Origin: Candidatus Bathyarchaeia archaeon
Lineage (GTDB): Archaea > Thermoproteota > Bathyarchaeia > Hecatellales > Hecatellaceae
DNA length: 64,000 nucleotides
Reading direction: 5' to 3'
NCBI GenBank assembly: GCA_038883335.1
Contig: JAVZMI010000004.1
Coordinates: 1-64,000, forward strand
Translations under genes and position numbers: made by a program
In this document: in pieces, positions 1 through 64,000 of the stretch
How the letters are laid out: each line of letters opens with the position of its first letter
Position numbering within the stretch: position 1 is the first letter of the stretch
Notes under the pieces: generated by a model
What the model saw: only the letters and a program-made list of their open reading frames with translations
Told to the model about the DNA's origin: nothing
The model's database searches: none

Positions 1-310
1 GGGAGGATAAAGTTTAACCCCAAACTATCTCCTTCCCTCTGACGCTCTCCTACTAACCGTCTCTACAAAAAAAACACACCACTAGAGAAATTAAACTCTA
101 ATGATTTTCCACTTTACCCGGTATTTTGTAAGTTGAGAGGCAACTTGCGCCGGAGTTGGATGTGAAGCTTAAATTAGACTGAGCCTCGAATCCTCAGACT
201 GTTCAGGCTTGCAGTTATCTTCATCTTATTGGCAGCTTACCCGAAGCAGCCTTTAAACTCGTGTATAAGACTTTTGAGTGAGAGCCTCCAAATCTTTAGG
301 GGGAGGTTTG
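1..310. other. Upstream region without a recognisable gene
   Basis: I see no convincing coding frame or RNA here. The segment ends with a strong Shine-Dalgarno run (GGGAGG, 301-306) just before the likely TTG start of the phosphoribosyltransferase. An upstream promoter element is plausible near 263-268 (gtataa), but this is weak. Confidence 0.4.
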
Positions 311-742
311 TTGATAGGTTGGCTTTATGTGGATAGCCTCTGTAAGGTTTTGGCTAGAGAGGTCAGGGAGCCGGAAGTTGTTGTGGGCATCTTGAAAGGC
401 GGAATGATTCCGGCAGTAATTATCAGTAACATCCTCCGCAAGCCACTTTTGGCGTTAGGAGTCCACCACCCTTGCGAGTATGTGAGTAGAGGGGTTCAGA
501 TATACCAGAATCTGCGTCGAGAGTTACTGGCTGGGCGCAAGGTTCTACTAGTGGATGATATATGCGACACTGGGGAGACCCTTCGAGCTGCGAAGGAGCA
601 TGTGGAGGGTTTAGGGGGGAAGGTTGAGACAGCAGTCCTCCAGAAGAGACACGGCTCCACATTCACTCCAGACTATTGGGTGGAAGAGGTCTGGGGTTGG
701 GTGGTCTACCCTTGGGAGGTTGGACGTGCACACCATGTATGA
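311..742 (+). CDS. Purine-type phosphoribosyltransferase
   Basis: Type I phosphoribosyltransferase, which joins a nucleobase to PRPP in salvage or acts as a related regulator. The PRPP-binding signature VLLVDDICDTGETL lies in the second half of the protein. The earlier stretch VVVGILKGGMIPA is the usual beta strand and PPi loop. Substrate specificity (hypoxanthine/guanine, xanthine or adenine) cannot be read from the sequence. A GTG at 278 would give 154 residues but has no ribosome site. GGGAGG at 301-306 sits four bases before the TTG at 311, so I prefer that start (about 143 aa). The 3' end overlaps the next gene by 8 nt, suggesting translational coupling. Confidence 0.85.
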   Translation: MIGWLYVDSLCKVLAREVREPEVVVGILKGGMIPAVIISNILRKPLLALGVHHPCEYVSRGVQIYQNLRRELLAGRKVLLVDDICDTGETLRAAKEHVEGLGGKVETAVLQKRHGSTFTPDYWVEEVWGWVVYPWEVGRAHHV

Positions 743-1286
743 TTACAATTTAATAGTATCTTATGTGGGGCAATATGTGGTGGCAAGGAGCGAGGCGAGG
801 AAGCTTTTGGCAACCCTAGGCGACGCTCATCCTAATATAGGACGGACTGCCGCGCGGGGTATCCTCGGCGTTAAGAGTAGCTTGAATAGTCGGTTAGTGG
901 TGCAGGGTCTCCGTGAAATATATGAGAGGGATCCGTTGAGGTTCAGGTTTACCCTTAAATGGGTGCCGATTGACACCTGGACGACTTCGGATTTGGAGGC
1001 TATGCGTGCGGAGGTTGCCAAGCTTAGGGTAGCGATACTTCCAGGCGAGTGGTGGAGGGCAACCTTGGAGAAACGCCGTTATACGCTTCTTCATAAGGCG
1101 GAGATCATCGCCTCACTGGCGGAGTTGATTGACGATAAAGTTGACTTGAAGCATCCTGACAAGATTCTCCGGGTGGAGATAATCGGCAGGCACGCAGGCA
1201 TGGCTATACTTACACCTATAGATGTCTTCTCAACCGCCAAACCCTACCTCGAAGGAGCTTCCGATGTGGTGAGGTTGGAAAGTTAA
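735..1286 (+). CDS. THUMP-domain RNA-binding protein
   Basis: Archaeal stand-alone THUMP protein of about 183 aa, a family thought to bind tRNA for modification enzymes. The segment LLATLGDAHPNIGRTAARG, the central LRFRFTLKWVPID and the C-terminal EIIGRHAGMAILTP are the typical core and closing strand of a THUMP fold. No catalytic domain is attached, so it probably acts as an RNA-binding subunit. The ATG at 735 overlaps the phosphoribosyltransferase stop (ATGTATGA). A longer frame from 624 exists but would run far into the upstream gene, so 735 is chosen. Confidence 0.8.
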   Translation: MYDYNLIVSYVGQYVVARSEARKLLATLGDAHPNIGRTAARGILGVKSSLNSRLVVQGLREIYERDPLRFRFTLKWVPIDTWTTSDLEAMRAEVAKLRVAILPGEWWRATLEKRRYTLLHKAEIIASLAELIDDKVDLKHPDKILRVEIIGRHAGMAILTPIDVFSTAKPYLEGASDVVRLES

Positions 1287-1344
1287 GCTTATTTCCGTGT
1301 ATAGTTAAAAATATTATGGGTTGAGCCTCTTAGGGCTGTGAAGA

Positions 1345-2133
1345 ATGACTGGGACTGAATTCTCAAAGGGCCAATTGATCTCGAGATATGGTGAGATCTC
1401 TGTTGTTGAGACTAAACCCCTCACAGTGGATAAACCATATGTCATAGTAGGTCTCCCAGAGGTGGGCTTGGTAGGCGTTATAGCAACTTCCCACATAGTG
1501 GGAGAGCTGAAGATGACGGATGTCGGCTACCTAGACTCTGAGATGCTCCCCCCAGTTGTTACCATACATGATAGTGAACCGAAATATCCGCTTCGAATCT
1601 TTCAGAGGGACAGAATCCTACTCGTTATCTCAGAGGTCTCTCTGCCAGCCTACTTCATTTTTCCTTTAACTAGGGCTATAGTTGACTGGGCTAAATCCAA
1701 AGGCGCCGAGTTCGTCGTAGGCTTGAGTGGGTTGCCGACTCCGAACCGCACCGAGATAGAGAAGCCGTCCATCATCGGGATAGCCACAACCCCTGAGACC
1801 AAGGATCTTTTATCGAAGTCTAATGTACCTCCATTCGAGCAAGGCGTAATAGTTGGCGCCTACGCCCTACTCCTAAGAGAATCCCTCAGGAAAGAGCAGC
1901 CCAACATAACTCTCTTCGCGGAGTCTCACCACCAGTTCCCAGACCCAGGCGCCTCCGCCTCAATTCTGGAGGCTCTGAGCCGAATTCTTAATGTCGATAT
2001 AAATGTGAAGGCACTCTTGGAGAAGGCTGAAGAGATACGCCTTAAGGCGCGTGAACTTATGAGACAGACCCAACAGTCAATGGAGGCAATGAGCAAGGCG
2101 CAGGAGAGAGGAACGCCCAGCGTCTACGTCTAA
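1345..2133 (+). CDS. PAC2-family proteasome assembly chaperone-like protein
   Basis: Archaeal PAC2/PbaB-type protein (262 aa). PYVIVGLPEVGLVGVIATSHIV near the N-terminus is the hallmark glycine-rich strand. The middle (FVVGLSGLPTPNR, then GVIVGAYALLLRES) also matches the family, and the C-terminus is a helical tail rich in Glu, Lys and Gln. Family members are associated with 20S proteasome assembly or act as ATP-independent chaperones. The stop codon is directly followed by the GTG of the hsp20 gene, so the two are probably co-transcribed as a protein quality-control unit. Confidence 0.85.
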   Translation: MTGTEFSKGQLISRYGEISVVETKPLTVDKPYVIVGLPEVGLVGVIATSHIVGELKMTDVGYLDSEMLPPVVTIHDSEPKYPLRIFQRDRILLVISEVSLPAYFIFPLTRAIVDWAKSKGAEFVVGLSGLPTPNRTEIEKPSIIGIATTPETKDLLSKSNVPPFEQGVIVGAYALLLRESLRKEQPNITLFAESHHQFPDPGASASILEALSRILNVDINVKALLEKAEEIRLKARELMRQTQQSMEAMSKAQERGTPSVYV

Positions 2134-2598
2134 GTGGGGAGGCGTAAGGTGTACTATTCGCGTAGGAAGAAGACGATCTTCGACACGATAGAAGCCTTAC
2201 GGAAGGAGATGGATAGGATCTTCGAAGAATACTTCGAAGCCTTAACACCTGAGACTTCTCTATACGACTTTGAACGCAGAGGCCTTACACCTCTCACAGA
2301 GGTTAGGGAGCTTGAAGACGAGATAGTGGTAAAGGTAGATCTGCCCCGCGTGAGCAGGGAAGACATAAAGATCCAAGCGAATGAGAACGAGCTCAAGATT
2401 GAAGCCCCCCTGACCCAGCGCTATAAACCAGACCTCTGGAGCCCTTTCTGTAGCCGGGTGGAGTTTGACGGATTCCGAAAGGTTATCCCCCTCCCAGCCC
2501 CAGTTGATCCAAACAGGGCGAGGGCGAAGTTCAAGGATGGAATCCTCCAAGTGAGGCTGCCTAAGAAGATCACTGGAACCGCGATCCCAGTAGAGTAA
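2134..2598 (+). CDS. hsp20: Small heat shock protein, Hsp20 family
   Basis: ATP-independent holdase chaperone (154 aa). The N-terminal arm (IFDTIEALRKEMDRIFEEYF) is the typical amphipathic segment. The alpha-crystallin domain covers about residues 50-150, starting at PLTEVRELEDEIVVKVDLP and ending with FKDGILQVRLPKK. The final hydrophobic tail (TAIPVE) resembles the C-terminal I/V-x-I/V anchor. The GTG start abuts the PAC2 stop with no spacer, so translation is probably coupled. Confidence 0.92.
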   Translation: MGRRKVYYSRRKKTIFDTIEALRKEMDRIFEEYFEALTPETSLYDFERRGLTPLTEVRELEDEIVVKVDLPRVSREDIKIQANENELKIEAPLTQRYKPDLWSPFCSRVEFDGFRKVIPLPAPVDPNRARAKFKDGILQVRLPKKITGTAIPVE

Positions 2599-2683
2599 TT
2601 GTATGAATATTTCTCCGCAGTTTAACGTTACCGGCCTCGCGCCTAGGTTGAGATGGTTGAGGTTGCGGGTGAAGTGAAGAAGA

Positions 2684-2691
2684 CTTTATAG
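2684..2691 (+). promoter_or_regulatory. TATA box of the tRNA-Leu gene
   Basis: The sequence ctttatag lies about 28-35 bp before the first base of the tRNA, the expected distance for an archaeal TATA box. It is called from position and sequence only. Confidence 0.5.
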
Positions 2692-2718
2692 ATGGATCCC
2701 TCACAAGTAATTAGTCGG

Positions 2719-2803
2719 GCGGGGGTCGCCAAGCATGGTCAAAGGCGCAGGAATGAGGATCCTGTCCTGTAGAGGTTCGAGGGTTCAAATCCCTCCCCCC
2801 GCA
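2719..2803 (+). tRNA. tRNA-Leu (anticodon GAG)
   Basis: Complete class II cloverleaf. The acceptor strand GCGGGGG (2719-2725) pairs with CCCCCGC (2796-2802), and the discriminator base is A at 2803. The anticodon stem CAGGA/TCCTG encloses the loop ATGAGGA, with GAG at 2755-2757. The long variable arm is typical of Leu. The T arm is GAGGG-TTCAAAT-CCCTC (2779-2795). No CCA is encoded and no intron is present. The 3' end (2795-2806) is repeated at 6577-6588, which suggests use as an integration site. Confidence 0.96.
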
Positions 2804-2806
2804 CTT
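2783..2806 (+). repeat. Copy 1 of tRNA-Leu 3'-end repeat (possible attachment site)
   Basis: The T-loop and 3' acceptor segment of tRNA-Leu plus three flanking bases. The last 12 bases (ccccccgcactt, 2795-2806) recur exactly at 6577-6588. Over 24 bases (2783-2806 against 6565-6588), 19 positions match. Elements that integrate into tRNA genes leave such direct repeats. No integrase gene is visible between the copies. Confidence 0.4.
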
Positions 2807-2824
2807 AATTTGCACAAAACACGT

Positions 2825-3391
2825 TTATAATCTAGGTTTGCGCGTTACATTCTTTGTCGCAACATTCATTTGGACATTATTTCTTTTTGATGGTTTTCTG
2901 TAAATTGAAAAGCTTAGTAATCCTAGGTAGTATATTATTCCGAAGGCTCCCATCCAAATGCATACGCTGTAGATTTCTAGCGTAAGAGAGAGATCTTAGA
3001 AGGGATTTGTTGTTATTGGGTAGAATGGTGTTATGTCCGCATAAAGTGGCGCGTCCAGCAAAACGTGAAGACCAGTTCCTAAACCACCTGCAACAACGAA
3101 AGACTTCAGACTCAAACTGTTGCCTGCTTCCAAAAGAAATATTTTGTAAAGAGGTTGGAGAAATTTCTCAAGAATGAACATAGCATAACAGAGAACAATG
3201 CCTACTGATATAGCCAATATGAATGTGTGCAAGTATCCATGTAAGGGATACCTTAACCCAAGGAAGAGCACCAAAAAAGGTTCCACATCAACGATAACGC
3301 TTGCCAATAAGAATGTTGGAGTATGAAGATATTTCCTCAGGGGAAGACCTAACCCTAAGCCTGGACCAAAATGAAGAGGAGTAAAAGGCAT
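2825..3391 (-). pseudogene. Membrane protein of the MPFTPFHFGP type, interrupted by an in-frame stop
   Basis: Polytopic membrane protein starting MPFTPLHFGPGLGLGLPL, a signature of archaeal membrane proteins related to YdjM/DUF4184 metal-dependent hydrolases. Conserved His/Asp positions include HGYLHTF and LHVLLDAP. The frame from 3391 stops at a TAA at 2996-2998 after ITTNPF (131 aa). The same frame stays open for another 56 codons to a TAA at 2825-2827. It encodes another hydrophobic segment (about WMGAFGIIYYLGLL) and a basic tail. Read through, the protein would be about 188 aa, close to the family's usual size. A nonsense mutation, or a one-base sequencing error, is the simplest reading. 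Confidence 0.6.
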
Positions 3392-3492
3392 ATTCCAACT
3401 CCATTACCACCTATGAAGCTTGAGAATTTAATAATTTGCAAGAAAAACTGTTGAAATAGTAATGTTTTGATGGAAAGGGACTCTATACGGTT

Positions 3493-3894
3493 ATGGAGAA
3501 ACAGTTGAATAGGAGAACAGTTCTAATCATCCTTTTCTTTATCTTCCTTATCTCTGTAGTTGGGGTCTCACTGTATTGGCACTGAAAATTTAGCAGAAGA
3601 GAAGCTACAAGATTATATCACGCGGCTGGAGGATGAGGGCTTCACCATAGAAGAACGTCACTTGGCAGATTTTAATGTAGATGGAGCCGTTCCAATCCAT
3701 TTTTCGGGGATTTCCGCAGTTTTGCCAAGCAAGAAGGCGTTAATCACATTTACCTTGATAGAGCGATACGTGCTCTGTTTTCCCTTCACTCAATAGACAA
3801 TGAAGTTGAAGCAAACGTCTTTTACTACAGACTCAAAGTCAGGATGTTAACGCATACATGCATTTTATCTTGGTTTAACACGCGCCTGTTATGA
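3493..3894 (+). pseudogene. Small secreted or membrane-anchored protein gene with two frameshifts
   Basis: An ATG at 3493 starts MEKQLNRRTVLIILFFIFLI, a signal or anchor helix, and stops at 3583 in that frame. From about 3560 the next frame continues as soluble-looking protein (LAEEKLQDYITRLEDEGFT). From about 3709 the original frame resumes as protein-like sequence (SFAKQEGVNHIYLDRAIRAL) and ends at the TGA at 3892-3894. An insertion and a compensating deletion in one gene of roughly 130 codons explain this best. The family is not recognised. The gene lies inside the suspected decayed insert. Confidence 0.5.
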
Positions 3895-4282
3895 ATTCAT
3901 GCAAAAAATCGGGAATTTAAACCGAGTTTTAAACCTAATCCCCACACTAAAGTTTACGACTGGCGTTTAAATTATCGGTTTAGATCACATTTTCTTGGGA
4001 ATGTTGTCAATGATTCGATGTAGGATGTCTATGGATGTCTATAAAGCAAGCTTTGGATGCCTTGAGAGGTGACGAATCGAAAAGTCACAGAGATTAAGGC
4101 TGCTGACTATTCTTTTCGGCGTACTAAACTGTAAGTAATTTCATCTTCCACTGCTGATTCGAATCGTGTTATGGAAATTAAGAATAATATGGTTGTGGGG
4201 CTTTCCATTAGCAGACTGGATAAACTTTGCATTGTACAACAGCATTGATAAAAATTGTTGCAGATAATGAAACCCATAGCTT
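3895..4282. other. AT-rich gap without a clear gene
   Basis: No open frame with a start and a convincing protein was found. On the minus strand around 4140-4240 a short protein-like piece (about AKFIQSANGKPHNHIILNF) can be read without a start codon, so a further gene remnant is possible but not established. Confidence 0.3.
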
Positions 4283-4690
4283 TTATGTTTGCTTTATTTT
4301 TTCTGGTTTCCAAAGTATAGCCAACATTCCTCCAAGGATTCCTAGGAGTAGCCCTATTCCCATACCACCCATGCAGCTTATCACACTAATTACTGAAAAT
4401 ACTATAATTAACGCGCCCCATAACTCATGTTGTGTGGGATTTGTGTAAAGCAGGATAGTAGCCGCAATTATTATTATGCCGAAGACTATGCCCACAATAC
4501 CCATAGCATACGCAATTCCTTCAAAGTTCCATCCAGGCATATGCTCCTCCATTTCCTGCATCATACCCCTCCAGCCCATAGGCCACCACCAACTCCACCA
4601 AAGGCACATAATAGCGCTGCCTAAAACTATGAAAATGCCAGAAAGCAATGAAAGAAGGATAGCTGCCGTAGGCTTTTGATATGAACTCAT
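4283..4690 (-). CDS. Small four-helix membrane protein of unknown function
   Basis: A 135-aa protein with about four membrane segments. They are AAILLSLLSGIFIVLGSAIM, IVGIVFGIIIIAATILLY, WGALIIVFSVISVIS and GIGLLLGILGGMLAIL. A Trp/Met-rich loop (about residues 30-52) lies between the first two. The C-terminus is cytoplasmic-looking (KPEKIKQT). The layout resembles small archaeal DUF4064/DUF6114-like membrane proteins, but I cannot assign a family. The local AT-richness matches neighbouring remnants rather than the housekeeping genes. Confidence 0.6.
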   Translation of the reverse strand: MSSYQKPTAAILLSLLSGIFIVLGSAIMCLWWSWWWPMGWRGMMQEMEEHMPGWNFEGIAYAMGIVGIVFGIIIIAATILLYTNPTQHELWGALIIVFSVISVISCMGGMGIGLLLGILGGMLAILWKPEKIKQT

Positions 4691-4734
4691 CAGACTTTAA
4701 CAGCGTATGTTTAGGATGAACGATATTTAAAATT

Positions 4735-4962
4735 TCACCTCTTAATCCCAACTACCATATGCAAACTGGCATATCTCTCATCATTTGTGTCGAAAACGCG
4801 TTGTCCTTTAATGCCTAGAGCGTTCTCTTCTTTTATGACCATGTAGAATCGCGAAATATAAGCTCGAATCTCTCGGGTTTGTATGCTTAATTCTTCTGAA
4901 GTATTACTGTTGAGTTTCATGATCTTTAAAAATTCCGAGAATTTAAACCCTGACCTATACAC
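4735..4962 (-). CDS. Hypothetical protein or gene remnant
   Basis: A frame of 75 codons from a GTG at 4962, with a basic, protein-like composition. Protein-like sequence continues upstream in the same frame for about 24 codons with no usable start. It begins after a TAG and includes EKIKRGKPRIPSYHTVY. This suggests the 3' part of a larger lost gene rather than an intact small gene. No family is recognised. Confidence 0.3.
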   Translation of the reverse strand: MYRSGFKFSEFLKIMKLNSNTSEELSIQTREIRAYISRFYMVIKEENALGIKGQRVFDTNDERYASLHMVVGIKR

Positions 4963-5169
4963 GGTATGATAGCTTGGGATGCGTGGCTTACCTCGTTTAA
5001 TTTTCTCACTCCAGATTTCTTTAAGGTTCTACTCAGGTGAAAAGCAAAGAGCAAAAGATACCCAGAAATGAGAGAATCATAAAACTTTCAGCAGCTCTTC
5101 TCTAACTGCATTGTCTTAAAGACGATGCTGATATTACGCTATCTTTTGTGGATCCAAACCCTGTGTCCT

Positions 5170-5856
5170 TTATTTATTTCTGTCTCGCAGTCTCTTTTGA
5201 ACTGCTTCGCTTGTTAACTCTCGAATCGCGTCGGAAGCGATCCACTGTGCACTTCTTGAATCCATTTTTTGAATCTCTTTTGCCGTTTCAATTGCCTTCT
5301 TGTTCAGATCTGGGTTTCGTTTTCCGATATTTCTTAACGCCCAGTTGACTGCTTTTTTGACATAATTTCTATCATCATTAGCCCCCTGTTTTATCACGGG
5401 CAGAAAGACCAAAAACTTCTCGTCTGGTGATTCCTTGTCATACCATGCTAGACACGCTATCAATACAAAACCTGCGCGCTTTTCAAATTCTTTTTCACGC
5501 TTTGTCCATTCTATTGCCTTCTCCCATGCCATTGATGTCTTACTAAACAGGTTCATACAACACTGATCGCATACGTCCCACGAGTTGAAATCCTTTATCC
5601 ACAAATCCATTTGTTTTTCTGTCACTTGAATCGGATCGTCGATCATGCTCGCAAGTATACGCGCTTCATGAACACCTGAAAACCAAAGCTGTTGAGCGAG
5701 AGAGTGATCCTTTTCAATTTCTTTTGCTATTCTCCTTAGGTTTGGAATAGAAACTCCATAAGTATTCTCTGGATTAATACCAAACCGCGCCATGCCCTCT
5801 ACTGCCTTGGGATTAGATAATTCCCTTAGTTTCCTAAGGATGTCCTCATATTGCAT
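5170..5856 (-). CDS. DNA alkylation repair protein, AlkD-like
   Basis: HEAT-repeat DNA glycosylase family (228 aa) related to AlkD, which removes 3- and 7-alkylpurines without base flipping. Family features include IPNLRRIAKEI, LWFSGVHEARILASMIDD, MDLWIKDFNSWDVCDQ and KREKEFEKRAGFVLIACLAW. The WDVCDQ segment and the Arg after FEKR correspond to the conserved surface that grips DNA. The gene starts 10 bp after the GyrI-like gene ends, so the two are probably one operon. A role in alkylation or drug defence is an inference from the pairing. Confidence 0.82.
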   Translation of the reverse strand: MQYEDILRKLRELSNPKAVEGMARFGINPENTYGVSIPNLRRIAKEIEKDHSLAQQLWFSGVHEARILASMIDDPIQVTEKQMDLWIKDFNSWDVCDQCCMNLFSKTSMAWEKAIEWTKREKEFEKRAGFVLIACLAWYDKESPDEKFLVFLPVIKQGANDDRNYVKKAVNWALRNIGKRNPDLNKKAIETAKEIQKMDSRSAQWIASDAIRELTSEAVQKRLRDRNK

Positions 5857-5866
5857 TTTTACCTTG

Positions 5867-6481
5867 TTATGTTCTTTCTCTTACTGGTTGCCGCAATATC
5901 GTCTTCATTTTTTCTTCAGACACTCGTTTTGGATCAGAGAGATAGATTTCGTGGTGGAGACCATTTTCGACGAGATTATTCTTTTCCATCAATTTTCTCA
6001 TCTTTGACAGCGATTCAGGTTCAGTTGAATAAGGACCGACATGCATAATTTGAACACATTTACCCTCGGCTATTCTCTCAAACCTGATTTCCTCGACCAG
6101 TTCTATACATTTCTTCTTGATAATCTCTGCCTTGGCTTTCTCAACAATCTCCGAAGTTACAAATTTTGGCATACGAATGAGAAGTTTCCATCGCCACTCC
6201 TCACGAGGAACTTCCAACGCGGGCTTATCAGATTCAACCCACCAAAGACCCTCAAGTTTTGGAACCCCAGAATCATTACCTTGTTTTTTGCAAAGATTCT
6301 TTACACCATAAGCGATGGGATATAGCGCCTCTATTTTGGCTGTAAATTCTTTGCTGCCAGGAGCACCTTTGCCTTCTATTGTCAAAAATTTAGCTTCATC
6401 AAATTCAACAACTTCCGGCCTTGTCTTTGCCGCATAATATGTTTTGTATTCCTTTGTGAGGTCAAATTTTGTTGTTGCCAC
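5867..6481 (-). CDS. GyrI-like small-molecule-binding protein
   Basis: Stand-alone GyrI-like/SOUL-type domain protein (about 204 aa). Such proteins bind or hydrolyse small, often cytotoxic molecules. Typical features are TKFDLTKEYK at the N-terminus, EFDEAKFLTIEGKGAPGS, GLWWVE, WRWKLLIRMP and MHVGPYSTEPESLSKM near the C-terminus. The frame is open back to 6586, but those 35 codons are not family-like and cover the repeat at 6565-6588. A GTG at 6481 with AAAGGGG upstream fits the family length, so I use it. It forms a likely operon with the AlkD-like gene. Confidence 0.78.
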   Translation of the reverse strand: MATTKFDLTKEYKTYYAAKTRPEVVEFDEAKFLTIEGKGAPGSKEFTAKIEALYPIAYGVKNLCKKQGNDSGVPKLEGLWWVESDKPALEVPREEWRWKLLIRMPKFVTSEIVEKAKAEIIKKKCIELVEEIRFERIAEGKCVQIMHVGPYSTEPESLSKMRKLMEKNNLVENGLHHEIYLSDPKRVSEEKMKTILRQPVRERT

Positions 6482-6564
6482 AGTTTTAATACCCCTTTCT
6501 AAATAGAATCGGTAATCTACATAAATTTTCCTAAAAGGTTGGCTGGCAACATCTAAGAACCAAT

Positions 6565-6588
6565 GTTTAAACCTAACCCCCCGCACTT
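6565..6588 (+). repeat. Copy 2 of tRNA-Leu 3'-end repeat (possible attachment site)
   Basis: Contains an exact 12-base copy of the tRNA-Leu end (ccccccgcactt, 6577-6588) preceded by a degenerate T-loop (gtttaaac). It is in the same orientation as the tRNA and 3,782 bp downstream of copy 1. The segment between the copies is AT-rich and holds broken genes. Confidence 0.4.
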
Positions 6589-6746
6589 TAGAAGAGCAGT
6601 TTAAAGACGAAAACGTATATGCTAAGCGTGTTTGATTTGGACGTTCAAGGTATCCTGTCGCTGTTCTAATGTGTGGTTTAATATCTAAGCCTATACTATT
6701 ATCGTTGCCTGTTTTTGCCTAAAAAACGACTTTCGGGGTATCTGGA

Positions 6747-7238
6747 TTGAATAAAAGATGTATCACGGAGATAGTGATAGGTGCAATTATAATCGTTACT
6801 GGCTTAGCCCTCGAGTTGTGGTCCGCACAGCTATACTGGATCCAGACCTACCCACCTCCCCTCGGCAAACAGGTACTTGACATCTTACCCCCAGCTACCT
6901 GGCTGATTGGAGGACTATTGATAGCCGATGGTCTCTGGTGTATCTTAACCTCCAAGAGAGCTGTGAAGTTAAAGTTTACCCGATCCCTACTCTTGAGTGT
7001 AGTTTTAACACTCTGCAGCCTGATGTATAGTGAAGAGGTTATGTGGCCTGACTTCTACCACATAAACTACGGCTTTCCACTCGCCTGGCTAATTAGAACC
7101 CTGAGCACTATTGCAGGCCCAACTGACTATTTTAGAATCAATTTTCCAGCACTCTCAGTAGACATGATCTCCTGGTTCACAGTTGCTCTGGTAGCATTCT
7201 GGTTTTGGAGCAAACTGAGGAAGAACTATAAAGCATAA
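6747..7238 (+). CDS. Four-helix membrane protein of unknown function
   Basis: A 163-aa protein with about four membrane spans. They are IVIGAIIIVTGLALELW, ATWLIGGLLIADGLWCIL, LLLSVVLTLCSLM and MISWFTVALVAFWFW. Extracellular-looking loops are rich in Pro, Tyr and Trp. It starts with TTG at 6747 and ends in a basic tail (SKLRKNYKA). The 3' end overlaps the convergent glycoside hydrolase gene by 13 bp. No family is recognised. Confidence 0.6.
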   Translation: MNKRCITEIVIGAIIIVTGLALELWSAQLYWIQTYPPPLGKQVLDILPPATWLIGGLLIADGLWCILTSKRAVKLKFTRSLLLSVVLTLCSLMYSEEVMWPDFYHINYGFPLAWLIRTLSTIAGPTDYFRINFPALSVDMISWFTVALVAFWFWSKLRKNYKA

Positions 7239-9493
7239 TTGAGGTATGGGTCAACCCATTGCGACCAGAACTGGGCAGGATTTTTTACTGGAACTGGATT
7301 ATCTTTAAAACCTTCCACTGGCGAAGGATTGACTCCAAGCGGTAGGCTGAACAGCTCATGGTTATAGAAGATTACCCCTTCACTCATCTGGTGGTCTAGG
7401 TTACTGATCAACAGCCCTCTAATGGCGTCATACTCTTGAAGCCTGCTCAGTAGCTGTATCAGAAAAGGCGTATCCCTAGGCCAGACCACTGCACCATGGT
7501 ATTGTTGATCATCTAGGTAAATCTTATCTTCACAATTCTTCACCATAACGCCAAACGGCAAAACCTCATTGACATATTTATCCAACCAAACAGTTCTACG
7601 ATATATAAGTAAACAGTCCTTTACAGTCCTCCAGACCATCTCCAATTTATCCTGTGGAAACAAATGCTGGAGAATAGTGGCGGCTACCATCCCCGGAGAT
7701 CCCTCAGTCTCATCACGTCTAGATAGGTCACGGGATACAACATTATACATGAAATTTTTTCTTCCATTCCAAAAGACTTTAAGGTAACCATTTTTCGCAG
7801 GTTCGAGAATGCCTTTAACATCCTCAATGATCGTCGAGTTATGCAGCCCTGAAAATTTAGCCAAGTTTTCTATTAATTCGAGTACGTGAATCCATAGGGC
7901 GTTCACCTCTGGGAGACAAAATCTTGGAGTGTTAAAGAGACGATAGACTTCCTCAGGATTAGATGAGTCAAGTTCTTCCAGTTGCCACATTCTCGGTATT
8001 CTCGCCGGTAAGGCTTCAACTTTACAGTTGCCCTTCACGACAGCTATTCTCGAATCTGTCCACGAGTGCCAAGGCACACACGCCAGTAACCCATCTTCAT
8101 GAATCACTGGCGAGCCGTTAACCGTATCAGTAGACGACTTTTTCCATGCTTGTAGAGTTCTCCCAAAGAGTTCTAGAACTTTGAGGGCAAAATAGGTGTC
8201 TCCTGTCTTTCTAGCATACTTACAGGCTAGTGAGAAGAATAGTAGAGTTGAATCTACGCTATCATAGGAGGGATTCTCCGAGGCTCTGGTTGGGAGGCTG
8301 TTAGGTATCCTACCAGTGTGCTCGTCGAAATACTCTACACCCAATAGAAGAGAATCCCTGACGAGTTTTAGCCTTCTATCGAGCAGTTCGAGAGTTTTCA
8401 TGTTTTGAAGCAGGTTTAGGTATACATCACGGAACCAAACAGCCCTAAACCACCAAGCGCCGGCCTCAGGTACAGAAAGTTTGATCTTCTTTTGTGGAAG
8501 TAAGACTCTCGTTTTAAACCTCAGAAAGGCGTCTATTCTGGCTAAGATTGAGTTACGGATCTGCGGGTCGCCAATGTTCTTCAAGGGGAACACTCTGTTG
8601 AGCGTGGACGAGTTCTCCATCTCCATTCTGAGTGTTTCACCAAATGTTTGAGGGATTATCTTATCTTCAAGGTCTTCAGCGGCTACGTGGAAGATAATCT
8701 CGCCATCTTTAGGGTATCCAATGTAGAACAGGGCTGGAATGAATAGTTCTCTATGCTCCCCGCGAAATTTCACTCCCTGGGGCGTCATGACCCTAAACCC
8801 GTCATCAAGTTTGTAAAACCAGTCATGTCTCTTCTTTAACTCTTTAACACACGTAACCTCGTTTGGAGTGTAAATTTTTAGTGCATGCATGTCTTTTTCC
8901 ACATATACTTCTCTTTTTTCAGCCTTAACTTTCACGCGATGCTTACCTGGTTCGCTCCCTGAGTACATGTGCCGAATGTCAACAAGTGGAGCGACAGCTA
9001 ATATGAAATCAGAACTGAGTTTGGGAAGCTCTGCTTGGAAAGCCAAATTTAAACATGCATTGCTCCTGTTTAGCCAGTATATCACATTTAAAGAGCCGAT
9101 TTGGCCGCTTGAACTTGTGATGGCATAATGGTAGTTTAAGAGGCCTGTTGTTGCGATAACCCTCACAGGCTGGATTGGTAAGACTCTAGAGCCGCTTAGT
9201 ATAGAGAAGGCGAGACAGTCTATGAATTTCCAGTATTCCCCTTGTGTTAGCGCAAGGAAGCCTTCGTAAGGGTAGTCTCTATTTGGGGATGTGAGAAACA
9301 ATTCTCCTGATTCTGTTCCTATTTTTATTGTCACAGAGTAAGCCGAGAGACCTAATTCAGCAACCTCGCTACGCAGTAAGAAACGGTGCGCCCTCGCAAA
9401 ATGCCAGTCAGGGTTCTCATCCGTTTCGTAGGTGAAAACCGGGGTTGATAATTTACTATCCGTTATCATACTGGGGAGCTTGTAAACTACCAT
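7226..9493 (-). CDS. Glycogen debranching enzyme-type glycoside hydrolase
   Basis: Large cytoplasmic protein (755 aa) of the amylo-alpha-1,6-glucosidase class. The N-terminal half is a beta-rich glycan-binding domain. The C-terminal half is an (alpha/alpha)6 barrel with AWWFRAVWFRDVYLNLL, YDSVDSTLLFFSLACKYA, GLLACVPWHSWTDSR, LPEVNALWIHVLELI and the closing HGAVVWPRDTPFLIQLLSRL. Acidic residues in RDVY, YDSVDSTL and WPRD are candidates for catalysis. The ATG shares one base with the stop of the glycosyltransferase upstream (TAATG), so the two are translationally coupled. Glycogen or another alpha-glucan is the likely substrate. Confidence 0.75.
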   Translation of the reverse strand: MVVYKLPSMITDSKLSTPVFTYETDENPDWHFARAHRFLLRSEVAELGLSAYSVTIKIGTESGELFLTSPNRDYPYEGFLALTQGEYWKFIDCLAFSILSGSRVLPIQPVRVIATTGLLNYHYAITSSSGQIGSLNVIYWLNRSNACLNLAFQAELPKLSSDFILAVAPLVDIRHMYSGSEPGKHRVKVKAEKREVYVEKDMHALKIYTPNEVTCVKELKKRHDWFYKLDDGFRVMTPQGVKFRGEHRELFIPALFYIGYPKDGEIIFHVAAEDLEDKIIPQTFGETLRMEMENSSTLNRVFPLKNIGDPQIRNSILARIDAFLRFKTRVLLPQKKIKLSVPEAGAWWFRAVWFRDVYLNLLQNMKTLELLDRRLKLVRDSLLLGVEYFDEHTGRIPNSLPTRASENPSYDSVDSTLLFFSLACKYARKTGDTYFALKVLELFGRTLQAWKKSSTDTVNGSPVIHEDGLLACVPWHSWTDSRIAVVKGNCKVEALPARIPRMWQLEELDSSNPEEVYRLFNTPRFCLPEVNALWIHVLELIENLAKFSGLHNSTIIEDVKGILEPAKNGYLKVFWNGRKNFMYNVVSRDLSRRDETEGSPGMVAATILQHLFPQDKLEMVWRTVKDCLLIYRRTVWLDKYVNEVLPFGVMVKNCEDKIYLDDQQYHGAVVWPRDTPFLIQLLSRLQEYDAIRGLLISNLDHQMSEGVIFYNHELFSLPLGVNPSPVEGFKDNPVPVKNPAQFWSQWVDPYLNYAL

Positions 9494-10749
9494 TAACGGA
9501 AAGATTCCCTGTAGATCTTTAAAGTTTGCTCAGCCACAACCTTCCATGTAAAATACTTTAAAACCCTAACTCTTCCGTTTTTGCCTAACTTTTTGGCGTA
9601 TGCCGGATCTCTCAAAACTTCTTTGACACCCCAAGCGATGTCTGCCGGGTCTTCGCCGTTTACATGTATCCCATTTTGTTCAGGGCCTGAAGGAATAACC
9701 TGCTCCCTGAAGCCGACGCAACCCTTCGCCCCGACGACTACAGGTTTCTCCATAGCCATTGCTTCGAGGCTTACAATGCCGAAGGGCTCATATATAGATG
9801 GAAGGACGCAAAGGTCAGATGCGGCGTAATGAAGTATGCGTTCATCTTCTTGAACGAACTCAAACCTATAGACAACCTTATCGTTTACCCCTAGGCGCCC
9901 CGCCAGCTCCATTATGTCCTTCTGCTCCTCACCTCTCCCCAATATTACAAGCTTAACTTTTGGGAAGTCTCGGAGAATTAAAGGTAAAGCTTGGATTAGG
10001 TTCCTTACGCCTTTAACCCACGTTAGCCTACCAACGAAAAGTATCATCTGCTCATCTTCCCTTATGCCGTAACTTTCCCTGAGCTTTTGGATTTTATTAG
10101 TATCCACAACCTCAGGATTGTAACGTTCAGGATCTACGCCGTTCCATACTACGTGAATCTTCTTCTCATCCCATCCATGGCGGGTCAGGTCTTCTTTCAT
10201 GACGTGACTGACGGTTATGATGTTGTCTGCCACCTGCGCTGTCGTATCCTCAATATGGATGATCACACGGGATCCCCCACCCATGCTTCTACCCCATTCT
10301 GTTGAATGCACATGAAATATGACGGGCATCCTTCTAAGCTCATTTTTAACTATCAACCCCGCTATGCCACTAAGCCAGTCGTGCACACAAACAACATCGT
10401 AATTGACTCCCTCCTTTCTTATAAGTTGGTTTACGAACTTGGAGGCTGAGAGTATATTGTAAGTGAACATATCGCTGAAGTACTTGATGTAAGTACCCCA
10501 TCTTGAGAGGTCCTCTGTGACGAAGAGCGGAAAGACATTAGCACAGTTTACAATATTAGGCCTGTGAACTTCGACGCCCTTTATGATTTCCCGAGTTTTA
10601 AGATCACCGGGATTTAGTGTAAACACAGATACATCATGCCCATACTCGACGAACTCGCGGGTGATATACTGTGCGTAAGTCCCCAGCCCGCCGAAGAGAA
10701 CTGGCGGGTATTCCCATACGAAAAATGCTATCCTCAACTTTTCACCCAC
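9493..10749 (-). CDS. Glycogen synthase-like glycosyltransferase (GT4 type)
   Basis: GT-B glycosyltransferase of 418 aa. The N-terminal domain has the loop FVWEYPPVLFGGLGTYA, which binds the acceptor and sugar nucleotide in glycogen synthases. The middle has VCVHDWLSG. The C-terminal domain has LFVGRLTWVKGVRNLIQAL and the catalytic E-x7-E motif in PSIYEPFGIVSLEAMAMEKPV. This arrangement is typical of archaeal glycogen/starch synthase-like enzymes using UDP- or ADP-glucose. Coupling with the debranching-type gene supports a role in storage polysaccharide. The donor sugar cannot be determined from sequence. Confidence 0.82.
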   Translation of the reverse strand: MGEKLRIAFFVWEYPPVLFGGLGTYAQYITREFVEYGHDVSVFTLNPGDLKTREIIKGVEVHRPNIVNCANVFPLFVTEDLSRWGTYIKYFSDMFTYNILSASKFVNQLIRKEGVNYDVVCVHDWLSGIAGLIVKNELRRMPVIFHVHSTEWGRSMGGGSRVIIHIEDTTAQVADNIITVSHVMKEDLTRHGWDEKKIHVVWNGVDPERYNPEVVDTNKIQKLRESYGIREDEQMILFVGRLTWVKGVRNLIQALPLILRDFPKVKLVILGRGEEQKDIMELAGRLGVNDKVVYRFEFVQEDERILHYAASDLCVLPSIYEPFGIVSLEAMAMEKPVVVGAKGCVGFREQVIPSGPEQNGIHVNGEDPADIAWGVKEVLRDPAYAKKLGKNGRVRVLKYFTWKVVAEQTLKIYRESFR

Positions 10750-10878
10750 CCTTGCAGTAAAGATGGAATATGCTTTTAAATATTCTTCAATTAGTTGCCC
10801 CTGTGAACCAGATCCACCTAGTGAATATTAGAAGAACAAACTTGGGGAAGTTTTGATGTTTTCATTAAAGCAGACGCC

Positions 10879-11193
10879 CTAAACGCTCACCAGTTCGACC
10901 TTGTTGATGTCCAAGGCAACCCTGTCGCCAACTTTTATGTCTAATTTCTCGTACTCACTAAGGCCCAGCTTAATTATTGTGGCAAATCCGCTCATCATCT
11001 GCGTGCTCAAAACGCGGCCTAAGTTTCTGATGAGTTCATCCATAGATCTGAAAGTCGACACCTGTGTTCCAAACGCTGGGTATTGACGATCTCTCATATC
11101 GCCAGGCTCTCTCAGAGAGACTAGGACATAGGGGGCACCGTCTGGTGCAGCTGTTATCTCCGTGACAACGTATTCCTTCTTCACATGTACCAC
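10879..11193 (-). CDS. Conserved archaeal protein of unknown function
   Basis: A 104-aa protein. It begins VKKEYVVTEITAAPDGAPYV, has a central basic/aromatic stretch (RDRQYPAFGTQVSTF), and ends with a small beta-barrel-like segment (EKLDIKVGDRVALDINKVEL). That last part reads like a translation- or RNA-associated barrel, but no function is claimed. It stands alone between the glycosyltransferase operon and tRNA-Met. Confidence 0.65.
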   Translation of the reverse strand: MVHVKKEYVVTEITAAPDGAPYVLVSLREPGDMRDRQYPAFGTQVSTFRSMDELIRNLGRVLSTQMMSGFATIIKLGLSEYEKLDIKVGDRVALDINKVELVSV

Positions 11194-11531
11194 CCGAACG
11201 ATTATGGATATGATATGTAGTAAGACTATAATAGGCTATTCGCCGTTAAATTCTCGGAGCAGTTGAGAACTTCTAGACTCGCGAGGTGAATAGGGATGCA
11301 AAGAATCTTTAGATTAGTTCAATAACTTAGATGTTTACCGAATAGAGATTATCCGCCTAAAACAGGTTAGTAAAACCTAACTCCAATCTCACCTTCTGTG
11401 ATTCATTCCCTTCTGGGTCATAAAACGCTTAATTTACGTTTACTTAAAAACTTGATGAGACACCCGTTAGCCTATGGTTTATGTTGGGTTGGCATTTAAG
11501 TGTTAAATCGCCTATTATGTGGCCTGTATGG
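11194..11531. other. Intergenic region before tRNA-Met
   Basis: No open frame of note. It probably contains the 104-aa gene's promoter at one end and the downstream flank of tRNA-Met at the other. A small imperfect hairpin (gttag/ctaac) lies near 11365-11381. I see no other structure. Confidence 0.4.
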
Positions 11532-11574
11532 TGGGCCCGCCCGGATTTGAACCGGAGACCAACAGGTTATGAGC

Positions 11575-11590
11575 TACGACAGAGAGACTT
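11575..11590 (-). other. Probable tRNA-Met intron in the 5' anticodon strand
   Basis: A 16-nt insertion between tRNA positions 30 and 31. With flanking exon bases it folds into the hairpin CGACAGA/TCTGTCG. Its removal creates the ACAGG strand that pairs perfectly with CCTGT. This is a non-canonical intron position, known from TACK archaea, and would need the bulge-helix-bulge splicing endonuclease. Confidence 0.65.
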
Positions 11591-11600
11591 CTGTCGCTCT

Positions 11601-11624
11601 TTCAGTACTTCCAGCTCGGAAGCA
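11601..11624 (-). other. Probable tRNA-Met intron in the D-loop
   Basis: A 24-nt insertion between GGTT and AGAGC of the D arm. It contains the hairpin CTTCC-GAGCT-GGAAG. Removing it gives a normal 10-base D-loop closed by GCTC/GAGC. D-loop introns are non-canonical. The boundaries could shift by one base. Confidence 0.6.
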
Positions 11625-11796
11625 AACCTGGCTGAGCTACGGGCCCCCTAAGATAGCAGAGAGCCTCTATCGATTTAAGAATTTTCCCCAACTCCCAGCA
11701 TTCCTCAACATTCTGCACCCAAACAGTGAAACAACCTTCATAAACCCAAATTGTAGGGTTAAAAGAGACGAGAAATGGGGAGACTTTTGAGACGTG

Positions 11797-12894
11797 TTAA
11801 TAGCTCTTCATCTCATCCAACCGTTTCGGGAGATACTCGTCTACAATCGTGGTCAGCCCATAACGGCTGAATGCCTCCTGCTCGGCCTTCTTGCGAATCT
11901 TATTGAACACTTCTATCTCTCTCCGCCAGAGACTCTCCTTATACCGCGGATCCTTCTCCAACTCTTCCAAACGTTTCAAGTCTAGTTCATTCAACCTCTC
12001 GGTTGGGAGTTTGTAGGAGATTATGTCAGAAGCCCACACCCCTGACCACTTTGCGTCAGGTGTAGTCAACTCTTTTAGGTGTGCAGCGTTGGCTGAGCCG
12101 GAGATTATAACTTGAGCTATGTGCATCCCCCATGGGTCGGCGTCGCAGAAAATATAAACTGGGAGACCCAATTCCTCATTCAGACGGTGGATTATATGTC
12201 GGGTGGCTCTGGGTGCCTGGCCAGCCGTATGAATTAGTATAGCCTTGTATTTTTTGTGAACCTCTTCCTCCAGAAACCGTGTGAACATGGCGCCCTTCTC
12301 AATGCAGATGACCAACTCAGCATCGGTATCTATGAACTCTGCACTTGATAATGCAGGCCCGATTATGACGCCGTCAGGGTGAACTGTGAGATTCAAACGT
12401 TTCCCTTCATACCGAGGCGCCGTATACTCTATGGTCAAGTTGCCGTATATGGCACTCCGCTCCTCAGGGAATACGTTGAAATCCTCCCTAGCAAACTCGA
12501 TGACAGTCTCAAGGTCATTTATTATATCGTCCGATTCAGCTTGATCGGTGAAATCAACCCCGTAGGCCTGTGCCATGTAGTAGATGTCCCTTAGGGTACT
12601 CGTCCTACCTTGGAGTGAAAGCTGCCTGACTATGTCAGCCAACCAGATGAGCTGTGTGAAGGGCCTGAGGTGGCGGATATTTCTAGAGCTCCTTCTTATC
12701 TTCTTATCCCCCAACACGAACTGTCGAAGCTTCTCGTCGTAGATTATGTTACCAGTCGAACGGCTTGGGAGGTCTATTGTAGGGAAGGCTCCGGCATCTA
12801 TTTGCCGACACACCTCACGGCCCAGCTTCTCTATGCTCTCTAAGACATGTTGCTTCTTACTCTTCACAGGACTTACGGTCTTCTTCGGGGCCAT
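11797..12894 (-). CDS. top6A: DNA topoisomerase VI subunit A
   Basis: Catalytic subunit of the archaeal type IIB topoisomerase, homologous to Spo11 (365 aa). The winged-helix 5Y-CAP domain carries the tandem tyrosines in TLRDIYYMAQ (about residues 105-106), one of which attacks DNA. The Toprim domain has the acidic residue in LVICIEKGAMFTRF and the DxD motif in IFCDADPWGMHIA, which bind Mg2+. The 5' end overlaps the 3' end of top6B by 38 bp, so expression is coupled. With top6B it forms the A2B2 enzyme that removes supercoils and catenanes. Confidence 0.96.
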   Translation of the reverse strand: MAPKKTVSPVKSKKQHVLESIEKLGREVCRQIDAGAFPTIDLPSRSTGNIIYDEKLRQFVLGDKKIRRSSRNIRHLRPFTQLIWLADIVRQLSLQGRTSTLRDIYYMAQAYGVDFTDQAESDDIINDLETVIEFAREDFNVFPEERSAIYGNLTIEYTAPRYEGKRLNLTVHPDGVIIGPALSSAEFIDTDAELVICIEKGAMFTRFLEEEVHKKYKAILIHTAGQAPRATRHIIHRLNEELGLPVYIFCDADPWGMHIAQVIISGSANAAHLKELTTPDAKWSGVWASDIISYKLPTERLNELDLKRLEELEKDPRYKESLWRREIEVFNKIRKKAEQEAFSRYGLTTIVDEYLPKRLDEMKSY

Positions 12895-14410
12895 ACTTCA
12901 TCACACTCTTTAATAACGGTCTAATGTCTGGAGGTTCATTCCGCTCGATGATCTCGGCGGAGAACTTCGCAATTTTTGGGAGAAACTTCTCAAACACGTC
13001 GAGACGACGTTTTTCACTCTCGATCGCCTGTCTTCTTGAGAGGGAGATGGAGAGCTCCCGTGCGGCATCTCTAATACCGTTGAGGATTTCCCTTCTGATC
13101 TCAGGTACGTCGGCTATGAACTCTTTACCGACGCTCCGATAGGGAATCTTGGTGGAGCAGATGTGGACGAGAACTGCCAACGGTGCGTTGGGGACGTCTA
13201 CATTATAGTGTTTCCAATTAATCCCGTTATGAACAACATCCCATGAAACATCACTGGACTCATCATAGAGGAGGGGTATCCTATTAGCAAACCTATAGAG
13301 AGAAATTTCTCCTGTCTGAGGTATTCCACCCCCATAAGCTACGCCAACCTCCACAATGAAAGGGAAACCTGAATATACTGAGGGAGCACGCTGCTTCACA
13401 GATACAAACTCTGGATTCAGCTCCTTCTTTATCCCGGCGCGAAGCAAATCCTCACCGAGCGGTGAGAGGCAATCCGCAGTAGGAGGTCGAAAGTCTGGAA
13501 AACATTTCATATGTTGAACCAACTTAACTACTTCGTCGGTGCTCAGCTTATTTGGGCGTCTCGAGGGTGGAATACCGGCAGATTCTAGGAAACGTTTGGC
13601 TATCACCGGCCCTACTCTGTGAAAGTGAGTCGTCATGAAGTTTAGCATGTCTTTGCAAGTTGTCCCTGAGATTATTCGCTTAACCGTCTCAACGTCTGAG
13701 CCGTAAGGGTGCGGTTTGGTCTCTTTGGGGGGAGAAGGAAGCTCACTTGCGACCCTCTCAAACCTATACAAACGTCCCTTCGGGTCGACGAAGGTCAATT
13801 TTGCGTAGGGTGTTACAATCGCTGTCTGTTTGAGGTATTCTAGAATTTTTGGGCCTGCTCGCAAATAGTCACCGTCTAACTTTATCTCGATAACGGTGCC
13901 ATGCCATCTCTTATCATTCCTGTATGTCCTATGTTTTAGGACAACCGGTTTATTCCGTTGGATATCTACCAACAATTCATACTCATGAATTACTGGGGTA
14001 CCCGTCGAGGAGATGACATGTACAGCATTATTTGTTGTTATCTGTCCGTAGAGAATAGCCATCGTCCCGCCGAGCCCGAAAGTCCCTCTAGACTGTCTTA
14101 ATCTATACTTTGACCCGTAGAAGACTTGGGCTAATGCGTGTGGGATATGGCGGGCGGGAATACCAGAGCCATTATCTGCAACCCGCACTGCATATATGCC
14201 GACCCCTTCACCGCCCTCAGCGCCCTCATGGCTGATCCTGAGATAGATGTCAGGGAGGATACTGTGTAATTCACAGGCGTCAAAGGAGTTCTCAACTAAT
14301 TCCCTAACCGTTGAGTATAAGGCGCGTGCAGGATTGCTGAAGCCGGCTAAATCTTTATTCCGGTAAAAGAAGTCGGCTGGGCTTATCTCGTAGAACTCTT
14401 CTTTCGACAT
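12857..14410 (-). CDS. top6B: DNA topoisomerase VI subunit B
   Basis: ATPase subunit (517 aa) with a GHKL domain. The Bergerat fold motifs are ELVENSFDACE (N box), VADNGSGIP (G1) and the glycine-rich lid near RGTFGLGGTMAILYGQ. An H2TH-like region and a transducer domain follow (KPHPYGSDVETVKRIIS and onwards). Length is typical of the family. It sits between the KH protein and top6A in the conserved archaeal order RIO1, KH protein, top6B, top6A. Confidence 0.96.
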   Translation of the reverse strand: MSKEEFYEISPADFFYRNKDLAGFSNPARALYSTVRELVENSFDACELHSILPDIYLRISHEGAEGGEGVGIYAVRVADNGSGIPARHIPHALAQVFYGSKYRLRQSRGTFGLGGTMAILYGQITTNNAVHVISSTGTPVIHEYELLVDIQRNKPVVLKHRTYRNDKRWHGTVIEIKLDGDYLRAGPKILEYLKQTAIVTPYAKLTFVDPKGRLYRFERVASELPSPPKETKPHPYGSDVETVKRIISGTTCKDMLNFMTTHFHRVGPVIAKRFLESAGIPPSRRPNKLSTDEVVKLVQHMKCFPDFRPPTADCLSPLGEDLLRAGIKKELNPEFVSVKQRAPSVYSGFPFIVEVGVAYGGGIPQTGEISLYRFANRIPLLYDESSDVSWDVVHNGINWKHYNVDVPNAPLAVLVHICSTKIPYRSVGKEFIADVPEIRREILNGIRDAARELSISLSRRQAIESEKRRLDVFEKFLPKIAKFSAEIIERNEPPDIRPLLKSVMKYGPEEDRKSCEE

Positions 14411-14416
14411 AGTAGC

Positions 14417-14983
14417 TCACCCTTGCTCTTCCCAGAGCTTCAATTTCTCCTTCTTGAGTTCGCGCCTAACCCTGCTCAGATATTGGTAGACGGTCCTATG
14501 CTCACTCCCCCCTATAAGCCTCTGAATTGCAGATCTAGCGACCTCGACTTCTTTAGGCCGCCCTATAATCGCGACCGTGTGACCGTAGATCGATATGTGC
14601 GTGTCTGTATTCTCCTCTAGTATTCGGCGAGCTTTCCCACTCCGCCCAATTAACCTGCCCATCAACCTTTCCAAGTCAGCCTTTGACCGCCCCACATAGT
14701 CGCGCAGGTCAATTATCTCGAATAGAACATCATCCTCGAGTAGACATAGAGCTTTGGTGGAAGAGAAGCCATGGCCTATGGCTGATATCACATTTTGAAG
14801 TTTAAAGATGGCTGTAGGGTCGCTGGGCGCACTTGATGGCTCAAATTCTACTACGCCTGTATCGCTACTGACGACGAGGTTTACGTTGCACAGTTTCTCA
14901 ATCTTCCTCTTAAATGAACCTTTAGGCCCTATTAGAACCCCTACTCGCTCTTCAGGGATTTTCATTCTAAGATTTGAACTCAT
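14417..14983 (-). CDS. KH-domain RNA-binding protein, Dim2/Pno1-like
   Basis: Archaeal Dim2/Pno1-type protein (188 aa) with two KH domains. The first has VGVLIGPKGSFKRKIEK with the GPKG loop. The second has LIGRSGKARRILEENTDTHISIYG with a GRSG loop. In archaea and eukaryotes the family binds pre-18S/16S rRNA and works with RIO kinases in small-subunit maturation. It sits beside rio1 here and is followed 6 bp later by top6B. The C-terminus is helical and basic (RVRRELKKEKLKLW). Confidence 0.88.
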   Translation of the reverse strand: MSSNLRMKIPEERVGVLIGPKGSFKRKIEKLCNVNLVVSSDTGVVEFEPSSAPSDPTAIFKLQNVISAIGHGFSSTKALCLLEDDVLFEIIDLRDYVGRSKADLERLMGRLIGRSGKARRILEENTDTHISIYGHTVAIIGRPKEVEVARSAIQRLIGGSEHRTVYQYLSRVRRELKKEKLKLWEEQG

Positions 14984-15114
14984 TTCTAGACGTTCACTTA
15001 TCCTCTTTAGATGTTATAGGGATTTCTAGCATAGAGCCAAAGCCCACGGGATCCCCCTTTATGATAATATAAAAGATATTAAGTATTATGTTTAATTTTT
15101 TATTCCTATCAAAC

Positions 15115-15945
15115 TCAACTGCCAGTTAAAGTGAAGTTTGGCTTCGAGCCAGTCACCCAAATGTAAGTTACTTCGACCGGCTCTACTTCCACCCCAAGAT
15201 GTTTGAAGAAGTTCGCAAGGTTGACTAAGTCGCGGTATAGTAACTGAGATGCCATCGGGTGTGTTAACAGAACTGCCTGCGACAGATCGAAGATAACAGG
15301 TTCATCGTTGACAACCATAACATTGAACCCGCTGAGGTCCCCATGCACGAGGCTAGCATCCCGATAGAGAATCTTCACATACTCCAAGAGTTTCTTGTAA
15401 ACCCTACTGGGGTCATGAAGCTCCGCTTCCCTTAGAAGAGGCGCTGGTATACCATTGCTACCTATGAACTCCATTACCAACACATTATTCTCCACAGCAT
15501 AAGGTTGAGGAACCCTAACTCCTACACTATAGGCTTTCTCGAGATTCTTGAACTCTTTAAGCGCCCAAGTGTATATCAGGTTGCGGGAATCACGTTTAAC
15601 CTTCCCGAAGCGGCGGTCACCTTCGATATATTGTAGCATACCCTTCCTGAACTCAGCCGAGGCTACGAGATATATCTTCACAGCTAACTCGCGCCCGCTC
15701 TTGTTCAGCCCTCTGTAGATGCGCGCCTCTTTCCCACTCTTTACCACACCATAGAGGCGGTCAATTACACCTTTATTTATGAGGTGGTAAAGGGTCATCA
15801 AAGTGGGTTTATCGAAGACCTCTTCGAGAACATCGTAATCCTCGGAGCGTTTAATCTTCATACGTTGAGTTACGTCATAAAGCCTCTCATCTCGGTCAAG
15901 CTTCTTTTGAAACTTCCCTTCCGCTGGCAATTCATTCCGTGGCAT
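15115..15945 (-). CDS. rio1: RIO1-type serine protein kinase
   Basis: Atypical protein kinase/ATPase of small-ribosomal-subunit maturation (about 276 aa). The flexible loop region follows VVKSGKEARIYRGL, and the ATP-anchoring Lys is in ELAVKIYLV. The catalytic loop is LVHGDLSGFNVMV and the metal-binding Asp is in VIFDLSQAVL, all as expected for RIO1. A GTG at 15954 is also in frame, but GAGTGA five bases before the ATG at 15945 favours the latter. Its neighbours are aIF1A and the Dim2-like KH protein. Confidence 0.94.
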   Translation of the reverse strand: MPRNELPAEGKFQKKLDRDERLYDVTQRMKIKRSEDYDVLEEVFDKPTLMTLYHLINKGVIDRLYGVVKSGKEARIYRGLNKSGRELAVKIYLVASAEFRKGMLQYIEGDRRFGKVKRDSRNLIYTWALKEFKNLEKAYSVGVRVPQPYAVENNVLVMEFIGSNGIPAPLLREAELHDPSRVYKKLLEYVKILYRDASLVHGDLSGFNVMVVNDEPVIFDLSQAVLLTHPMASQLLYRDLVNLANFFKHLGVEVEPVEVTYIWVTGSKPNFTLTGS

Positions 15946-16107
15946 GATATTCACTCGAATGAATTAAGTGATGAGGAGAATATTAGCTTCACAGTAGGAT
16001 ATGGATTAACCAGTCAGAGGGTGATGGGTTAGTTGAGGTATCATACATTCAAAAGCCGAGATTTTTCTGTGCAGTAAATTAATGAACAATGAGGTAATCG
16101 GCGGTTA

Positions 16108-16410
16108 TTACATTTTTAGGTAGTTGTTCTTTCTAAGCCACTCTGCTTGATTATGTGTGTACCTCCACGTGATGTCTCCCTTTGAGTCGCTTTGGAACTC
16201 CCAAGGCGAGACTAGGACGACGTCGTTCTCTCTTATCCAGATCTTTCTTTTGAGTTTTCCACTAATCCTACATAGGCGATCCTTGCCGTCTTCGCACCTT
16301 ACGACCATTCGATCGAAGCCAAGCATCTTGATTACGACGCCCAACATCTGCCCTTCACCAGGCAGTATAAGGTCTTTGAGTTCCTCCTCGCTCAAGACTT
16401 TCCTTTTCAA
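16108..16410 (-). CDS. eif1A: Translation initiation factor aIF1A
   Basis: S1-type OB-fold protein (100 aa) that binds the small ribosomal A site during initiation. Recognisable features are GEGQMLGVVIKMLGFDRMVV, CEDGKDRLCRISGKLKRKIW and the motif WIRENDVVLVSPWEFQ. The gene starts with TTG at 16410 with AGGA just upstream. Directly upstream lies a tRNA D-arm-like sequence (16420-16437). It forms a translation-factor block with DUF424 and aIF2 beta. Confidence 0.93.
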   Translation of the reverse strand: MKRKVLSEEELKDLILPGEGQMLGVVIKMLGFDRMVVRCEDGKDRLCRISGKLKRKIWIRENDVVLVSPWEFQSDSKGDITWRYTHNQAEWLRKNNYLKM

Positions 16411-16517
16411 TTTCCTACAGCTCTACCCGCTAAGCCACTTATCTCTCTCTCTCGGAAAGTAGCTTTACTATAATTTAAAACCTAGTACCAAACAACCATA
16501 ACGCCTCTTCAGTGGAG

Positions 16518-16829
16518 CTACAGTTTTATTATCTGAGCGTGAGGAATACCACCAATAACTATTACGTTAGGCGCGTCAACGTAGCCAGCCTTAACTGCGG
16601 CGTCTACTATGGCTGGGCCTGTCAGGTTGACTATGGTAGCTGGTTTCAGGAGTTTTATTGACTCGCTAATTTCGATCTTTTCCCCTTTGTAGAAAGATTC
16701 ACGAACTTCGAAGACTACTCTCTTCTCTTTATCCTCGAAACATTTCCCTAGAACGTCTTCATCACATATAGCCACAAGTAATTCCCCTCTGACCTTCGTC
16801 ACCTTCGCGTAGACCTGAACCACGGCCAC
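16518..16829 (-). CDS. DUF424 family protein
   Basis: A 103-aa archaeal protein of the DUF424 family, usually encoded next to aIF2 beta, as here. It is characterised by VYAKVTKVRGELLVAICDED, a beta-rich middle and the closing GYVDAPNVIVIGGIPHAQII. Its function is not established. The conserved position suggests a link to translation or RNA. GTG start with TAGGAG four bases upstream, 6 bp after the aIF2 beta stop. Confidence 0.85.
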   Translation of the reverse strand: MAVVQVYAKVTKVRGELLVAICDEDVLGKCFEDKEKRVVFEVRESFYKGEKIEISESIKLLKPATIVNLTGPAIVDAAVKAGYVDAPNVIVIGGIPHAQIIKL

Positions 16830-16835
16830 TAACTC

Positions 16836-17249
16836 CTATATTGCCCTCACAGAGGATTTTGCGCCGCACGCCTCACAGACGAGAAAGCGGAAACGCTCTT
16901 CCCGAACGATTTTTGTGTCTGGGGCGTGGCAGACTGGACATATGACGAACTCTTTGATATAGTCATCTACGATGTGGTTAACACGGACTTTATCGAATTT
17001 TCCCTGAAAGACCGCTTGGTCCTCCTCAATGCTTCCAGCGGTAGCAAGCTCCTTAGCCAAGTATCTAACAAGATGCTGGCAGTCTCTGTTGAGCGTCTCA
17101 CATATATGCTTTAAGTTAGTGATGAAAGTCCGATTTCCCGCGATCACTACTGAGGGCCTAGGCGGTTCGAAACGTGTCTTGGTGGCCGCACCTTTAGGTA
17201 AATTCGAGTAAAGCCTGTTCAGCTGTTGCTCGTAGTTCTTCTCGTTCAT
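16836..17249 (-). CDS. eif2b: Translation initiation factor aIF2 subunit beta
   Basis: Beta subunit of the initiator-tRNA-delivering aIF2 complex (137 aa). An N-terminal helix is followed by the alpha-beta domain (VVIAGNRTFITNLKHICETL and HLVRYLAKELATAGSI). The C-terminal zinc ribbon has CPVC (about 119-122) and CEAC near the end. Length is typical for archaea. It is followed by DUF424 and aIF1A on the same strand. Confidence 0.94.
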   Translation of the reverse strand: MNEKNYEQQLNRLYSNLPKGAATKTRFEPPRPSVVIAGNRTFITNLKHICETLNRDCQHLVRYLAKELATAGSIEEDQAVFQGKFDKVRVNHIVDDYIKEFVICPVCHAPDTKIVREERFRFLVCEACGAKSSVRAI

Positions 17250-17331
17250 TTATGATTCACGGAAATTGCTCAAACATATTATGATGCAGAGGAGGTAAAA
17301 GGAGTTTCGGTCTACGATAACCGCTCCGTCC

Positions 17332-18591
17332 TTAAGTGGTTCCCATCTCCCAACTTCGCATGTACTCAATTTGTTCAGCTGTGAGGTTATCTATCTCAAC
17401 CTTCTGGCTCTGGAGAGCTAGCTTCGCTACCCTCTCATCGATCTCCTCTGGAACTCTGAAGACCTTAGGTTCCATATCACGCCCGTGACGTAAAAGATAT
17501 TCAACCGAGAGAGCCTGATTCGCGAAGGACATCATCATAACTTCCGGCGGATGACCTTCAGCAGCCGCGAGATTGACGAGCCGACCCTCAGCCAATAGGT
17601 AGATGCGTCGCCCATCCTTCAACCGATACTCGTCAACATTTGGTCTAATCAACCTCTTTTGTTCAGCGAGCTCACTCAGTTCAGCGATGGATACCTCCAC
17701 ATTGAAGTGGCCGGCGTTGGCTATCACGGCACCACTCTTCATCTTTGACATATGTTCCCCGCGTATCACGTTTATATTACCAGTAGCAGTTACGAAGAAG
17801 TCGCCTATCTCGGATGCCATTAGAAGCGGCATCACCAAGAAGCCGTCCATCTTGGCTTCAAGAGCCTTCAAAGGGCTAACTTCAGTTACTATCACGTTGG
17901 CGCCCATCCCACGGGCTCTCATCGCTATACCACGGCCACACCAGCCGTAGCCGCAGACAACGAAGCTCTTTCCAGCTAAAAGGAGACCCGTAGCACGCAG
18001 TATACCATCGATGGTACTCTGACCTGTTCCGTAACGATTGTCAAAGAGGTATTTCGTGTAGGCGTCGTTCACCGCGATAATTGGGTAGCTCAGAACCCCG
18101 GATTTAGCCATAGCTCTAAGCCTCACGACGCCGGTGGTGGTCTCTTCCGTACCTCCGATCACTGCTCGCAACTGATCCTTCTTCTTGGTGTGTAGTGTCA
18201 TGACTAAGTCTGCACCATCATCGAGGGTAACTTCAGGTTGATGTGAAAGTACATTCTCTATGCACCTATAGTACTCCTCGCCTGTCTGACCTCTCCAAGC
18301 ATAGACATTAGTACCTTCGCTAGCTAATGCTGCCGCAACATCGTCTTGGGTCGAGAGAGGATTAGAGCCGCAGAGATAGACCTCCGCCCCTCCAGCTTTT
18401 AGGGTCCGAGTAAGGACTGCGGTCTCTTTAGTAACATGAAGACATGCGCCGACCTTAACACCTTTGAGAGGTTTACGTTTCTCAAAGTCGCTCCTGATAC
18501 TCATGAGTACCGGCATTCTGCTCTCAGCCCACTCGATGGATAAGCGGCCTCCCACGGCTAGGGAGATATCCTTGACCTCAAACTCTCGCAT
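17332..18591 (-). CDS. ahcY: Adenosylhomocysteinase
   Basis: NAD-dependent hydrolase that splits S-adenosylhomocysteine into adenosine and homocysteine (about 419 aa). It shows GVKVGACLHVTKETAVL, LDDGADLVMTLH, the DNRYGTGQSTIDGILRATG motif and the NAD-binding glycine loop VCGYGWCGRGIAMRARG. The C-terminal region has HPPEVMMMSFANQALS. A GTG at 18597 is possible, but GGAGG spaced seven bases from the ATG at 18591 favours the shorter form. It recycles the product of SAM-dependent methylation. Confidence 0.95.
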   Translation of the reverse strand: MREFEVKDISLAVGGRLSIEWAESRMPVLMSIRSDFEKRKPLKGVKVGACLHVTKETAVLTRTLKAGGAEVYLCGSNPLSTQDDVAAALASEGTNVYAWRGQTGEEYYRCIENVLSHQPEVTLDDGADLVMTLHTKKKDQLRAVIGGTEETTTGVVRLRAMAKSGVLSYPIIAVNDAYTKYLFDNRYGTGQSTIDGILRATGLLLAGKSFVVCGYGWCGRGIAMRARGMGANVIVTEVSPLKALEAKMDGFLVMPLLMASEIGDFFVTATGNINVIRGEHMSKMKSGAVIANAGHFNVEVSIAELSELAEQKRLIRPNVDEYRLKDGRRIYLLAEGRLVNLAAAEGHPPEVMMMSFANQALSVEYLLRHGRDMEPKVFRVPEEIDERVAKLALQSQKVEIDNLTAEQIEYMRSWEMGTT

Positions 18592-18733
18592 AGCCACCCC
18601 TCCAAGTTGACCCTATTATCCTGAGTAGGAGGATTTAAGCCTCTTTCACCACGGTATTATGACAGATATATTGGGAAGCTACACTCTATAGGTGTATACT
18701 AGTAGACTGGTATAAGGAGGGGGAAGACAGCTC

Positions 18734-20740
18734 TTGGGGAGATGGCTGGTCACATCAGCTTGGCCATACATTAACCATGTGCCACACCTAGGGACGATGA
18801 TTGGTTCTGTTCTCTCAGCGGATGTTGTAGCTAGATATCTGCGGATGAAGGGCGAAGAGGTGGTCTTCGTAAGCGGCTCTGACGAGCATGGCACACCTAT
18901 AGAGGTCGAAGCCATAAAGGAAGGGAAACATCCGAAGGAACTTACAGATAGAAACCACGCCAAGATAAAAGACCTCTTCCAGAGGTGGAAAATCTCCTTC
19001 GACAACTACACAAGAACCGAGAGCCCCGTTCACAAAGAGATAGTACGGGAGATCCTCCTTAAAATTTACAAGAACGGTTACATCACCACGGAAGAAACCA
19101 TACTTCCATGGTGCCCCAGATGCCAACGTTTCCTGCCGGACAGATTCGTAGAGGGAATATGCCCATACTGCGGGTATGAGGGAGCACGTGGGGATCAATG
19201 TGACTTCTGCGGCAGACTTCTTGAGCCTACCAAGCTGATTGGACTACACTGCACAATCTGTGGGGCACACCCAACTCTTAGGAAGTCTAAACATTGGCTC
19301 TTCGACTTGCCCAAGTTCTCGCAAAAACTTCTAGAATACATTGAAAACAATAGGCAGCTGCCAGACAATGCTAGGAACGCTACGCTCAAGATGATAGAGG
19401 AAGGCCTCAAACCCCGACCCATAACACGTGACAACTTTTGGGGGATACCAGCCCCATTCCCCGGGGCAGAAGGCAAAACCGTTTATGTCTGGATAGAAGC
19501 AGTGCTCGGGTACATTTCAGCCACAATTGAATACTTTAGAGACAAAGATAACCCCGAGGGTTGGCGTGACTATTGGGTTGACCCCTCGACACGGACGCTC
19601 TACTTCGTCGGGAAGGATAACATCCCTTTCCACACAATAATACTGCCAGCGCTTCTCTTAGCCAGTGGAGAGAAATATAATTTGCCATGGAATGTGGACT
19701 CGACAGAGTTTCTCATGTTCGAGGGGCAGAAGTTCTCTAAGAGCCGCAGAGTTGGAGTCTGGATTGATGAAGCACTTGAGATGTATCCTGTTGATTACTG
19801 GAGGTATACGCTCATTTCATCCAGACCGGAGGCGAAGGACTCAAACTTCACATGGGATGGCTTCTTAGAGAAAGTGAACTCCGACCTCAACGATACCCTA
19901 GGAAACTTCATACACCGCACACTAACCTTCGTCGACCGCTACTATAGCGGGCGTATACCTAAACCTAACAGGCTAGATAAGGAGGATGAAGCGGTACTCC
20001 AATCGATAAAGAAGTATAGCGCCGATGTTGCCTCCTATATTGAGCGGTTCAGGTTGCAAGCCGCAGTTGGGGCTGTAATGGAGCTAGCACGTCTCGGAAA
20101 TAAATACATCAATGACAGGGAACCTTGGAAGACCATCAAGACCACTCCGGAGAGGACTGCGGCCACCATCTACACATCTGCGCAGATCGTAAAAGCGCTG
20201 GCAGTTCTATTAGCACCTTTCATGCCCTCCACGGCGGAATATGTCTGGGGGCTTCTGGGGCTTCCAAATAGCGTCCACGATCAGAGATGGATGTCTGCAT
20301 CTGAGGAGCTGCCACCAAACCATAGAGTAATGAAGCCTAAACCAATCTTCTCCAAGATTGAACTCTCAGAGGTTAGACGCAAGCTGGAAGTGGGAGCCGT
20401 GGCAAGGGATGAAGGCAAGATGACAGTAGATGAGCTCTCCAAGTTTAGCCTCAAGATAGGCAAGATCATCGATGTGAACTCGGTTCCAGGATCTACAAAA
20501 CTATACAAGTTGACTGTGGACATTGGGGGAAGCGAACATAAGACGGCTGTAGCAGGATTAAAGGGAAACTATTCAGCAGAGGAGTTGAGGGGTAGGTTGG
20601 TAGCAGTAGTTACCAATATAAAGCCGCAGAAGATCTTTGGCGTAGAATCTGAAGTAATGATCCTAGCTGGTGAGGACGACGAAAAAGTTGCACTACTGCA
20701 ACCAGACCGACAGCTGAAACCTGGGAGCAAGATCTATTAA
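18734..20740 (+). CDS. metG: Methionyl-tRNA synthetase with C-terminal tRNA-binding domain
   Basis: Class I synthetase of 668 aa. The HIGH-type motif appears as HVPHLG (about residues 15-20), and the KMSKS loop as KFSKS in MFEGQKFSKSRRVGV. A connective peptide carries zinc-knuckle pairs (CPRC, CPYC, CDFC, CTIC). The anticodon-binding helical domain follows. The last 110 residues form a Trbp111/EMAPII-like OB-fold (LKIGKIIDVNSVPGSTKLYK). In many archaea this domain is a separate protein. TTG start. The stop abuts the ATG of the PHP gene. Confidence 0.95.
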   Translation: MGRWLVTSAWPYINHVPHLGTMIGSVLSADVVARYLRMKGEEVVFVSGSDEHGTPIEVEAIKEGKHPKELTDRNHAKIKDLFQRWKISFDNYTRTESPVHKEIVREILLKIYKNGYITTEETILPWCPRCQRFLPDRFVEGICPYCGYEGARGDQCDFCGRLLEPTKLIGLHCTICGAHPTLRKSKHWLFDLPKFSQKLLEYIENNRQLPDNARNATLKMIEEGLKPRPITRDNFWGIPAPFPGAEGKTVYVWIEAVLGYISATIEYFRDKDNPEGWRDYWVDPSTRTLYFVGKDNIPFHTIILPALLLASGEKYNLPWNVDSTEFLMFEGQKFSKSRRVGVWIDEALEMYPVDYWRYTLISSRPEAKDSNFTWDGFLEKVNSDLNDTLGNFIHRTLTFVDRYYSGRIPKPNRLDKEDEAVLQSIKKYSADVASYIERFRLQAAVGAVMELARLGNKYINDREPWKTIKTTPERTAATIYTSAQIVKALAVLLAPFMPSTAEYVWGLLGLPNSVHDQRWMSASEELPPNHRVMKPKPIFSKIELSEVRRKLEVGAVARDEGKMTVDELSKFSLKIGKIIDVNSVPGSTKLYKLTVDIGGSEHKTAVAGLKGNYSAEELRGRLVAVVTNIKPQKIFGVESEVMILAGEDDEKVALLQPDRQLKPGSKIY

Positions 20741-21430
20741 ATGGAACTCAAACTTGACCTCCACGTCCACACAGTCTACTCTCTGGATAGTTATATCACC
20801 CTCGAGGAGGCTATCGAACGCGCAAAAGAGCAGGGTTTGGATGGTGTAGCCATCACGGACCACAACACCACCAAGGTCTGTAACAGGCTGCCGAACAACT
20901 CAGGTCTAATTATTGTGCCAGGTATTGAGGTAAGTTCGTTGGGGGCTCACATACTGGGGCTCGGTATTAGAGACAACATTCCAAGGTCGATGCCAGCCGC
21001 TGAGACCGTTGAAGCAATTCACAGCCTAGGCGGAGTAGCAGTCATTGCGCACCCAACCTCTATCTTAAAGGGCGCTAAAGAAGAAACTATTAAGCTGGCG
21101 AGACCAGACGCTATCGAGACAGTGAACTCTTCGACTATATGGCCCTTCTCGACCAAGATGAGCCGGCGACTGGCGGAGAAGTTAGCGTTACCTCAGACGG
21201 GTGGGAGTGACGCCCATACCCCCAAAAGTATCGGTACAGCTTATACCCGTATCGATGTTGATAGACCAACGCTCGACGATATCCTTAAGGCGTTAAAGGA
21301 GGGGAGGAGTAAAGCTGAGGGAGGTAGGGATTCTTGGAGAAATTTGGCGTTTAGGGTGGGTATGCGTGTTATAAAAAGTGGGAGGGCCTTTAGATCTCGT
21401 CCTCTATCTGATCCAGGTTTAGGTTTATGA
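20741..21430 (+). CDS. PHP-domain metal-dependent phosphoesterase
   Basis: PHP-superfamily hydrolase (229 aa). Metal-ligand motifs occur in order: DLHVHTVYSLD, AITDHNTT, GIEVSS, a His in VIAHPTS and the closing GGSDAHTP. Length and motif order match the small TrpH/YciV-like class, which hydrolyses 3',5'-nucleotide bisphosphates or nucleoside phosphates. The exact substrate is unknown. It begins immediately after the metG stop and is probably co-transcribed. Its last 41 bases overlap the convergent 52-codon gene at 21390. Confidence 0.85.
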   Translation: MELKLDLHVHTVYSLDSYITLEEAIERAKEQGLDGVAITDHNTTKVCNRLPNNSGLIIVPGIEVSSLGAHILGLGIRDNIPRSMPAAETVEAIHSLGGVAVIAHPTSILKGAKEETIKLARPDAIETVNSSTIWPFSTKMSRRLAEKLALPQTGGSDAHTPKSIGTAYTRIDVDRPTLDDILKALKEGRSKAEGGRDSWRNLAFRVGMRVIKSGRAFRSRPLSDPGLGL

Positions 21431-21548
21431 GAATCTTCTTGTCAAATCCTGTTCGATCTTCTAGATCTGTCAAGTCTATCCCTCTAACAGGTCTTGAAGG
21501 ATTGTGGATTTGAACACGCTCGGGCAGTATGACTTGTAATACTTTCAT
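21390..21548 (-). CDS. Small acidic protein of unknown function (52 aa)
   Basis: A short open frame with an ATG at 21548 preceded by GGAGGGAGAGAGCG, a strong ribosome site at good spacing. The protein begins MKVLQVILPERVQIHNPSRP, contains VRGIDLTDLEDRTGFDKKI, and ends in acidic residues (LDQIEDEI). Composition is protein-like with no membrane segment. It overlaps the PHP gene end to end (convergent, 41 bp). No family is recognised. The ribosome site and composition make it likely real. Confidence 0.6.
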   Translation of the reverse strand: MKVLQVILPERVQIHNPSRPVRGIDLTDLEDRTGFDKKILINLNLDQIEDEI

Positions 21549-21710
21549 CGCTCTCTCCCTCCAGAGTTAACCACACTCTATAGCTTAGAGGATATATTCT
21601 ATTGTATTTCAATTTAAATTAAAAATAAATACCAATGAAATATTAAAATATAAGCCTTTAGTTCGGCAAGCCAAACAATTATAAAAAAACACGTCAAAAA
21701 CGATGATTAA

Positions 21711-21734
21711 CGAATCCTTTTTTTAAAGGATTCG
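21711..21734. repeat. Perfect 10-bp inverted repeat
   Basis: The arm cgaatccttt, a 4-base loop and its exact reverse complement form a strong hairpin one base before an ATG at 21736. It could be a factor-independent terminator, an operator, or an end of a mobile element. Which one is not clear. Confidence 0.6.
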
Positions 21735-21735
21735 T

Positions 21736-22001
21736 ATGGAATATCCTTTGGTAAGATACATGCCCATTAATGACAACGCGGCCGGTCACTGAAAAAGGCA
21801 TCTCATGATCTTTACGCTCTGCAAACCAAAACAGTAAATACCCCACGCCTCTTTGTGGATGGCGACTCGGATTCCCTGCGTCTCATTTTTCGATTCTTCG
21901 AAGATTATGCACCCTTAACCCGTGCCCAAGCCTCTGGAATAGAGTACCGCCAAGCAGAGCTAATTTTCACCTATCTGCTACATTCAAATTCTTTAGAGTG
22001 A
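21736..22001 (+). pseudogene. Possible frameshifted gene remnant
   Basis: An ATG at 21736 gives 18 residues (starting MEYPLVRYMPINDNAAG) before a stop. From about 21774 another frame stays open to the TGA at 21999-22001. It reads as convincing protein, including TPRLFVDGDSDSLRLIFRFF and ASGIEYRQAELIFTYLL, but has no good start of its own. A single frameshift near 21785 would join the two into about 85 codons. No family is recognised. The flanks (21549-21710 and 22002-22103) show nothing else. Confidence 0.4.
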
Positions 22002-22103
22002 AGCCCGTGAGGCTCTTAACGTTGCGAACTCTAAATGGCTTGCCCGCGTTATTATCCCGTTTAGATGCCCTTCACCCAAGGTGAGTGGCGCGATACCAGA
22101 GCG

Positions 22104-22550
22104 CTACCTTAAGTTGTCGATTATCCTGCGCTTTATCTTGGAGGAACTGTTCAGATCTCCCCGCCCGAATTTTGGAATTGTTACAACCTTAATGCGGTAA
22201 CCCCCCTCTTCGATGGCAGCTCTGACTTTCCCCGCGATCTCATGTTGGTCATAGCCGAGGGCGATGATGTCTGGCTTGTAGGTTTCGATTACTTCCGAGA
22301 TGTTCAACTCCTCATGCCCCAAGAAGGCTTTGTCGACAGGTTTTAGGCCCTCAACGATAGCGAGTCGTTCATCTTCTGGAAGAATTGGATCCTGCCCCTT
22401 TAAACGTCTGACTGTGGAGTCCCGCGCCACCACTACTATCAACTCAGCGCCCTTTCCACCTAACCTCTTTGCCTCTTCAAGGAAGCGGAGGTGTCCATAA
22501 TGGATCAAGTCGAAGACACCTGAAGCCAGAACCCTCTTACGCTCAGACAA
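22104..22550 (-). CDS. ribL: FAD synthase (archaeal RibL-type)
   Basis: Nucleotidyltransferase of the cytidylyltransferase-like fold (148 aa) that adenylates FMN to FAD in archaea. The family signature is ASGVFDLIHYGHLRFL with HxGH as HYGH. Also present are VVVARDSTVRRLKG, LGYDQHEI and the C-terminal nucleotide-binding NSSSKIKRRI (an ISSTxI-like motif). It probably belongs to one operon with DUF357 and dph5, spaced 12 bp from DUF357. The flavin product fits the many flavoproteins in this window. Confidence 0.88.
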   Translation of the reverse strand: MSERKRVLASGVFDLIHYGHLRFLEEAKRLGGKGAELIVVVARDSTVRRLKGQDPILPEDERLAIVEGLKPVDKAFLGHEELNISEVIETYKPDIIALGYDQHEIAGKVRAAIEEGGYRIKVVTIPKFGRGDLNSSSKIKRRIIDNLR

Positions 22551-22562
22551 AGCCTATCATCT

Positions 22563-22823
22563 CTAACTGTCCTCTTCCCACCTGAAATCGATAACCTTCA
22601 GAAGACGCAGGGCGTCTAAGAGCCCTTCACAGTAAGCTAAGGAGATTAAAGCCGTGGTAACATGGCCGTTCTTTCTGAAATAAATGGCATCCTCAAAATA
22701 CCTCCTTGCCAAATCTATGACTTCCCCACTGTTTCTGTCAATTTTTTTAAGCTCAAGCTGAGAGAACACCCTCTCGAGATTTCCCTTATACCTCTCAAAC
22801 TTTATGCGATCCTGCTCATCCAT
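22563..22823 (-). CDS. DUF357 family protein
   Basis: Short helical archaeal protein (about 86 aa) of the DUF357 family. It contains DLARRYFEDAIYFRKNGHVTTALISLAYCEGLLDALRLL, a pair of helices resembling a TPR/HEPN-like hairpin. Its function is unknown. The ATG at 22823 overlaps the dph5 stop by 8 bp (ATGGATGA), a classic coupled start. A longer frame reaches 22859 but lies within dph5. Confidence 0.82.
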   Translation of the reverse strand: MDEQDRIKFERYKGNLERVFSQLELKKIDRNSGEVIDLARRYFEDAIYFRKNGHVTTALISLAYCEGLLDALRLLKVIDFRWEEDS

Positions 22824-23622
22824 AGTTTCCACCCAACAGCCCCTCACTACAGTGAGCACCGGCGAATGCCTTCAACGCTTCCTTCTCCATGAAGTGGAGC
22901 TCCCCTATGAAGATTATAATGTGAGGAGGACCACCGAAGTCAAATTGTAGTAGATCGCCCACTCTACTGCATTTGATAGTTGGCTGATCTGAGCCAACCC
23001 TGGCAACCCCTACAGCTATCCGCTCGGGAGTGACAACTCCCTCTCTCCGCCTCTTCTCTATGGAGAGAAGATACTCGAGGCCCTCTCTAACTGTCATATA
23101 CCGTCCATGGCTGGCTGCTATGTCGAGGAGTACGAGTGTATGTAACCTCCTAGCAGTGTTCTCGCCGATTACGTCGTAAGGTGTCTCCGGTCTGTAGATC
23201 TCGCTAGGGAAGGGTATAGTAACCGTCCTCCCAAATTTGTAGTTTTGGAGCCCAGCTGCCCCAGCTGCGGCTGTTAGAATAGATACACCAGGAATGACCT
23301 TAGTTTCAATCCCCAGCTTGTAGGCGCGGAGCCTAAGGTCAATATGGGTAGTAGCCGCCATTGGGTCGCCTGGAACGAGGAGGACAACATCTGACGCATC
23401 CGCATCCTTCAGGATGGTCTCTTCAGGGCGCTCCTCTAGATCCTCCCTACTCAGCTTAACGATCGGCTTGCCTAAAATTTTCTCGAGGTTCTGGATCGAG
23501 AGGCGGGGCATAAGACTCGTGTAGAGTTCGATGTATATCTTCTCAGCCTCCACAGCCCGCTTAAGCCCGGATAAAGTTAACCCACCTTCGTGGTCTAGCC
23601 CCAACCCCACAAAGGTCAACAT
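22816..23622 (-). CDS. dph5: Diphthine synthase
   Basis: SAM-dependent methyltransferase (about 268 aa) that methylates the modified histidine of elongation factor 2 during diphthamide synthesis. It shows the MLTFVGLGLDHEGGLTL start, VVLLVPGDPMAATTHIDL, VIPGVSILTAAAGAAGLQNYKFG and IAVGVARVGSDQPTIKCS, all family hallmarks. The ATG at 23622 is chosen over a TTG at 23628 because AGGTGG lies about eight bases upstream. It is the first gene of an apparent dph5, DUF357, ribL operon. Confidence 0.94.
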   Translation of the reverse strand: MLTFVGLGLDHEGGLTLSGLKRAVEAEKIYIELYTSLMPRLSIQNLEKILGKPIVKLSREDLEERPEETILKDADASDVVLLVPGDPMAATTHIDLRLRAYKLGIETKVIPGVSILTAAAGAAGLQNYKFGRTVTIPFPSEIYRPETPYDVIGENTARRLHTLVLLDIAASHGRYMTVREGLEYLLSIEKRRREGVVTPERIAVGVARVGSDQPTIKCSRVGDLLQFDFGGPPHIIIFIGELHFMEKEALKAFAGAHCSEGLLGGNYG

Positions 23623-23778
23623 ACCCAACCACCACCTATTGGAAATTTGGCAAAGAAATACTATATGGGGCGAGATTAAACAGCCGCCGCTCCAACAGAC
23701 CAGTTATAGTAACGGAGCCGCTACCTTAGCCGCGTAGAACACGGTTCGTATACTAGAGGAGGGTTAAGGGGGATTAAT

Positions 23779-24105
23779 TTAACCAAAAAGAGCCCCAAGT
23801 CCAGCTAGGGCCTCCTCCTCCTTCTTTTTCTCCTCTTTCACTTCCTTCTTCTTCTCCTCTTTGGGTTTTGCAGCCGCCTCAGCTGGCATTGGAGCTGCTG
23901 CCGGGGATGCAGGGGCAAACCCTATAGGGGATGACTTTAAGGCCTCGTCGATGTTGACCTCTGATATGGCAGCTACGAGTGCTTTAACCCTCGCCTCGTC
24001 GAAGGTTAGTCCTGACGCTGAAAGAACCTTCTTAAGATTCTCTTCATTGACGGGTTGTTTAGCGAAGTGTAGGAGAAGAGCCGCATGAATATATGGGGAA
24101 GACAA
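23779..24105 (-). CDS. rpl12: Ribosomal protein P1 (L12)
   Basis: Acidic stalk protein of the large subunit that recruits translation factors (about 108 aa). It has the N-terminal helical dimerisation domain ([24 protein letters not shown]), an Ala/Pro-rich hinge, a charged Lys/Glu stretch and the conserved tail [13 protein letters not shown] 24111, TTG 24108 and TTG 24105 are all possible starts. GAGGTG spacing favours 24105. The usual L1 and P0 partners are not adjacent. Confidence 0.93.
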
Positions 24106-24167
24106 CAACACTCACCTCATCACCAAACAGCCATAGACCTTTCGACCATTTAGGTTTTCCGATCTAT

Positions 24168-25358
24168 TTATCTCCCCTCATATTTGAAGGTTTTGCCTGA
24201 GGTTAACTGTTTTGAGCCAGACCTAGCTGAGATGAGAACTCCAGCGAATGCCACGAATGCCAACGAGAGGTAAGCGGGTTGGTAGCCTAAGATGGCAATG
24301 AGACCGCCGATAAGGTAGGGTGAAAACGCCCCTACCCCGCTGCTTATTGTGAAGTATACGCCGAGACCGCTCCCTCGGCTGGCCTCTGGGAGAAACGTTG
24401 TGGCTAAGGTCTCCGTAAGTGGAAAAGTGGAGAAGAGAAATATTGCTACGATAGCGACGGTGGGTAGAGCCAGTAGTGGAGAAGGCGCTAAGGCAAAGGC
24501 GAGTGTGCCAATCCCGATTGCGGTGAGCATTGCCGTCAAGAGTACTCGACGGTCTATCCTATCAGTCAGATAGCCGCCGATGAGCTGCCCTGCCAAGCCA
24601 AAGAGGAAGAAAAGTGAAAGTGTACTGCCGGCTTGAGCCACGTCGAAGCTGTAAATTACAGTTAGAAGTAGTGGAAGGAAGGTTACAACGCCGCGGTCTA
24701 CCACAGTGACTGAGGCGTTTATGCTTGAGAGTTTGAGTAGTTGGCGGTTCCGTAGCACAAATGTCATCCTCTTACGCTCCTCTACGGTTGCAGAGTTGGC
24801 TTGGCGCCCGGCGAGAGGGAGAAATATGGCGGAGGCAACTACTCCAAGGAGACCGAAGAGGAGGAATGGCGTCCTCCACCCCCAAGTGGCCAGATGTGTT
24901 ACCATGAGTGGTGTGATGAAGAAGCTAAGGTTTGTGGCGATGCCGTGGAGCCCGTATGCGCGCCCTCTCTCTTCGCTAGGGAAGTTCTGGGCTATAACGG
25001 CTATAGCGGAAGGGTGGTAAGTTCCTCCACCAAATCCGGCCACCGCTTGGAATATAAGCAGTGTCCAGTAGTTGGGCGCAAGCCCTGAGAGGAAGATACC
25101 TACAGCTGAGAGAAGAAGCCCTAACCCTATAAGCAGCCTACGATCAACCCTATCAGCTATAGAACCTATTGGCAACTGGAAGATTGCGTACGGGATAAAG
25201 AAGGCTGAGGCTAAGAGTCCAGCTTCTGTAGTGGAGATCTCGAACTCCTTGATGAGTATGGGTAGAAGTGGGGGAAGTATCACCCAGTATGAGTGGTTGA
25301 GCCCATGGACTAGCGAACATAGGGCGAGAATCTTATACCTCCGCAACGGCTGATTCAA
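24168..25358 (-). CDS. MFS transporter
   Basis: Major facilitator superfamily permease (396 aa, about 12 membrane helices). The loop 2-3 signature occurs as GSIADRVDRRLLIG and is repeated in the second half as GYLTDRIDRRVLL. GFGGGTYHPSAIAV in helix 4-5 resembles drug or sugar-phosphate exporter subfamilies. The substrate cannot be inferred. TTG start at 25358, apparently monocistronic. Confidence 0.85.
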   Translation of the reverse strand: MNQPLRRYKILALCSLVHGLNHSYWVILPPLLPILIKEFEISTTEAGLLASAFFIPYAIFQLPIGSIADRVDRRLLIGLGLLLSAVGIFLSGLAPNYWTLLIFQAVAGFGGGTYHPSAIAVIAQNFPSEERGRAYGLHGIATNLSFFITPLMVTHLATWGWRTPFLLFGLLGVVASAIFLPLAGRQANSATVEERKRMTFVLRNRQLLKLSSINASVTVVDRGVVTFLPLLLTVIYSFDVAQAGSTLSLFFLFGLAGQLIGGYLTDRIDRRVLLTAMLTAIGIGTLAFALAPSPLLALPTVAIVAIFLFSTFPLTETLATTFLPEASRGSGLGVYFTISSGVGAFSPYLIGGLIAILGYQPAYLSLAFVAFAGVLISARSGSKQLTSGKTFKYEGR

Positions 25359-25469
25359 AGCTGCATTAGAGTGGAAATTGACGTATATTAAAATTCAACG
25401 GGCTCGGTGTTCAGAAAAGTAGGTGGTTAGCGCTTCAGCTGAGTGAAGGCGCGAATAAGCCCAAAACCG

Positions 25470-26147
25470 TTAAACTTCGAAGATGTTCGAGATGATTAGA
25501 ATCTCTGGGCCGGTGGTTGTTGAGCCGACTAAAGCCCCACGGACATTTACCAGAATGCCGCTAGCTACGTAGGGAACCCCACCGTTCACAGTCCCAACAT
25601 CCACAGGCACCTTCAGAACTTCAGTTATTAATGCCTTCTCCTCTTCTTCGGCGTGCGGGTGGAGTAGGGCGCCTCGATTTGTGGCTGCTGCGAAGGAACC
25701 GACATAGGGTAGGTGGGCTATCTCGGCGGGGTGAACCTCTACGTCGAAGATGTCCGCAAGCGCCCTCATCTCGCTGGGTTGGAAGGAAGGATCCACCACA
25801 GCGCCTTTGTCGTTAAGGAGGATTAGGTTGCCTAGGGCTGTCTTCTTTCCAGCTAGACGTTCTACGTTTATGTCCCTTAATTCCCGCTTGAGGAGGCGAA
25901 CTTCTTCCTCAGACGAGTAGTAAGGTAGAGCTATTCCGTGCGTATTCCCAGCTGCTAGGACGCCGTTGAGCTTAGACTCTCCGACATCTATTTGACAGAC
26001 ATCAACCCCCAAGACTTTCCGTATCTTTGCAAGCTTGCCCTCGGACACCCCGGTGGGAACTAATGCATAGGTATCGGTAGCTAGGGCGTAGATTCCCAAG
26101 TTAGGGCTTCCGAGGATCTCAAATCTGTGAATAGTCAATTCACTCAC
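25470..26147 (-). CDS. eif6: Translation initiation factor aIF6
   Basis: Ribosome anti-association factor with five-fold pseudosymmetry (about 225 aa). It binds the large subunit. Repeated motifs include GSPNLGIYALATDTYALVP, GVLAAGNTHGIALPY, GNLILLNDKGAVVDPSF, GSFAAATNRGALLHP and GILVNVRGALVGSTTTGPE. An ATG at 26180 would add 11 residues. That stretch contains a TATA-like tttata in the DNA, and homologues begin just before the first repeat, so the GTG at 26147 is preferred. Confidence 0.92.
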   Translation of the reverse strand: MSELTIHRFEILGSPNLGIYALATDTYALVPTGVSEGKLAKIRKVLGVDVCQIDVGESKLNGVLAAGNTHGIALPYYSSEEEVRLLKRELRDINVERLAGKKTALGNLILLNDKGAVVDPSFQPSEMRALADIFDVEVHPAEIAHLPYVGSFAAATNRGALLHPHAEEEEKALITEVLKVPVDVGTVNGGVPYVASGILVNVRGALVGSTTTGPEILIISNIFEV

Positions 26148-26275
26148 CGATAAACAACCAGACACTATAAACCTTACCATTACTCCGCAGAAGACCCCGC
26201 TCTTTACTGGAAGATTGTAATATTCAGATACATGAAGACACAGGCAATGAATCGAACAGGGATGGCGAGATTTCG

Positions 26276-27550
26276 TTAGGCAATGGGGACCTTCAATCTC
26301 CCGAAGACATATAAAGGGAAAAGGAACAAGGTACCGGATAAAAAGAAGAAGATCCCTATACCTTCTTGAGATTGCCAGAATACAAAAGGGAGAACCCCGC
26401 CAAAAAAGCCGCCGATGACGCTGCCAAGCCCTGTTGACGCGTAGTAAAGCCCACTACTCTCTCCAAACTTTGTCCTAGGAACGAGTTGCATGGATAAGGC
26501 TGTACTTGAGACGCTGAATAACGCCCAAGATATGCCTATAACCCCCAACAACACTATCGCAATAACGACTGCACTGTTCAACGGCGAGATAGTACAGAGG
26601 ATAAAGAGAGGGAAGAGAACTACGCGCGAAGCAGAAGCAACCATAATGAGCCTTTTATCACCATACTTATCAGCCATAACACCCGACCACTGATAACCCA
26701 CAGCCGATGCCAGCGAATTCACAAAGAAGATACTAAAAATCACAAACGGCTCCAAGCCTACCTCATTGAGGAAGAAGATTGGAAACGCGGTGAAGACTAT
26801 AGTAGCTGAAGCTGAAAATATGAAAACCCCAAGATTGAACAGACCTAGATCTGAACCCACCTCACTAACCATCTTCTTGAAGAAACCAATAAGGTTTGGT
26901 GGTCTGTGAATCCACCTGTAATGAAACCTGGCGCGCTCGGTGACACTTAACCCAGCACGCTCGGCGGCAATCTCTTCCCTATTAAGGGGGACATCAGGAT
27001 CTCGAATAAGAACTAGGGAAGCTATGGATGCAACGACATACATGCCTGCAGAGATACACATCAAATCTGGAAAGCTGTAGACCGCAACGCCTATAGCGCC
27101 AATTATCAGACCAGCTGACCACCCTAAACCTGAAACCATCTGATATATTCCTATCTTCTCATTCCATTTTCCCCGAGCATTTAACTCTACTATAAGCATG
27201 TTGGTAGCTGGCTCATGCATAGTAAAGAAGAAAGCCTGCAACACACTCCAGATCAAGAAGTCCCAGACGCCCTTCGCGAAGGCTAACGGGACTAATGTAG
27301 CACCCGTTAGCAGAAAAGAGGCTACGACGAAGATCTTCCGTCTACCGAGCGTATCTGAGATCACCCCCCAAATAATTACTGAAGGAATCACGGCGAGGTT
27401 GAAGCATGCTGTAACAATACCTACATCCAGCAGAGTACACTTCAAATTCTCAACTATGAATAGTGGAACTAAGACTGATAAGAGACCTGCAGCCATTTTA
27501 TATGGTATATAACCATAAAACCATAGGTTTCTACATCCAGGTTTGTCCAT
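26276..27550 (-). CDS. MFS transporter
   Basis: Second major facilitator superfamily protein (424 aa, about 12 helices). The first half has VISDTLGRRKIFVV and the second half VMADKYGDKRLIMVA, both at the 2-3 loop positions. The cytoplasmic central loop is long and charged (about residues 200-225). A cysteine-containing N-terminus precedes helix 1. It is not closely similar to the other MFS gene. The substrate is unknown. Confidence 0.82.
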   Translation of the reverse strand: MDKPGCRNLWFYGYIPYKMAAGLLSVLVPLFIVENLKCTLLDVGIVTACFNLAVIPSVIIWGVISDTLGRRKIFVVASFLLTGATLVPLAFAKGVWDFLIWSVLQAFFFTMHEPATNMLIVELNARGKWNEKIGIYQMVSGLGWSAGLIIGAIGVAVYSFPDLMCISAGMYVVASIASLVLIRDPDVPLNREEIAAERAGLSVTERARFHYRWIHRPPNLIGFFKKMVSEVGSDLGLFNLGVFIFSASATIVFTAFPIFFLNEVGLEPFVIFSIFFVNSLASAVGYQWSGVMADKYGDKRLIMVASASRVVLFPLFILCTISPLNSAVVIAIVLLGVIGISWALFSVSSTALSMQLVPRTKFGESSGLYYASTGLGSVIGGFFGGVLPFVFWQSQEGIGIFFFLSGTLFLFPLYVFGRLKVPIA

Positions 27551-27707
27551 AACCGCAACTCTGATTAATCCTGAAAAGAGCGAGATAAAAGATTTAAAAG
27601 TTTTGTGAAACGTAGAAAATCAATTCACATGGTAGACCTAACGATCGAGAGTGGGCAAAGGTTATCTTAGAACCGTCTTTCTTTATTTTGGCTGCGGATG
27701 TGCGAAG

Positions 27708-28583
27708 ATGAAGATGGTTCGAACTCTTCTCGTCTACATGGAAGCTGCTAAGCTGAAGACAGTCTTGCTCCTTGTTTTCACAGGCATAAGTGCTGCTATA
27801 GCTGGTGGAGGAATATCTGTCTTCGTCAACCCTACCCCCCTTTTAATGGCTGTAGTGTTATCAGGAGCAAGCGGGGCTGCGGGGGCCAACATGCTCACAA
27901 GCTATTTGGACAGGGACATCGATGCGGTTATGGAGAGGACTCGAAAAAGGCCACTGCCGAGCGGAAGATTGATTCCTGCAAAAAATGCCCTTTATGTGGG
28001 GCTGTCCCTACTCGTCATATCTTTAGCAGCTTCGGCTACCGTCAACTTGCTTTGCACCTTATTGATATTCATTGCAGTCGTGGACAATGTCTTAATCTAC
28101 AGCATGTTTCTGAAACGGAAAAACCCCCTGAGCGTCATTCTGGGAGGTTTTTCTGGTGGAATACCAGTGCTCGTAGGCTACGCCGCTGCCACCGGAACTC
28201 TGCCACCCATCGCCTTCTTAGTGGCAGCCTTAGTCGTCCTCTGGATACCTACTCACATATGGAGCCTCGCCATAAGATATAGGGAAGACTACTCAAAGGT
28301 GAGAGTCCCTATGCTTCCTACGGTTGTCAGTGAGAAGAAGGCTGTTCGATGCATAGCTTCCACGTCTATCCTTCTCGTAGCTTTCTCCCTCTCCCTTTAT
28401 TTTGCGGGGGCATTTGGGTTGCTCTACCTTGCAGTAGCCGCTACCTTAGGCGCCGGCATGATAACATTGAACACGATCCTAATTCTAAGGCCCACTAAGA
28501 GGAATGCCTGGATAGTCTACAAGTATTCAAGCCCATACTTGGGACTTCTCTTCATAGCAATGGTCTTAGATACATTATTGTAA
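27708..28583 (+). CDS. ctaB: Heme O synthase-like UbiA prenyltransferase
   Basis: Integral membrane prenyltransferase (about 291 aa, seven to nine helices). The first Asp-rich motif and its surroundings read SYLDRDIDAVMERTRKRPLPSG. The second cytoplasmic motif is WIPTHIWSLAIRYREDYSKV followed by VPMLPTV. Both are specific to protoheme IX farnesyltransferases (CtaB/CyoE) rather than to archaeal lipid prenyltransferases. The frame extends to a GTG at 27651, but the ATG at 27708 fits the family start better. No oxidase genes are nearby. Confidence 0.75.
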   Translation: MKMVRTLLVYMEAAKLKTVLLLVFTGISAAIAGGGISVFVNPTPLLMAVVLSGASGAAGANMLTSYLDRDIDAVMERTRKRPLPSGRLIPAKNALYVGLSLLVISLAASATVNLLCTLLIFIAVVDNVLIYSMFLKRKNPLSVILGGFSGGIPVLVGYAAATGTLPPIAFLVAALVVLWIPTHIWSLAIRYREDYSKVRVPMLPTVVSEKKAVRCIASTSILLVAFSLSLYFAGAFGLLYLAVAATLGAGMITLNTILILRPTKRNAWIVYKYSSPYLGLLFIAMVLDTLL

Positions 28584-28615
28584 AAACGAAGTCAACTTTA
28601 GGCGTAAGCCGCCAC

Positions 28616-29542
28616 CTACATGCGACGGAGGGAGGCAAGAAGCTTCTTCGCCGACACTAACTCCTTCCCAATGCCCAGATTTTTCATAGAAAGACCTAAC
28701 GCCAAGCCTAGAAGCTGAGTGAAGTAGACTGAAGGTATGGAATAGTGTGTTCCAAATTTCTTGTTGATCTTGCCTTGATAGGATTCCAGGTTCATCTGGC
28801 ATAATGGGCAAGCTGTGGCTATGCATTGCGCACCATTCTCAACTGCGCATTTCAGGAGGTTTCTGACCAGCGGTAACCCTACATCTTCGTTAGTCATTAA
28901 TAATGTACCACCACAACATCTCGCCTTTAGAGGATAGTTAACGACTTCGGCGCCAGCCCATGATAGGACGCGATCCATTGTTGTCGGAGCCTCAGGGTCG
29001 TCAAAAGATCTCATCGGACGAGTTATCTGACAGCCATAATAAGGGGCAACCTTTAACCCTCCTAGCCCGCGAGAGCCAAACTCTTCATTATCGGAGGATA
29101 CAAACGACCGTATTCTCTCTTCGCCTACATCGTTTATTAATATATCCAATAGGTGGCGTATTTTCAACGAACCGAAATACGTGAGACCGATGCGGCCTAA
29201 GGTAAACTCAACCTGCTTTCTGAGCTTGGTATCCTCTGCTAAGAGTGTGTTTGTTTTGTTCAGGGTCGTAAAACAGGAGGGACAAATTACTAGTATATCC
29301 CTACTTGTCCTTTCAGCTCTCGCTAAGTTTCTAGCCACTAGGGCATGTGCACTTAGCTGATCTATCGAGATATACGCTGTAGCACCACAGCAGTTCCAGT
29401 CCTCCAACTCAACTAGACCTATCCCCAGTGCCTCTGCTACTAGCCTTGTTGAGGTATCGTAGCCTTTCTGCAAAAGCTGGACGGAGCAACCGGGATAATA
29501 GGTGTATTGAAGTAGCCGCTCCACTATATATCTGATCTCCAT
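28616..29542 (-). CDS. hdrB: Heterodisulfide reductase subunit B-like protein
   Basis: Soluble HdrB homologue (308 aa) with two complete cysteine-rich CCG domains. The first has YYPGCS, DWNCCGA and CPSC. The second has YYGCQ, KARCCGGTL and CPLC. In HdrB these bind two non-cubane [4Fe-4S] clusters that reduce a disulfide. The start lies within the end of the hdrC-like gene (19-bp overlap). It is the distal member of the minus-strand half of a divergent hydrogenase/Hdr locus. The natural disulfide substrate in a non-methanogen is unknown. Confidence 0.88.
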   Translation of the reverse strand: MEIRYIVERLLQYTYYPGCSVQLLQKGYDTSTRLVAEALGIGLVELEDWNCCGATAYISIDQLSAHALVARNLARAERTSRDILVICPSCFTTLNKTNTLLAEDTKLRKQVEFTLGRIGLTYFGSLKIRHLLDILINDVGEERIRSFVSSDNEEFGSRGLGGLKVAPYYGCQITRPMRSFDDPEAPTTMDRVLSWAGAEVVNYPLKARCCGGTLLMTNEDVGLPLVRNLLKCAVENGAQCIATACPLCQMNLESYQGKINKKFGTHYSIPSVYFTQLLGLALGLSMKNLGIGKELVSAKKLLASLRRM

Positions 29543-30462
29543 GATGCTTGTGACGTTATCTGTTTTATCTCGCGGAGTCCCTTGATCTTACATGGGAGAT
29601 GTAGCAACCGTCCCCTAACCAGAAGCTTTAACCCAAGACACGCCATTCCTAACAATCTACGCGGGCTCGTCGTAAGAAAGAATTTCATGGAGAGCTCTAT
29701 CTCAGAAACTCGACCTTTACGGTTCACGATATCCACGAACATCTTCGCAAGAGTCTTGGCGGGAGTACCTACACCATTCAAACCAAGCTTACCACTCAAC
29801 TGCCTAAGCCTGTACATAATCTCGGTGAATTTGATTCCCGCTGGGCAGCGAACCGCGCATAGATAACAAGAGGAGCACAGCCAGAAGGTGTTACTTGCCA
29901 AAACCTTATCTACAGCACCAGCTCTAATCAAGGCGACAAGTTTTCGCGGTGTATAATCCATGGCGAAGCCAGCTGGACATGAGCTACTGCAAGTTCCGCA
30001 TTGGACACATCGTCTCATCTTTTGGCCGCCAGGCATCTCGTAAAGTTCATCGACTAGGTCGCGATAGAGTGGATGACCGCAGTAATATTGAAACTCCTCA
30101 TATTTATCGAGCCCTCCAAGCCTAGCTCTCCAAGTAGCAACGTACTCTCTTCCAAATTCATCCTTAGCAGTTTTGAACAAGATACCTTCTAGTATGCGGA
30201 TGCTCTGTGTAATCTGGTAGAGAGTTTCCTCCCTTGCTGTCGATGGCTTCTGAGATTTATATTGTCTGATGAGAACTCTGGAGTTTCTAAGTATGGTCTT
30301 TACCTCTGGTTCCACATGCGCACCCATTCTTCTTAGATCAACAGCCATATCAGCCAAGAGAAGCCAAGTACGTTCGATAAGCTCCTCTTTTTCCGCGTGT
30401 ATGACAACAGATCCCTTTTTCACGCGGAGTAGCGCCCTTACCCCCACTTTACCTCTCCACAC
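29524..30462 (-). CDS. hdrC: HdrC-like iron-sulfur protein with extra N-terminal helical domain
   Basis: A 312-aa fusion. Residues about 22-136 are a helical domain (ERTWLLLADMAVDLRRMG, TILRNSRVLIRQYK) resembling DUF2096 of methanogens. Residues about 150-210 are the HdrC two-cluster domain, with CVQCGTCSSSCP (152-163) and CSSCYLCAVRCP (196-207). Ordinary HdrC is under 200 aa and lacks the first domain. The GTG start shares one base with the stop of the upstream gene, which encodes a second copy of the N-terminal domain. It should pass electrons between HdrA and HdrB. Confidence 0.85.
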   Translation of the reverse strand: MWRGKVGVRALLRVKKGSVVIHAEKEELIERTWLLLADMAVDLRRMGAHVEPEVKTILRNSRVLIRQYKSQKPSTAREETLYQITQSIRILEGILFKTAKDEFGREYVATWRARLGGLDKYEEFQYYCGHPLYRDLVDELYEMPGGQKMRRCVQCGTCSSSCPAGFAMDYTPRKLVALIRAGAVDKVLASNTFWLCSSCYLCAVRCPAGIKFTEIMYRLRQLSGKLGLNGVGTPAKTLAKMFVDIVNRKGRVSEIELSMKFFLTTSPRRLLGMACLGLKLLVRGRLLHLPCKIKGLREIKQITSQASWRSDI

Positions 30463-30851
30463 TACATCAGATCACAATAGTCCGGGTGCCCGTAATAGTA
30501 GAGAAAATCTCTATAATTGGCAATCTGTTCTATTTTTACTTTCCAGTCTGTAGCATACTTCCAACCTACTTCTCTTGCAGCTAGGTTTATCAGGCGGTCC
30601 AGCACATCATTCAAATTCCTTTGAAGCTGCGCTAAACTTTCATCTCTTAGGGTTGAGTGTAGCCCACAGAACTTAAGGCGCTTTATGAGAATTTTGCAAC
30701 CTCGAAGCGTCGATATGATGTCGGAATCCACTTTTACATAACGTCTCCGTAAGTCAACAACCATGTCTGCAAGTAATAACCAGGCGTGTTGGATGTATTT
30801 TTCAGGTATCGGAAAGAGCTCCTTAGGAAGGGATGCCGGTCGTTCAAGCAT
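30462..30851 (-). CDS. Stand-alone paralogue of the HdrC N-terminal domain (DUF2096-like)
   Basis: A 129-aa helical protein. HAWLLLADMVVDLRR matches RTWLLLADMAVDLRR of the next gene, and TLRGCKILIKRLK matches ILRNSRVLIRQYK. The end (YRDFLYYYGHPDYCDLM) aligns with YEEFQYYCGHPLYRDLV just before the iron-sulfur part of HdrC. It is therefore a duplicated N-terminal domain lacking the ferredoxin part. It overlaps the hdrC-like gene by one base (TAGTG). First gene of the minus-strand operon, divergent from the HdrA fusion. Function unknown; a partner or regulator of the Hdr complex is a guess. Confidence 0.75.
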   Translation of the reverse strand: MLERPASLPKELFPIPEKYIQHAWLLLADMVVDLRRRYVKVDSDIISTLRGCKILIKRLKFCGLHSTLRDESLAQLQRNLNDVLDRLINLAAREVGWKYATDWKVKIEQIANYRDFLYYYGHPDYCDLM

Positions 30852-30997
30852 ATTCGCCCACCAAGTAGAATTTCCAATTCTACGGGGATATAAAGATCAT
30901 GAAGATTATCATGAAGAAAATTTTGGCAAGAAAAATTGTCTATAAATCTTAAACTTACCGTATCGCTATTCTTAATTACCTAGTATAACAATTTTTA
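30852..30997. promoter_or_regulatory. Divergent promoter region of the Hdr/hydrogenase locus
   Basis: About 145 bp of AT-rich DNA separates the two divergent operons. A TATA-like ctataaatctt (about 30938-30948) could serve the plus strand. No clear perfect palindrome was seen. If the winged-helix domain of the plus-strand product binds DNA, this is the first place to look for its site. Confidence 0.45.
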
Positions 30998-33595
30998 TTG
31001 TCAAAAAATGAAAAACTCGAGCCCACTGATAGCCACACTTCAACGAGCTGCAACAAAAAGAGTGAACTTCTCTTGAGCATGTTCGCCGTACTTGCTCACC
31101 CTGTGAGAGAGAAGGTAATAACTGTACTGGGAGAAAGTGGCCCATTGAGCTATACCGAGCTTATGAATAGAGTGGGAATTAGGGAAACTGGAAAATTCAA
31201 TTATCACCTTGAAAAAATCGCAACCCTCCTATCCAAGGAGCGTGGGCTCTACAGCCTCAACACGATCGGCTTGAAGATATATGAATTAACCAAAATTAAA
31301 AACGACCTTCTGGCCGGAAAGGCTGTAAAAAAAGAGGATCTCATTCCCCCAGTTCGTATAAATCGTATTGGCATTGTCTTATGCACTTGCGGAGGTGAAA
31401 TAGACCGTGTGATAGATGTAGAGAGGCTAGTCAGAGGAGCGAAAGAGCTTGAAGGTGTAATTTCAGTCGAAGTCTTCACTAGATTATGCGCAGCGGAGAA
31501 TGTAGAGAAGCTGAGTGAATGGTGCAGAAAAAATTTTATTAATATACTCGTAATAGCAGCCTGCTCGCCCGAAATCCACAAGCAAAAATTTAATCAGATT
31601 CGTGAACTCACCAGCATACCTATAGAAGTAGTTAACATAAGAGAGCAGTGTGCCTGGGTTCATATAGATAATCAACCAAAAGCCTCAGAAAAAGCTGGAG
31701 TGCTGATCGAGGCTGCGGTGAAAGCCTCAGTATTCAAGCGAAGCTTCCCGACTAGGAGGGTAGACATCAGAAAGAGTGTGGCAGTTATCGGAGGGGGAGT
31801 AGCAGGCTTAACTGTAGCCCAGTTCGTGGCAAAGGCCGGCTGCGATGTTTACCTTGTAGAGAAGAAACCAAGCCTAGGGGGGAAAGTGGCATCGTGGAGC
31901 CGCATATACGGGACTGGGGATTGCGCTAGCTGCCTTGTATCTGAGTTTACATCATCCGTAGCCTTAGCGCGCAACGTCCGAGTTTTAACGAACAGCGAGG
32001 TGAAAAACATCTCCGGCCGAGCTGGAAATTTTGAGTTGACAATTTTACAGAAACCTAGGTTTGTCGATGCATCCAAGTGTTTGCCGCGTCGATACTCGTG
32101 CATCGATGCATGCCCTAGATATAAAATTGAAAAAGATGTTTTCGGCAGAGTAAAAAGGAAAGTTATCTATCAACCCCGCCCTGCAATATATCCACAAGCC
32201 CCCATGATCGATGACTCCGATATCGAAAGTTGTAGAAAATGCAGGAAGTGTGAGGACGCCTGCAACAAGCTTGGCGCCAAAGCCATAAATCTCGACGCTA
32301 AATCAGAAGAGATAAAAATTAACGTTGGGGCAGTCGTATTCGCAATAGGTGGAGAGATATATTTAGGGAAATATCTGGGAGAGCTAGGCTACAATCCCCG
32401 CAACGACATTATAACCAGTGTAGAGTTTGAAAAAATGTTGTCTATGGACGGCCCGACCAACGGTCGAATAGTCAAACTATCTGACGGAAAGCCTCCGGAA
32501 TGTGTAGCCATAATCCAATGTGTCAATGAAGGTATATGTTCAGGGTTTTGCTGCAGAGTCTCAAGGAAGTATCTTGAGTCTATTCGTGAGCAATTGGGAA
32601 ATCTAGAGGTCCACATATTTTATGATAGGAGAAAGATGCCTGTAGAGATACCCTACTATTTAGATTTAATGGAAAGTGCACATCTGGTCGAGGATCTGAA
32701 AGTAATCTCAAAAGATGGAAGGAAAGTAGTGGTAGCAGAGAATAGAGAATATGAAGCCGACCTGATTATACTAAATGTTGGGATGATACCCAATAGCTAT
32801 CTTAATGAGGTCCACAAAATTTTCGAGTTCAGCGTCGACAAGGATGGCTTTCTCAGACCAGAATCCCTTCCCACAGGAATCTTCGCTTGCGGGTCAATCA
32901 CTAGGCCGAAGGACTATGACTCTATACTCATGGAGAGCAGGTCGACGGCTTTAGAGGTTATAACACTCCTATCCAAAGATAAGCTGACGGTCGAAGAGGT
33001 GAAGATAGAGATAAACTATGACAGATGCGGCTTATGTGGACTCTGCCGCCCTGCATGCCCTTTCAAAGCCATAACCATAAGGGGAGGGGTTATGGAAGTT
33101 GACGACTTTAAGTGTAGGGGCTGTGGAGCTTGCGCCCCTATGTGCCCCACCGGGGCCATAGAATTTACTCTCAACAATAAGGAAGTCTTAACTAAGATTG
33201 AGACTTTAGCCAGCTCCAAAATCTCCCCAAAAGTACTTGCACTGTGTTGCGCTTACTGCGGCTACGCGGCCGCTGACGACGCGGGAGTTAAGAGGGTAAA
33301 CTATCCTCCAGGCGTTTTTATCCTACAGCTCCCTTGCACCGGTCGAGTAGACAGCGAATTCATACTCCATGCCTTATACTCGGGTTTTGATGGCGTCATG
33401 ATTGTCGGCTGCCGACCAAACTCTTGTAGATACATCGATGGGATAAAAAAGGCCGTCAGGAAAGTAGATGTTCTCAGAAAAATATTTGGCGCCGAACTGG
33501 AGAAACGTGTAAGAGTTGAGACACTTTCGGCTGTTGAAGGGATAAACTTTGCGATGAATGCAAGGGACTTTATTAGAGAGCTGAGTAAAAGTTGA
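30998..33595 (+). CDS. Winged-helix / HdrA / MvhD fusion protein
   Basis: An 865-aa protein with an unusual layout. Residues about 22-105 are an ArsR-like winged helix (FAVLAHPVREKVITVLGESG, YTELMNRVGI, FNYHLEKIATLL). Residues about 122-665 are HdrA, with LCTCGGE, FAD loop VAVIGGGVAGLTVAQ (261-275) and GDCASCLVSEF. Two ferredoxin motifs lie at 677-688 and 706-717. Residues about 746-865 are MvhD-like, with Cys 750, 751, 754, 780, 805 and 810. The internal cluster motif at 361-373 has only three cysteines, with changed spacing. A canonical one follows at 412-422. TTG start. The end overlaps the hydrogenase small-subunit start. Confidence 0.88.
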   Translation: MSKNEKLEPTDSHTSTSCNKKSELLLSMFAVLAHPVREKVITVLGESGPLSYTELMNRVGIRETGKFNYHLEKIATLLSKERGLYSLNTIGLKIYELTKIKNDLLAGKAVKKEDLIPPVRINRIGIVLCTCGGEIDRVIDVERLVRGAKELEGVISVEVFTRLCAAENVEKLSEWCRKNFINILVIAACSPEIHKQKFNQIRELTSIPIEVVNIREQCAWVHIDNQPKASEKAGVLIEAAVKASVFKRSFPTRRVDIRKSVAVIGGGVAGLTVAQFVAKAGCDVYLVEKKPSLGGKVASWSRIYGTGDCASCLVSEFTSSVALARNVRVLTNSEVKNISGRAGNFELTILQKPRFVDASKCLPRRYSCIDACPRYKIEKDVFGRVKRKVIYQPRPAIYPQAPMIDDSDIESCRKCRKCEDACNKLGAKAINLDAKSEEIKINVGAVVFAIGGEIYLGKYLGELGYNPRNDIITSVEFEKMLSMDGPTNGRIVKLSDGKPPECVAIIQCVNEGICSGFCCRVSRKYLESIREQLGNLEVHIFYDRRKMPVEIPYYLDLMESAHLVEDLKVISKDGRKVVVAENREYEADLIILNVGMIPNSYLNEVHKIFEFSVDKDGFLRPESLPTGIFACGSITRPKDYDSILMESRSTALEVITLLSKDKLTVEEVKIEINYDRCGLCGLCRPACPFKAITIRGGVMEVDDFKCRGCGACAPMCPTGAIEFTLNNKEVLTKIETLASSKISPKVLALCCAYCGYAAADDAGVKRVNYPPGVFILQLPCTGRVDSEFILHALYSGFDGVMIVGCRPNSCRYIDGIKKAVRKVDVLRKIFGAELEKRVRVETLSAVEGINFAMNARDFIRELSKS

Positions 33596-34347
33596 AGAGT
33601 TTAGAGAAACTGAAGGTATCATTCATCCAATTCAGCGGATGTAGCGGATGTGTAAACTCCATTCTATTCTCGCCGGTCTTCAGGGATTTCATGAGGACGG
33701 CTGACCTCTGTTTTTTCCCGTTTGTAACAGACTTTACATCTGTGGTTGAGCCTCAAGACGTGACGTTCGTAGAGGGGGCTGTCGTAGAGCCTGAAGAAAG
33801 AGCTCTCTTAACAGAGGTTAGGTCTAAAACAGAGAAGATTGTGGCTGTTGGGGCATGTGCCTGTCTGGGTGGAGTAACAAGTCTTCTGGGGAATATTACA
33901 GTTCATAGAATTTCGGACATCATTAAAGTGGACTACTCTCTGCCCGGCTGTCCACCATCGAAGGACATTGTCGGAAATTTTCTCTCCTCCCTACTTGTGA
34001 GGGAAGAGCCATCTATGCCACAAGCAAATCTTTGTGCTGAATGTCCATTTAAGCCTGCAAAACTGGATTACCCCGCGCCCATACAGAAATTGTTTGCAGA
34101 TAAGATGCCTGAGAGGTGCTTTTTAGAGGATAAAACATTATGCTTAGGCCCCGTGACACGGGGGGGCTGTGGAGCGCTCTGCATAGGTTTAGGCCTGCCA
34201 TGCGAGGGATGCAACGGGCCTTACAACGAAGACTCCCCCGGCGTCATTATAAATTTCTTCTCAGCACTCGACGCGCCCCTGAAGCAGGAGAGTAGGTTTA
34301 GAGACTTTTTCAAATTTCAGAAACGCTGGAAGGGTAGAAAGCTTTGA
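33592..34347 (+). CDS. mvhG: NiFe hydrogenase small subunit (MvhG-like)
   Basis: Iron-sulfur subunit of a group 3-type soluble hydrogenase (251 aa). Proximal-cluster ligands appear in SGCSGC, GACACLGG and LPGCPPS. More cysteines for additional clusters are in NLCAECPFKPA, RCFLEDKTLCLG and RGGCGALC...CEGCNGP. There is no signal peptide, so it is cytoplasmic. The TTG start overlaps the stop of the HdrA fusion, and its own end overlaps the large-subunit start by 4 bp. The three genes therefore form a tightly coupled unit. Confidence 0.9.
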   Translation: MKSLEKLKVSFIQFSGCSGCVNSILFSPVFRDFMRTADLCFFPFVTDFTSVVEPQDVTFVEGAVVEPEERALLTEVRSKTEKIVAVGACACLGGVTSLLGNITVHRISDIIKVDYSLPGCPPSKDIVGNFLSSLLVREEPSMPQANLCAECPFKPAKLDYPAPIQKLFADKMPERCFLEDKTLCLGPVTRGGCGALCIGLGLPCEGCNGPYNEDSPGVIINFFSALDAPLKQESRFRDFFKFQKRWKGRKL

Positions 34348-35669
34348 AAGTTAAGAGAACCTGGTTGATGACGAGGGTAGACGGTTACAGTGAAATAAGG
34401 GCTTACAGTGATGGAAATAGGCTACTGCGTGTAGAGTTTGCGGCGCCCAGATTTAGAGATTTTGCAAGGATCCTAGTAGGCAGGCGTATAGAAGAAATCC
34501 CTCGAATTGTAGCTCGCCTGTGTGGCGTATGCTCTCTTACTCATGAGGTAGCTGCGTGTAAAGCCCTAGAGAATGCTTTAGGGGTAGAGCCCCCTGAAAC
34601 AGCTAAAGCCGTTAGACTTCTTATGCTTATGGGCGAGATACTCCGAAGCCACGCGATTCACTTCCTAGTCATGAACCTCCCAGACCTGATGTCCCTAGTT
34701 AACCCCCTAAAGCGGATGGACTTGAAGGGTATATCAGAGTTTAGACCGAAGATCTTGAGAAATGGGTTGGAGTTTATTCGTTGCGGTGAGAGGATACTTG
34801 AAGTGACTGGCGGACGGGCTGTTCAGCCCGTCCGCCCAGTTGTGGGTGGTGTCACGAAACCATTAACTAGGAGGGAGTGCGATGTGCTTCTGAGTGAGCT
34901 AAAGAGTTCTGTTAACACCGCGGAGTGGGCGTCAGAGCTAGCGAACAGCCTTGTGGCCGAAGTCGAGGAGAAGGAGACTTTCAATTTTAAAGAGAAATTT
35001 CACTATGTGTCTTCTTTAGATTTAGAGGGAGGGCAATTATTCTACGGTGGAGACATTATGGCGTTGGATGAGGAGTGCAAATTTACTGAGAGGATACTGC
35101 CCAGTGATTTTTATAACAGAGCGGTAGAGGTTGGTTGGGTAGGAAGCGAAACTCCAAACCTACCTGCACCAGGGAAGAGGGGCAACTACCTCTTAATGAC
35201 AGGGCCTGAGGCGAGAGCTCTACTTGCTACGAGAGTAAAGTCCACGATCTTGCTTGAGAAGAAAGCAGAGATATCTAACACGTTACTTTTAACTTCAATC
35301 CGTTTGAGGGAAGCTATCTTCTGCCTCTTGAAGAGCATAGAGCTGTTAGGTCGTGACACCATAGCAGGTTCTGAGGTCCGAACTCCTTGGGAGCCTTCAG
35401 AAGGTTTAGGCACCAGTGTCGTTGAAGCCCCCAGGGGAACCCTGCTCCACCGGTACAAGATTAACGGAGAGGGTCTAATAGATTCCGCTGAGATTATAAC
35501 TCCAACCAGTATGAAGACGCCGGGGATAAACTTGGTTCTATGCCATATACTCTCTGCTTGCTCTAAGAAGGCTTTATCTGAGAGTGAAACTTTGGAGAGA
35601 ATTAAGATGGCCGTTAGGATGTTCGACCCATGCATCTCCTGTCTAACCCACGCATCAAGAATAGGGTAG
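34344..35669 (+). CDS. mvhA: NiFe hydrogenase large subunit (MvhA-like)
   Basis: Catalytic subunit (441 aa) holding the NiFe(CN)2CO site. The N-terminal ligand motif is RLCGVCSLTH and the C-terminal one DPCISCLTH, giving all four Ni-binding cysteines. The sequence resembles group 3c (F420-non-reducing) enzymes that feed HdrABC. The protein ends only five residues after the last conserved His (ASRIG). There is thus little or no C-terminal peptide for a maturation protease to remove, unlike most homologues. It starts with TTG and overlaps the small-subunit gene by 4 bp. Confidence 0.9.
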   Translation: MKVKRTWLMTRVDGYSEIRAYSDGNRLLRVEFAAPRFRDFARILVGRRIEEIPRIVARLCGVCSLTHEVAACKALENALGVEPPETAKAVRLLMLMGEILRSHAIHFLVMNLPDLMSLVNPLKRMDLKGISEFRPKILRNGLEFIRCGERILEVTGGRAVQPVRPVVGGVTKPLTRRECDVLLSELKSSVNTAEWASELANSLVAEVEEKETFNFKEKFHYVSSLDLEGGQLFYGGDIMALDEECKFTERILPSDFYNRAVEVGWVGSETPNLPAPGKRGNYLLMTGPEARALLATRVKSTILLEKKAEISNTLLLTSIRLREAIFCLLKSIELLGRDTIAGSEVRTPWEPSEGLGTSVVEAPRGTLLHRYKINGEGLIDSAEIITPTSMKTPGINLVLCHILSACSKKALSESETLERIKMAVRMFDPCISCLTHASRIG

Positions 35670-35978
35670 ACATCGAATTGTTAAGCAGAGACTAGTTATA
35701 TGCTCACTCAAATTTATTCGAGAGGCAATGTTAAACTTCACGCATTGAAACTTTGAATCACGCTCCAATGACAAGCTCCGATAAAATTCGAAATAGAAAC
35801 AGGGGTGCGCGAAGGCATAGATGAAGAAGCCAATTTTTAGTCTCTATAGAATTATGGAGGTAATCTTAAAAAAATGAGGCTGCTCGGGCATCGAGGCGGA
35901 GAGTCTATACTAGCAGGGCGATGTATCAATCTGAGTGGGAACACTTTGTCTACGCAGGGTCGATACGGCTATTTCCCT
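35670..35978. other. Convergent intergenic region
   Basis: Lies between the ends of the hydrogenase large subunit and mvhD. Short frames present have no ribosome site or family resemblance. I see no RNA gene or clear terminator. Confidence 0.4.
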
Positions 35979-36395
35979 CTACCCAGTTTTCCCCCAGTTG
36001 AGGGGGCCCAACTCTCTGATAGTTTCGGTCATTTCTTTGACTACCCGCGCGAACTTTTCTGCCTCGGAGGCTGAGATCCACTCCAACCGCACCCTCGCCT
36101 CATCGATCCCCACCTGGCCTAGCAACTTTTTAAGTAGTAGGTACCGCCTGAAGGCGTTATAGTTCCCTTTGTTGTAGTGGCAGTCCCCAGGGTGGCAGCC
36201 GGCGATGAGAACGCCGTCAGCCCCTTGGGTTAGGGCTTTAATTATGAAGGTTGGATCTATCCTGCCGGTGCAGTTTACTCTAATAGGGTATACGTTAGGT
36301 GGGTAAGTCATCCTGCTTGTGCCCGCTAGATCGGCCCCAGCATAGGAGCACCATCGGCATAGAAAGCCTACTATCCTCGGTTCAAACCTCTCCAA
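35979..36395 (-). CDS. mvhD: F420-non-reducing hydrogenase iron-sulfur subunit D (MvhD)
   Basis: A 138-aa [2Fe-2S] protein that links hydrogenase to HdrA. It has FLCRWCSYAGADLAG, VNCTGRIDPTFIIKAL, GVLIAGCHPGDCHY and the ISASEAEKFA tail of the family. It is homologous to the C-terminal 120 residues of the winged-helix HdrA fusion. TTG start 15 bp after the hdrA stop. It is the last gene of the six-gene operon with hdrD, etfB, etfA, the membrane oxidoreductase and hdrA. Confidence 0.92.
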   Translation of the reverse strand: MERFEPRIVGFLCRWCSYAGADLAGTSRMTYPPNVYPIRVNCTGRIDPTFIIKALTQGADGVLIAGCHPGDCHYNKGNYNAFRRYLLLKKLLGQVGIDEARVRLEWISASEAEKFARVVKEMTETIRELGPLNWGKTG

Positions 36396-36410
36396 TCAAC
36401 ACACCTCCCA

Positions 36411-38375
36411 CTAAATTGCTAAAATTCCCTCCATTTCGGCGTAGATCTGCCCGTCTGTGAAGCCTTGCTGCTTTATGGCGCCTGAGGGGCAGGCGGCTAC
36501 ACAGACCCCACACGCCTTGCACAAAGCCTCCTGCACAACTGCTACATTTTTATCCTCATCGAACTTTATAGCGTTAAATGGGCAGGCTCTGATGCAGACG
36601 AAACAGGCGGAGCAACGTTTCTCGTCTATCACGGCAATTTCAGGTTCAGTCGTCACCTTGCCGCGGTCGATAAGTGAAAGAACTTCCGCTGCAGCGGCGC
36701 CCCCTTGAGCCACAGAGTCAGGTATATCTTTCGGCCCTTGGCAGACACCTGCTATGTATATGCCGTCATTGGTAGTTGAGACTGGGGCTAGTTTTGGGTG
36801 CCTCTCTAGGAAGAAGCCGTCTTTGCTTCGGCTGAGGAGAAAAGTCTTCGCAACTTTGTTGCTGTCTCTTCTAGGTTCTAGAGCCACACTGAGGACGACC
36901 ATGTCCACTGGAACTCGCAACACCGACCCTAGTAGGGTATCCTCGCATCTTACGATGAGCTTCCCCTCCTCTTCGGGTGTTTCAGCGAAATTGGTGACCT
37001 CCGCACCTTTTCCTCTTATAAAGATCACGTCCTCATTCAAAACTCTCTTATAGAATTCTTCGTAGCCTTTACCGAAGGCTCTTAGGTCTATGTAAAACTC
37101 GTACACCTTAGCGTTGGGCAACTTTTCCCTGACCAGATGCGCAAACTTCATCGACTGCATACAACATATTCTAGAGCAGTATTCGTGGTAATTCTCGTCC
37201 CGACTTCCTATACAGTGGAGGATGGCTAAACTCTTAGGTGTATCTCCGCTTTTCAGTAATATCTTGCCGCCAGTGGGCCCTGACGCGTTGCACATTCTCT
37301 CAAATTCTAGGGAGGTCACCACATTGTCGTAACGCCTGTACCCGTATTGAGCTGCAACAGACGGATCGAAGACATCGAAGCCGGTAGACACGATGACGGC
37401 GCCAACATCAACCTCAACGAACTCATCCTTATCATCAAACTTTACGGCGTCTGCTGGACAGACTTTCTGGCAGACCTTGCATACTCCTTTTGTGAAGAAG
37501 AGACAGTTTTCTGTATCGATTACAGGAATGTTGGGTACAGCTTGAGGGAAAGGTGTATAGATAGCCTTCCGCATCCCTAAACCGCAGTCAAACTCACTCG
37601 AAACCTTGACGGGACATTTCTCCTGGCATAAACCGCAACTTGTACACTTTTCAGGGTCGACATATCGCGCTTTTTTCTTTATTTTAACCTTGAAGTTACC
37701 TGCAAATCCGGAAAACTCTTCCACTTCACTGTAGGTTAGCAACTCTATGTTGGGGTGGACTCCAACGGAAGACATTTTTGGAGTTAGGATACAAGCAGCA
37801 CAGTCGAGTGTGGGAAATGTCTTATCGAATTGCGCCATATGACCGCCTATACTTGGCTCCTTCTCCACCAGATAGACTCTCCTTCCAGAATCGGCGATTC
37901 GAAGCGCTGCCTCGATCCCAGTTATGCCTCCCCCAACAACCAAGGCTGCTGGGTTCACTCCGAAAGTTTTGATTTGTAAAGGTTCATGATTGGAGACACG
38001 TCTAACCGCGGCCGCTATGAGCCTCGCAGCCTTCTGTGTTGCTAATTTACTGTCACCCGTGACCCATGAGTCCTGCTCCCTAACGTTTGCCATCTGAAAC
38101 AGGTAGGGATTGAGTCCAGCCTCATTCAAAACCCGCCTAAATGTCTGTTCATGCATCTGTGGGGAGCATGCTGCTACTACGATGCGGTTCAGCCCAAGTT
38201 CTTTTATGTCCTTCTTAATCATTTCTTGGCCTGGATCGGAGCACATGTACTTGTATTCTCTAGCCACGACTACACCTTCCAGCTTCGACGCGAAGGATGC
38301 TAACTCCTGTATATCCAGTTTTCCAGCTATATTCGTCCCACAATGGCAGATATAGACACCAATTCTATTCTCCAT
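36411..38375 (-). CDS. hdrA: Heterodisulfide reductase subunit A (HdrA)
   Basis: Flavoprotein of 654 aa that can bifurcate electrons in Hdr complexes. It begins IGVYICHCGTNIAGKLDI and has the FAD loop VVGGGITGIEAALRIADSG and TLDCAACILTPKMSSV. The inserted ferredoxin has canonical CTSCGLCQEKCP, and a second cluster region has CKVCQKVCP. IGSRDENYHEYCSRICC is present, and two C-terminal ferredoxin motifs (CSACFVCIRACP, CKACGVCVAACP) follow. It lacks the winged helix of its paralogue in this window. ATG start preceded by AAGGTGAG. Confidence 0.95.
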   Translation of the reverse strand: MENRIGVYICHCGTNIAGKLDIQELASFASKLEGVVVAREYKYMCSDPGQEMIKKDIKELGLNRIVVAACSPQMHEQTFRRVLNEAGLNPYLFQMANVREQDSWVTGDSKLATQKAARLIAAAVRRVSNHEPLQIKTFGVNPAALVVGGGITGIEAALRIADSGRRVYLVEKEPSIGGHMAQFDKTFPTLDCAACILTPKMSSVGVHPNIELLTYSEVEEFSGFAGNFKVKIKKKARYVDPEKCTSCGLCQEKCPVKVSSEFDCGLGMRKAIYTPFPQAVPNIPVIDTENCLFFTKGVCKVCQKVCPADAVKFDDKDEFVEVDVGAVIVSTGFDVFDPSVAAQYGYRRYDNVVTSLEFERMCNASGPTGGKILLKSGDTPKSLAILHCIGSRDENYHEYCSRICCMQSMKFAHLVREKLPNAKVYEFYIDLRAFGKGYEEFYKRVLNEDVIFIRGKGAEVTNFAETPEEEGKLIVRCEDTLLGSVLRVPVDMVVLSVALEPRRDSNKVAKTFLLSRSKDGFFLERHPKLAPVSTTNDGIYIAGVCQGPKDIPDSVAQGGAAAAEVLSLIDRGKVTTEPEIAVIDEKRCSACFVCIRACPFNAIKFDEDKNVAVVQEALCKACGVCVAACPSGAIKQQGFTDGQIYAEMEGILAI

Positions 38376-38465
38376 TTTTACTCACCTTTTTTTGTTTTCA
38401 CGATCTCTCCTCATGGAGATTTCCTTTACACTCTAACATCTCATATTTCACCTCATACGCGTAAA

Positions 38466-40532
38466 TCACATAGCCCTTGCAACTACCTCCGCTAAGTCTA
38501 GGAGTTTGACGGACTCCTCTTTCCCGAGGGATTTCAGCCCATCATCGAACATGGTGAGACAGTAGGGGCAGGCTGTCACTATCGTGTTGACGTTCAACTC
38601 CAACGCCTGCTTCGCTCGGTTGACGTTTATCTTCTCACCTAAAGTTTCCTCCATCCACACCCTCCCACCTCCACCTCCACAGCAGAAAGAGTTGTACCGA
38701 CATCTCTCCATATCCTTCAGTCTTATGCCTGGAACTCTCTGAAGGACCCCTCTTGGCGCGTCGTAGACTTTATTGTGTCTGCCGAGATAGCATGGATCAT
38801 GATATGTAACAACCTCGTCGACGCTCTTGGTCAACTTCACCTTCCAATCTTTTAGAAGCTCCAAGACGAATTCGGAGTGGTGTACCACCTCATATTCTCC
38901 GCCCAGTTGCGGGTACTCGTTTTTGAGCGTGTTGAAGCAGTGCGGGCATATCGTCACAATCTTCTTGATTTTGTGCTCATTAAAGATTTGGATGTTTTCT
39001 CGGGCCATCGTCTGGAACAGGTACTCGTTACCCAACCTTCTAGCTGGGTCGCCGCAACACCTTTCACCGTTGCCTAGGATGACAAAGTTTACTCCTGCTA
39101 CCGTTAAAATCTTGGCCAACGATTCAGTTATCCTTTTGTTCCGACTGTCATAGGATCCTGAACAGCCTACGAAGAGCAGCACCCGGTTGTCTAATTCTCT
39201 CACTAAGGCGTCTTCCTCGCCAACGCGTTTAACGCTAAGGGACTCAGCCCACTTCTCCCTCTCGTTCTGAGGTAACCCCCAAGGATTTCCGTTGAACTCT
39301 ATATCACGGAAGAGCCTTGCCGTATCGGGTGAGACTGAGCCTTCTGTGAGTACGAGGTACCTTCTCATCTCGATTATCTTGAGGAACTGCTCGATGAAGA
39401 CAGGGCATTGCTCAACACACGCCGCGCAGGTTGTGCAAGACCAGATGACATCTTGAGAAATCTGACCGTCTAAGTCCCCGATTATAGGAGATACTTGGGT
39501 CGCTTGTTTTTTAAGCAAAGTCTTTCCGTTGGTTAGTAGGTTGCGTTTTAGATCCAAGATTACCTTCTTTGGGTTGAGTGGTTTCTTGGTTAGGTGGGCA
39601 GGGCAGTTGTCCTGGCATCTGCCGCACTCTGTGCAGGCGAAGAGGTCTAAGAGGTGCTTCCAGGTGAGATGTTGAATCTCGCCTGCGCCGAGAGTATCTT
39701 CCTTCTCGAGGTCAATGTAGCTTAGTGCCCCTCTGGGGTTCAGGGATCTGAAGAAGATGTTAATGGGAGCGGTAATTACGTGAAGGAGCCTAGTGTAGGG
39801 CGCTACGGCGATTAACGCTAGGGAGAGCCCCATATGAATTAGCCAGAGAGAGAGGTGTAGAGACTTTAGGAAACCCTCACCTAGACCCGCAACTGTAAAA
39901 ACTCCAGCCAAGGCATTACCAACAAAGGACCAACCCTGCCAAGGGACTGGGGAAGCCGCTATCCTCAACCCTTCCACCATGAAACCGGTTAAGGCTATTG
40001 CCAGCAGAGATCCGAGGACAACCTTGTCCTGAGCTAGAACTCCGAGGCTTTCAGGCTTCAGTATATACCGGCGATACAAAGCCATAATTATGCCTAGGAT
40101 AAGGAATGCCCCAAAGAAGTCCAAGACAGCCTCAAAAAGTAGGTAGAGCCCCCCTACAAGGTATCGCGCAGAGAGGAGAGGAATTAGGAGGTCTGTCTCA
40201 AGGAAGACCAAACCTGTACCTAGGGCTAGGAATATGATGCCCCAGAAGATGCCCGCATGCATAATGCCGGCATAGGGTTTACGTGAGACCCTCAGCTGAG
40301 CTACAGCATAAGCTAATAGACCCTTCAGTCTGTCGCCCACCCTATCTATTCTGAGTCCCCCCCTAGCCGTGGTCTTAAAGACCAATTTATAACGTCCATA
40401 AATGCCCCAAACAAATGTAACCAAAGCTACAGCTAGCGAGATGTAGGGTATGAGGTGTAGTGGCTCTGGAATATTCCAGAAGTGTTCCCTAATGGGAAAA
40501 CCAAGCTCAACCTCGACCATTAACTGCACCAT
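38466..40532 (-). CDS. Membrane HdrDE-like fusion, probable Etf:quinone oxidoreductase
   Basis: A 688-aa protein with an N-terminal membrane domain of about six helices (NarI/cytochrome b-like, His residues in MHAGIFWGIIF and SLHLSLWLIHMG). Two [4Fe-4S] motifs follow (CTECGRCQDNCP and CTTCAACVEQCP). Two CCG domains come last, with VGCSGS, ERCCGD and CPHC, then HDPCYLG, FCCGGGGG and CPYC. This matches the Etf-linked membrane oxidoreductases (EMO type) that pass electrons from EtfAB to a quinone. It lies 39 bp after etfA. Heme binding and quinone use are family-based inferences. Confidence 0.85.
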   Translation of the reverse strand: MVQLMVEVELGFPIREHFWNIPEPLHLIPYISLAVALVTFVWGIYGRYKLVFKTTARGGLRIDRVGDRLKGLLAYAVAQLRVSRKPYAGIMHAGIFWGIIFLALGTGLVFLETDLLIPLLSARYLVGGLYLLFEAVLDFFGAFLILGIIMALYRRYILKPESLGVLAQDKVVLGSLLAIALTGFMVEGLRIAASPVPWQGWSFVGNALAGVFTVAGLGEGFLKSLHLSLWLIHMGLSLALIAVAPYTRLLHVITAPINIFFRSLNPRGALSYIDLEKEDTLGAGEIQHLTWKHLLDLFACTECGRCQDNCPAHLTKKPLNPKKVILDLKRNLLTNGKTLLKKQATQVSPIIGDLDGQISQDVIWSCTTCAACVEQCPVFIEQFLKIIEMRRYLVLTEGSVSPDTARLFRDIEFNGNPWGLPQNEREKWAESLSVKRVGEEDALVRELDNRVLLFVGCSGSYDSRNKRITESLAKILTVAGVNFVILGNGERCCGDPARRLGNEYLFQTMARENIQIFNEHKIKKIVTICPHCFNTLKNEYPQLGGEYEVVHHSEFVLELLKDWKVKLTKSVDEVVTYHDPCYLGRHNKVYDAPRGVLQRVPGIRLKDMERCRYNSFCCGGGGGRVWMEETLGEKINVNRAKQALELNVNTIVTACPYCLTMFDDGLKSLGKEESVKLLDLAEVVARAM

Positions 40533-40571
40533 GTTAGAGTTGAATTGTTTAGGCCTACCCCTCTGAGATGA

Positions 40572-41546
40572 TCATTTCTTCTTCAAAGCTTGAATTAACT
40601 GTGGAACCACCTTGAATAGGTCATCCACTATTCCATAGTGAGCATAGTTGAAGATTGGAGCGTTTGGATCTTTGTTAATCGCTACTATCATATTGCTTCC
40701 TTTCATCCCAGTCACATGTTGCGTCGCACCACTAATGCCCACGGCAACGTAAAGCTTAGGTTTAACGATCTTTCCAGATACCCCAACCTGTCTCCCTTTA
40801 GGCAGCCAGCCTTTATCAACCACAGGACGGGACGCCGCAAGGGCACCACCCAAAGCGTTGGCAAGCCCCTCAACTAACGGTATGTTCTCCTGCTTCCCAA
40901 TACCTCGACCTACAGAGACAAGTACCTCGGATTTAGTGATGTCAACCCCCTCTTCGACGGGTTTAATATAGTCTAAGAATTTGCAGCGGAAATCTTCATC
41001 TTTCAACTTGGACTCGAGAGGTATTATTTCGGCTTTCTTGGCAGCACCCTCGCCGATTGGCTCCAGTAAACCCGACCGGAAGGTAACTACGTATTGGCTG
41101 TCTTTAGGGAAGGCAACCTCAACCTCAACCTTGCCGCCATACATCTGCCTGTAAGCCTTAAAGGTTTGATCTTCGAACTTCACGTTTATGCAGTCTGTCG
41201 CTAAAGGTAAGTTGAGCTGTGATGCTAGAGCTGGAGCTAGGTCTATACCCATTGAAGTGTGGCCCATCATAGTTAGAGCAGGCTTTCTTTCTTTCACAAT
41301 TTCTGAGAGCATCTTCAGGTAGCCTTCAGAGTGATAGTCTCCAAGTCTCTTGTCCTCTACAACTAAAACCTCATCAGCTCCACGACATGCCAGCTGATCA
41401 GCCAACCCTTTCACCTCGTGCCCTAAGATGGCTGTCGAAACTTTCAGCTGGGTTTTCTCGCGGAGCTCTACGGTCTTCCTCAGCAGTTCATATGTTACGT
41501 CTCTGATCTTCCCCCCTCTATGCTCAGCAACAACTAAGACGGACAT
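40572..41546 (-). CDS. etfA: Electron transfer flavoprotein subunit alpha
   Basis: EtfA (324 aa), which holds the FAD that exchanges electrons with partner enzymes. The N-terminal domain has the EtfA fold (VLVVAEHRGGKIRDVTYELL). The C-terminal FAD domain has SVGRGIGKQENIPLVEGLA, GGALAASRPVVDKGWLP, GVSGKIVKPKLYVAVGISGA and NYAHYGIVDDLFKVVP. It starts 4 bp after etfB. Together with the membrane HdrDE-like protein it forms an electron path between a soluble donor and the membrane. Confidence 0.93.
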   Translation of the reverse strand: MSVLVVAEHRGGKIRDVTYELLRKTVELREKTQLKVSTAILGHEVKGLADQLACRGADEVLVVEDKRLGDYHSEGYLKMLSEIVKERKPALTMMGHTSMGIDLAPALASQLNLPLATDCINVKFEDQTFKAYRQMYGGKVEVEVAFPKDSQYVVTFRSGLLEPIGEGAAKKAEIIPLESKLKDEDFRCKFLDYIKPVEEGVDITKSEVLVSVGRGIGKQENIPLVEGLANALGGALAASRPVVDKGWLPKGRQVGVSGKIVKPKLYVAVGISGATQHVTGMKGSNMIVAINKDPNAPIFNYAHYGIVDDLFKVVPQLIQALKKK

Positions 41547-41550
41547 TCAT

Positions 41551-42351
41551 TCACCCCCCGAAACCTTTCTCCCTGAGTATAGAAACCAAACCTGCTGCCT
41601 CTTCTTCTGGGCTTCCGCGGATGATTACAGTCTTCCTCTCAACTACTGGGATTGCCATCTTTGCCACCGATGCCCTCTTCCAGCCCATCACCTCAGCCGG
41701 ATCTAAACCAATATCTTTCAGGCTTAGAGTTTTGATCTCCTTCTTCATCGCCGCTCTAATCTTAGCGAATGGGGCGTACCTTGGCACGTTTATTCCTGTC
41801 TGGATGGTTAATAGAGCAGGCAGAGGCAACTCTACAACTTGTTTAAACCCCTCCTCCAGCTCTCTCTCCACTTTAGCTGCCTTGCCGCCGGCTAGAATTT
41901 CCAGTTTCGTCACCAGAGTCACGTAGGGTAACCCAAGTAGAGTAGCTACGGTGGGCCCTATCTGGGCGCATCCGTCATCGGAAGCCTGAACTCCAGTAAA
42001 GACCAAGTCAAAGCTGAGGCCTTTTATGACTTTCGATAAAATCTTAGATTTTGCGAATGGGTCCAAGTTATCAACTATTTCATCAACGAGCTGGATTGCG
42101 TTGTCAGCCCCCTTTGCGTAACATTCTCTTAGGGTCTGTTCTATATTCTTGCTTTGCTTGGGAGTTGTGAGGGTGAGTACGGTCACTTCTCCGCCAAGTT
42201 TCTCTTTCAGCAGTACTGCCTCCTCCAGTGCATACTCGTCCCACTCGTTTATGGCGAATTTCAAAGTCTCTTTTGCGATGTCGGTGCCACTTACCTTAAG
42301 GTCAACCCCTTCCACCAGAGGGACAGATTTGACGCAGACGACTATATTCAA
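41551..42351 (-). CDS. etfB: Electron transfer flavoprotein subunit beta
   Basis: EtfB (266 aa). Family features include MNIVVCVKSVP, FAINEWDEYALEEAVLLKEK, VFTGVQASDDGCAQIGPTVA and the C-terminal recognition region. In ordinary Etf this subunit binds AMP. In bifurcating Etf it binds a second FAD. Which applies here cannot be settled by eye. It starts about 12 bp after the hdrD-like gene ends, in the same operon. Confidence 0.93.
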   Translation of the reverse strand: MNIVVCVKSVPLVEGVDLKVSGTDIAKETLKFAINEWDEYALEEAVLLKEKLGGEVTVLTLTTPKQSKNIEQTLRECYAKGADNAIQLVDEIVDNLDPFAKSKILSKVIKGLSFDLVFTGVQASDDGCAQIGPTVATLLGLPYVTLVTKLEILAGGKAAKVERELEEGFKQVVELPLPALLTIQTGINVPRYAPFAKIRAAMKKEIKTLSLKDIGLDPAEVMGWKRASVAKMAIPVVERKTVIIRGSPEEEAAGLVSILREKGFGG

Positions 42352-42363
42352 GATTTCACCTAC

Positions 42364-43530
42364 CTACAGGGCTTCTCTAACTATCTCGGCTATATCTCTC
42401 ACCTGAATTTCATCTTCTTTCCCTATAGACTTGACGCCATCTTCAAGTTGAATAATGCAGAAGGGGCAAGCCACTGCAATAATCTCAGCACCAACCTTTG
42501 CCGCCTCCTTAGCCCGACTTACGCAGGGTCTCGCCTCAGCTTTAGCCGACTCCTCTTCCATCCACATTCTCCCCCCGCCACCGCCGCAACAGAAGCTGTA
42601 TTCTTTGATTCTCCTCATCTCAACCAGCTTAACTCCGGGTATGGCTTCCAGTATCTTCCGTGGCTCTTCGTATATGTTATTATGCCTTCCCAAGAAACAA
42701 GAGTCGTGATAGGTGATCTTTTTCTCTATTCGCTTGGAAAAGTTTAGTCTCCCCTCATCTAAGAGTTTGGAAATAAGTTGGGTGTGGTGTTGAACTTGGA
42801 AGTAGGAGGGGTAATCTTTCTTAAAGGTGTTATATGAGTGGGGACACTGGGTTAGGATGTTTTTTATTTTGTATTTCTTAAATGTGGCCATATTATCCTC
42901 CATTAACATCTCGAAGAGACCTTTCTCGCCAATTCTGTTGATTGAATCACCGCAACATTTTTCCTCGTTTCCCAGTATAGCAAAGTCCACCCCTGCATTG
43001 CTTAGAACCCTCACGAGAGACTTGGCAACCTCCCTATTTCTTGCATCATAGGAGGGAGTGCAGCCAACGAAGAATAGCAGCTCCGCGGAGTCGCCTTTAG
43101 AGAAGTCTTTTATCTCCAGCCCCTCAGCCCACTCTGATCTTTTAGAGTCTAAACCACCCCAAGGGTTACCATACCTTTGAGTGCTCATCAAAGCGTCTTG
43201 CAAAGTTTTCTGTATGACACCCTCCTCAACCTTGCGGCTTCGGATCTGTGTAGCAAGGGTCACGAGAGAGATCTTGCTAGGGCAGTTGATTTTGCAATTA
43301 TAACAGGAGGTGCACAGCCAAGGCGAGTTGCTGTCAAGAACCTTATCCAGCAACCCAGCCCTGAGATAGGCGATAATGCCTCGGAAGGTGTGATCCATGG
43401 AAATTCCGTTAGGGCAGAGTATGCCGCATGTGCCGCATTGGATGCATTTCTTTATCATGTCACCTTCTGGGGTTGCGTATAGGGAGTTCAGGAATTCTTC
43501 TAACGGGCTGGAGGAAAGTATGCTGGACAA
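42364..43530 (-). CDS. HdrD-like soluble iron-sulfur protein
   Basis: A 388-aa protein with an N-terminal ferredoxin domain (CIQCGTCGILCP and CTSCYNCKINCP) and two CCG domains (VGCTPS, EKCCGD; HDSCFLG, FCCGGGGG, CPFC). In the first CCG domain the usual final CPxC is CPHS, so one ligand is changed. It is strikingly similar to the soluble half of the membrane oxidoreductase three genes later. It resembles partners of lactate/glycolate oxidases and of Etf. First gene of the operon. TTG start with AAGGTGA six bases upstream. Confidence 0.85.
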   Translation of the reverse strand: MSSILSSSPLEEFLNSLYATPEGDMIKKCIQCGTCGILCPNGISMDHTFRGIIAYLRAGLLDKVLDSNSPWLCTSCYNCKINCPSKISLVTLATQIRSRKVEEGVIQKTLQDALMSTQRYGNPWGGLDSKRSEWAEGLEIKDFSKGDSAELLFFVGCTPSYDARNREVAKSLVRVLSNAGVDFAILGNEEKCCGDSINRIGEKGLFEMLMEDNMATFKKYKIKNILTQCPHSYNTFKKDYPSYFQVQHHTQLISKLLDEGRLNFSKRIEKKITYHDSCFLGRHNNIYEEPRKILEAIPGVKLVEMRRIKEYSFCCGGGGGRMWMEEESAKAEARPCVSRAKEAAKVGAEIIAVACPFCIIQLEDGVKSIGKEDEIQVRDIAEIVREAL

Positions 43531-43872
43531 CCATGTCTCACCTTGGTCTTTTCTTTTGTAGGGAGATAGATATAAAAGTTCTTATAATATATTCTTATCT
43601 TAAAATTTTGTATAATATATACTCAAGAATACTCAAGATTCCAGTTGAAACCAAACCACAAATCTAGGAGAAACCTAAAAGAGGAGCTACCAAAACTGAA
43701 GAGCTGGCCAGCAGGGTGACTAGAGTTAGTCCTATTTAATTCTCAACAAAGCCTCGAACTATACGTGCAACTGTGGTTGCCAGCAATCTGCAACAGCATT
43801 TGAGACCCTATATTAACTTATTATATACAGGCGTCTTTCTCATTTAACAGCCCCTGTGGTGTTAAGAGGAAG
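43531..43872. promoter_or_regulatory. Divergent promoter region between the Hdr/Etf and hyp operons
   Basis: A very AT-rich stretch (about 43567-43625) upstream of the minus-strand operon contains TATA-like sequences, including cttttatatc on the minus strand. On the plus strand ttatatac (43821-43828) is suitably placed for the maturation genes. No coding frame or RNA is seen. Confidence 0.5.
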
Positions 43873-44358
43873 TTGAGAACTTTAATTCTAGGGTTAGGGA
43901 ATCCGATACTAGGTGACGACGGTATAGGAATATACACAGCTAAGGTTCTAAGGGATAGACTGAAAGGTGTGGCGGAGGTCGACGTCAAAGAGCTCAGCGT
44001 CGGTGGGCTTCGGATTTTTGAGGAGATAATAGGCTACGATAGGGTTATTCTAATAGACGCCATCATTACTGGGCGCGGAGCTGCCGGCGAAGTCTATAGG
44101 TTTACCCCTAAAGACTTTGATAACACTTTACACCTATCGTCGCCTCACGACATTAACTTCACCACAGCACTGGAGCTTGGGCGTGTGTATGCTCAAGAAG
44201 AGACGCCTAAGGAAGTAGTGATCTACGCCATCGAGGTAAAGGAAAACCTTACCTTCACCGAGGATTTAAGTGCTGAGGTGAGAGCTGGGGGGCTTAGGGT
44301 TGCAGAAATGATTTTAGAGGAGTTGAAAAAGCCTATTTACGCCAACCGGGGTGGTTGA
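43873..44358 (+). CDS. Hydrogenase maturation protease
   Basis: HycI/HyaD-type endopeptidase (161 aa) that trims the C-terminus of NiFe hydrogenase large subunits after nickel insertion. It has LGLGNPILGDDGIG with the metal-binding Asp, VILIDAIITGR with the second acidic ligand, and HLSSPHDINF with the His ligand. TTG start at 43873. It is followed 3 bp later by hypE. Its expected substrate in this window has an unusually short tail after the cleavage site, so it may serve another hydrogenase as well. Confidence 0.9.
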   Translation: MRTLILGLGNPILGDDGIGIYTAKVLRDRLKGVAEVDVKELSVGGLRIFEEIIGYDRVILIDAIITGRGAAGEVYRFTPKDFDNTLHLSSPHDINFTTALELGRVYAQEETPKEVVIYAIEVKENLTFTEDLSAEVRAGGLRVAEMILEELKKPIYANRGG

Positions 44359-44361
44359 CCA

Positions 44362-45408
44362 TTGAAGACTATCACATTAGCTCACGGTGCTGGTGGCAGC
44401 ATCACGCAGAGGCTTATAAAAGAGTACATAGTAAGGTATCTAGGCGGCAGCAAAGCCGAGGTACCATTGGAGGCACTTGACGACGCCGCCGTAATTGAGG
44501 GTATAGTTCTAAAGTCGGACAGCTACACCGTGAAACCGCTTTTCTTCCCAGGTGGCGATATTGGAAAGCTAGCAGTTGCGGGTACGGTTAATGATATAGC
44601 TGTGATGGGTGCCCAGCCGCTGGCGCTAGCCGCTGGATTCATCTTCGAGGAAGGCTTTCCCATCTCAAACTTCGAGACTATTCTCAGAAGCATGAAAGAA
44701 ACCTGTCTCGATGCTGGCGTCCATATCATCACCGGCGATACGAAGGTTGTGGAGAAGGGGGCACTTGATCAGCTCTTAATAAACACCTCTGGAATAGGGA
44801 AGCGTAGCACAGCAATGGAGAGGAATATTGAAGAGGTGAAGAAGTACCGCTCCTTTGAGGGAAGCTGGCTTTTAGATTCAAACCTGAGGAGAGGCGATAG
44901 GGTGATACTCAGCGGCCCCGTGGGGGATCACGGGTTGGCAATTCTGTCATCTAGGGAAGGGTACAGTTTCGAGGGCGGCATCACATCAGATGTTACTCCC
45001 CTAAACAAGGTTGTGGATAGGCTACTGGAGGTGGGTGGAATTGTGTGCATGAAGGATGTTACGAGGGGCGGTTTATCTAATGCTCTCAATGAGTGGAGTG
45101 AGAAATCTAAAATTGGCATACTCGTTCAAGAGGACCGTATACCCGTTAACCAGAATGTTCAGGCAGCGTGCGAGATGCTGGGGATAAGCCCCCTCGAGGT
45201 GGGTAATGAAGGCAAACTAGTTATTGGAGTAGTACAAGAGAAGGCTGAGGATGTACTGGCTACTTTAAGGCAGACTAAGGAGGGAAGAAACGCCCAGATA
45301 ATAGGGGCGGCCACAAACGAATTTGGTGGGGTAGTGGTTGAGACGAGCGTGGGGGGGAGAAGGATACTGCCTCCGCCGGCTGGGGACCCCATCCCACGGA
45401 TATGTTGA
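44362..45408 (+). CDS. hypE: Hydrogenase maturation factor HypE
   Basis: Purine-binding enzyme (348 aa) that dehydrates a carbamoylated C-terminal cysteine to make the cyanide ligands of the NiFe site. It has ITLAHGAGGSITQRL at the N-terminus, GTVNDIAVMGAQPLALAAGF, DVTRGGLSNALNEW and the required terminal PRIC. Length and end are canonical. TTG start three bases after the protease stop. Confidence 0.95.
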   Translation: MKTITLAHGAGGSITQRLIKEYIVRYLGGSKAEVPLEALDDAAVIEGIVLKSDSYTVKPLFFPGGDIGKLAVAGTVNDIAVMGAQPLALAAGFIFEEGFPISNFETILRSMKETCLDAGVHIITGDTKVVEKGALDQLLINTSGIGKRSTAMERNIEEVKKYRSFEGSWLLDSNLRRGDRVILSGPVGDHGLAILSSREGYSFEGGITSDVTPLNKVVDRLLEVGGIVCMKDVTRGGLSNALNEWSEKSKIGILVQEDRIPVNQNVQAACEMLGISPLEVGNEGKLVIGVVQEKAEDVLATLRQTKEGRNAQIIGAATNEFGGVVVETSVGGRRILPPPAGDPIPRIC

Positions 45409-45548
45409 AAGCTGGGGATTGTGCGGCATGCTTGCAAAAGGAAAGAATTTTTCTGGACCCACACACATCTTATGCGTAACGGCACGAAGTTAAGGCTCAC
45501 ACTTAATTTAAGCGAAGACGATTAAGCTATTATGAGTCGCGATAGGGC

Positions 45549-46664
45549 GTGTCTTTTTGCATGGAATCTTTGAGGTTGTACAGGGACAAGAGCATAGTGG
45601 ATAAGCTCCGTAAAGCGATCTGGGAGATTATGCCTGAAAGAGAAATTCGAATAGTCCACGTGTGCGGAACCCACGAACAGACGATAGCACGTTACGGTCT
45701 CAGAAGCCTTCTACCCCAAAGGCTGGAAGTAAGAGCAGGCCCTGGCTGCCCGGTCTGTTGTGTACCAGCACACGACGTCGACGAAGCCATAAAGATAGCT
45801 ACAGAGCATAAAAATTCAATTCTAACAACCTTCGGGGACATGCTAAGGGTTCCAGGCACAAACATGTCCCTCTGGGATGCGAGAGCCGCCGGTGGAGACG
45901 TTAGGATTGTCTACAGCATTAGTGATGCAGTAGAGCTCGCGAGGAGGAACCCGAAGAGAGAGGTGGTTTTCTTCGCAGTTGGCTTTGAGACCACAGCCCC
46001 AACTACGGCTTACGAGATATTAAATGCGCCGAGCAACTTTAGCGTCCTAGTCTCCCATCGGCTGATACCGCCCATAATGGAGCTGCTGCTAGGCTTGGGG
46101 GAGACCTACTTTGAAGGCTTTATAGCCCCTGGCCACGTGGCTACCATAATCGGCGTGAAACCGTTCAGAATCTTCCCCGAAACCTACCGTATGCCTACTG
46201 TAGTAGCAGGTTTCGAACCGTTGGATGTCCTAGCGGGCGTGAGGATGTTGCTTGAGCAGATCACCGGTATGAGACCACTTGATGTGTTGAATGAGTACAC
46301 CCGCTCAGTTACGGAAGATGGCAATCTCAAAGCTCAAAAATTAATGGAGGAGGTATTTGAGGTTACCAGCGGTAACTGGAGGGGGATAGGTCGCGTCCCC
46401 AACTCTGCATTGAAACTGAGGGAAGAGCACCGAAGCCATGATGCCCGCCTGAGATTCAATGTCAAGGTCGAAGGGGCTAGGGATATCCATCCAGACTGTA
46501 GCTGCCATTTAGTATTGACGGGAAGACTGAAGCCGACTGACTGCCCCCTATTCGGGGAGATATGCACACCGGAAAGACCCTACGGCCCCTGCATGGTTTC
46601 AACTGAAGGCACATGCTACATCTGGCAACACTACGGAGAGCCCAAAAAAATTATTGAAAAGTGA
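45549..46664 (+). CDS. hypD: Hydrogenase maturation factor HypD
   Basis: [4Fe-4S] scaffold protein (371 aa) on which Fe(CN)2CO is built together with HypC. Motifs include HVCGTHEQTIARYGL, GPGCPVCCVP, GFETTAPTTA, FIAPGHVATIIG and the C-terminal cysteines in HPDCSCHLV, DCPLFGEICTP and GPCMVSTEGTC. The GTG at 45549 is used. An ATG at 45561 is also possible and would remove four residues. It belongs with hypE and the protease. Confidence 0.95.
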   Translation: MSFCMESLRLYRDKSIVDKLRKAIWEIMPEREIRIVHVCGTHEQTIARYGLRSLLPQRLEVRAGPGCPVCCVPAHDVDEAIKIATEHKNSILTTFGDMLRVPGTNMSLWDARAAGGDVRIVYSISDAVELARRNPKREVVFFAVGFETTAPTTAYEILNAPSNFSVLVSHRLIPPIMELLLGLGETYFEGFIAPGHVATIIGVKPFRIFPETYRMPTVVAGFEPLDVLAGVRMLLEQITGMRPLDVLNEYTRSVTEDGNLKAQKLMEEVFEVTSGNWRGIGRVPNSALKLREEHRSHDARLRFNVKVEGARDIHPDCSCHLVLTGRLKPTDCPLFGEICTPERPYGPCMVSTEGTCYIWQHYGEPKKIIEK

Positions 46665-46997
46665 CTAAGTTTAAATCTCTACAAGCTCCACCACGCGAGT
46701 TTCGTGACAATTTTAAAATGAAGAGTGATGATGCAAGAGCGCGAGATGCTATAATGACTAGCCAAACATTTAGGAGACGCTAACATGTTTTAGGCTTTAA
46801 ACAATAAAAAATGAGCGTGTATTATGAGGGGAGGGGGAGGCTTTTCGACCTTCCCTTTATGCCAGAATCACCATTCCCAGAAGCGGTAAGAGTACTTTTA
46901 ATTAACTCGCCTAAATCTTAACCGTAGATGACCATAAAATCTTGCTGCAATTTTTTCCACAGAAAAATGCTGGCGAGAGAAGACATTAAAACTAAGT
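46665..46997. other. Convergent intergenic region
   Basis: Lies between the 3' ends of hypD and hypA. A purine-rich gggagggggagg followed shortly by ccttccc (about 46829-46858) could form an imperfect hairpin, perhaps a transcription end. No gene is seen. Confidence 0.35.
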
Positions 46998-47369
46998 TCA
47001 TTCTGTCTCAAACTTGAAGCTCTTGATAATACACTCCTTGCCTTCGAGGATTTGAACACGCCCACCGCATCTTGGGCAGGTGACCGGGGCTGGGAGACTG
47101 GTGTGACTGACGCCACCTACTTCCACATTGCCCAAGTACCCGCAACTCGTACATTTCACCTTGGGGTCTACTTCTTCAATGCGGAGATCTGAGTTCTCCA
47201 TAAGCGTGCCTTTAACCAGAGCCTCATAAGCGAATCTCGCTTCCTCCAAACCTATTAAGAGAAACTTTCCCAGTGCTAACTGAACTTCTGTTACCTTCTT
47301 GGCATTATATTTCTCGGCTTCTTTTAGGATGCTCTCAACAACATCCTTCATGAGGGCATACTCGTGCAT
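46998..47369 (-). CDS. hypA: Hydrogenase nickel incorporation protein HypA
   Basis: Nickel chaperone (about 123 aa). The mature N-terminus must be MHE, since His2 binds nickel. The protein MHEYALMKDVVESIL starts at 47369 with GAGGTG upstream. A longer frame to 47432 overlaps hypC and is rejected. The zinc site is CTSCGYLGN with CPRCGG. It follows hypC. Its usual partner HypB is not in the window. Confidence 0.93.
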   Translation of the reverse strand: MHEYALMKDVVESILKEAEKYNAKKVTEVQLALGKFLLIGLEEARFAYEALVKGTLMENSDLRIEEVDPKVKCTSCGYLGNVEVGGVSHTSLPAPVTCPRCGGRVQILEGKECIIKSFKFETE

Positions 47370-47428
47370 TCCTAGAGAATCCACCTCAAACTGCAAACTT
47401 GGGGCATAACTGAGTAGCGAGATTAGGC

Positions 47429-47662
47429 TCAACTGTCAAGTGTAGACCTCTCATGATTCAAGAATTCACTCCAAAGCCTGAGGGATTCCTCCGCATTTCT
47501 TTGGTCGAGCACCTGTATGGCGAACCCTGCATGAACTATTACGTACTCGCCCACGTTCACGTCGACAAGTGAAATATTTATTTCTCTAGTCACGCCGCCG
47601 AAGTCAACCTTTGCAAGTTCTCCTTTCTTTTCTAGTATGCGGGCTGGGACTGCTATGCACAT
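47429..47662 (-). CDS. hypC: Hydrogenase maturation chaperone HypC
   Basis: Small OB-fold chaperone (about 77 aa) that carries the Fe(CN)2CO unit with HypD to the large subunit. Family proteins start MC, with Cys2 essential. MCIAVPARILEKKGELAKVD begins at 47662, so I reject the five-residue longer start at 47677. GEYVIVHAGFAIQVLD is the conserved middle. It lies between hypF and hypA on the minus strand. Confidence 0.93.
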   Translation of the reverse strand: MCIAVPARILEKKGELAKVDFGGVTREINISLVDVNVGEYVIVHAGFAIQVLDQRNAEESLRLWSEFLNHERSTLDS

Positions 47663-47717
47663 TTCCTTCACGTTCACTTAGTTTCAATTAATTACATGTG
47701 GGTTTCCTATAAAGTTG

Positions 47718-49994
47718 CTACTTCACTAAGTACCCACAACCCACAGCTACAGCTTGACCGAACGAAACGCCCCCATCGCCTGGCGGAACTTTGAGGTTGG
47801 TGACGAAGCGAAGCCCAGCCCCTTCCACAGCCATCTTAATGGTTAAGGCGATTTGCTCGTTGTAGGCTACGCCACCCGAAAGACCGATAAACTTTACACC
47901 TAAACGCTTAGCTTCATATATGGCCAGCTCCGCCATCGCCTCAGCGATATAGGTCTGGGCTGAGTAGGCCAGATCTGAGAGTGAATGTTTCCCAATGTTC
48001 TCAAAGATGCTCCGGAGGAGATGTGATGTATCTACAACTCCGCTGTTTATCTTGGGCTTCAGGTGTAAAGAGTTCTTCCCACCTACGGCGGTGGACTCCA
48101 ACTTCACCGCAGGCTCTCCATCATAGGTTCGCTCGTAGCAGACTCCAAGTAAGGCTGAGACCGCGTCTAGAACACGCCCGCAACTTGTAGTCTTAGGAAT
48201 CTTACCCTTTTCGAGTTGTCTGAGGATAAGCTCCACTTCTCTAACACCGTAAGGGAAGCAGTCTGCCTTGGAGTACAACCAGTCCTCAAACCCATCAACT
48301 CCTGCCAGCATCCCAGCCACCATCCTGAGTGGATAACGCGTAGCCCTATCGCCCCCGGGCATAGGCTGCTCTTGGAGGTGGCCTAGACGCCTTAGGACCC
48401 CCTTGCCGACGTGAAATACCTCGCCACCCCAAGGGTTACCGTCAGAGCCGTAGCCGACGCCGTCACACACTACCGCGACCATCTCGTCTAGTCCACCCTC
48501 TCCGAGTAGAGACGCTGCGTGGGCTTCATGATGTTGCACCTGGACTACATCGCAGCCTAGACTCTCCCCCAGCCTCATAGCGTAACTTGTTGAGGCGAAG
48601 CTTGGGTGAAGGTCACATGCCACAACCTCAACCTTAGCTCCAGTCAACTCTAGGAGGTGGCCGGTCGTGCTTCTGAGGAATTTGAGGGACTCCAACTTTT
48701 CTACGTCTCCTATGTGTTGGGTAATGAAGGCTTTACGCCCTAAGAGTATACAGGAGGTCACATTCAATTCAGCCCCTACAGCCAGTGTACAGCGGTCAGC
48801 CGGTTTCTCCAGTTGGATAGGTGTTGGAGTGTAGCCTCGTGAGCGGCGTATTAGGCATGGTTTACCTAGATTGACCCGCAGTACGGAGTCATCGCACCGT
48901 TGGGCTATCTCCCTATCGTGTAGGAGTAAGTAGTCGACTGCTGCACCCAGCTTCCTCACCGCATCTGAGTTATCCACTATCATGGGCTCATCTGGCAGGT
49001 TGGCGCTCGTCATGACGAAGGCTGGCTCTCTCACCCGGTCGAAGAGCATGTAGTGGAGCCCGGTGTAAGGTAACATGACTCCAATGTTGTGAAGCCCTGG
49101 TGCTATCCCATTATCGAGGTAGAAATCCCTCCGCTTCTTCAAGAGTACGATGGGCCGGATATAGGACAGCAAAATTTCAGCTTCCTCATGGCTAACCTCA
49201 GCGAAGCTCCTCACAGCTTCCAGATCTCTCGCCATTATGGCTAGAGGTTTCTTTGAACGATACTTTATACTCCTCAACCGTGCTATAGGCTCGGGCCGCG
49301 TAGTCGAGGTGGCTATGTGAAAACCACCATTACCCTTTACCGCTAAAATGTTGCCTTCCTCTATCAGCCGGCCTGCCTCCCTTATAGGGTCGGCTGAGGG
49401 GATAGGCTTGCCATCTTTGGCGGCAAGGTATGCCCTCGGACCACACCTAGGGCAAGCTATGGTCTGGGCGTGGAACCTACGGTCTGAAGGATCCTCATAC
49501 TCCCTCCGGCAGTCGGGGCAGAGGGGGAAGACGTTTAGGGTGGTGTTGGGCCTATCGTAGGGCAGCTTTTTGATGGCGGTGTACCTTGGGCCGCAGTCAA
49601 CGCAGGTTATGAAGAAGTAGTCGTGGCGCCTGTCACCTGGGTTCCTCATCTCCCTCAGACACTCTTCACATACTGCCACATCAGGCGGTATTACTGAGCC
49701 TGGTGATGTACCCCCCTCCACACTCCCTAGGATCGTGAAGTCTGTGAAGTCTCCCCTATCCGCGCCGAAGTCTACTGCCAACTCGTGGATCTCAGCTAAG
49801 GGAGGCTTTTTGGACTTTAGGTCGCCGATGAAACCTTTAACATTTTCCTCATCGCCTTCAACGGTAATTTCGACTCCCGCATCTCCACGGTTCCGTACGT
49901 AGCCGACTAAGCCTCTCCTCACCGCTATGCGGTAGACGAAGGGGCGGAAGCCGACGCCCTGAACGATCCCTTTGACTATGACCTCAGCCCTCAA
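47718..49994 (-). CDS. hypF: Carbamoyltransferase HypF
   Basis: Enzyme (758 aa) that uses carbamoyl phosphate to carbamoylate HypE. Domains in order are acylphosphatase (VKGIVQGVGFRPFVYRIAVR), two zinc fingers (CEECLREM...CVDCGP and CPDCRREY...CPRCGP), a YrdC-like nucleotide domain (AVKGNGGFHIATST) and a Kae1-like domain with VQVQHHEAHAASLLGE. Full length for the family. TTG start at 49994. First gene of the minus-strand hypF, hypC, hypA group. Confidence 0.96.
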   Translation of the reverse strand: MRAEVIVKGIVQGVGFRPFVYRIAVRRGLVGYVRNRGDAGVEITVEGDEENVKGFIGDLKSKKPPLAEIHELAVDFGADRGDFTDFTILGSVEGGTSPGSVIPPDVAVCEECLREMRNPGDRRHDYFFITCVDCGPRYTAIKKLPYDRPNTTLNVFPLCPDCRREYEDPSDRRFHAQTIACPRCGPRAYLAAKDGKPIPSADPIREAGRLIEEGNILAVKGNGGFHIATSTTRPEPIARLRSIKYRSKKPLAIMARDLEAVRSFAEVSHEEAEILLSYIRPIVLLKKRRDFYLDNGIAPGLHNIGVMLPYTGLHYMLFDRVREPAFVMTSANLPDEPMIVDNSDAVRKLGAAVDYLLLHDREIAQRCDDSVLRVNLGKPCLIRRSRGYTPTPIQLEKPADRCTLAVGAELNVTSCILLGRKAFITQHIGDVEKLESLKFLRSTTGHLLELTGAKVEVVACDLHPSFASTSYAMRLGESLGCDVVQVQHHEAHAASLLGEGGLDEMVAVVCDGVGYGSDGNPWGGEVFHVGKGVLRRLGHLQEQPMPGGDRATRYPLRMVAGMLAGVDGFEDWLYSKADCFPYGVREVELILRQLEKGKIPKTTSCGRVLDAVSALLGVCYERTYDGEPAVKLESTAVGGKNSLHLKPKINSGVVDTSHLLRSIFENIGKHSLSDLAYSAQTYIAEAMAELAIYEAKRLGVKFIGLSGGVAYNEQIALTIKMAVEGAGLRFVTNLKVPPGDGGVSFGQAVAVGCGYLVK

Positions 49995-50155
49995 ACACCA
50001 CCTCTCCCGATTAGGTTGCAGGTGAGCCCGCCTTTTGAGTTGAATTATATTATTTCATGCAGTGTTATGAATTAAAGAAATCCACAAGATGAGTGTTTAC
50101 CAGCTTAAAATTAGGTTAACAAAATATAAGAGTTCTTTCCATCATTGTTGACTAT

Positions 50156-50777
50156 ATGGGCATTGAGGAGACTGTTAGAGAACGGCAAAGAAGGGTTACT
50201 TTATCTGGTAATCGCTGGGAAGATTATGTGAGATTGTTCCTTAATGAGAAATTGCAAGGGACAGGTATAGAAATCATAATCGGTAAGAGTGAAGAGACTG
50301 TAAAAAAATAGGAGTGAAATATTGTGGAAGATGCTTACTCTCCCCCTCAAAATGTCCAATACTCAGAATACTGTTTGGGGAGATCTTGACCTTGTGGCTG
50401 TCGAAGGAGAAATTCCAATAACTATTATAAGCTGTAAGACCAGCTTACACGGCCGCCTTACTGAGACCTTGTTCTGGAGCCTATTGTTTAGGATGCTTAC
50501 CCGAACAAAGATCGTGCTAGCAACACCTGACGCTGGAGCTGGAAGACCTGAGGAGTTAAGGTCTGAATGGGGAACAGAGGAGAATCCCAGTAAGGATCGT
50601 TTGCTTGCGGAATCGTATCTGGACGGCGTTTATGTAGAGAATGTGCCGGAGTTTTGTAAGCTTCAGGAACCTACAGCTTTGGGCGGCGTAATTAGACCTT
50701 TAAACGAGCTACCAGATGACATTAAAAGGTGGGCTGAGGAAATTTCAAGATTTATCCGCGGAAGAAACAGTTTTTAA
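50156..50777 (+). pseudogene. BsaWI-like restriction endonuclease gene with a frameshift
   Basis: The ATG at 50156 gives 51 codons (RVTLSGNRWEDYVRLFLNEK) ending at 50311. From 50304 another frame continues without a start of its own: SEILWKMLTLPL, then VWGDLDLVAVEGE and IISCKTSLHGRLTETLFWSL. The D...SCK pattern is a PD-(D/E)xK-type catalytic core of the BsaWI restriction family. The frames meet in a run of seven A (50302-50308), so a one-base slip separates them. The 3' end overlaps the convergent methyltransferase gene by 33 bp. It could be inactive, phase-variable, or a sequence error. Confidence 0.65.
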
Positions 50778-51557
50778 CATTTTCTCTAGCTTTTCTTGGA
50801 AAATACCATGTTCTTTTAGCCTTCTTATTGCTAACTCGCAATAGTTTCTATTGATTTCTACACCAATCCCAATCCTATTGGTTTCGAGGCATGCAAGCAG
50901 AGTTGTCCCGCTGCCTAGAAAGGGATCAAACACCGTATCTCCAACAAAACTAAACAATTTTATACATCTTCTTGGAAGTTCTAGGGGAAATGGCGCCGGG
51001 TGGCCTATTTTACTTCTATTTTCACCACCGAAGTTCCACACACCATTAGTCCATTCAATAAACTCATCTCTAGTTATGTCAGACTTCCCTTTATTTAGCT
51101 TCTCCCACCTCTTCTTGTAGAGTACCACGATGACTTCAACAGGGGCTATAACATATGGTGCGGATGCGCTTAACCATGAACCCCACGCAGTCCTTCTTGA
51201 AATGTTTTGCTCGTTCCATATGATAGTAGAATGGTAATTCCATCCAGCCTCCTTCGCCTTAACCGTGATATCAGCACAAACGCTCTGTTGGCCGCCTTTA
51301 TTCTTGTCTAAAGGAATATTCAAGCATAATCTTCCATCTGGCTTGGAAAAATTATAACATCTAGCCAACCACTTCTCAGTAAATTCCAAATACTCGTCAT
51401 AGGGGATGTTATCGTTATAATTCTCATATTTAATATCCACATCATAAGGTGGAGATGTCACGATGAGATCTACACTATTTTCTTTAATGGCGGTTGTTGT
51501 CAGAATATCGTCACAGTAGATGAGTATCGAGTTACTTTTAAAGTAGGGCTCTGTCAC
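50745..51557 (-). CDS. Type II DNA methyltransferase (beta class, N4-cytosine or N6-adenine)
   Basis: SAM-dependent DNA methyltransferase (270 aa). The catalytic motif IV is TSPPYD (residues 34-39). The SAM-binding motif I comes after it as DPFLGSGTT (211-219), which defines the beta class. The SPPY form is common among N4-cytosine enzymes. It is paired, in convergent orientation, with the BsaWI-like nuclease gene, so it should protect that recognition site. All motifs are intact, so methylation may persist even if the nuclease is dead. GTG start. Confidence 0.88.
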   Translation of the reverse strand: MTEPYFKSNSILIYCDDILTTTAIKENSVDLIVTSPPYDVDIKYENYNDNIPYDEYLEFTEKWLARCYNFSKPDGRLCLNIPLDKNKGGQQSVCADITVKAKEAGWNYHSTIIWNEQNISRRTAWGSWLSASAPYVIAPVEVIVVLYKKRWEKLNKGKSDITRDEFIEWTNGVWNFGGENRSKIGHPAPFPLELPRRCIKLFSFVGDTVFDPFLGSGTTLLACLETNRIGIGVEINRNYCELAIRRLKEHGIFQEKLEKMLKTVSSADKS

Positions 51558-51804
51558 TTGTTAGGCTTCCTCACTCACGCATATTTACACGTATAGGTAT
51601 AGCTCTTCCTGACCCCCCTTATTTTCTGGCCGATAACCTTATACGCTCTTAAGATAGTCTCTTCCCTCACGTTTTAACTTTTCCCAATTAAAAAGATGTT
51701 TAGACACAAATATTAAGCAACCGCGTCAGAATGCAACATATGTAGCCCCTGGCAAAGCTCTCTCCTATAAGATTTACCTGATTAAGTCAAGTTAATATCA
51801 TTGA

Positions 51805-52446
51805 TTACCTGTGGCTTTTCAACATCATATACATCTTCCGTGCAGCCTCCAAATCCGTTATTGTGTTTATATTGAAGAATGTTAGGAGTTCAGAGTCAAA
51901 CCGTCTAAGCTCGCGGGTGGGCACATAGATCACCTTACCTATCCCCTCGATTAGGATCCTGACCGGAGGGTTTGAACCCTTGAACGCAACCTTACCAGCC
52001 CTGCGAAGGGCCTTAACCCTGTAGACCGAGTGGAGAGGTTCGATGTACCCGCTGGGCCAACGCGGTACAGCGGCATCTGCCCCCAAGGCGCTCTCGAAGA
52101 GATAACCAATTACCCTCGGCTCTACGAAAGGGGCGTCACATGGAAGGACAACCGTGTAGTCAGCCTCTGACGCCTCAGCCCCAGTGAGTATGCCCGCTAC
52201 GGGTCCGCACTCTGAGATGGTATCCTTAACCACCTCTACTTCTCCCGGTAAAACCGTCTTATAACGGTCGATTTCACCTTCTTTGCTTATTACGACCGTG
52301 ACAGCGTCTACGATATCTGCAACCCTTTGCACGATGTGGGCTAGCAGAGGCTTAGACCCAAGGTTTACTAAGGCTTTATCTGTCCACCCCATCCTAACGC
52401 TGTTCCCTCCAGCTAGGATTATGGCGCCCCTCCTCAGCCTAGACAT
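51805..52446 (-). CDS. mobA: Molybdenum cofactor guanylyltransferase-like protein (MobA family)
   Basis: Nucleotidyltransferase of 213 aa with AIILAGGNSVRMGWTDKALVNLG, the nucleotide-binding GG-x-RMG-x-DK signature, and VVLPCDAPFV with the metal-binding Asp. GPVAGILTGAEAS and NINTITDLEAA also match MobA, which adds GMP to molybdopterin to make the bis-MGD cofactor of Mo/W enzymes. Related CTP- or mannose-specific transferases are less likely given these motifs. Divergent from the isochorismatase gene. Confidence 0.82.
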   Translation of the reverse strand: MSRLRRGAIILAGGNSVRMGWTDKALVNLGSKPLLAHIVQRVADIVDAVTVVISKEGEIDRYKTVLPGEVEVVKDTISECGPVAGILTGAEASEADYTVVLPCDAPFVEPRVIGYLFESALGADAAVPRWPSGYIEPLHSVYRVKALRRAGKVAFKGSNPPVRILIEGIGKVIYVPTRELRRFDSELLTFFNINTITDLEAARKMYMMLKSHR

Positions 52447-52554
52447 GGTTAACCTAGATGAGAGAAATCCCCCAACCTATAAGTTATACATAATCTCAAG
52501 CCCCGCGATATGCAAATTAAGTTCAGGAGTCTAGTGAGTGTTGAGGGGGGAAAG

Positions 52555-53103
52555 ATGGTTGAAGCCGTATTAGTGATAGATATGGCGAGGGATTTCGTGA
52601 CTGGTAGACTTAAGGCTGAGAGGAGCTCGAGGATAATTCCGAAGCTCAAGATGCTGCTAGAAGCTGCCAGGCGGAGTGGGCGACCCGTAATCTACGTGAA
52701 CGATGCACATCTACCACTAGACAGTGAACTCTCCATCTGGGGAGAACACTCCATGGCTGGAAGCGAAGAGGCTAAAGTAATCGACGAACTGAAACCACAA
52801 AATAAAGATTACATTCTAGGCAAGCGAACATACAGTGCATTCTACGAGACGGGCCTCGATCCACTTTTAAGGCAGCTTGGCGTGGATACAGTGGTGTTAA
52901 CTGGGCTCCATACAAATATCTGCGTAAGACATACGGCTGCTGACGCCCTCTTCAGGGGCTACAAAATAATTGTACCTGAAGATTGCGTGGATGCCTCCAC
53001 CGAGAGAGAACACGTAGAGGGTCTAGAATACTTAAAGAGGATCTACGGTGCCGAGCTGGTCAGTTCTAGGGAACTAGCGGGGCGATGGCTCAGAGACTAT
53101 TGA
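52555..53103 (+). CDS. Isochorismatase-family cysteine hydrolase
   Basis: Nicotinamidase/isochorismatase-fold hydrolase (182 aa). The catalytic triad is expected at Asp in VLVIDMARDF, Lys in DYILGKRTYSAFYETGLD, and Cys in VLTGLHTNICVRHTAADA. These fit nicotinamidase or a related amidase. A start at 52510 is possible, but the strong GAGGGGGGA immediately before the ATG at 52555 decides for the latter. The substrate is unproven. Confidence 0.85.
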   Translation: MVEAVLVIDMARDFVTGRLKAERSSRIIPKLKMLLEAARRSGRPVIYVNDAHLPLDSELSIWGEHSMAGSEEAKVIDELKPQNKDYILGKRTYSAFYETGLDPLLRQLGVDTVVLTGLHTNICVRHTAADALFRGYKIIVPEDCVDASTEREHVEGLEYLKRIYGAELVSSRELAGRWLRDY

Positions 53104-53187
53104 CTAAAAAAAGTCGAGTCCATGTATAAAACTTCAGATGTTGGGATCCTATAGAACACTCACAAGTCGAGATATTATAACAAGGTC

Positions 53188-53259
53188 TCTCGAGAACATC
53201 AAAAAGAGGCAGGATATGTTTTTATAAAAGAGTGTTTTTTATAGGCGAGAATCTCGAGA
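53188..53259 (+). promoter_or_regulatory. htpX promoter with two TCTCGAGA palindromes flanking a TATA box
   Basis: The 8-bp palindrome tctcgaga occurs at 53188-53195 and again at 53252-53259. Between them is tttttataaa (53219-53228), a strong TATA-like element, with a second ttttttatag at about 53235-53244. The spacing suggests operator sites around the start of transcription of the protease gene. No regulator is identified. Confidence 0.45.
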
Positions 53260-53303
53260 AACCTAAAAGTGAATAGAACTAAGCGTGGAGGTGAGTGTGT
53301 AGG

Positions 53304-54287
53304 TTGGCTATGGGTCTGATACGGCTTCGTCTCACTATGCTCGGTACAGTGGCGCTCATAGTCGCCGTGTCAACCCTATTCTTCACAGTCCTCCTCAGCT
53401 CCGTGGGAGCTAGCCTACTCTTCATAGTTCCCATTATAATCATATTCAACATCCTACAGTGGCTATTCGCCCCCAAAATGATAAACGCAATGTATAGAGT
53501 GGAAGAGATCCCACGCTCTAGGAATCCTTTACTTCACGAGACCGTCGAAGAACTTAGCCGAAAGGTCGGCATAAAGAAGCCGAAGTTGATGATGGCAAAC
53601 ATCTCCGTCCCCAATGCTTTCGCCTACGGCTCACCTCTCACTGGGAATATGGTGGCAGTAACTAGGGGGCTGCTTGACACTCTCGAGTACGAGGAGGTGG
53701 AGGCGGTACTAGGCCACGAGATCGGCCATCTAAAGCATCGGGATGTTCAGGTTATGATGTTCGTATCAGTCCTCCCAGCCATATTCTATTACATAGCCTA
53801 CTCAATGATGCTCTCAGCTTGGTTGGGAGGCTACAGTGGAAGACGGAACGGAGTCGGCGGCGCCATGCTAATAGGTCTAGTTGCGATGGCTTTCTACTGG
53901 ATACTCTCCCTAACAGTCCTCGGTTTGAGCCGTCAACGCGAGTACTATGCTGACAGGCGGAGTGTAATGATAGTAGAGGACGGTGCAAGAAAGCTCTCTG
54001 AAGGCTTAGCGAAGATAGTAACTTACACAGGCCGGATGAAGCTTAGATCACACCAAGAAGTTGGCAGGTTCAACGCGTTTAGAACCCTCTTCATCGCAGA
54101 CCCTGAGAGGTCAGACCATGACTCGGCAGCACTTCTAAGGAGCCGTGGAGCCACCTCTGACCAGATGCTTGTGAGCGAGCTACTCTCGAGGAAGGTAACT
54201 ACGGCCGATAGGGTGCTAGAGCTGTTTACTACACACCCAAACATTGTGAAGCGGTTAAGAGTCTTAGAACAACTAAGGAGAGCCTAA
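53304..54287 (+). CDS. htpX: Membrane zinc metalloprotease HtpX (M48 family)
   Basis: Stress-related membrane protease (about 327 aa). It has two N-terminal helices (LGTVALIVAVSTLFFTVLL and LLFIVPIIIIFNILQWLF), then VPNAFAYGSP and the zinc motif VLGHEIGHLKHRD. Another membrane pair follows, then the third zinc ligand region QREYYADRRSVMI. The C-terminus has FTTHPNIVKRLRVLEQL. A GTG at 53295 is immediately preceded by GGAGGTGA, too close for use. TTG 53304 (or ATG 53310) has proper spacing. Confidence 0.93.
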   Translation: MAMGLIRLRLTMLGTVALIVAVSTLFFTVLLSSVGASLLFIVPIIIIFNILQWLFAPKMINAMYRVEEIPRSRNPLLHETVEELSRKVGIKKPKLMMANISVPNAFAYGSPLTGNMVAVTRGLLDTLEYEEVEAVLGHEIGHLKHRDVQVMMFVSVLPAIFYYIAYSMMLSAWLGGYSGRRNGVGGAMLIGLVAMAFYWILSLTVLGLSRQREYYADRRSVMIVEDGARKLSEGLAKIVTYTGRMKLRSHQEVGRFNAFRTLFIADPERSDHDSAALLRSRGATSDQMLVSELLSRKVTTADRVLELFTTHPNIVKRLRVLEQLRRA

Positions 54288-54296
54288 CCGGAGTGG

Positions 54297-57173
54297 TTAC
54301 CAGAACCTTCTTCGGAGCGCCTTCTTTTCGGCCTCGATGATGCCTTCGAAGAACTCTTCATCGGGCCTCTTGACTTTAATGAGGAGGTCTTCTATATCCT
54401 CTGGACGGAGACCGTGCCCTGCGAGGGCCAATGCCGCAGTACTCCCGTAGCTTGATATGAGCTTGGCTGAGTCGAGGATATACCTGTAGAGTTTCTCCTC
54501 CTTGCCTTTGAATGTTTTCACTTTTCTCTCTGAAATATCTCTCACACTGTCTTCGGCATCCTTAGCCATGCCTATCGCTGCGGAGCCGCAGTGGGGGCAT
54601 CTTAGTTTACTGGGAAGGCCCTTTATCTGTAAAGTTGCTAGATATTTCCAGCAATTAGTGCATACGAAGACTGCGGCTTCATTCAGCAACCTCGCTCGAG
54701 CTGACTTGACAAGTATGCTCCTCATCTTCTCAGGCGGGATAAGATCGGTCTTTCGACCTATCTTCGTGACTCCGATTCTCGCCGTCGGCGTGGCCTCCTT
54801 GAGGTTTGTGATAGGCGTTATCGTGATTGAGCCCTCCTCGATTCTTTTGAGGACCTCTTTTGTGTTTTCTAAATCCATATCGGTGTTTAATGTATCTTTA
54901 AGTGCCTCATCGAAGATGACTGTCCCTTTAAAACCGTCGAGCAACTGCTTCAGGCTTATAGTACTGAAGTCAGCCTGCTTTGAGAGCGCCCCAAACTTTC
55001 TAGCAACATGGATCAGCCTACGCTTGAAGATGCCAGTCTTGGTGACTGCTTCAACTGCCAAACTATCGATATCTGATTTGGTGAGGCTGTGGAGAACGTC
55101 CAATACGTCCTTGACCTTCAGACCCTTTTCTGTACGGATAACTATTCGGTAGGGATCTTCCTGAACTCCGACCACTTGGCCGATCCTATCCGAGAGGAGG
55201 TGGCCAAGCATTCTGGCCAGCGTCTTATTTACGAGGGAGCCGAAGCAGCACTGTAGGATTATGTAGTCTTCCCACTCCTCGACGGTAATCCTACTGTCAG
55301 AAGGAACCGGATAACCTTGGGCGATTTGATCGAGAATCTCGCTGATGGCATCACCGATAACGCTTCTAGCAGCCGGATATCTGGTTGAGAGTTCACTCGC
55401 GATCTGGTCTCTGGTACTACCAGCTTTAAGCCTCTCTTCTACGAATCGCCGAATACCGCCGACCTCCATCGCTACATCGAAGGGCACTGGAATCTCTTCC
55501 CCAACCCAGCTTGGTATAGCTCCTGTGGGGTCCTCCACAGCCTTAACGTAAACCTTATCTTCATGGATGCTTAGGATCTTCCAAGCGCTGCCTCTGACTA
55601 TAAATTTCACACCGGGTTCGCCGAATTCAGCCACGAATGCTTCATCTAGCACCCCTATAGGGGATTCCGAAGCCTCGTCCACTACGAGGAACTGCTTCTC
55701 GTCCGGGATCATGGAAAGATTTCCAAAGTAGTATTCATAAAGGTCCTTTGTCTTCTTGGGTCTGAGGAAGACCTGATCCTCAGCGGACAACCAAGCCAGT
55801 CTGGGAAACCTATTATGCATGTATGTGAGAACTTTCTCGAGGTCGACCTCATCCAGATCTCTATACGGGTAGGTCGATTTGAAGAGTTTCAGAACCTCGA
55901 GGAAGTGCCATCTGCCCTTCTGGATTATGAGCCCTACCAGTTGGTGAGTTAGTGCATCGTAAGGCTTCTCAGGGATGAACACTGGTTCGAGGTCGTCAGC
56001 CATGGCCCGCCTCGCGATGACCATTGCTTCAAGGGTATCATCTGAGTCTAGTGTTACCACAACGCCTTTAGGTATACGGCCTATCCTATGTCCGCTCCTG
56101 CCTACTCGCTGAACCAGCCTCGTGACCTGCCGTGGGGAGTTATATTGGACGACCAAGTCGATCCTTCCAACATCGATGCCTAACTCTAGAGAGCTTGTAC
56201 ATACTAGGCCTTTCAGCTTGCCACTCTTAAGGCCCTTCTCCGCCATGACTCTAGATGGTTTGGCTAGGCTGCCGTGATGTATGCTCACCGGAAAATTTAG
56301 ATCCCAAACCTTGAACCTGCTCGCTAAAACTTCAGCCACAGATCTGGTATTGGTGAAGAGGAGGACAGAGTTATGTTTCTCTATCATATCCCTGATTACG
56401 CGGAGCCTAGCAGCTACCTCCGGGTGGGTGTAGAGTTTCGCCGCAAGCTCATAGTCTTCGCTAGAAGGCTTAGGGTAGAGGATCTGGAGTTTAATGTCCC
56501 GGGCTATAGAAACCTTGACTATCTCACAGCTTCTCATGCCTACCAAAAACTTCGCAACCCTGTCTGGAGAGCCAATTGTGGCTGAGAGGCCCACCACCTG
56601 GAAGTCCCTCTCAACTATCCATCTAAGCCTCTCCAGACCAAGGACAAGTTGGCTTCCCCGCTTATCGGAAGCTAGCTCATGGATCTCGTCGATGATAACC
56701 CATTTGACTGCTCTTAGGTGGCGGCGCATAAGCTTCCCGGGAAGGATTGCCTGGAGTGTCTCAGGGGTAGTTATTAACACCTCAGGCGGACTTCGGGCCT
56801 GTCTGCTCCTCTCCGAAACCTCTGTGTCGCCATGCCTTACCGCAACCTTCACGTCTAGTCGTTTACACCACCATTCTAGCCGTTCTAGGAGGTCACGGTT
56901 TAATGCCCTGAGGGGGGTTATGTAGATGACGGCAACTCCCTGGGGCCTCTCAGGTGTGGTGATGAGGTTGTTCAAGATCGGGAGGAAGGCAGCTTCAGTC
57001 TTGCCGGTGGCTGTAGGTGCGATGAGTAGGACATTCTTACCCTCGAGGATTAGAGGTATTGCCCGCCTTTGAGGTTCGGTAGGGACAGAGAAACCTCTCT
57101 CCTTTACGGCCTCCTGGAGTGGTTTGGCCAATAGCGTAAACACGTTCTCCGTCGGCTCCGTGGTCATCTTCAA
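54297..57173 (-). CDS. lhr: Lhr-type DEAD/DEAH-box DNA helicase
   Basis: Large helicase-related protein (958 aa), an ATP-dependent 3'-5' helicase linked to DNA repair. Motifs in order are the Q motif PTEPQRRAIP, Walker A APTATGKTEA, Ia YITPLRALNRDL, II VIIDEIHELA, III LSATIGSP, IV LLFTNTRSV, V LVCTSSLELGIDVG and VI QRVGRSGHR. A winged-helix and Lhr-specific domain follow. A zinc ribbon (CTNC...CPHC, about residues 840-865) is near the C-terminus. It ends 9 bp from the convergent htpX. Confidence 0.93.
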   Translation of the reverse strand: MKMTTEPTENVFTLLAKPLQEAVKERGFSVPTEPQRRAIPLILEGKNVLLIAPTATGKTEAAFLPILNNLITTPERPQGVAVIYITPLRALNRDLLERLEWWCKRLDVKVAVRHGDTEVSERSRQARSPPEVLITTPETLQAILPGKLMRRHLRAVKWVIIDEIHELASDKRGSQLVLGLERLRWIVERDFQVVGLSATIGSPDRVAKFLVGMRSCEIVKVSIARDIKLQILYPKPSSEDYELAAKLYTHPEVAARLRVIRDMIEKHNSVLLFTNTRSVAEVLASRFKVWDLNFPVSIHHGSLAKPSRVMAEKGLKSGKLKGLVCTSSLELGIDVGRIDLVVQYNSPRQVTRLVQRVGRSGHRIGRIPKGVVVTLDSDDTLEAMVIARRAMADDLEPVFIPEKPYDALTHQLVGLIIQKGRWHFLEVLKLFKSTYPYRDLDEVDLEKVLTYMHNRFPRLAWLSAEDQVFLRPKKTKDLYEYYFGNLSMIPDEKQFLVVDEASESPIGVLDEAFVAEFGEPGVKFIVRGSAWKILSIHEDKVYVKAVEDPTGAIPSWVGEEIPVPFDVAMEVGGIRRFVEERLKAGSTRDQIASELSTRYPAARSVIGDAISEILDQIAQGYPVPSDSRITVEEWEDYIILQCCFGSLVNKTLARMLGHLLSDRIGQVVGVQEDPYRIVIRTEKGLKVKDVLDVLHSLTKSDIDSLAVEAVTKTGIFKRRLIHVARKFGALSKQADFSTISLKQLLDGFKGTVIFDEALKDTLNTDMDLENTKEVLKRIEEGSITITPITNLKEATPTARIGVTKIGRKTDLIPPEKMRSILVKSARARLLNEAAVFVCTNCWKYLATLQIKGLPSKLRCPHCGSAAIGMAKDAEDSVRDISERKVKTFKGKEEKLYRYILDSAKLISSYGSTAALALAGHGLRPEDIEDLLIKVKRPDEEFFEGIIEAEKKALRRRFW

Positions 57174-57300
57174 CCATTAAATGAGTGAAGGTGGCGGTAG
57201 AAAAACCATCCGAAGAAATGAGCGTTGGGATCTTTTCCGAAATTGATTTATTCCTTAGGGTTGTTATCTTTGCCGTCTATAGTTGTGAAGTGGCAGGGCT

Positions 57301-57894
57301 GTGATTCAAGGGGAAGATAGCTGCGGCGCCGAGGCAGATCGGAAGACCTTGACCTCTTCTAGGAAGGAGTGGCTTCGTATGGGTGTAACTTTGGCAGCTA
57401 CGGTTCTGGTGATTGTGGGCGTGTGGGCAGGTATGGTATATCTTCTCCAAACTTCAAATCCTATAGCTTTTGTAACTGGGACTAGCATGTTGCCGGTTAT
57501 GAGGGAGGGGGATCTGGTGGTTTTAAAGGGCACAAGCGCTCAAGAGATCTCTAGGGACTTTCAGGCTGGTGACAGCAACATTATCATAGTCTTCAGGAGC
57601 CCGAGTTCTAATACGTTCATAATTCACAGGGTGATCGCTGTAGAGTATGATGATCTGAATAATCCGGTTGGCTTTAGAACGCAGGGCTATAATGTCCCTT
57701 ACCCTGACCCGGGAACCGTCAAGGAGAGCGATATTGTTGGAAGGGTGATATATTGTGTCCCCTACCTTGGTTACCTAATAATCTTTTTCGGCTCTCTTGA
57801 AGGTAGGATCATAAGCGGCGCGATCATAGTTATATTGGTCATCTGGACTGTGGTTGATGAGAGAAGGAGAGTTGGACAGGCAAAGCAGGCTTAG
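57301..57894 (+). CDS. Signal peptidase I (archaeal/ER type)
   Basis: Membrane protease (197 aa) that removes signal peptides outside the membrane. An N-terminal helix (LAATVLVIVGVWAGMVYLL) is followed by the catalytic Ser in VTGTSMLPVMREGDLVVL and the box IIHRVIAVE. Archaeal and ER enzymes carry His there instead of the bacterial Lys. Box E is in the DIVGRVIYCVPYLGYL region. A second helix closes the protein (IISGAIIVILVIWTV). GTG start at 57301. TBP is encoded downstream on the same strand with its own promoter. Confidence 0.9.
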   Translation: MIQGEDSCGAEADRKTLTSSRKEWLRMGVTLAATVLVIVGVWAGMVYLLQTSNPIAFVTGTSMLPVMREGDLVVLKGTSAQEISRDFQAGDSNIIIVFRSPSSNTFIIHRVIAVEYDDLNNPVGFRTQGYNVPYPDPGTVKESDIVGRVIYCVPYLGYLIIFFGSLEGRIISGAIIVILVIWTVVDERRRVGQAKQA

Positions 57895-57932
57895 CGCCGT
57901 AGAGAGCTTTATATAGCGGGATAATGATAAAG

Positions 57933-57944
57933 TTTATATATAAA
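57933..57944 (+). promoter_or_regulatory. TATA box of the TBP gene
   Basis: The symmetrical tttatatataaa is a near-ideal archaeal TATA box. It lies so that transcription would begin near 57965, just before the ribosome site AAAAGGTGAT (57968-57977) and the TTG at 57981. A second TATA-like ctttatatag lies at about 57908-57917. The longer reading frame from 57924 would place this promoter inside the gene. Confidence 0.6.
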
Positions 57945-57980
57945 GCTTATAAAGGTGCCCTCCCGTTAAAAGGTGATATT

Positions 57981-58541
57981 TTGCCGAAAGCCAAGGCTAC
58001 CGTCAATATTGAGAACGTTGTAGCTTCCGCTACATTGGAACATACAGTAGATCTGGACGCCATAACTAAATCCTTCCCCACTGCTGAGTATAGGCCTGAA
58101 CAGTTTCCCGGTTTGGTCTTCAGGTTGAAGAAGCCAAAGACGGCAACTCTGATTTTTAACTCTGGGAAGATGGTTTGTACTGGTGCAAAGTCGGAAGCTC
58201 AGGCGATCAAGGCTGTTGAGAAGGTTGTTAAGGAGTTGAAGAGCCGCGGTATAGTAATAATAGGGAAGACGAAGACTCAGATCCAGAATATAGTAGCTTC
58301 AGCTAACCTCAATGGGCATATAGATCTTGAGCAGGCGGCTTACCGGTTGGGGAGGACGCTCTACGAACCTGAGCAGTTCCCAGGCTTAATCTATAGGATG
58401 GATGAGCCGAAGGTGGTGATCCTCCTCTTCGCCAGTGGAAAGCTTGTCTGTACTGGAGCGAAGAAGGAGGAGGAGGTCTACGCCTCGGTGAACAAGCTCC
58501 ACCAGAGGCTTGAGGATGAGAAGATAATACACTATGACTGA
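57981..58541 (+). CDS. tbp: TATA-box-binding protein
   Basis: General transcription factor (about 186 aa) of two imperfect repeats. Each has the pattern VNIENVVASATLEHTVDL ... YRPEQFPGLVFRL ... LIFNSGKMVCTGAKS, and the second IQNIVASANLNGHIDL ... YEPEQFPGLIYRM ... LLFASGKLVCTGAK. The DNA-intercalating Phe pairs are in place. The frame opens at 57924, but AAAAGGTGAT followed by TTG at 57981 gives the family's normal start (MPKAKATVNIENVV). Confidence 0.96.
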   Translation: MPKAKATVNIENVVASATLEHTVDLDAITKSFPTAEYRPEQFPGLVFRLKKPKTATLIFNSGKMVCTGAKSEAQAIKAVEKVVKELKSRGIVIIGKTKTQIQNIVASANLNGHIDLEQAAYRLGRTLYEPEQFPGLIYRMDEPKVVILLFASGKLVCTGAKKEEEVYASVNKLHQRLEDEKIIHYD

Positions 58542-58748
58542 GCTGGGTTACTTGAGTTTTTGATTTTTGTGAAATTTTCAGCTTGGTTTATTATATGAAC
58601 AAATGAGCACGCTTAATGTCTGATTTCTGGCATCATTGCTCTTTTTACTCTAAAGAACTAAGAGGGTATAGGTAGGAGTCGTGCGCTTAAAGCAAAGAGA
58701 CGAAGTGAGTTTGAGCGTGCATAGCTGAATCCGCTTGGTGGATGTGAT

Positions 58749-58789
58749 CATCAACCTTTTCTAGCCCTATACGGGTTGATGAAAAGGTT
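58749..58789. promoter_or_regulatory. Overlapping alternative hairpins
   Basis: Two inverted repeats overlap. CATCAACC (58749-58756) pairs with GGTTGATG (58774-58781), and AACCTTTTC (58753-58761) pairs with GAAAAGGTT (58781-58789). They share bases, so an RNA could fold only one way at a time. They lie about 25 bp before a small membrane-protein gene. A switch, an operator or a terminator is possible. Confidence 0.5.
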
Positions 58790-58813
58790 TTAAGCTAATT
58801 GCTCCCCTCTAAT

Positions 58814-58963
58814 ATGGCGACATTGAGAACATTATGGCAGGTTACTCTCAGCTTAGTTGCCATAGCTATCGCCCTACTCTTCGGCTTATATCCAATCAAC
58901 ATAATCGTCATCGTAATCATAATTCTAATAATGCTCTACAACCTAAGAAAGGGGAAAACCTGA
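58814..58963 (+). CDS. Small two-helix membrane protein (49 aa)
   Basis: The ATG at 58814 opens a 49-residue frame. LWQVTLSLVAIAIALLFGLY and NIIVIVIIILIMLY form two membrane helices joined by a short turn, and a basic tail NLRKGKT follows. No ribosome site is present. A TATA-like ttttaa about 25 bp upstream suggests a leaderless transcript. The coding pattern is clean, but the family is unknown. It is convergent with the beta-RFAP synthase gene. Confidence 0.6.
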   Translation: MATLRTLWQVTLSLVAIAIALLFGLYPINIIVIVIIILIMLYNLRKGKT

Positions 58964-58994
58964 AGCCTCCAACCAAAACCTTCCACATCCAAAA

Positions 58995-59960
58995 TTACTC
59001 GACGCTAATCTGTGCACCTCTATTGTCTGCTGCCGCATGGAAAACCAGCCCCCCAACACCTCGAGAGATGAATCTCCACACCACCTCTGTTAGAGACCTC
59101 GCAGCCTCCAACCCACGAACCAACCCATATACCGCTGGGCCCCATGAACTCTGACCTACCCCATACGCACCCTCTCTAAGCATCAAATCTATGCACTCAG
59201 CCCCAAGAAGGCTACCGAATATTCCGCCTTGGTAGTTTCGGAAAAATTCGCCAACAAACCTCTGAATACGAGTGAGGGATTCTCCGAATACCTCTATATC
59301 CTCCTCCTCTAAGGCTGGCAGCATCCTCATAAGAATTAGGCGGCAGATCTCTCCCAAGTTTACATCACTACACTTGAACTCCTTGAACACTGATATTTCA
59401 GTCTCACCACTTAGCCCCCTCCCCACACCTGGGATCGCAACAACGAAGAACCAGTCCTCTGGAAAACTTCGGCGAACAAGGAGTGGAGGGATACCCGAAG
59501 TTGGGGCAACTACACCGTCTCCGCATCTTAGCCCACCATCTAATATGAAGCCTCCACCTTCAAACGCAGCCGTACCTATCCCTGAGATTGAACCTCTACC
59601 CATGATTGCAGCCAGCTGCCTGACAGACAACCCAACCCCCAACAGCTTAGACAAGGCTGCGGCTACTGCAAGGGATAACTGCGTCCCAGACCCAAGCCCG
59701 ACATGTCGAGGAATCATCTGCCTAACAACGAGGCGAACACCTGCATCTATACCGTGAAACCTCAGAAACCTCTTCGCAGCGGCCTCCGCAAGTTCAGCCT
59801 CATCACCTACAACCTCAATTTCTCGGTTTGGGGATGCCTCCAACACGACATTTGGCCGATCTACAGCGACACCGATAGAGCCATACATACGGCCAAAACT
59901 TCCAGTTGGATTAATTATGCCTAAGTGGAGCCTTGCGGGGGTCTTGACGTAGACTCGCAA
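58995..59960 (-). CDS. Beta-ribofuranosylaminobenzene 5'-phosphate synthase
   Basis: GHMP-kinase-fold enzyme (321 aa) that condenses PRPP with 4-hydroxybenzoate or p-aminobenzoate, the first step of the methanopterin side branch. It has VKTPARLHLGIINPTGSFGR, the GHMP-type loop PRHVGLGSGTQLSLAVA, GRGSISGIGTAAFEGGGFIL and the C-terminal GVGQSSWGPAVYGLV. The start overlaps the DUF447 gene by 40 bp. It indicates H4MPT-type C1 carriers. Confidence 0.92.
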   Translation of the reverse strand: MRVYVKTPARLHLGIINPTGSFGRMYGSIGVAVDRPNVVLEASPNREIEVVGDEAELAEAAAKRFLRFHGIDAGVRLVVRQMIPRHVGLGSGTQLSLAVAAALSKLLGVGLSVRQLAAIMGRGSISGIGTAAFEGGGFILDGGLRCGDGVVAPTSGIPPLLVRRSFPEDWFFVVAIPGVGRGLSGETEISVFKEFKCSDVNLGEICRLILMRMLPALEEEDIEVFGESLTRIQRFVGEFFRNYQGGIFGSLLGAECIDLMLREGAYGVGQSSWGPAVYGLVRGLEAARSLTEVVWRFISRGVGGLVFHAAADNRGAQISVE

Positions 59961-60616
59961 AGTTCAGCCCTCCAAGACTCGACCTTACTGACTAGATCCG
60001 CCATTAAGAGAGCGTAACGTGAGGCTGGCGCCACCCTGCCTATTAGATCTTTGTAATGGTTTATCAGTAAGAGCAACGGTTCCACCTCTTTAACTCTGCC
60101 TGAGGATAAATATTCCCTCACCTTGGTCGCATAGATTATACTCTCTATAAGAGCGAACGTAGCCCTAGAGTAGGGTTTAGGATAAACCTTCTTAACTTCA
60201 AGCCGTGAGGCTACACAAATAAACTGCGCCCTCTCAACGCTTATCTTAGACTGACCAACCACCTGAAATTCTAAGTAAGCCTCAGCCCCCTTCAATCTTG
60301 GAGCGTCAACCGATTCGGCCGCTATAAACCATTCACATGGAACAGCTTCCATTTCACTCCGCCCCTTAACGGCGGTTCTATAGAATAGCTCCGGGTCTGA
60401 TGTCAAGTTAACGACGCCGCACCCTTTCACAACGAGGTTGAGGTAAGTATGAGAAGTGAGGTAGGGGCGTATAACTAGCCTCCCTTCCTCTAAGGTTACG
60501 CCCATGGGCGCTGCATTGGGCTCTCCTCTCCCATTATAAGTGGAGACTATCACCTCAACTGTCTCGCCTTTGGTAAAGCCTAGTTTTATAAGTTCACATT
60601 CTGGCACGGCAGCCAA
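59921..60616 (-). CDS. DUF447 family protein
   Basis: A 231-aa protein of the archaeal DUF447 family, which has a flavin-reductase-like split barrel. It shows VEVIVSTYNGRGEPNAAPMGV, RPYLTSHTYLNL and GVVNLTSDPELFYRTAV, then a helical C-terminal half (ATFALIESIIYATKVREYL). It commonly co-occurs with methanopterin biosynthesis genes, as here. The reaction is not known to me. TTG start, divergent from mptE. Confidence 0.82.
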   Translation of the reverse strand: MAAVPECELIKLGFTKGETVEVIVSTYNGRGEPNAAPMGVTLEEGRLVIRPYLTSHTYLNLVVKGCGVVNLTSDPELFYRTAVKGRSEMEAVPCEWFIAAESVDAPRLKGAEAYLEFQVVGQSKISVERAQFICVASRLEVKKVYPKPYSRATFALIESIIYATKVREYLSSGRVKEVEPLLLLINHYKDLIGRVAPASRYALLMADLVSKVESWRAELCESTSRPPQGST

Positions 60617-60686
60617 GGGTCTTCACCTACTTTATACTTTACCGTCATATATTTAGAGGACAACTGGGCTTTTAGGAAGATGGATT

Positions 60687-61475
60687 ATGAAACTGGAAGA
60701 CTGGTGGCCCTGGTATGAGAAGATAGCCAAGATCTTCTACTTGAATCCCGCCGAAGATCAGAGGGCAGCAGACCTACTCAGCAGCATCATAGGAAAGAGA
60801 GCCGCCCACCTCGAAGATTTAAGGCGGAAGGTGGAAGGCAGACCTGTGATTATCTTCGGAGCAGGCCCCTCCTTGGAAGAGAATTTGGGAGAAGCACTTA
60901 AAGTGATAGACCGCTTTGAATGGTGCATAGTCTCAGCCGATGGTGCGACAACGGCCCTTATGAAGGCTAATCTTACCCCCGAGCTTATAGTCACCGACCT
61001 TGATGGGAGGATTAAGGATATACTAGAGGCTCAGAAGGCTGGAGCTCTGACCGTCATCCACGCTCATGGCGACAATATTGAGGCCTTGAAAGGCTATCTG
61101 CCCGTCTTCCACGGCGAAATGGTTGGAACCACACAGGTTCAGCCGCGGCTAGGCGTCTACAACTTCGGCGGCTTCACCGATGGAGACCGCTGCGCCTTCC
61201 TTGCTGAAGCACTTGACGCCGTACTCATTGTTCTGGCTGGAATGGATCTTGGCTCAGTGGTGGGCAAGTACTCGAAGCCACACCTTGAAGCTGACAGCCC
61301 GGCTTGGGAGGCGAAGCGTAAGAAACACCAAATAGCCAAGGAACTCTTGTCTTGGCTCTCGAAGCATTCCAGAATGAAGATATTAAACGCCACAGGTTGC
61401 GGGGAGAAGATATGGGGAGTCCCGAACATTCGATTCGAGAACTTAGCCAGATGGAGAAACCTCACCGTTAGCTAA
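60687..61475 (+). CDS. mptE: 6-hydroxymethyl-7,8-dihydropterin pyrophosphokinase MptE
   Basis: DUF115-type archaeal enzyme (262 aa) that pyrophosphorylates 6-hydroxymethyl-dihydropterin, replacing FolK. Motifs are VIIFGAGPSLEENL, CIVSADGATTALMKANLTPELIVTDLDG, VIHAHGDNIEAL, NFGGFTDGDRCAFLAEAL and VLAGMDLG. Length is typical. It begins the plus-strand half of the H4MPT gene cluster, with the DHPS-related gene 26 bp downstream. Confidence 0.92.
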   Translation: MKLEDWWPWYEKIAKIFYLNPAEDQRAADLLSSIIGKRAAHLEDLRRKVEGRPVIIFGAGPSLEENLGEALKVIDRFEWCIVSADGATTALMKANLTPELIVTDLDGRIKDILEAQKAGALTVIHAHGDNIEALKGYLPVFHGEMVGTTQVQPRLGVYNFGGFTDGDRCAFLAEALDAVLIVLAGMDLGSVVGKYSKPHLEADSPAWEAKRKKHQIAKELLSWLSKHSRMKILNATGCGEKIWGVPNIRFENLARWRNLTVS

Positions 61476-61501
61476 TGGCAACTTGTCTAGAGGTGTGTTA
61501 A

Positions 61502-63097
61502 TTGAAGGTTCTCGTAGTTACAGGCCAGCTGGCCTCCGACACCGTAAAACGCTATGTAAGGAAGAGCCCCGTGCCCATAGAAGTTATGGTTCTGCCCAAA
61601 CAGGTAGCCGCCCTAATGACGACGCGTTATATCGCGGAGGCACTGGCATCTAGAGATCTTACAGGCTTTGACATGATACTTGTCCCAGGGATGATGATGG
61701 GAGACACGCTCCAAATACAGAAGAAAGTCGGGGTGCCGACTTTCAAGGGCCCAAGGCAAGCAGCTGACCTCCCAGCAGTTCTAAACCAAATAGCCCACGA
61801 CAAGAAGATGCTGTCCACCACTAGACCAGCCTGCGAGTTGCTTGGAGATAACTTGAAGAGGAGGGCCATTAAAGAATTGAACCGCCTTAGGTCGGAGACA
61901 GCTGAAAAGGCAAAGAGACTAGGCAAATTCGCCATAGGCTCCGACGCGGGGAGAGTCTGGGTAGGAAGAGACCTCCCCCCACTTATATTAGCTGAGATCG
62001 TGAACGCACAACAACTCAGCAAAAGAGAACTCCAACAGTGGGCACGCTACTATGTTAGATCTGGGGCTGACATCATAGATGTAGGGATGGCTGCAGGTGG
62101 GGGGCAGCCAGAGGGAGCTGCGCGGGCTGTCAAAGTTCTCAAGCAAACCGTCAGGAAGCCTGTCAGCATCGACTCAAATGATGTAGAGGAGATAAGATCA
62201 GCGGTTGAGGCAGGGGTAGACCTGATTCTTAGTGTGAACGCTGATAATATGCCGGCAGTTGCGAAATTCGCCTCTGAGGTTCCAGTGGTCGTGACACCTA
62301 TCTCCACAGAGTCAACTCCTACAGGCGTGGCTGAGAAGGTTGCCAACTTGGAGAGGAATATAGCCCAAGCGAAATCCCTCGGATTCAAGCGGATTATTGG
62401 TGACCTCATTCTGAATCCACCACTCCTACCAAGCCTCCAGAGTTCTCTAGAGGCATACTACAGGTTTGCTGAGAGGAACCCCGAAACCCCGCTACTCATG
62501 GGGATAGGTAATGTAACCGAGCTGGTGGACGTAGATTCGATAGGCGTTAACTTCATCCTCGCAGCTCTCGGGTTTGAACTTGGGGCAGCTGTCCTCTTCA
62601 CCACAGAGGCGAGTGACAAGACGAGAGGCTGCGTCAGAGAACTCTCAACAGCCGTCCAGATGCTCCAGTTGGCGAAAAAGAGAGGCTCACCCCCCAAGGA
62701 TCTGGGAGCAGATCTTCTCATCTTTAAAGAAAAGCGAAGAGTGGAGCCTCCAGCTGAGAAGTTACCCTTGAACGTGAAGGTAGTGAACGCGGCGGAGAGA
62801 CCAAAGTTTACTTACGATCAAAAAGGCTGCTTTAAGATAGCCCTTGACCGGCGGCGTGGAAAGATAATCATGTACCATTACCCTACTGGCTCGACTAAAC
62901 CTAAACTGGTGATCAGAGGGCGTAGACCAGTCGAACTATACACGGCAGCCATAGCGGAGGGGCTCATCTCAAGTCTAAGCCATGCAGCATACTTAGGCAG
63001 CGAGTTGGAGAAGGCACGCTTGGCGCTTGAAACGGGTAGGAGCTATATCCAAGACAGAACTACCGAAAGCGTATTCTATAAGGGCCAAACTTTCTGA
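61502..63097 (+). CDS. Dihydropteroate synthase-related protein (MJ0107 type)
   Basis: A 531-aa protein with a central TIM barrel resembling dihydropteroate synthase (GADIIDVGMAAGGGQPEGA, KPVSIDSNDVEEIRSAVEAG, IIGDLILNPPLLPSL). Flanking N- and C-terminal domains are specific to archaeal MJ0107-like proteins. These are proposed to join the pterin to the beta-RFA moiety in H4MPT synthesis. TTG start at 61502. Placement between mptE and mptA supports that role. Confidence 0.87.
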   Translation: MKVLVVTGQLASDTVKRYVRKSPVPIEVMVLPKQVAALMTTRYIAEALASRDLTGFDMILVPGMMMGDTLQIQKKVGVPTFKGPRQAADLPAVLNQIAHDKKMLSTTRPACELLGDNLKRRAIKELNRLRSETAEKAKRLGKFAIGSDAGRVWVGRDLPPLILAEIVNAQQLSKRELQQWARYYVRSGADIIDVGMAAGGGQPEGAARAVKVLKQTVRKPVSIDSNDVEEIRSAVEAGVDLILSVNADNMPAVAKFASEVPVVVTPISTESTPTGVAEKVANLERNIAQAKSLGFKRIIGDLILNPPLLPSLQSSLEAYYRFAERNPETPLLMGIGNVTELVDVDSIGVNFILAALGFELGAAVLFTTEASDKTRGCVRELSTAVQMLQLAKKRGSPPKDLGADLLIFKEKRRVEPPAEKLPLNVKVVNAAERPKFTYDQKGCFKIALDRRRGKIIMYHYPTGSTKPKLVIRGRRPVELYTAAIAEGLISSLSHAAYLGSELEKARLALETGRSYIQDRTTESVFYKGQTF

Positions 63098-63298
63098 GGC
63101 TCAGCAATCGTTTGAGTGCATACGCGTCGGCTTAACTATAAAATTTTTAAGATGCTGGCATAGCATAAGACCTAAGCGTACGCATTCGCCAACCCTAGTT
63201 TCCAGTTAGCCCACTAGGGTATCTAAATGCTGTAGACATTCCAACATATATGGGAGTATGCTAATTTTTTTGCAACCAGACTTAGGGTGACGGTGTAG

Positions 63299-64000
63299 AT
63301 GAAACTGCCTGACGTGCAGAACAAACGGGCAGCCATCCCGATCTCGCTTCAGAAAGTTGGTGTTGTGGGAGTTAAGACGCCAATAGGCTATGTTTCATTC
63401 CATGGGAAACCTGTGGTGATAATCCCCACTTTTGACGTCTTCATAGATTTACCCTCGAAGCTCAAAGGCATCCACGCTTCGAGGAGCTATGAGGTGATAC
63501 TTGAGATTATTGGGAGGCATGTAGGTCAGACATATAAACTCGAGGACATCTGCGCCGTCATAGCCAAGGAACTACTAAATCATCATGTGTATGCTACTAG
63601 ATCCGAGGTGAAAGCTTACGGAGAAGCTATTCTAGAAAAACCTACACCCAAGCTTAGGAAGATCTCATACGAGTCATGCGACCTCACCGCAAGAGCTGTG
63701 GGAAAAAGGGGGGCCGAGGAGGGTGAGTTTAAAATTAGGAAGCAAATCGGAGTTGGAATTACAGGTCTAACAGCGTGCCCCTGCGCCCAAGAGATCCTCC
63801 GCGACATCTCCAAGAAGAGTTTAACAGGTTTCAAAGGGATCCCGAAGGAGGTAGCTGACAAATTTTTAGATTCCATACCGATAGCCACACATATGCAGCG
63901 GAGTTACAGCTCTATCTTTACGGATGTACCAGAGGGATTCGAGTTAGATGCAGCTCGAATCGCGGACGTAATTGAAGACTCAATGAGTGCCCCAACATTT
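63299..64000 (+). CDS. mptA: GTP cyclohydrolase MptA (partial, cut by window end)
   Basis: The first 234 codons of a GTP cyclohydrolase of the GCYH-IB/MptA family, which starts archaeal pterin synthesis by opening GTP to a cyclic phosphate. It has the N-terminal QNKRAAIPISLQKVGVVGVK, GRHVGQTYKLEDIC and the conserved metal-site Cys region GVGITGLTACPCAQE, then IATHMQRSYSSIF. The frame is open at the right edge, so the C-terminus lies outside. ATG at 63299. Confidence 0.92.
   Translation, partial: MKLPDVQNKRAAIPISLQKVGVVGVKTPIGYVSFHGKPVVIIPTFDVFIDLPSKLKGIHASRSYEVILEIIGRHVGQTYKLEDICAVIAKELLNHHVYATRSEVKAYGEAILEKPTPKLRKISYESCDLTARAVGKRGAEEGEFKIRKQIGVGITGLTACPCAQEILRDISKKSLTGFKGIPKEVADKFLDSIPIATHMQRSYSSIFTDVPEGFELDAARIADVIEDSMSAPTF

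Follow-up and report, generated by a model that had tools for sequence, protein, structure and literature searches.

A winged-helix domain fused to an HdrA-MvhD flavoprotein in Bathyarchaeia: a candidate enzyme-regulator at a divergent Hdr-Mvh-type hydrogenase locus

The stretch of DNA analysed here (hereafter the window) comprises 64,000 nt of a Candidatus Bathyarchaeia archaeon (contig JAVZMI010000004.1, positions 1–64,000; assembly GCA_038883335.1). On its forward strand, a reading frame that is open from end to end (30998–33595), uninterrupted as originally predicted, places a winged helix ahead of a full HdrA, with an MvhD domain at its end. Within the gene (31073–33595 from the best-supported start, a TTG; the longest frame begins at TTG 30998), the DUF7347/ArsR-like winged-helix domain (31079–31288, residues 28–97) is followed by a poorly conserved linker (31289–31360, residues 98–121), by a complete HdrA part with N-terminal Fe-S, FAD/thioredoxin-reductase, inserted and C-terminal ferredoxin domains (31361–33217), and by an MvhD/FlpD [2Fe-2S] domain (33224–33592, residues 743–865). 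Directly downstream, and on the same strand, lie two overlapping genes: an mvhG-like hydrogenase small subunit (33592–34347), whose first 4 nt are also the last of the fused gene, and an mvhA-like [NiFe] large subunit (34344–35669). The promoter region is shared with divergent genes on the reverse strand, which encode a DUF2096_N four-helix protein recognized by profile match (30462–30851), a DUF2096_N domain fused to an HdrC-like protein (29524–30462) and an HdrB-like protein with both CCG cysteine motifs (28616–29542). The HypD maturase is also encoded within the window. As a side observation on the divergent genes (29524–30851, reverse strand), the DUF2096_N of the HdrC-like protein is 38% identical to the adjoining stand-alone DUF2096_N protein, and in a search of 61 related genomes every other match listed covered the HdrC part only.

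The TTG at 30998 lacks a ribosome-binding site; a GAGTGA is found 7 nt upstream of TTG 31073, and the N-termini of three homologues (described below) coincide with the position equivalent to TTG 31073 or ATG 31079, their own start codons being ATG in G305, TTG in B14_G2 and ATG in G221. The true start is thus probably TTG 31073 (the likeliest) or ATG 31079, and not 30998. In-frame start codons of the long frame occur at codons 1, 26, 28, 36, 50, 56, 59 and 92, and then only at 138; considering that HdrA begins near residue 122 and that codons 93 to 137 hold no start codon, every available start either keeps winged-helix residues or truncates HdrA. A start downstream of the winged helix (near residue 118), which the original prediction had contemplated, is hence ruled out. 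This start-codon gap already refutes, at the sequence level, the reading of the gene as a plain metabolic HdrA whose N-terminal extension is due to chance or to mis-annotation (a wrong start or an assembly error), which we consider exceedingly improbable: the doubtful TTG 30998 would agree with it, but G221 has a GGTGG directly 5' of the winged-helix ATG, and in B14_G2 just 43 bp separate the fused gene from its divergent neighbour. An assembly artefact is likewise ruled out, as four independent assemblies agree, one of them a whole chromosome. The wHTH-HdrA-MvhD fusion is confirmed as real.

Among 257 genomes of the class, the fusion was found in the window genome and in G221 (CP070649.1, Bathyarchaeota bin87, an assembled chromosome) only; extending the search to 398 genomes of the phylum brought in G305 (CALKCG010000074.1), and B14_G2 came from scanning GTDB contigs. 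The architecture is therefore not peculiar to one genome, as the original prediction had allowed that it might be: the same domain order recurs in three further genomes, and the gene order (wHTH-HdrA-MvhD, then mvhG, then mvhA) is identical in all four. Six other genomes in the order of G305 yielded no further fusion. Three candidates were set aside, namely G049 (which a long open frame had flagged, but whose listed HdrA reading frame has no winged helix), G235 (also flagged, the match of its HdrA to the query starting no earlier than residue 105) and the marsarchaeotal L071 (whose winged-helix reading frame stands alone). In trees with non-fused relatives, the fused loci form one clade for HdrA (100/100), MvhA (100/99) and MvhG (93/81), each time on long branches for which the tree program flags a long-branch warning, and the winged helices of the four group weakly (75/74). 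The simplest history would be one fusion event that then spread vertically or, sporadically, by horizontal transfer.

The N-terminal 121 residues of the fused protein match DUF7347 with E = 1.6e-14, and the Pfam profile covers residues 28–96 at 54.3 bits (cut-off 27.6). An AlphaFold2 model of the domain (13-sequence alignment, mean pLDDT 89.6) adopts a helix-helix-helix-beta-wing-helix fold, for which Foldseek retrieved MarR/ArsR-type repressors from the PDB as top matches (probability 1.00, best E 3.8e-3), including NadR, BigR, SmtB, YodB and HxlR (each with probability 1.00); modest E-values are to be expected of a short and common fold. The sequence-profile search of the PDB gave a single match, the ArsR-like 1y0u of Archaeoglobus. 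Profile and fold alike match the domain to the DUF7347/ArsR-like winged-helix regulators, so that the originally proposed ArsR-like fold holds, while its limits move from residues 22–105 to 28–97. In the full-length AlphaFold model (pLDDT 51, poor outside the winged helix) the domain was not placeable on HdrA. Between fused proteins, the winged helix (35–57% identity, mean 46%) is conserved to the same degree as the catalytic domains (37–47% for the HdrA parts and 46% for MvhD), and the adjoining linker is not (mean 19%). The recognition-helix stretch, [EN]TG[KN][FL]NYHL, is that of stand-alone DUF7347 regulators. The domain holds no cysteine, which means that any signal would have to travel through a change of shape. 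The same genome encodes a second fusion of this kind, in which NrdD, the anaerobic ribonucleotide reductase, has a DUF7347 winged helix at its N-terminus, ahead of the ATP-cone (L115, G000:C6 near 17493–17654); such use of the same family makes a role away from DNA possible.

The promoter region contains a candidate operator in the form of an inverted repeat, whose left arm (TTTTGGCAAGAAAAATTGT, 30921–30939) sits just before a TATA-like box (30941–30947) and whose right arm (ACAATTTTTATTGTCAAAA, 30988–31006), itself a near-dyad (TAACAAT-TTTT-ATTGTCA), lies on the other side of it. The 19-nt arms are complementary at 17 of 19 positions, a value matched in none of 2000 dinucleotide shuffles, and the promoter tile was the single positive one among the 519 window tiles scanned. 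In two of the four fused loci the repeat is not conserved. The motif ACAA-N6-TTGT is present both at the window promoter and upstream of the fused gene in G221; as an operator common to the genomes it was rejected, since 22% of shuffles have some 4-bp dyad in common, which puts the sharing at chance level, and two genomes lack the dyad. Scans for sigma-70 promoters and terminators gave nothing above chance, an archaeal promoter being expected here. Considering that the divergent DUF2096_N, HdrC and HdrB genes have the same promoter region, one regulator could govern the complete HdrABC-MvhAGD set.

Winged-helix domains often serve as structural or protein-interaction modules, and the domain described here might accordingly be employed off DNA, for example to hold the HdrA dimer together or to dock a partner where part of the usual Hdr-Mvh interface would otherwise be. 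Such a function would be in line with its near-neutral charge (11 K+R, 9 D+E), with the failure to find an operator motif common to all four genomes and with the NrdD fusion, but it sits poorly with the retained recognition-helix signature of stand-alone regulators and with the significant dyad repeat at the promoter; on balance we hold this reading, the main rival, to be rather unlikely.

The catalytic body of the protein agrees with the complete FAD/iron-sulfur HdrA and C-terminal MvhD originally described. The HdrA2 model NF040770 matches residues 123–863 (E = 1e-163, although the score of 546 bits falls short of the 1100 set as cut-off for this exception model) and the FlpD/MvhD profile PF02662 matches residues 746–863 (E = 3.1e-32); the HdrA part aligns to 5odc_A. 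All domains of HdrA type Ia are present (N-terminal Fe-S, FAD/TrxR, inserted and C-terminal ferredoxin domains, C-terminal MvhD), the FAD motif is kept, and in all four fused proteins so are the cysteines compared in the Fe-S domains (N-terminal, inserted and C-terminal), C364R of the window protein excepted. This change affects the first inserted [4Fe-4S] motif (32078–32119, HdrA residues 361–374), which also has a one-residue insertion, and it is limited to the window genome, the other three fused proteins being without it. In the alignment, E478 and K524 occupy the positions of E356 and K409 in the Methanothermococcus HdrA, their equivalents being invariant in the eight HdrA compared; passages of a published HdrA survey (PMC12054007) propose this pair as markers of bifurcating HdrA. 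From the start of HdrA to MvhD, the domains follow one another as in HdrA type Ia (the HdrA-MvhD fusion, for example HdrA2 of Methanosarcina; PMC12054007, PMC5296606), with which the protein also shares the FAD motif, the cysteines of the clusters and the equivalents of E356/K409; the fused protein differs in its added N-terminal winged helix and in that, in all four genomes, the LDKTFPT and ILTPKM segments of canonical HdrA are replaced and the GSRD loop is shortened, which marks it as a distinct HdrA branch.

The hydrogenase subunits are modified as well. MvhG is shortened, with internal and C-terminal segments missing and the cluster cysteines retained. The Ni-Fe ligands (CxxC...DPCxxC) are kept in all four large subunits, and the EGH histidine is lost in all four, the TR-EGH motif reading TRVDGY in the window. 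Only 8 residues follow DPCxxC in the window MvhA (3–9 in the four), compared with typically 27–28 (10–35) in canonical relatives, some of the non-fused relatives compared having tails of just 10–17 residues. The best sequence matches of the large subunit are MvhA/VhuA (best PDB match, 5odc MvhA); it thus possesses the ligands of Mvh-type [NiFe] hydrogenases (group 3c) but neither their TR-EGH motif nor their maturation tail, and it has the missing tail of the H2-sensing groups 2b/2d but not their sequence. The missing tail is typical of these H2-sensing hydrogenases, and also of groups 4c, 4e and 4g (PMC7294309).

From these sequence features we infer DNA binding, the operator, the sign of control and redox coupling, and we picture the fused protein as the flavoprotein at the centre of a soluble, divergent [NiFe] hydrogenase complex of the Hdr-Mvh type; a putative DNA-binding head would be covalently attached to it. 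Electrons would pass from H2 via MvhA, MvhG and the MvhD domain to the FAD and clusters of HdrA, the redox or assembly state of which would alter how the pair of winged helices in the dimer is arranged and, with it, how they grip sites on either side of the promoter that the divergent operons have in common (the hdrCB side and the fused-hdrA-mvhGA side). In this way the enzyme would regulate its own genes in response to hydrogen or redox state, as PutA does in the case of proline. The locus suggests that the cell may read its hydrogen or redox state directly at the promoter, and we see an even chance that the protein is a PutA-like autoregulating trigger enzyme, or a derived H2/redox sensor, acting on its own divergent hdr-mvh locus. 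The stronger proposal, in which the hydrogenase-flavoprotein complex would itself be the transcription factor (H2 oxidation at the [NiFe] site setting the HdrA flavin redox state and, through it, winged-helix DNA binding), is advanced more tentatively.

The enzyme-regulator is favoured by the four-genome architecture and single clades, by a winged helix that is conserved next to a variable linker, bears the recognition-helix signature and is modelled with high confidence as repressor-like, by the promoter repeat, and by the kept FAD motif, cluster cysteines and E356/K409 equivalents together with the tail-less large subunit and the HypD gene. Against it count the non-conservation of the repeat in two of four genomes, the chance-level core common with G221, the winged helix devoid of a redox residue, the occurrence of DUF7347 on NrdD, the existence of tail-less hydrogenases that are non-sensing (PMC7294309) and the short tails of some non-fused relatives. 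The regulatory part of the original proposal gains from the signature, the domain-over-linker conservation and the repeat, and its pure regulator is not supported in that form: with the catalytic residues of HdrA kept and hdrB and hdrC adjoining, a bifunctional enzyme-regulator is no less likely.

As a sub-variant of the enzyme-regulator, the complex could be mainly a sensor, a relative of H2-sensing hydrogenases with the winged helix as output and little metabolic flux. The long stem branches of a fast-evolving hydrogenase, the four large subunits that have lost both the maturation tail and the EGH histidine, the shortened small subunit, the second, ordinary [NiFe] hydrogenase elsewhere in the genome, and the lack of hdrBC beside the fused locus in the 14.6-kb B14_G2 and 8.3-kb G305 contigs would all suit a sensor; yet every bifurcation residue and nearly every cluster residue is retained, and hdrB and hdrC are adjacent in the window and near the fused-locus genes in G221. 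We hold this variant, too, to be rather unlikely.

Among the closest known systems is trifunctional proline utilization A (PutA), likewise a flavoenzyme with an N-terminal DNA-binding domain; it acts as repressor of the regulon to which it belongs, and the redox state of its flavin throws the switch (PMC5293562). Its DNA-binding fold, however, is RHH, its enzyme is another one without homology, and DNA binding of the fused protein is predicted. The HdrABC-MvhAGD complex of methanogens (5odc) has the same subunit set as the fused locus, whereas here MvhA is without tail and EGH histidine, MvhG is shortened, MvhD is fused, a winged helix is added and the operons are divergent. The H2-sensing regulatory hydrogenases (groups 2b and 2d, HoxBC/HupUV) share a [NiFe] site without C-terminal maturation tail (PMC7294309), but the fused-locus hydrogenase is Mvh/Vhu by sequence, its signal would reach DNA within the same complex, and no histidine kinase partner was seen beside the fused locus. 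Regulator-type domains also occur on the metabolic enzymes of the FmdE-regulator fusion in Methanosaeta (in passages of PMC11237513) and of wHTH-NrdD in this genome, but unlinked to HdrA or hydrogenase. The HdrA survey comprises 1,152 sequences in 28 classes, and its passages on domain classes mention no HTH or helix domain (PMC12054007); the archaeal fusion survey reports HdrA-HdrA, HdrA-MvhD and FmdE-regulator fusions, the last a precedent for this type of protein, and a winged helix on HdrA does not figure in its passages on HdrA (PMC11237513). Within the open-licence papers covered, where absence is not proof, no fusion of HdrA with a winged helix or HTH (Bathyarchaeota) was found, in keeping with the original remark that a transcription-factor domain on HdrA is unusual.

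In bacteria, hydrogen is sensed by regulatory hydrogenases that act through kinases. Should the enzyme-regulator hold true, a direct hydrogenase-to-DNA route would represent a new design: a single complex would carry the hydrogen signal to the promoter with no kinase cascade in between (a simple sensor for archaea dependent on H2 balance), and an electron-bifurcating flavoenzyme would serve as trigger enzyme. The availability of four loci makes the idea testable.

Two neighbouring regions are recorded as well. Upstream of the fused gene in G305 (L065:1817–3157), a hydrogenase-small-subunit-like part is joined to a ferredoxin and further domains in a protein that adjoins NuoF- and NuoG-like genes. 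In the window, a separate electron-transfer locus on the reverse strand (35979–43530), convergent with the fused operon, encodes a second, canonical-type HdrA (36411–38375) with its MvhD (35979–36395), a large membrane HdrD-like protein (38466–40532) and electron-transfer flavoprotein subunits (40572–42351).
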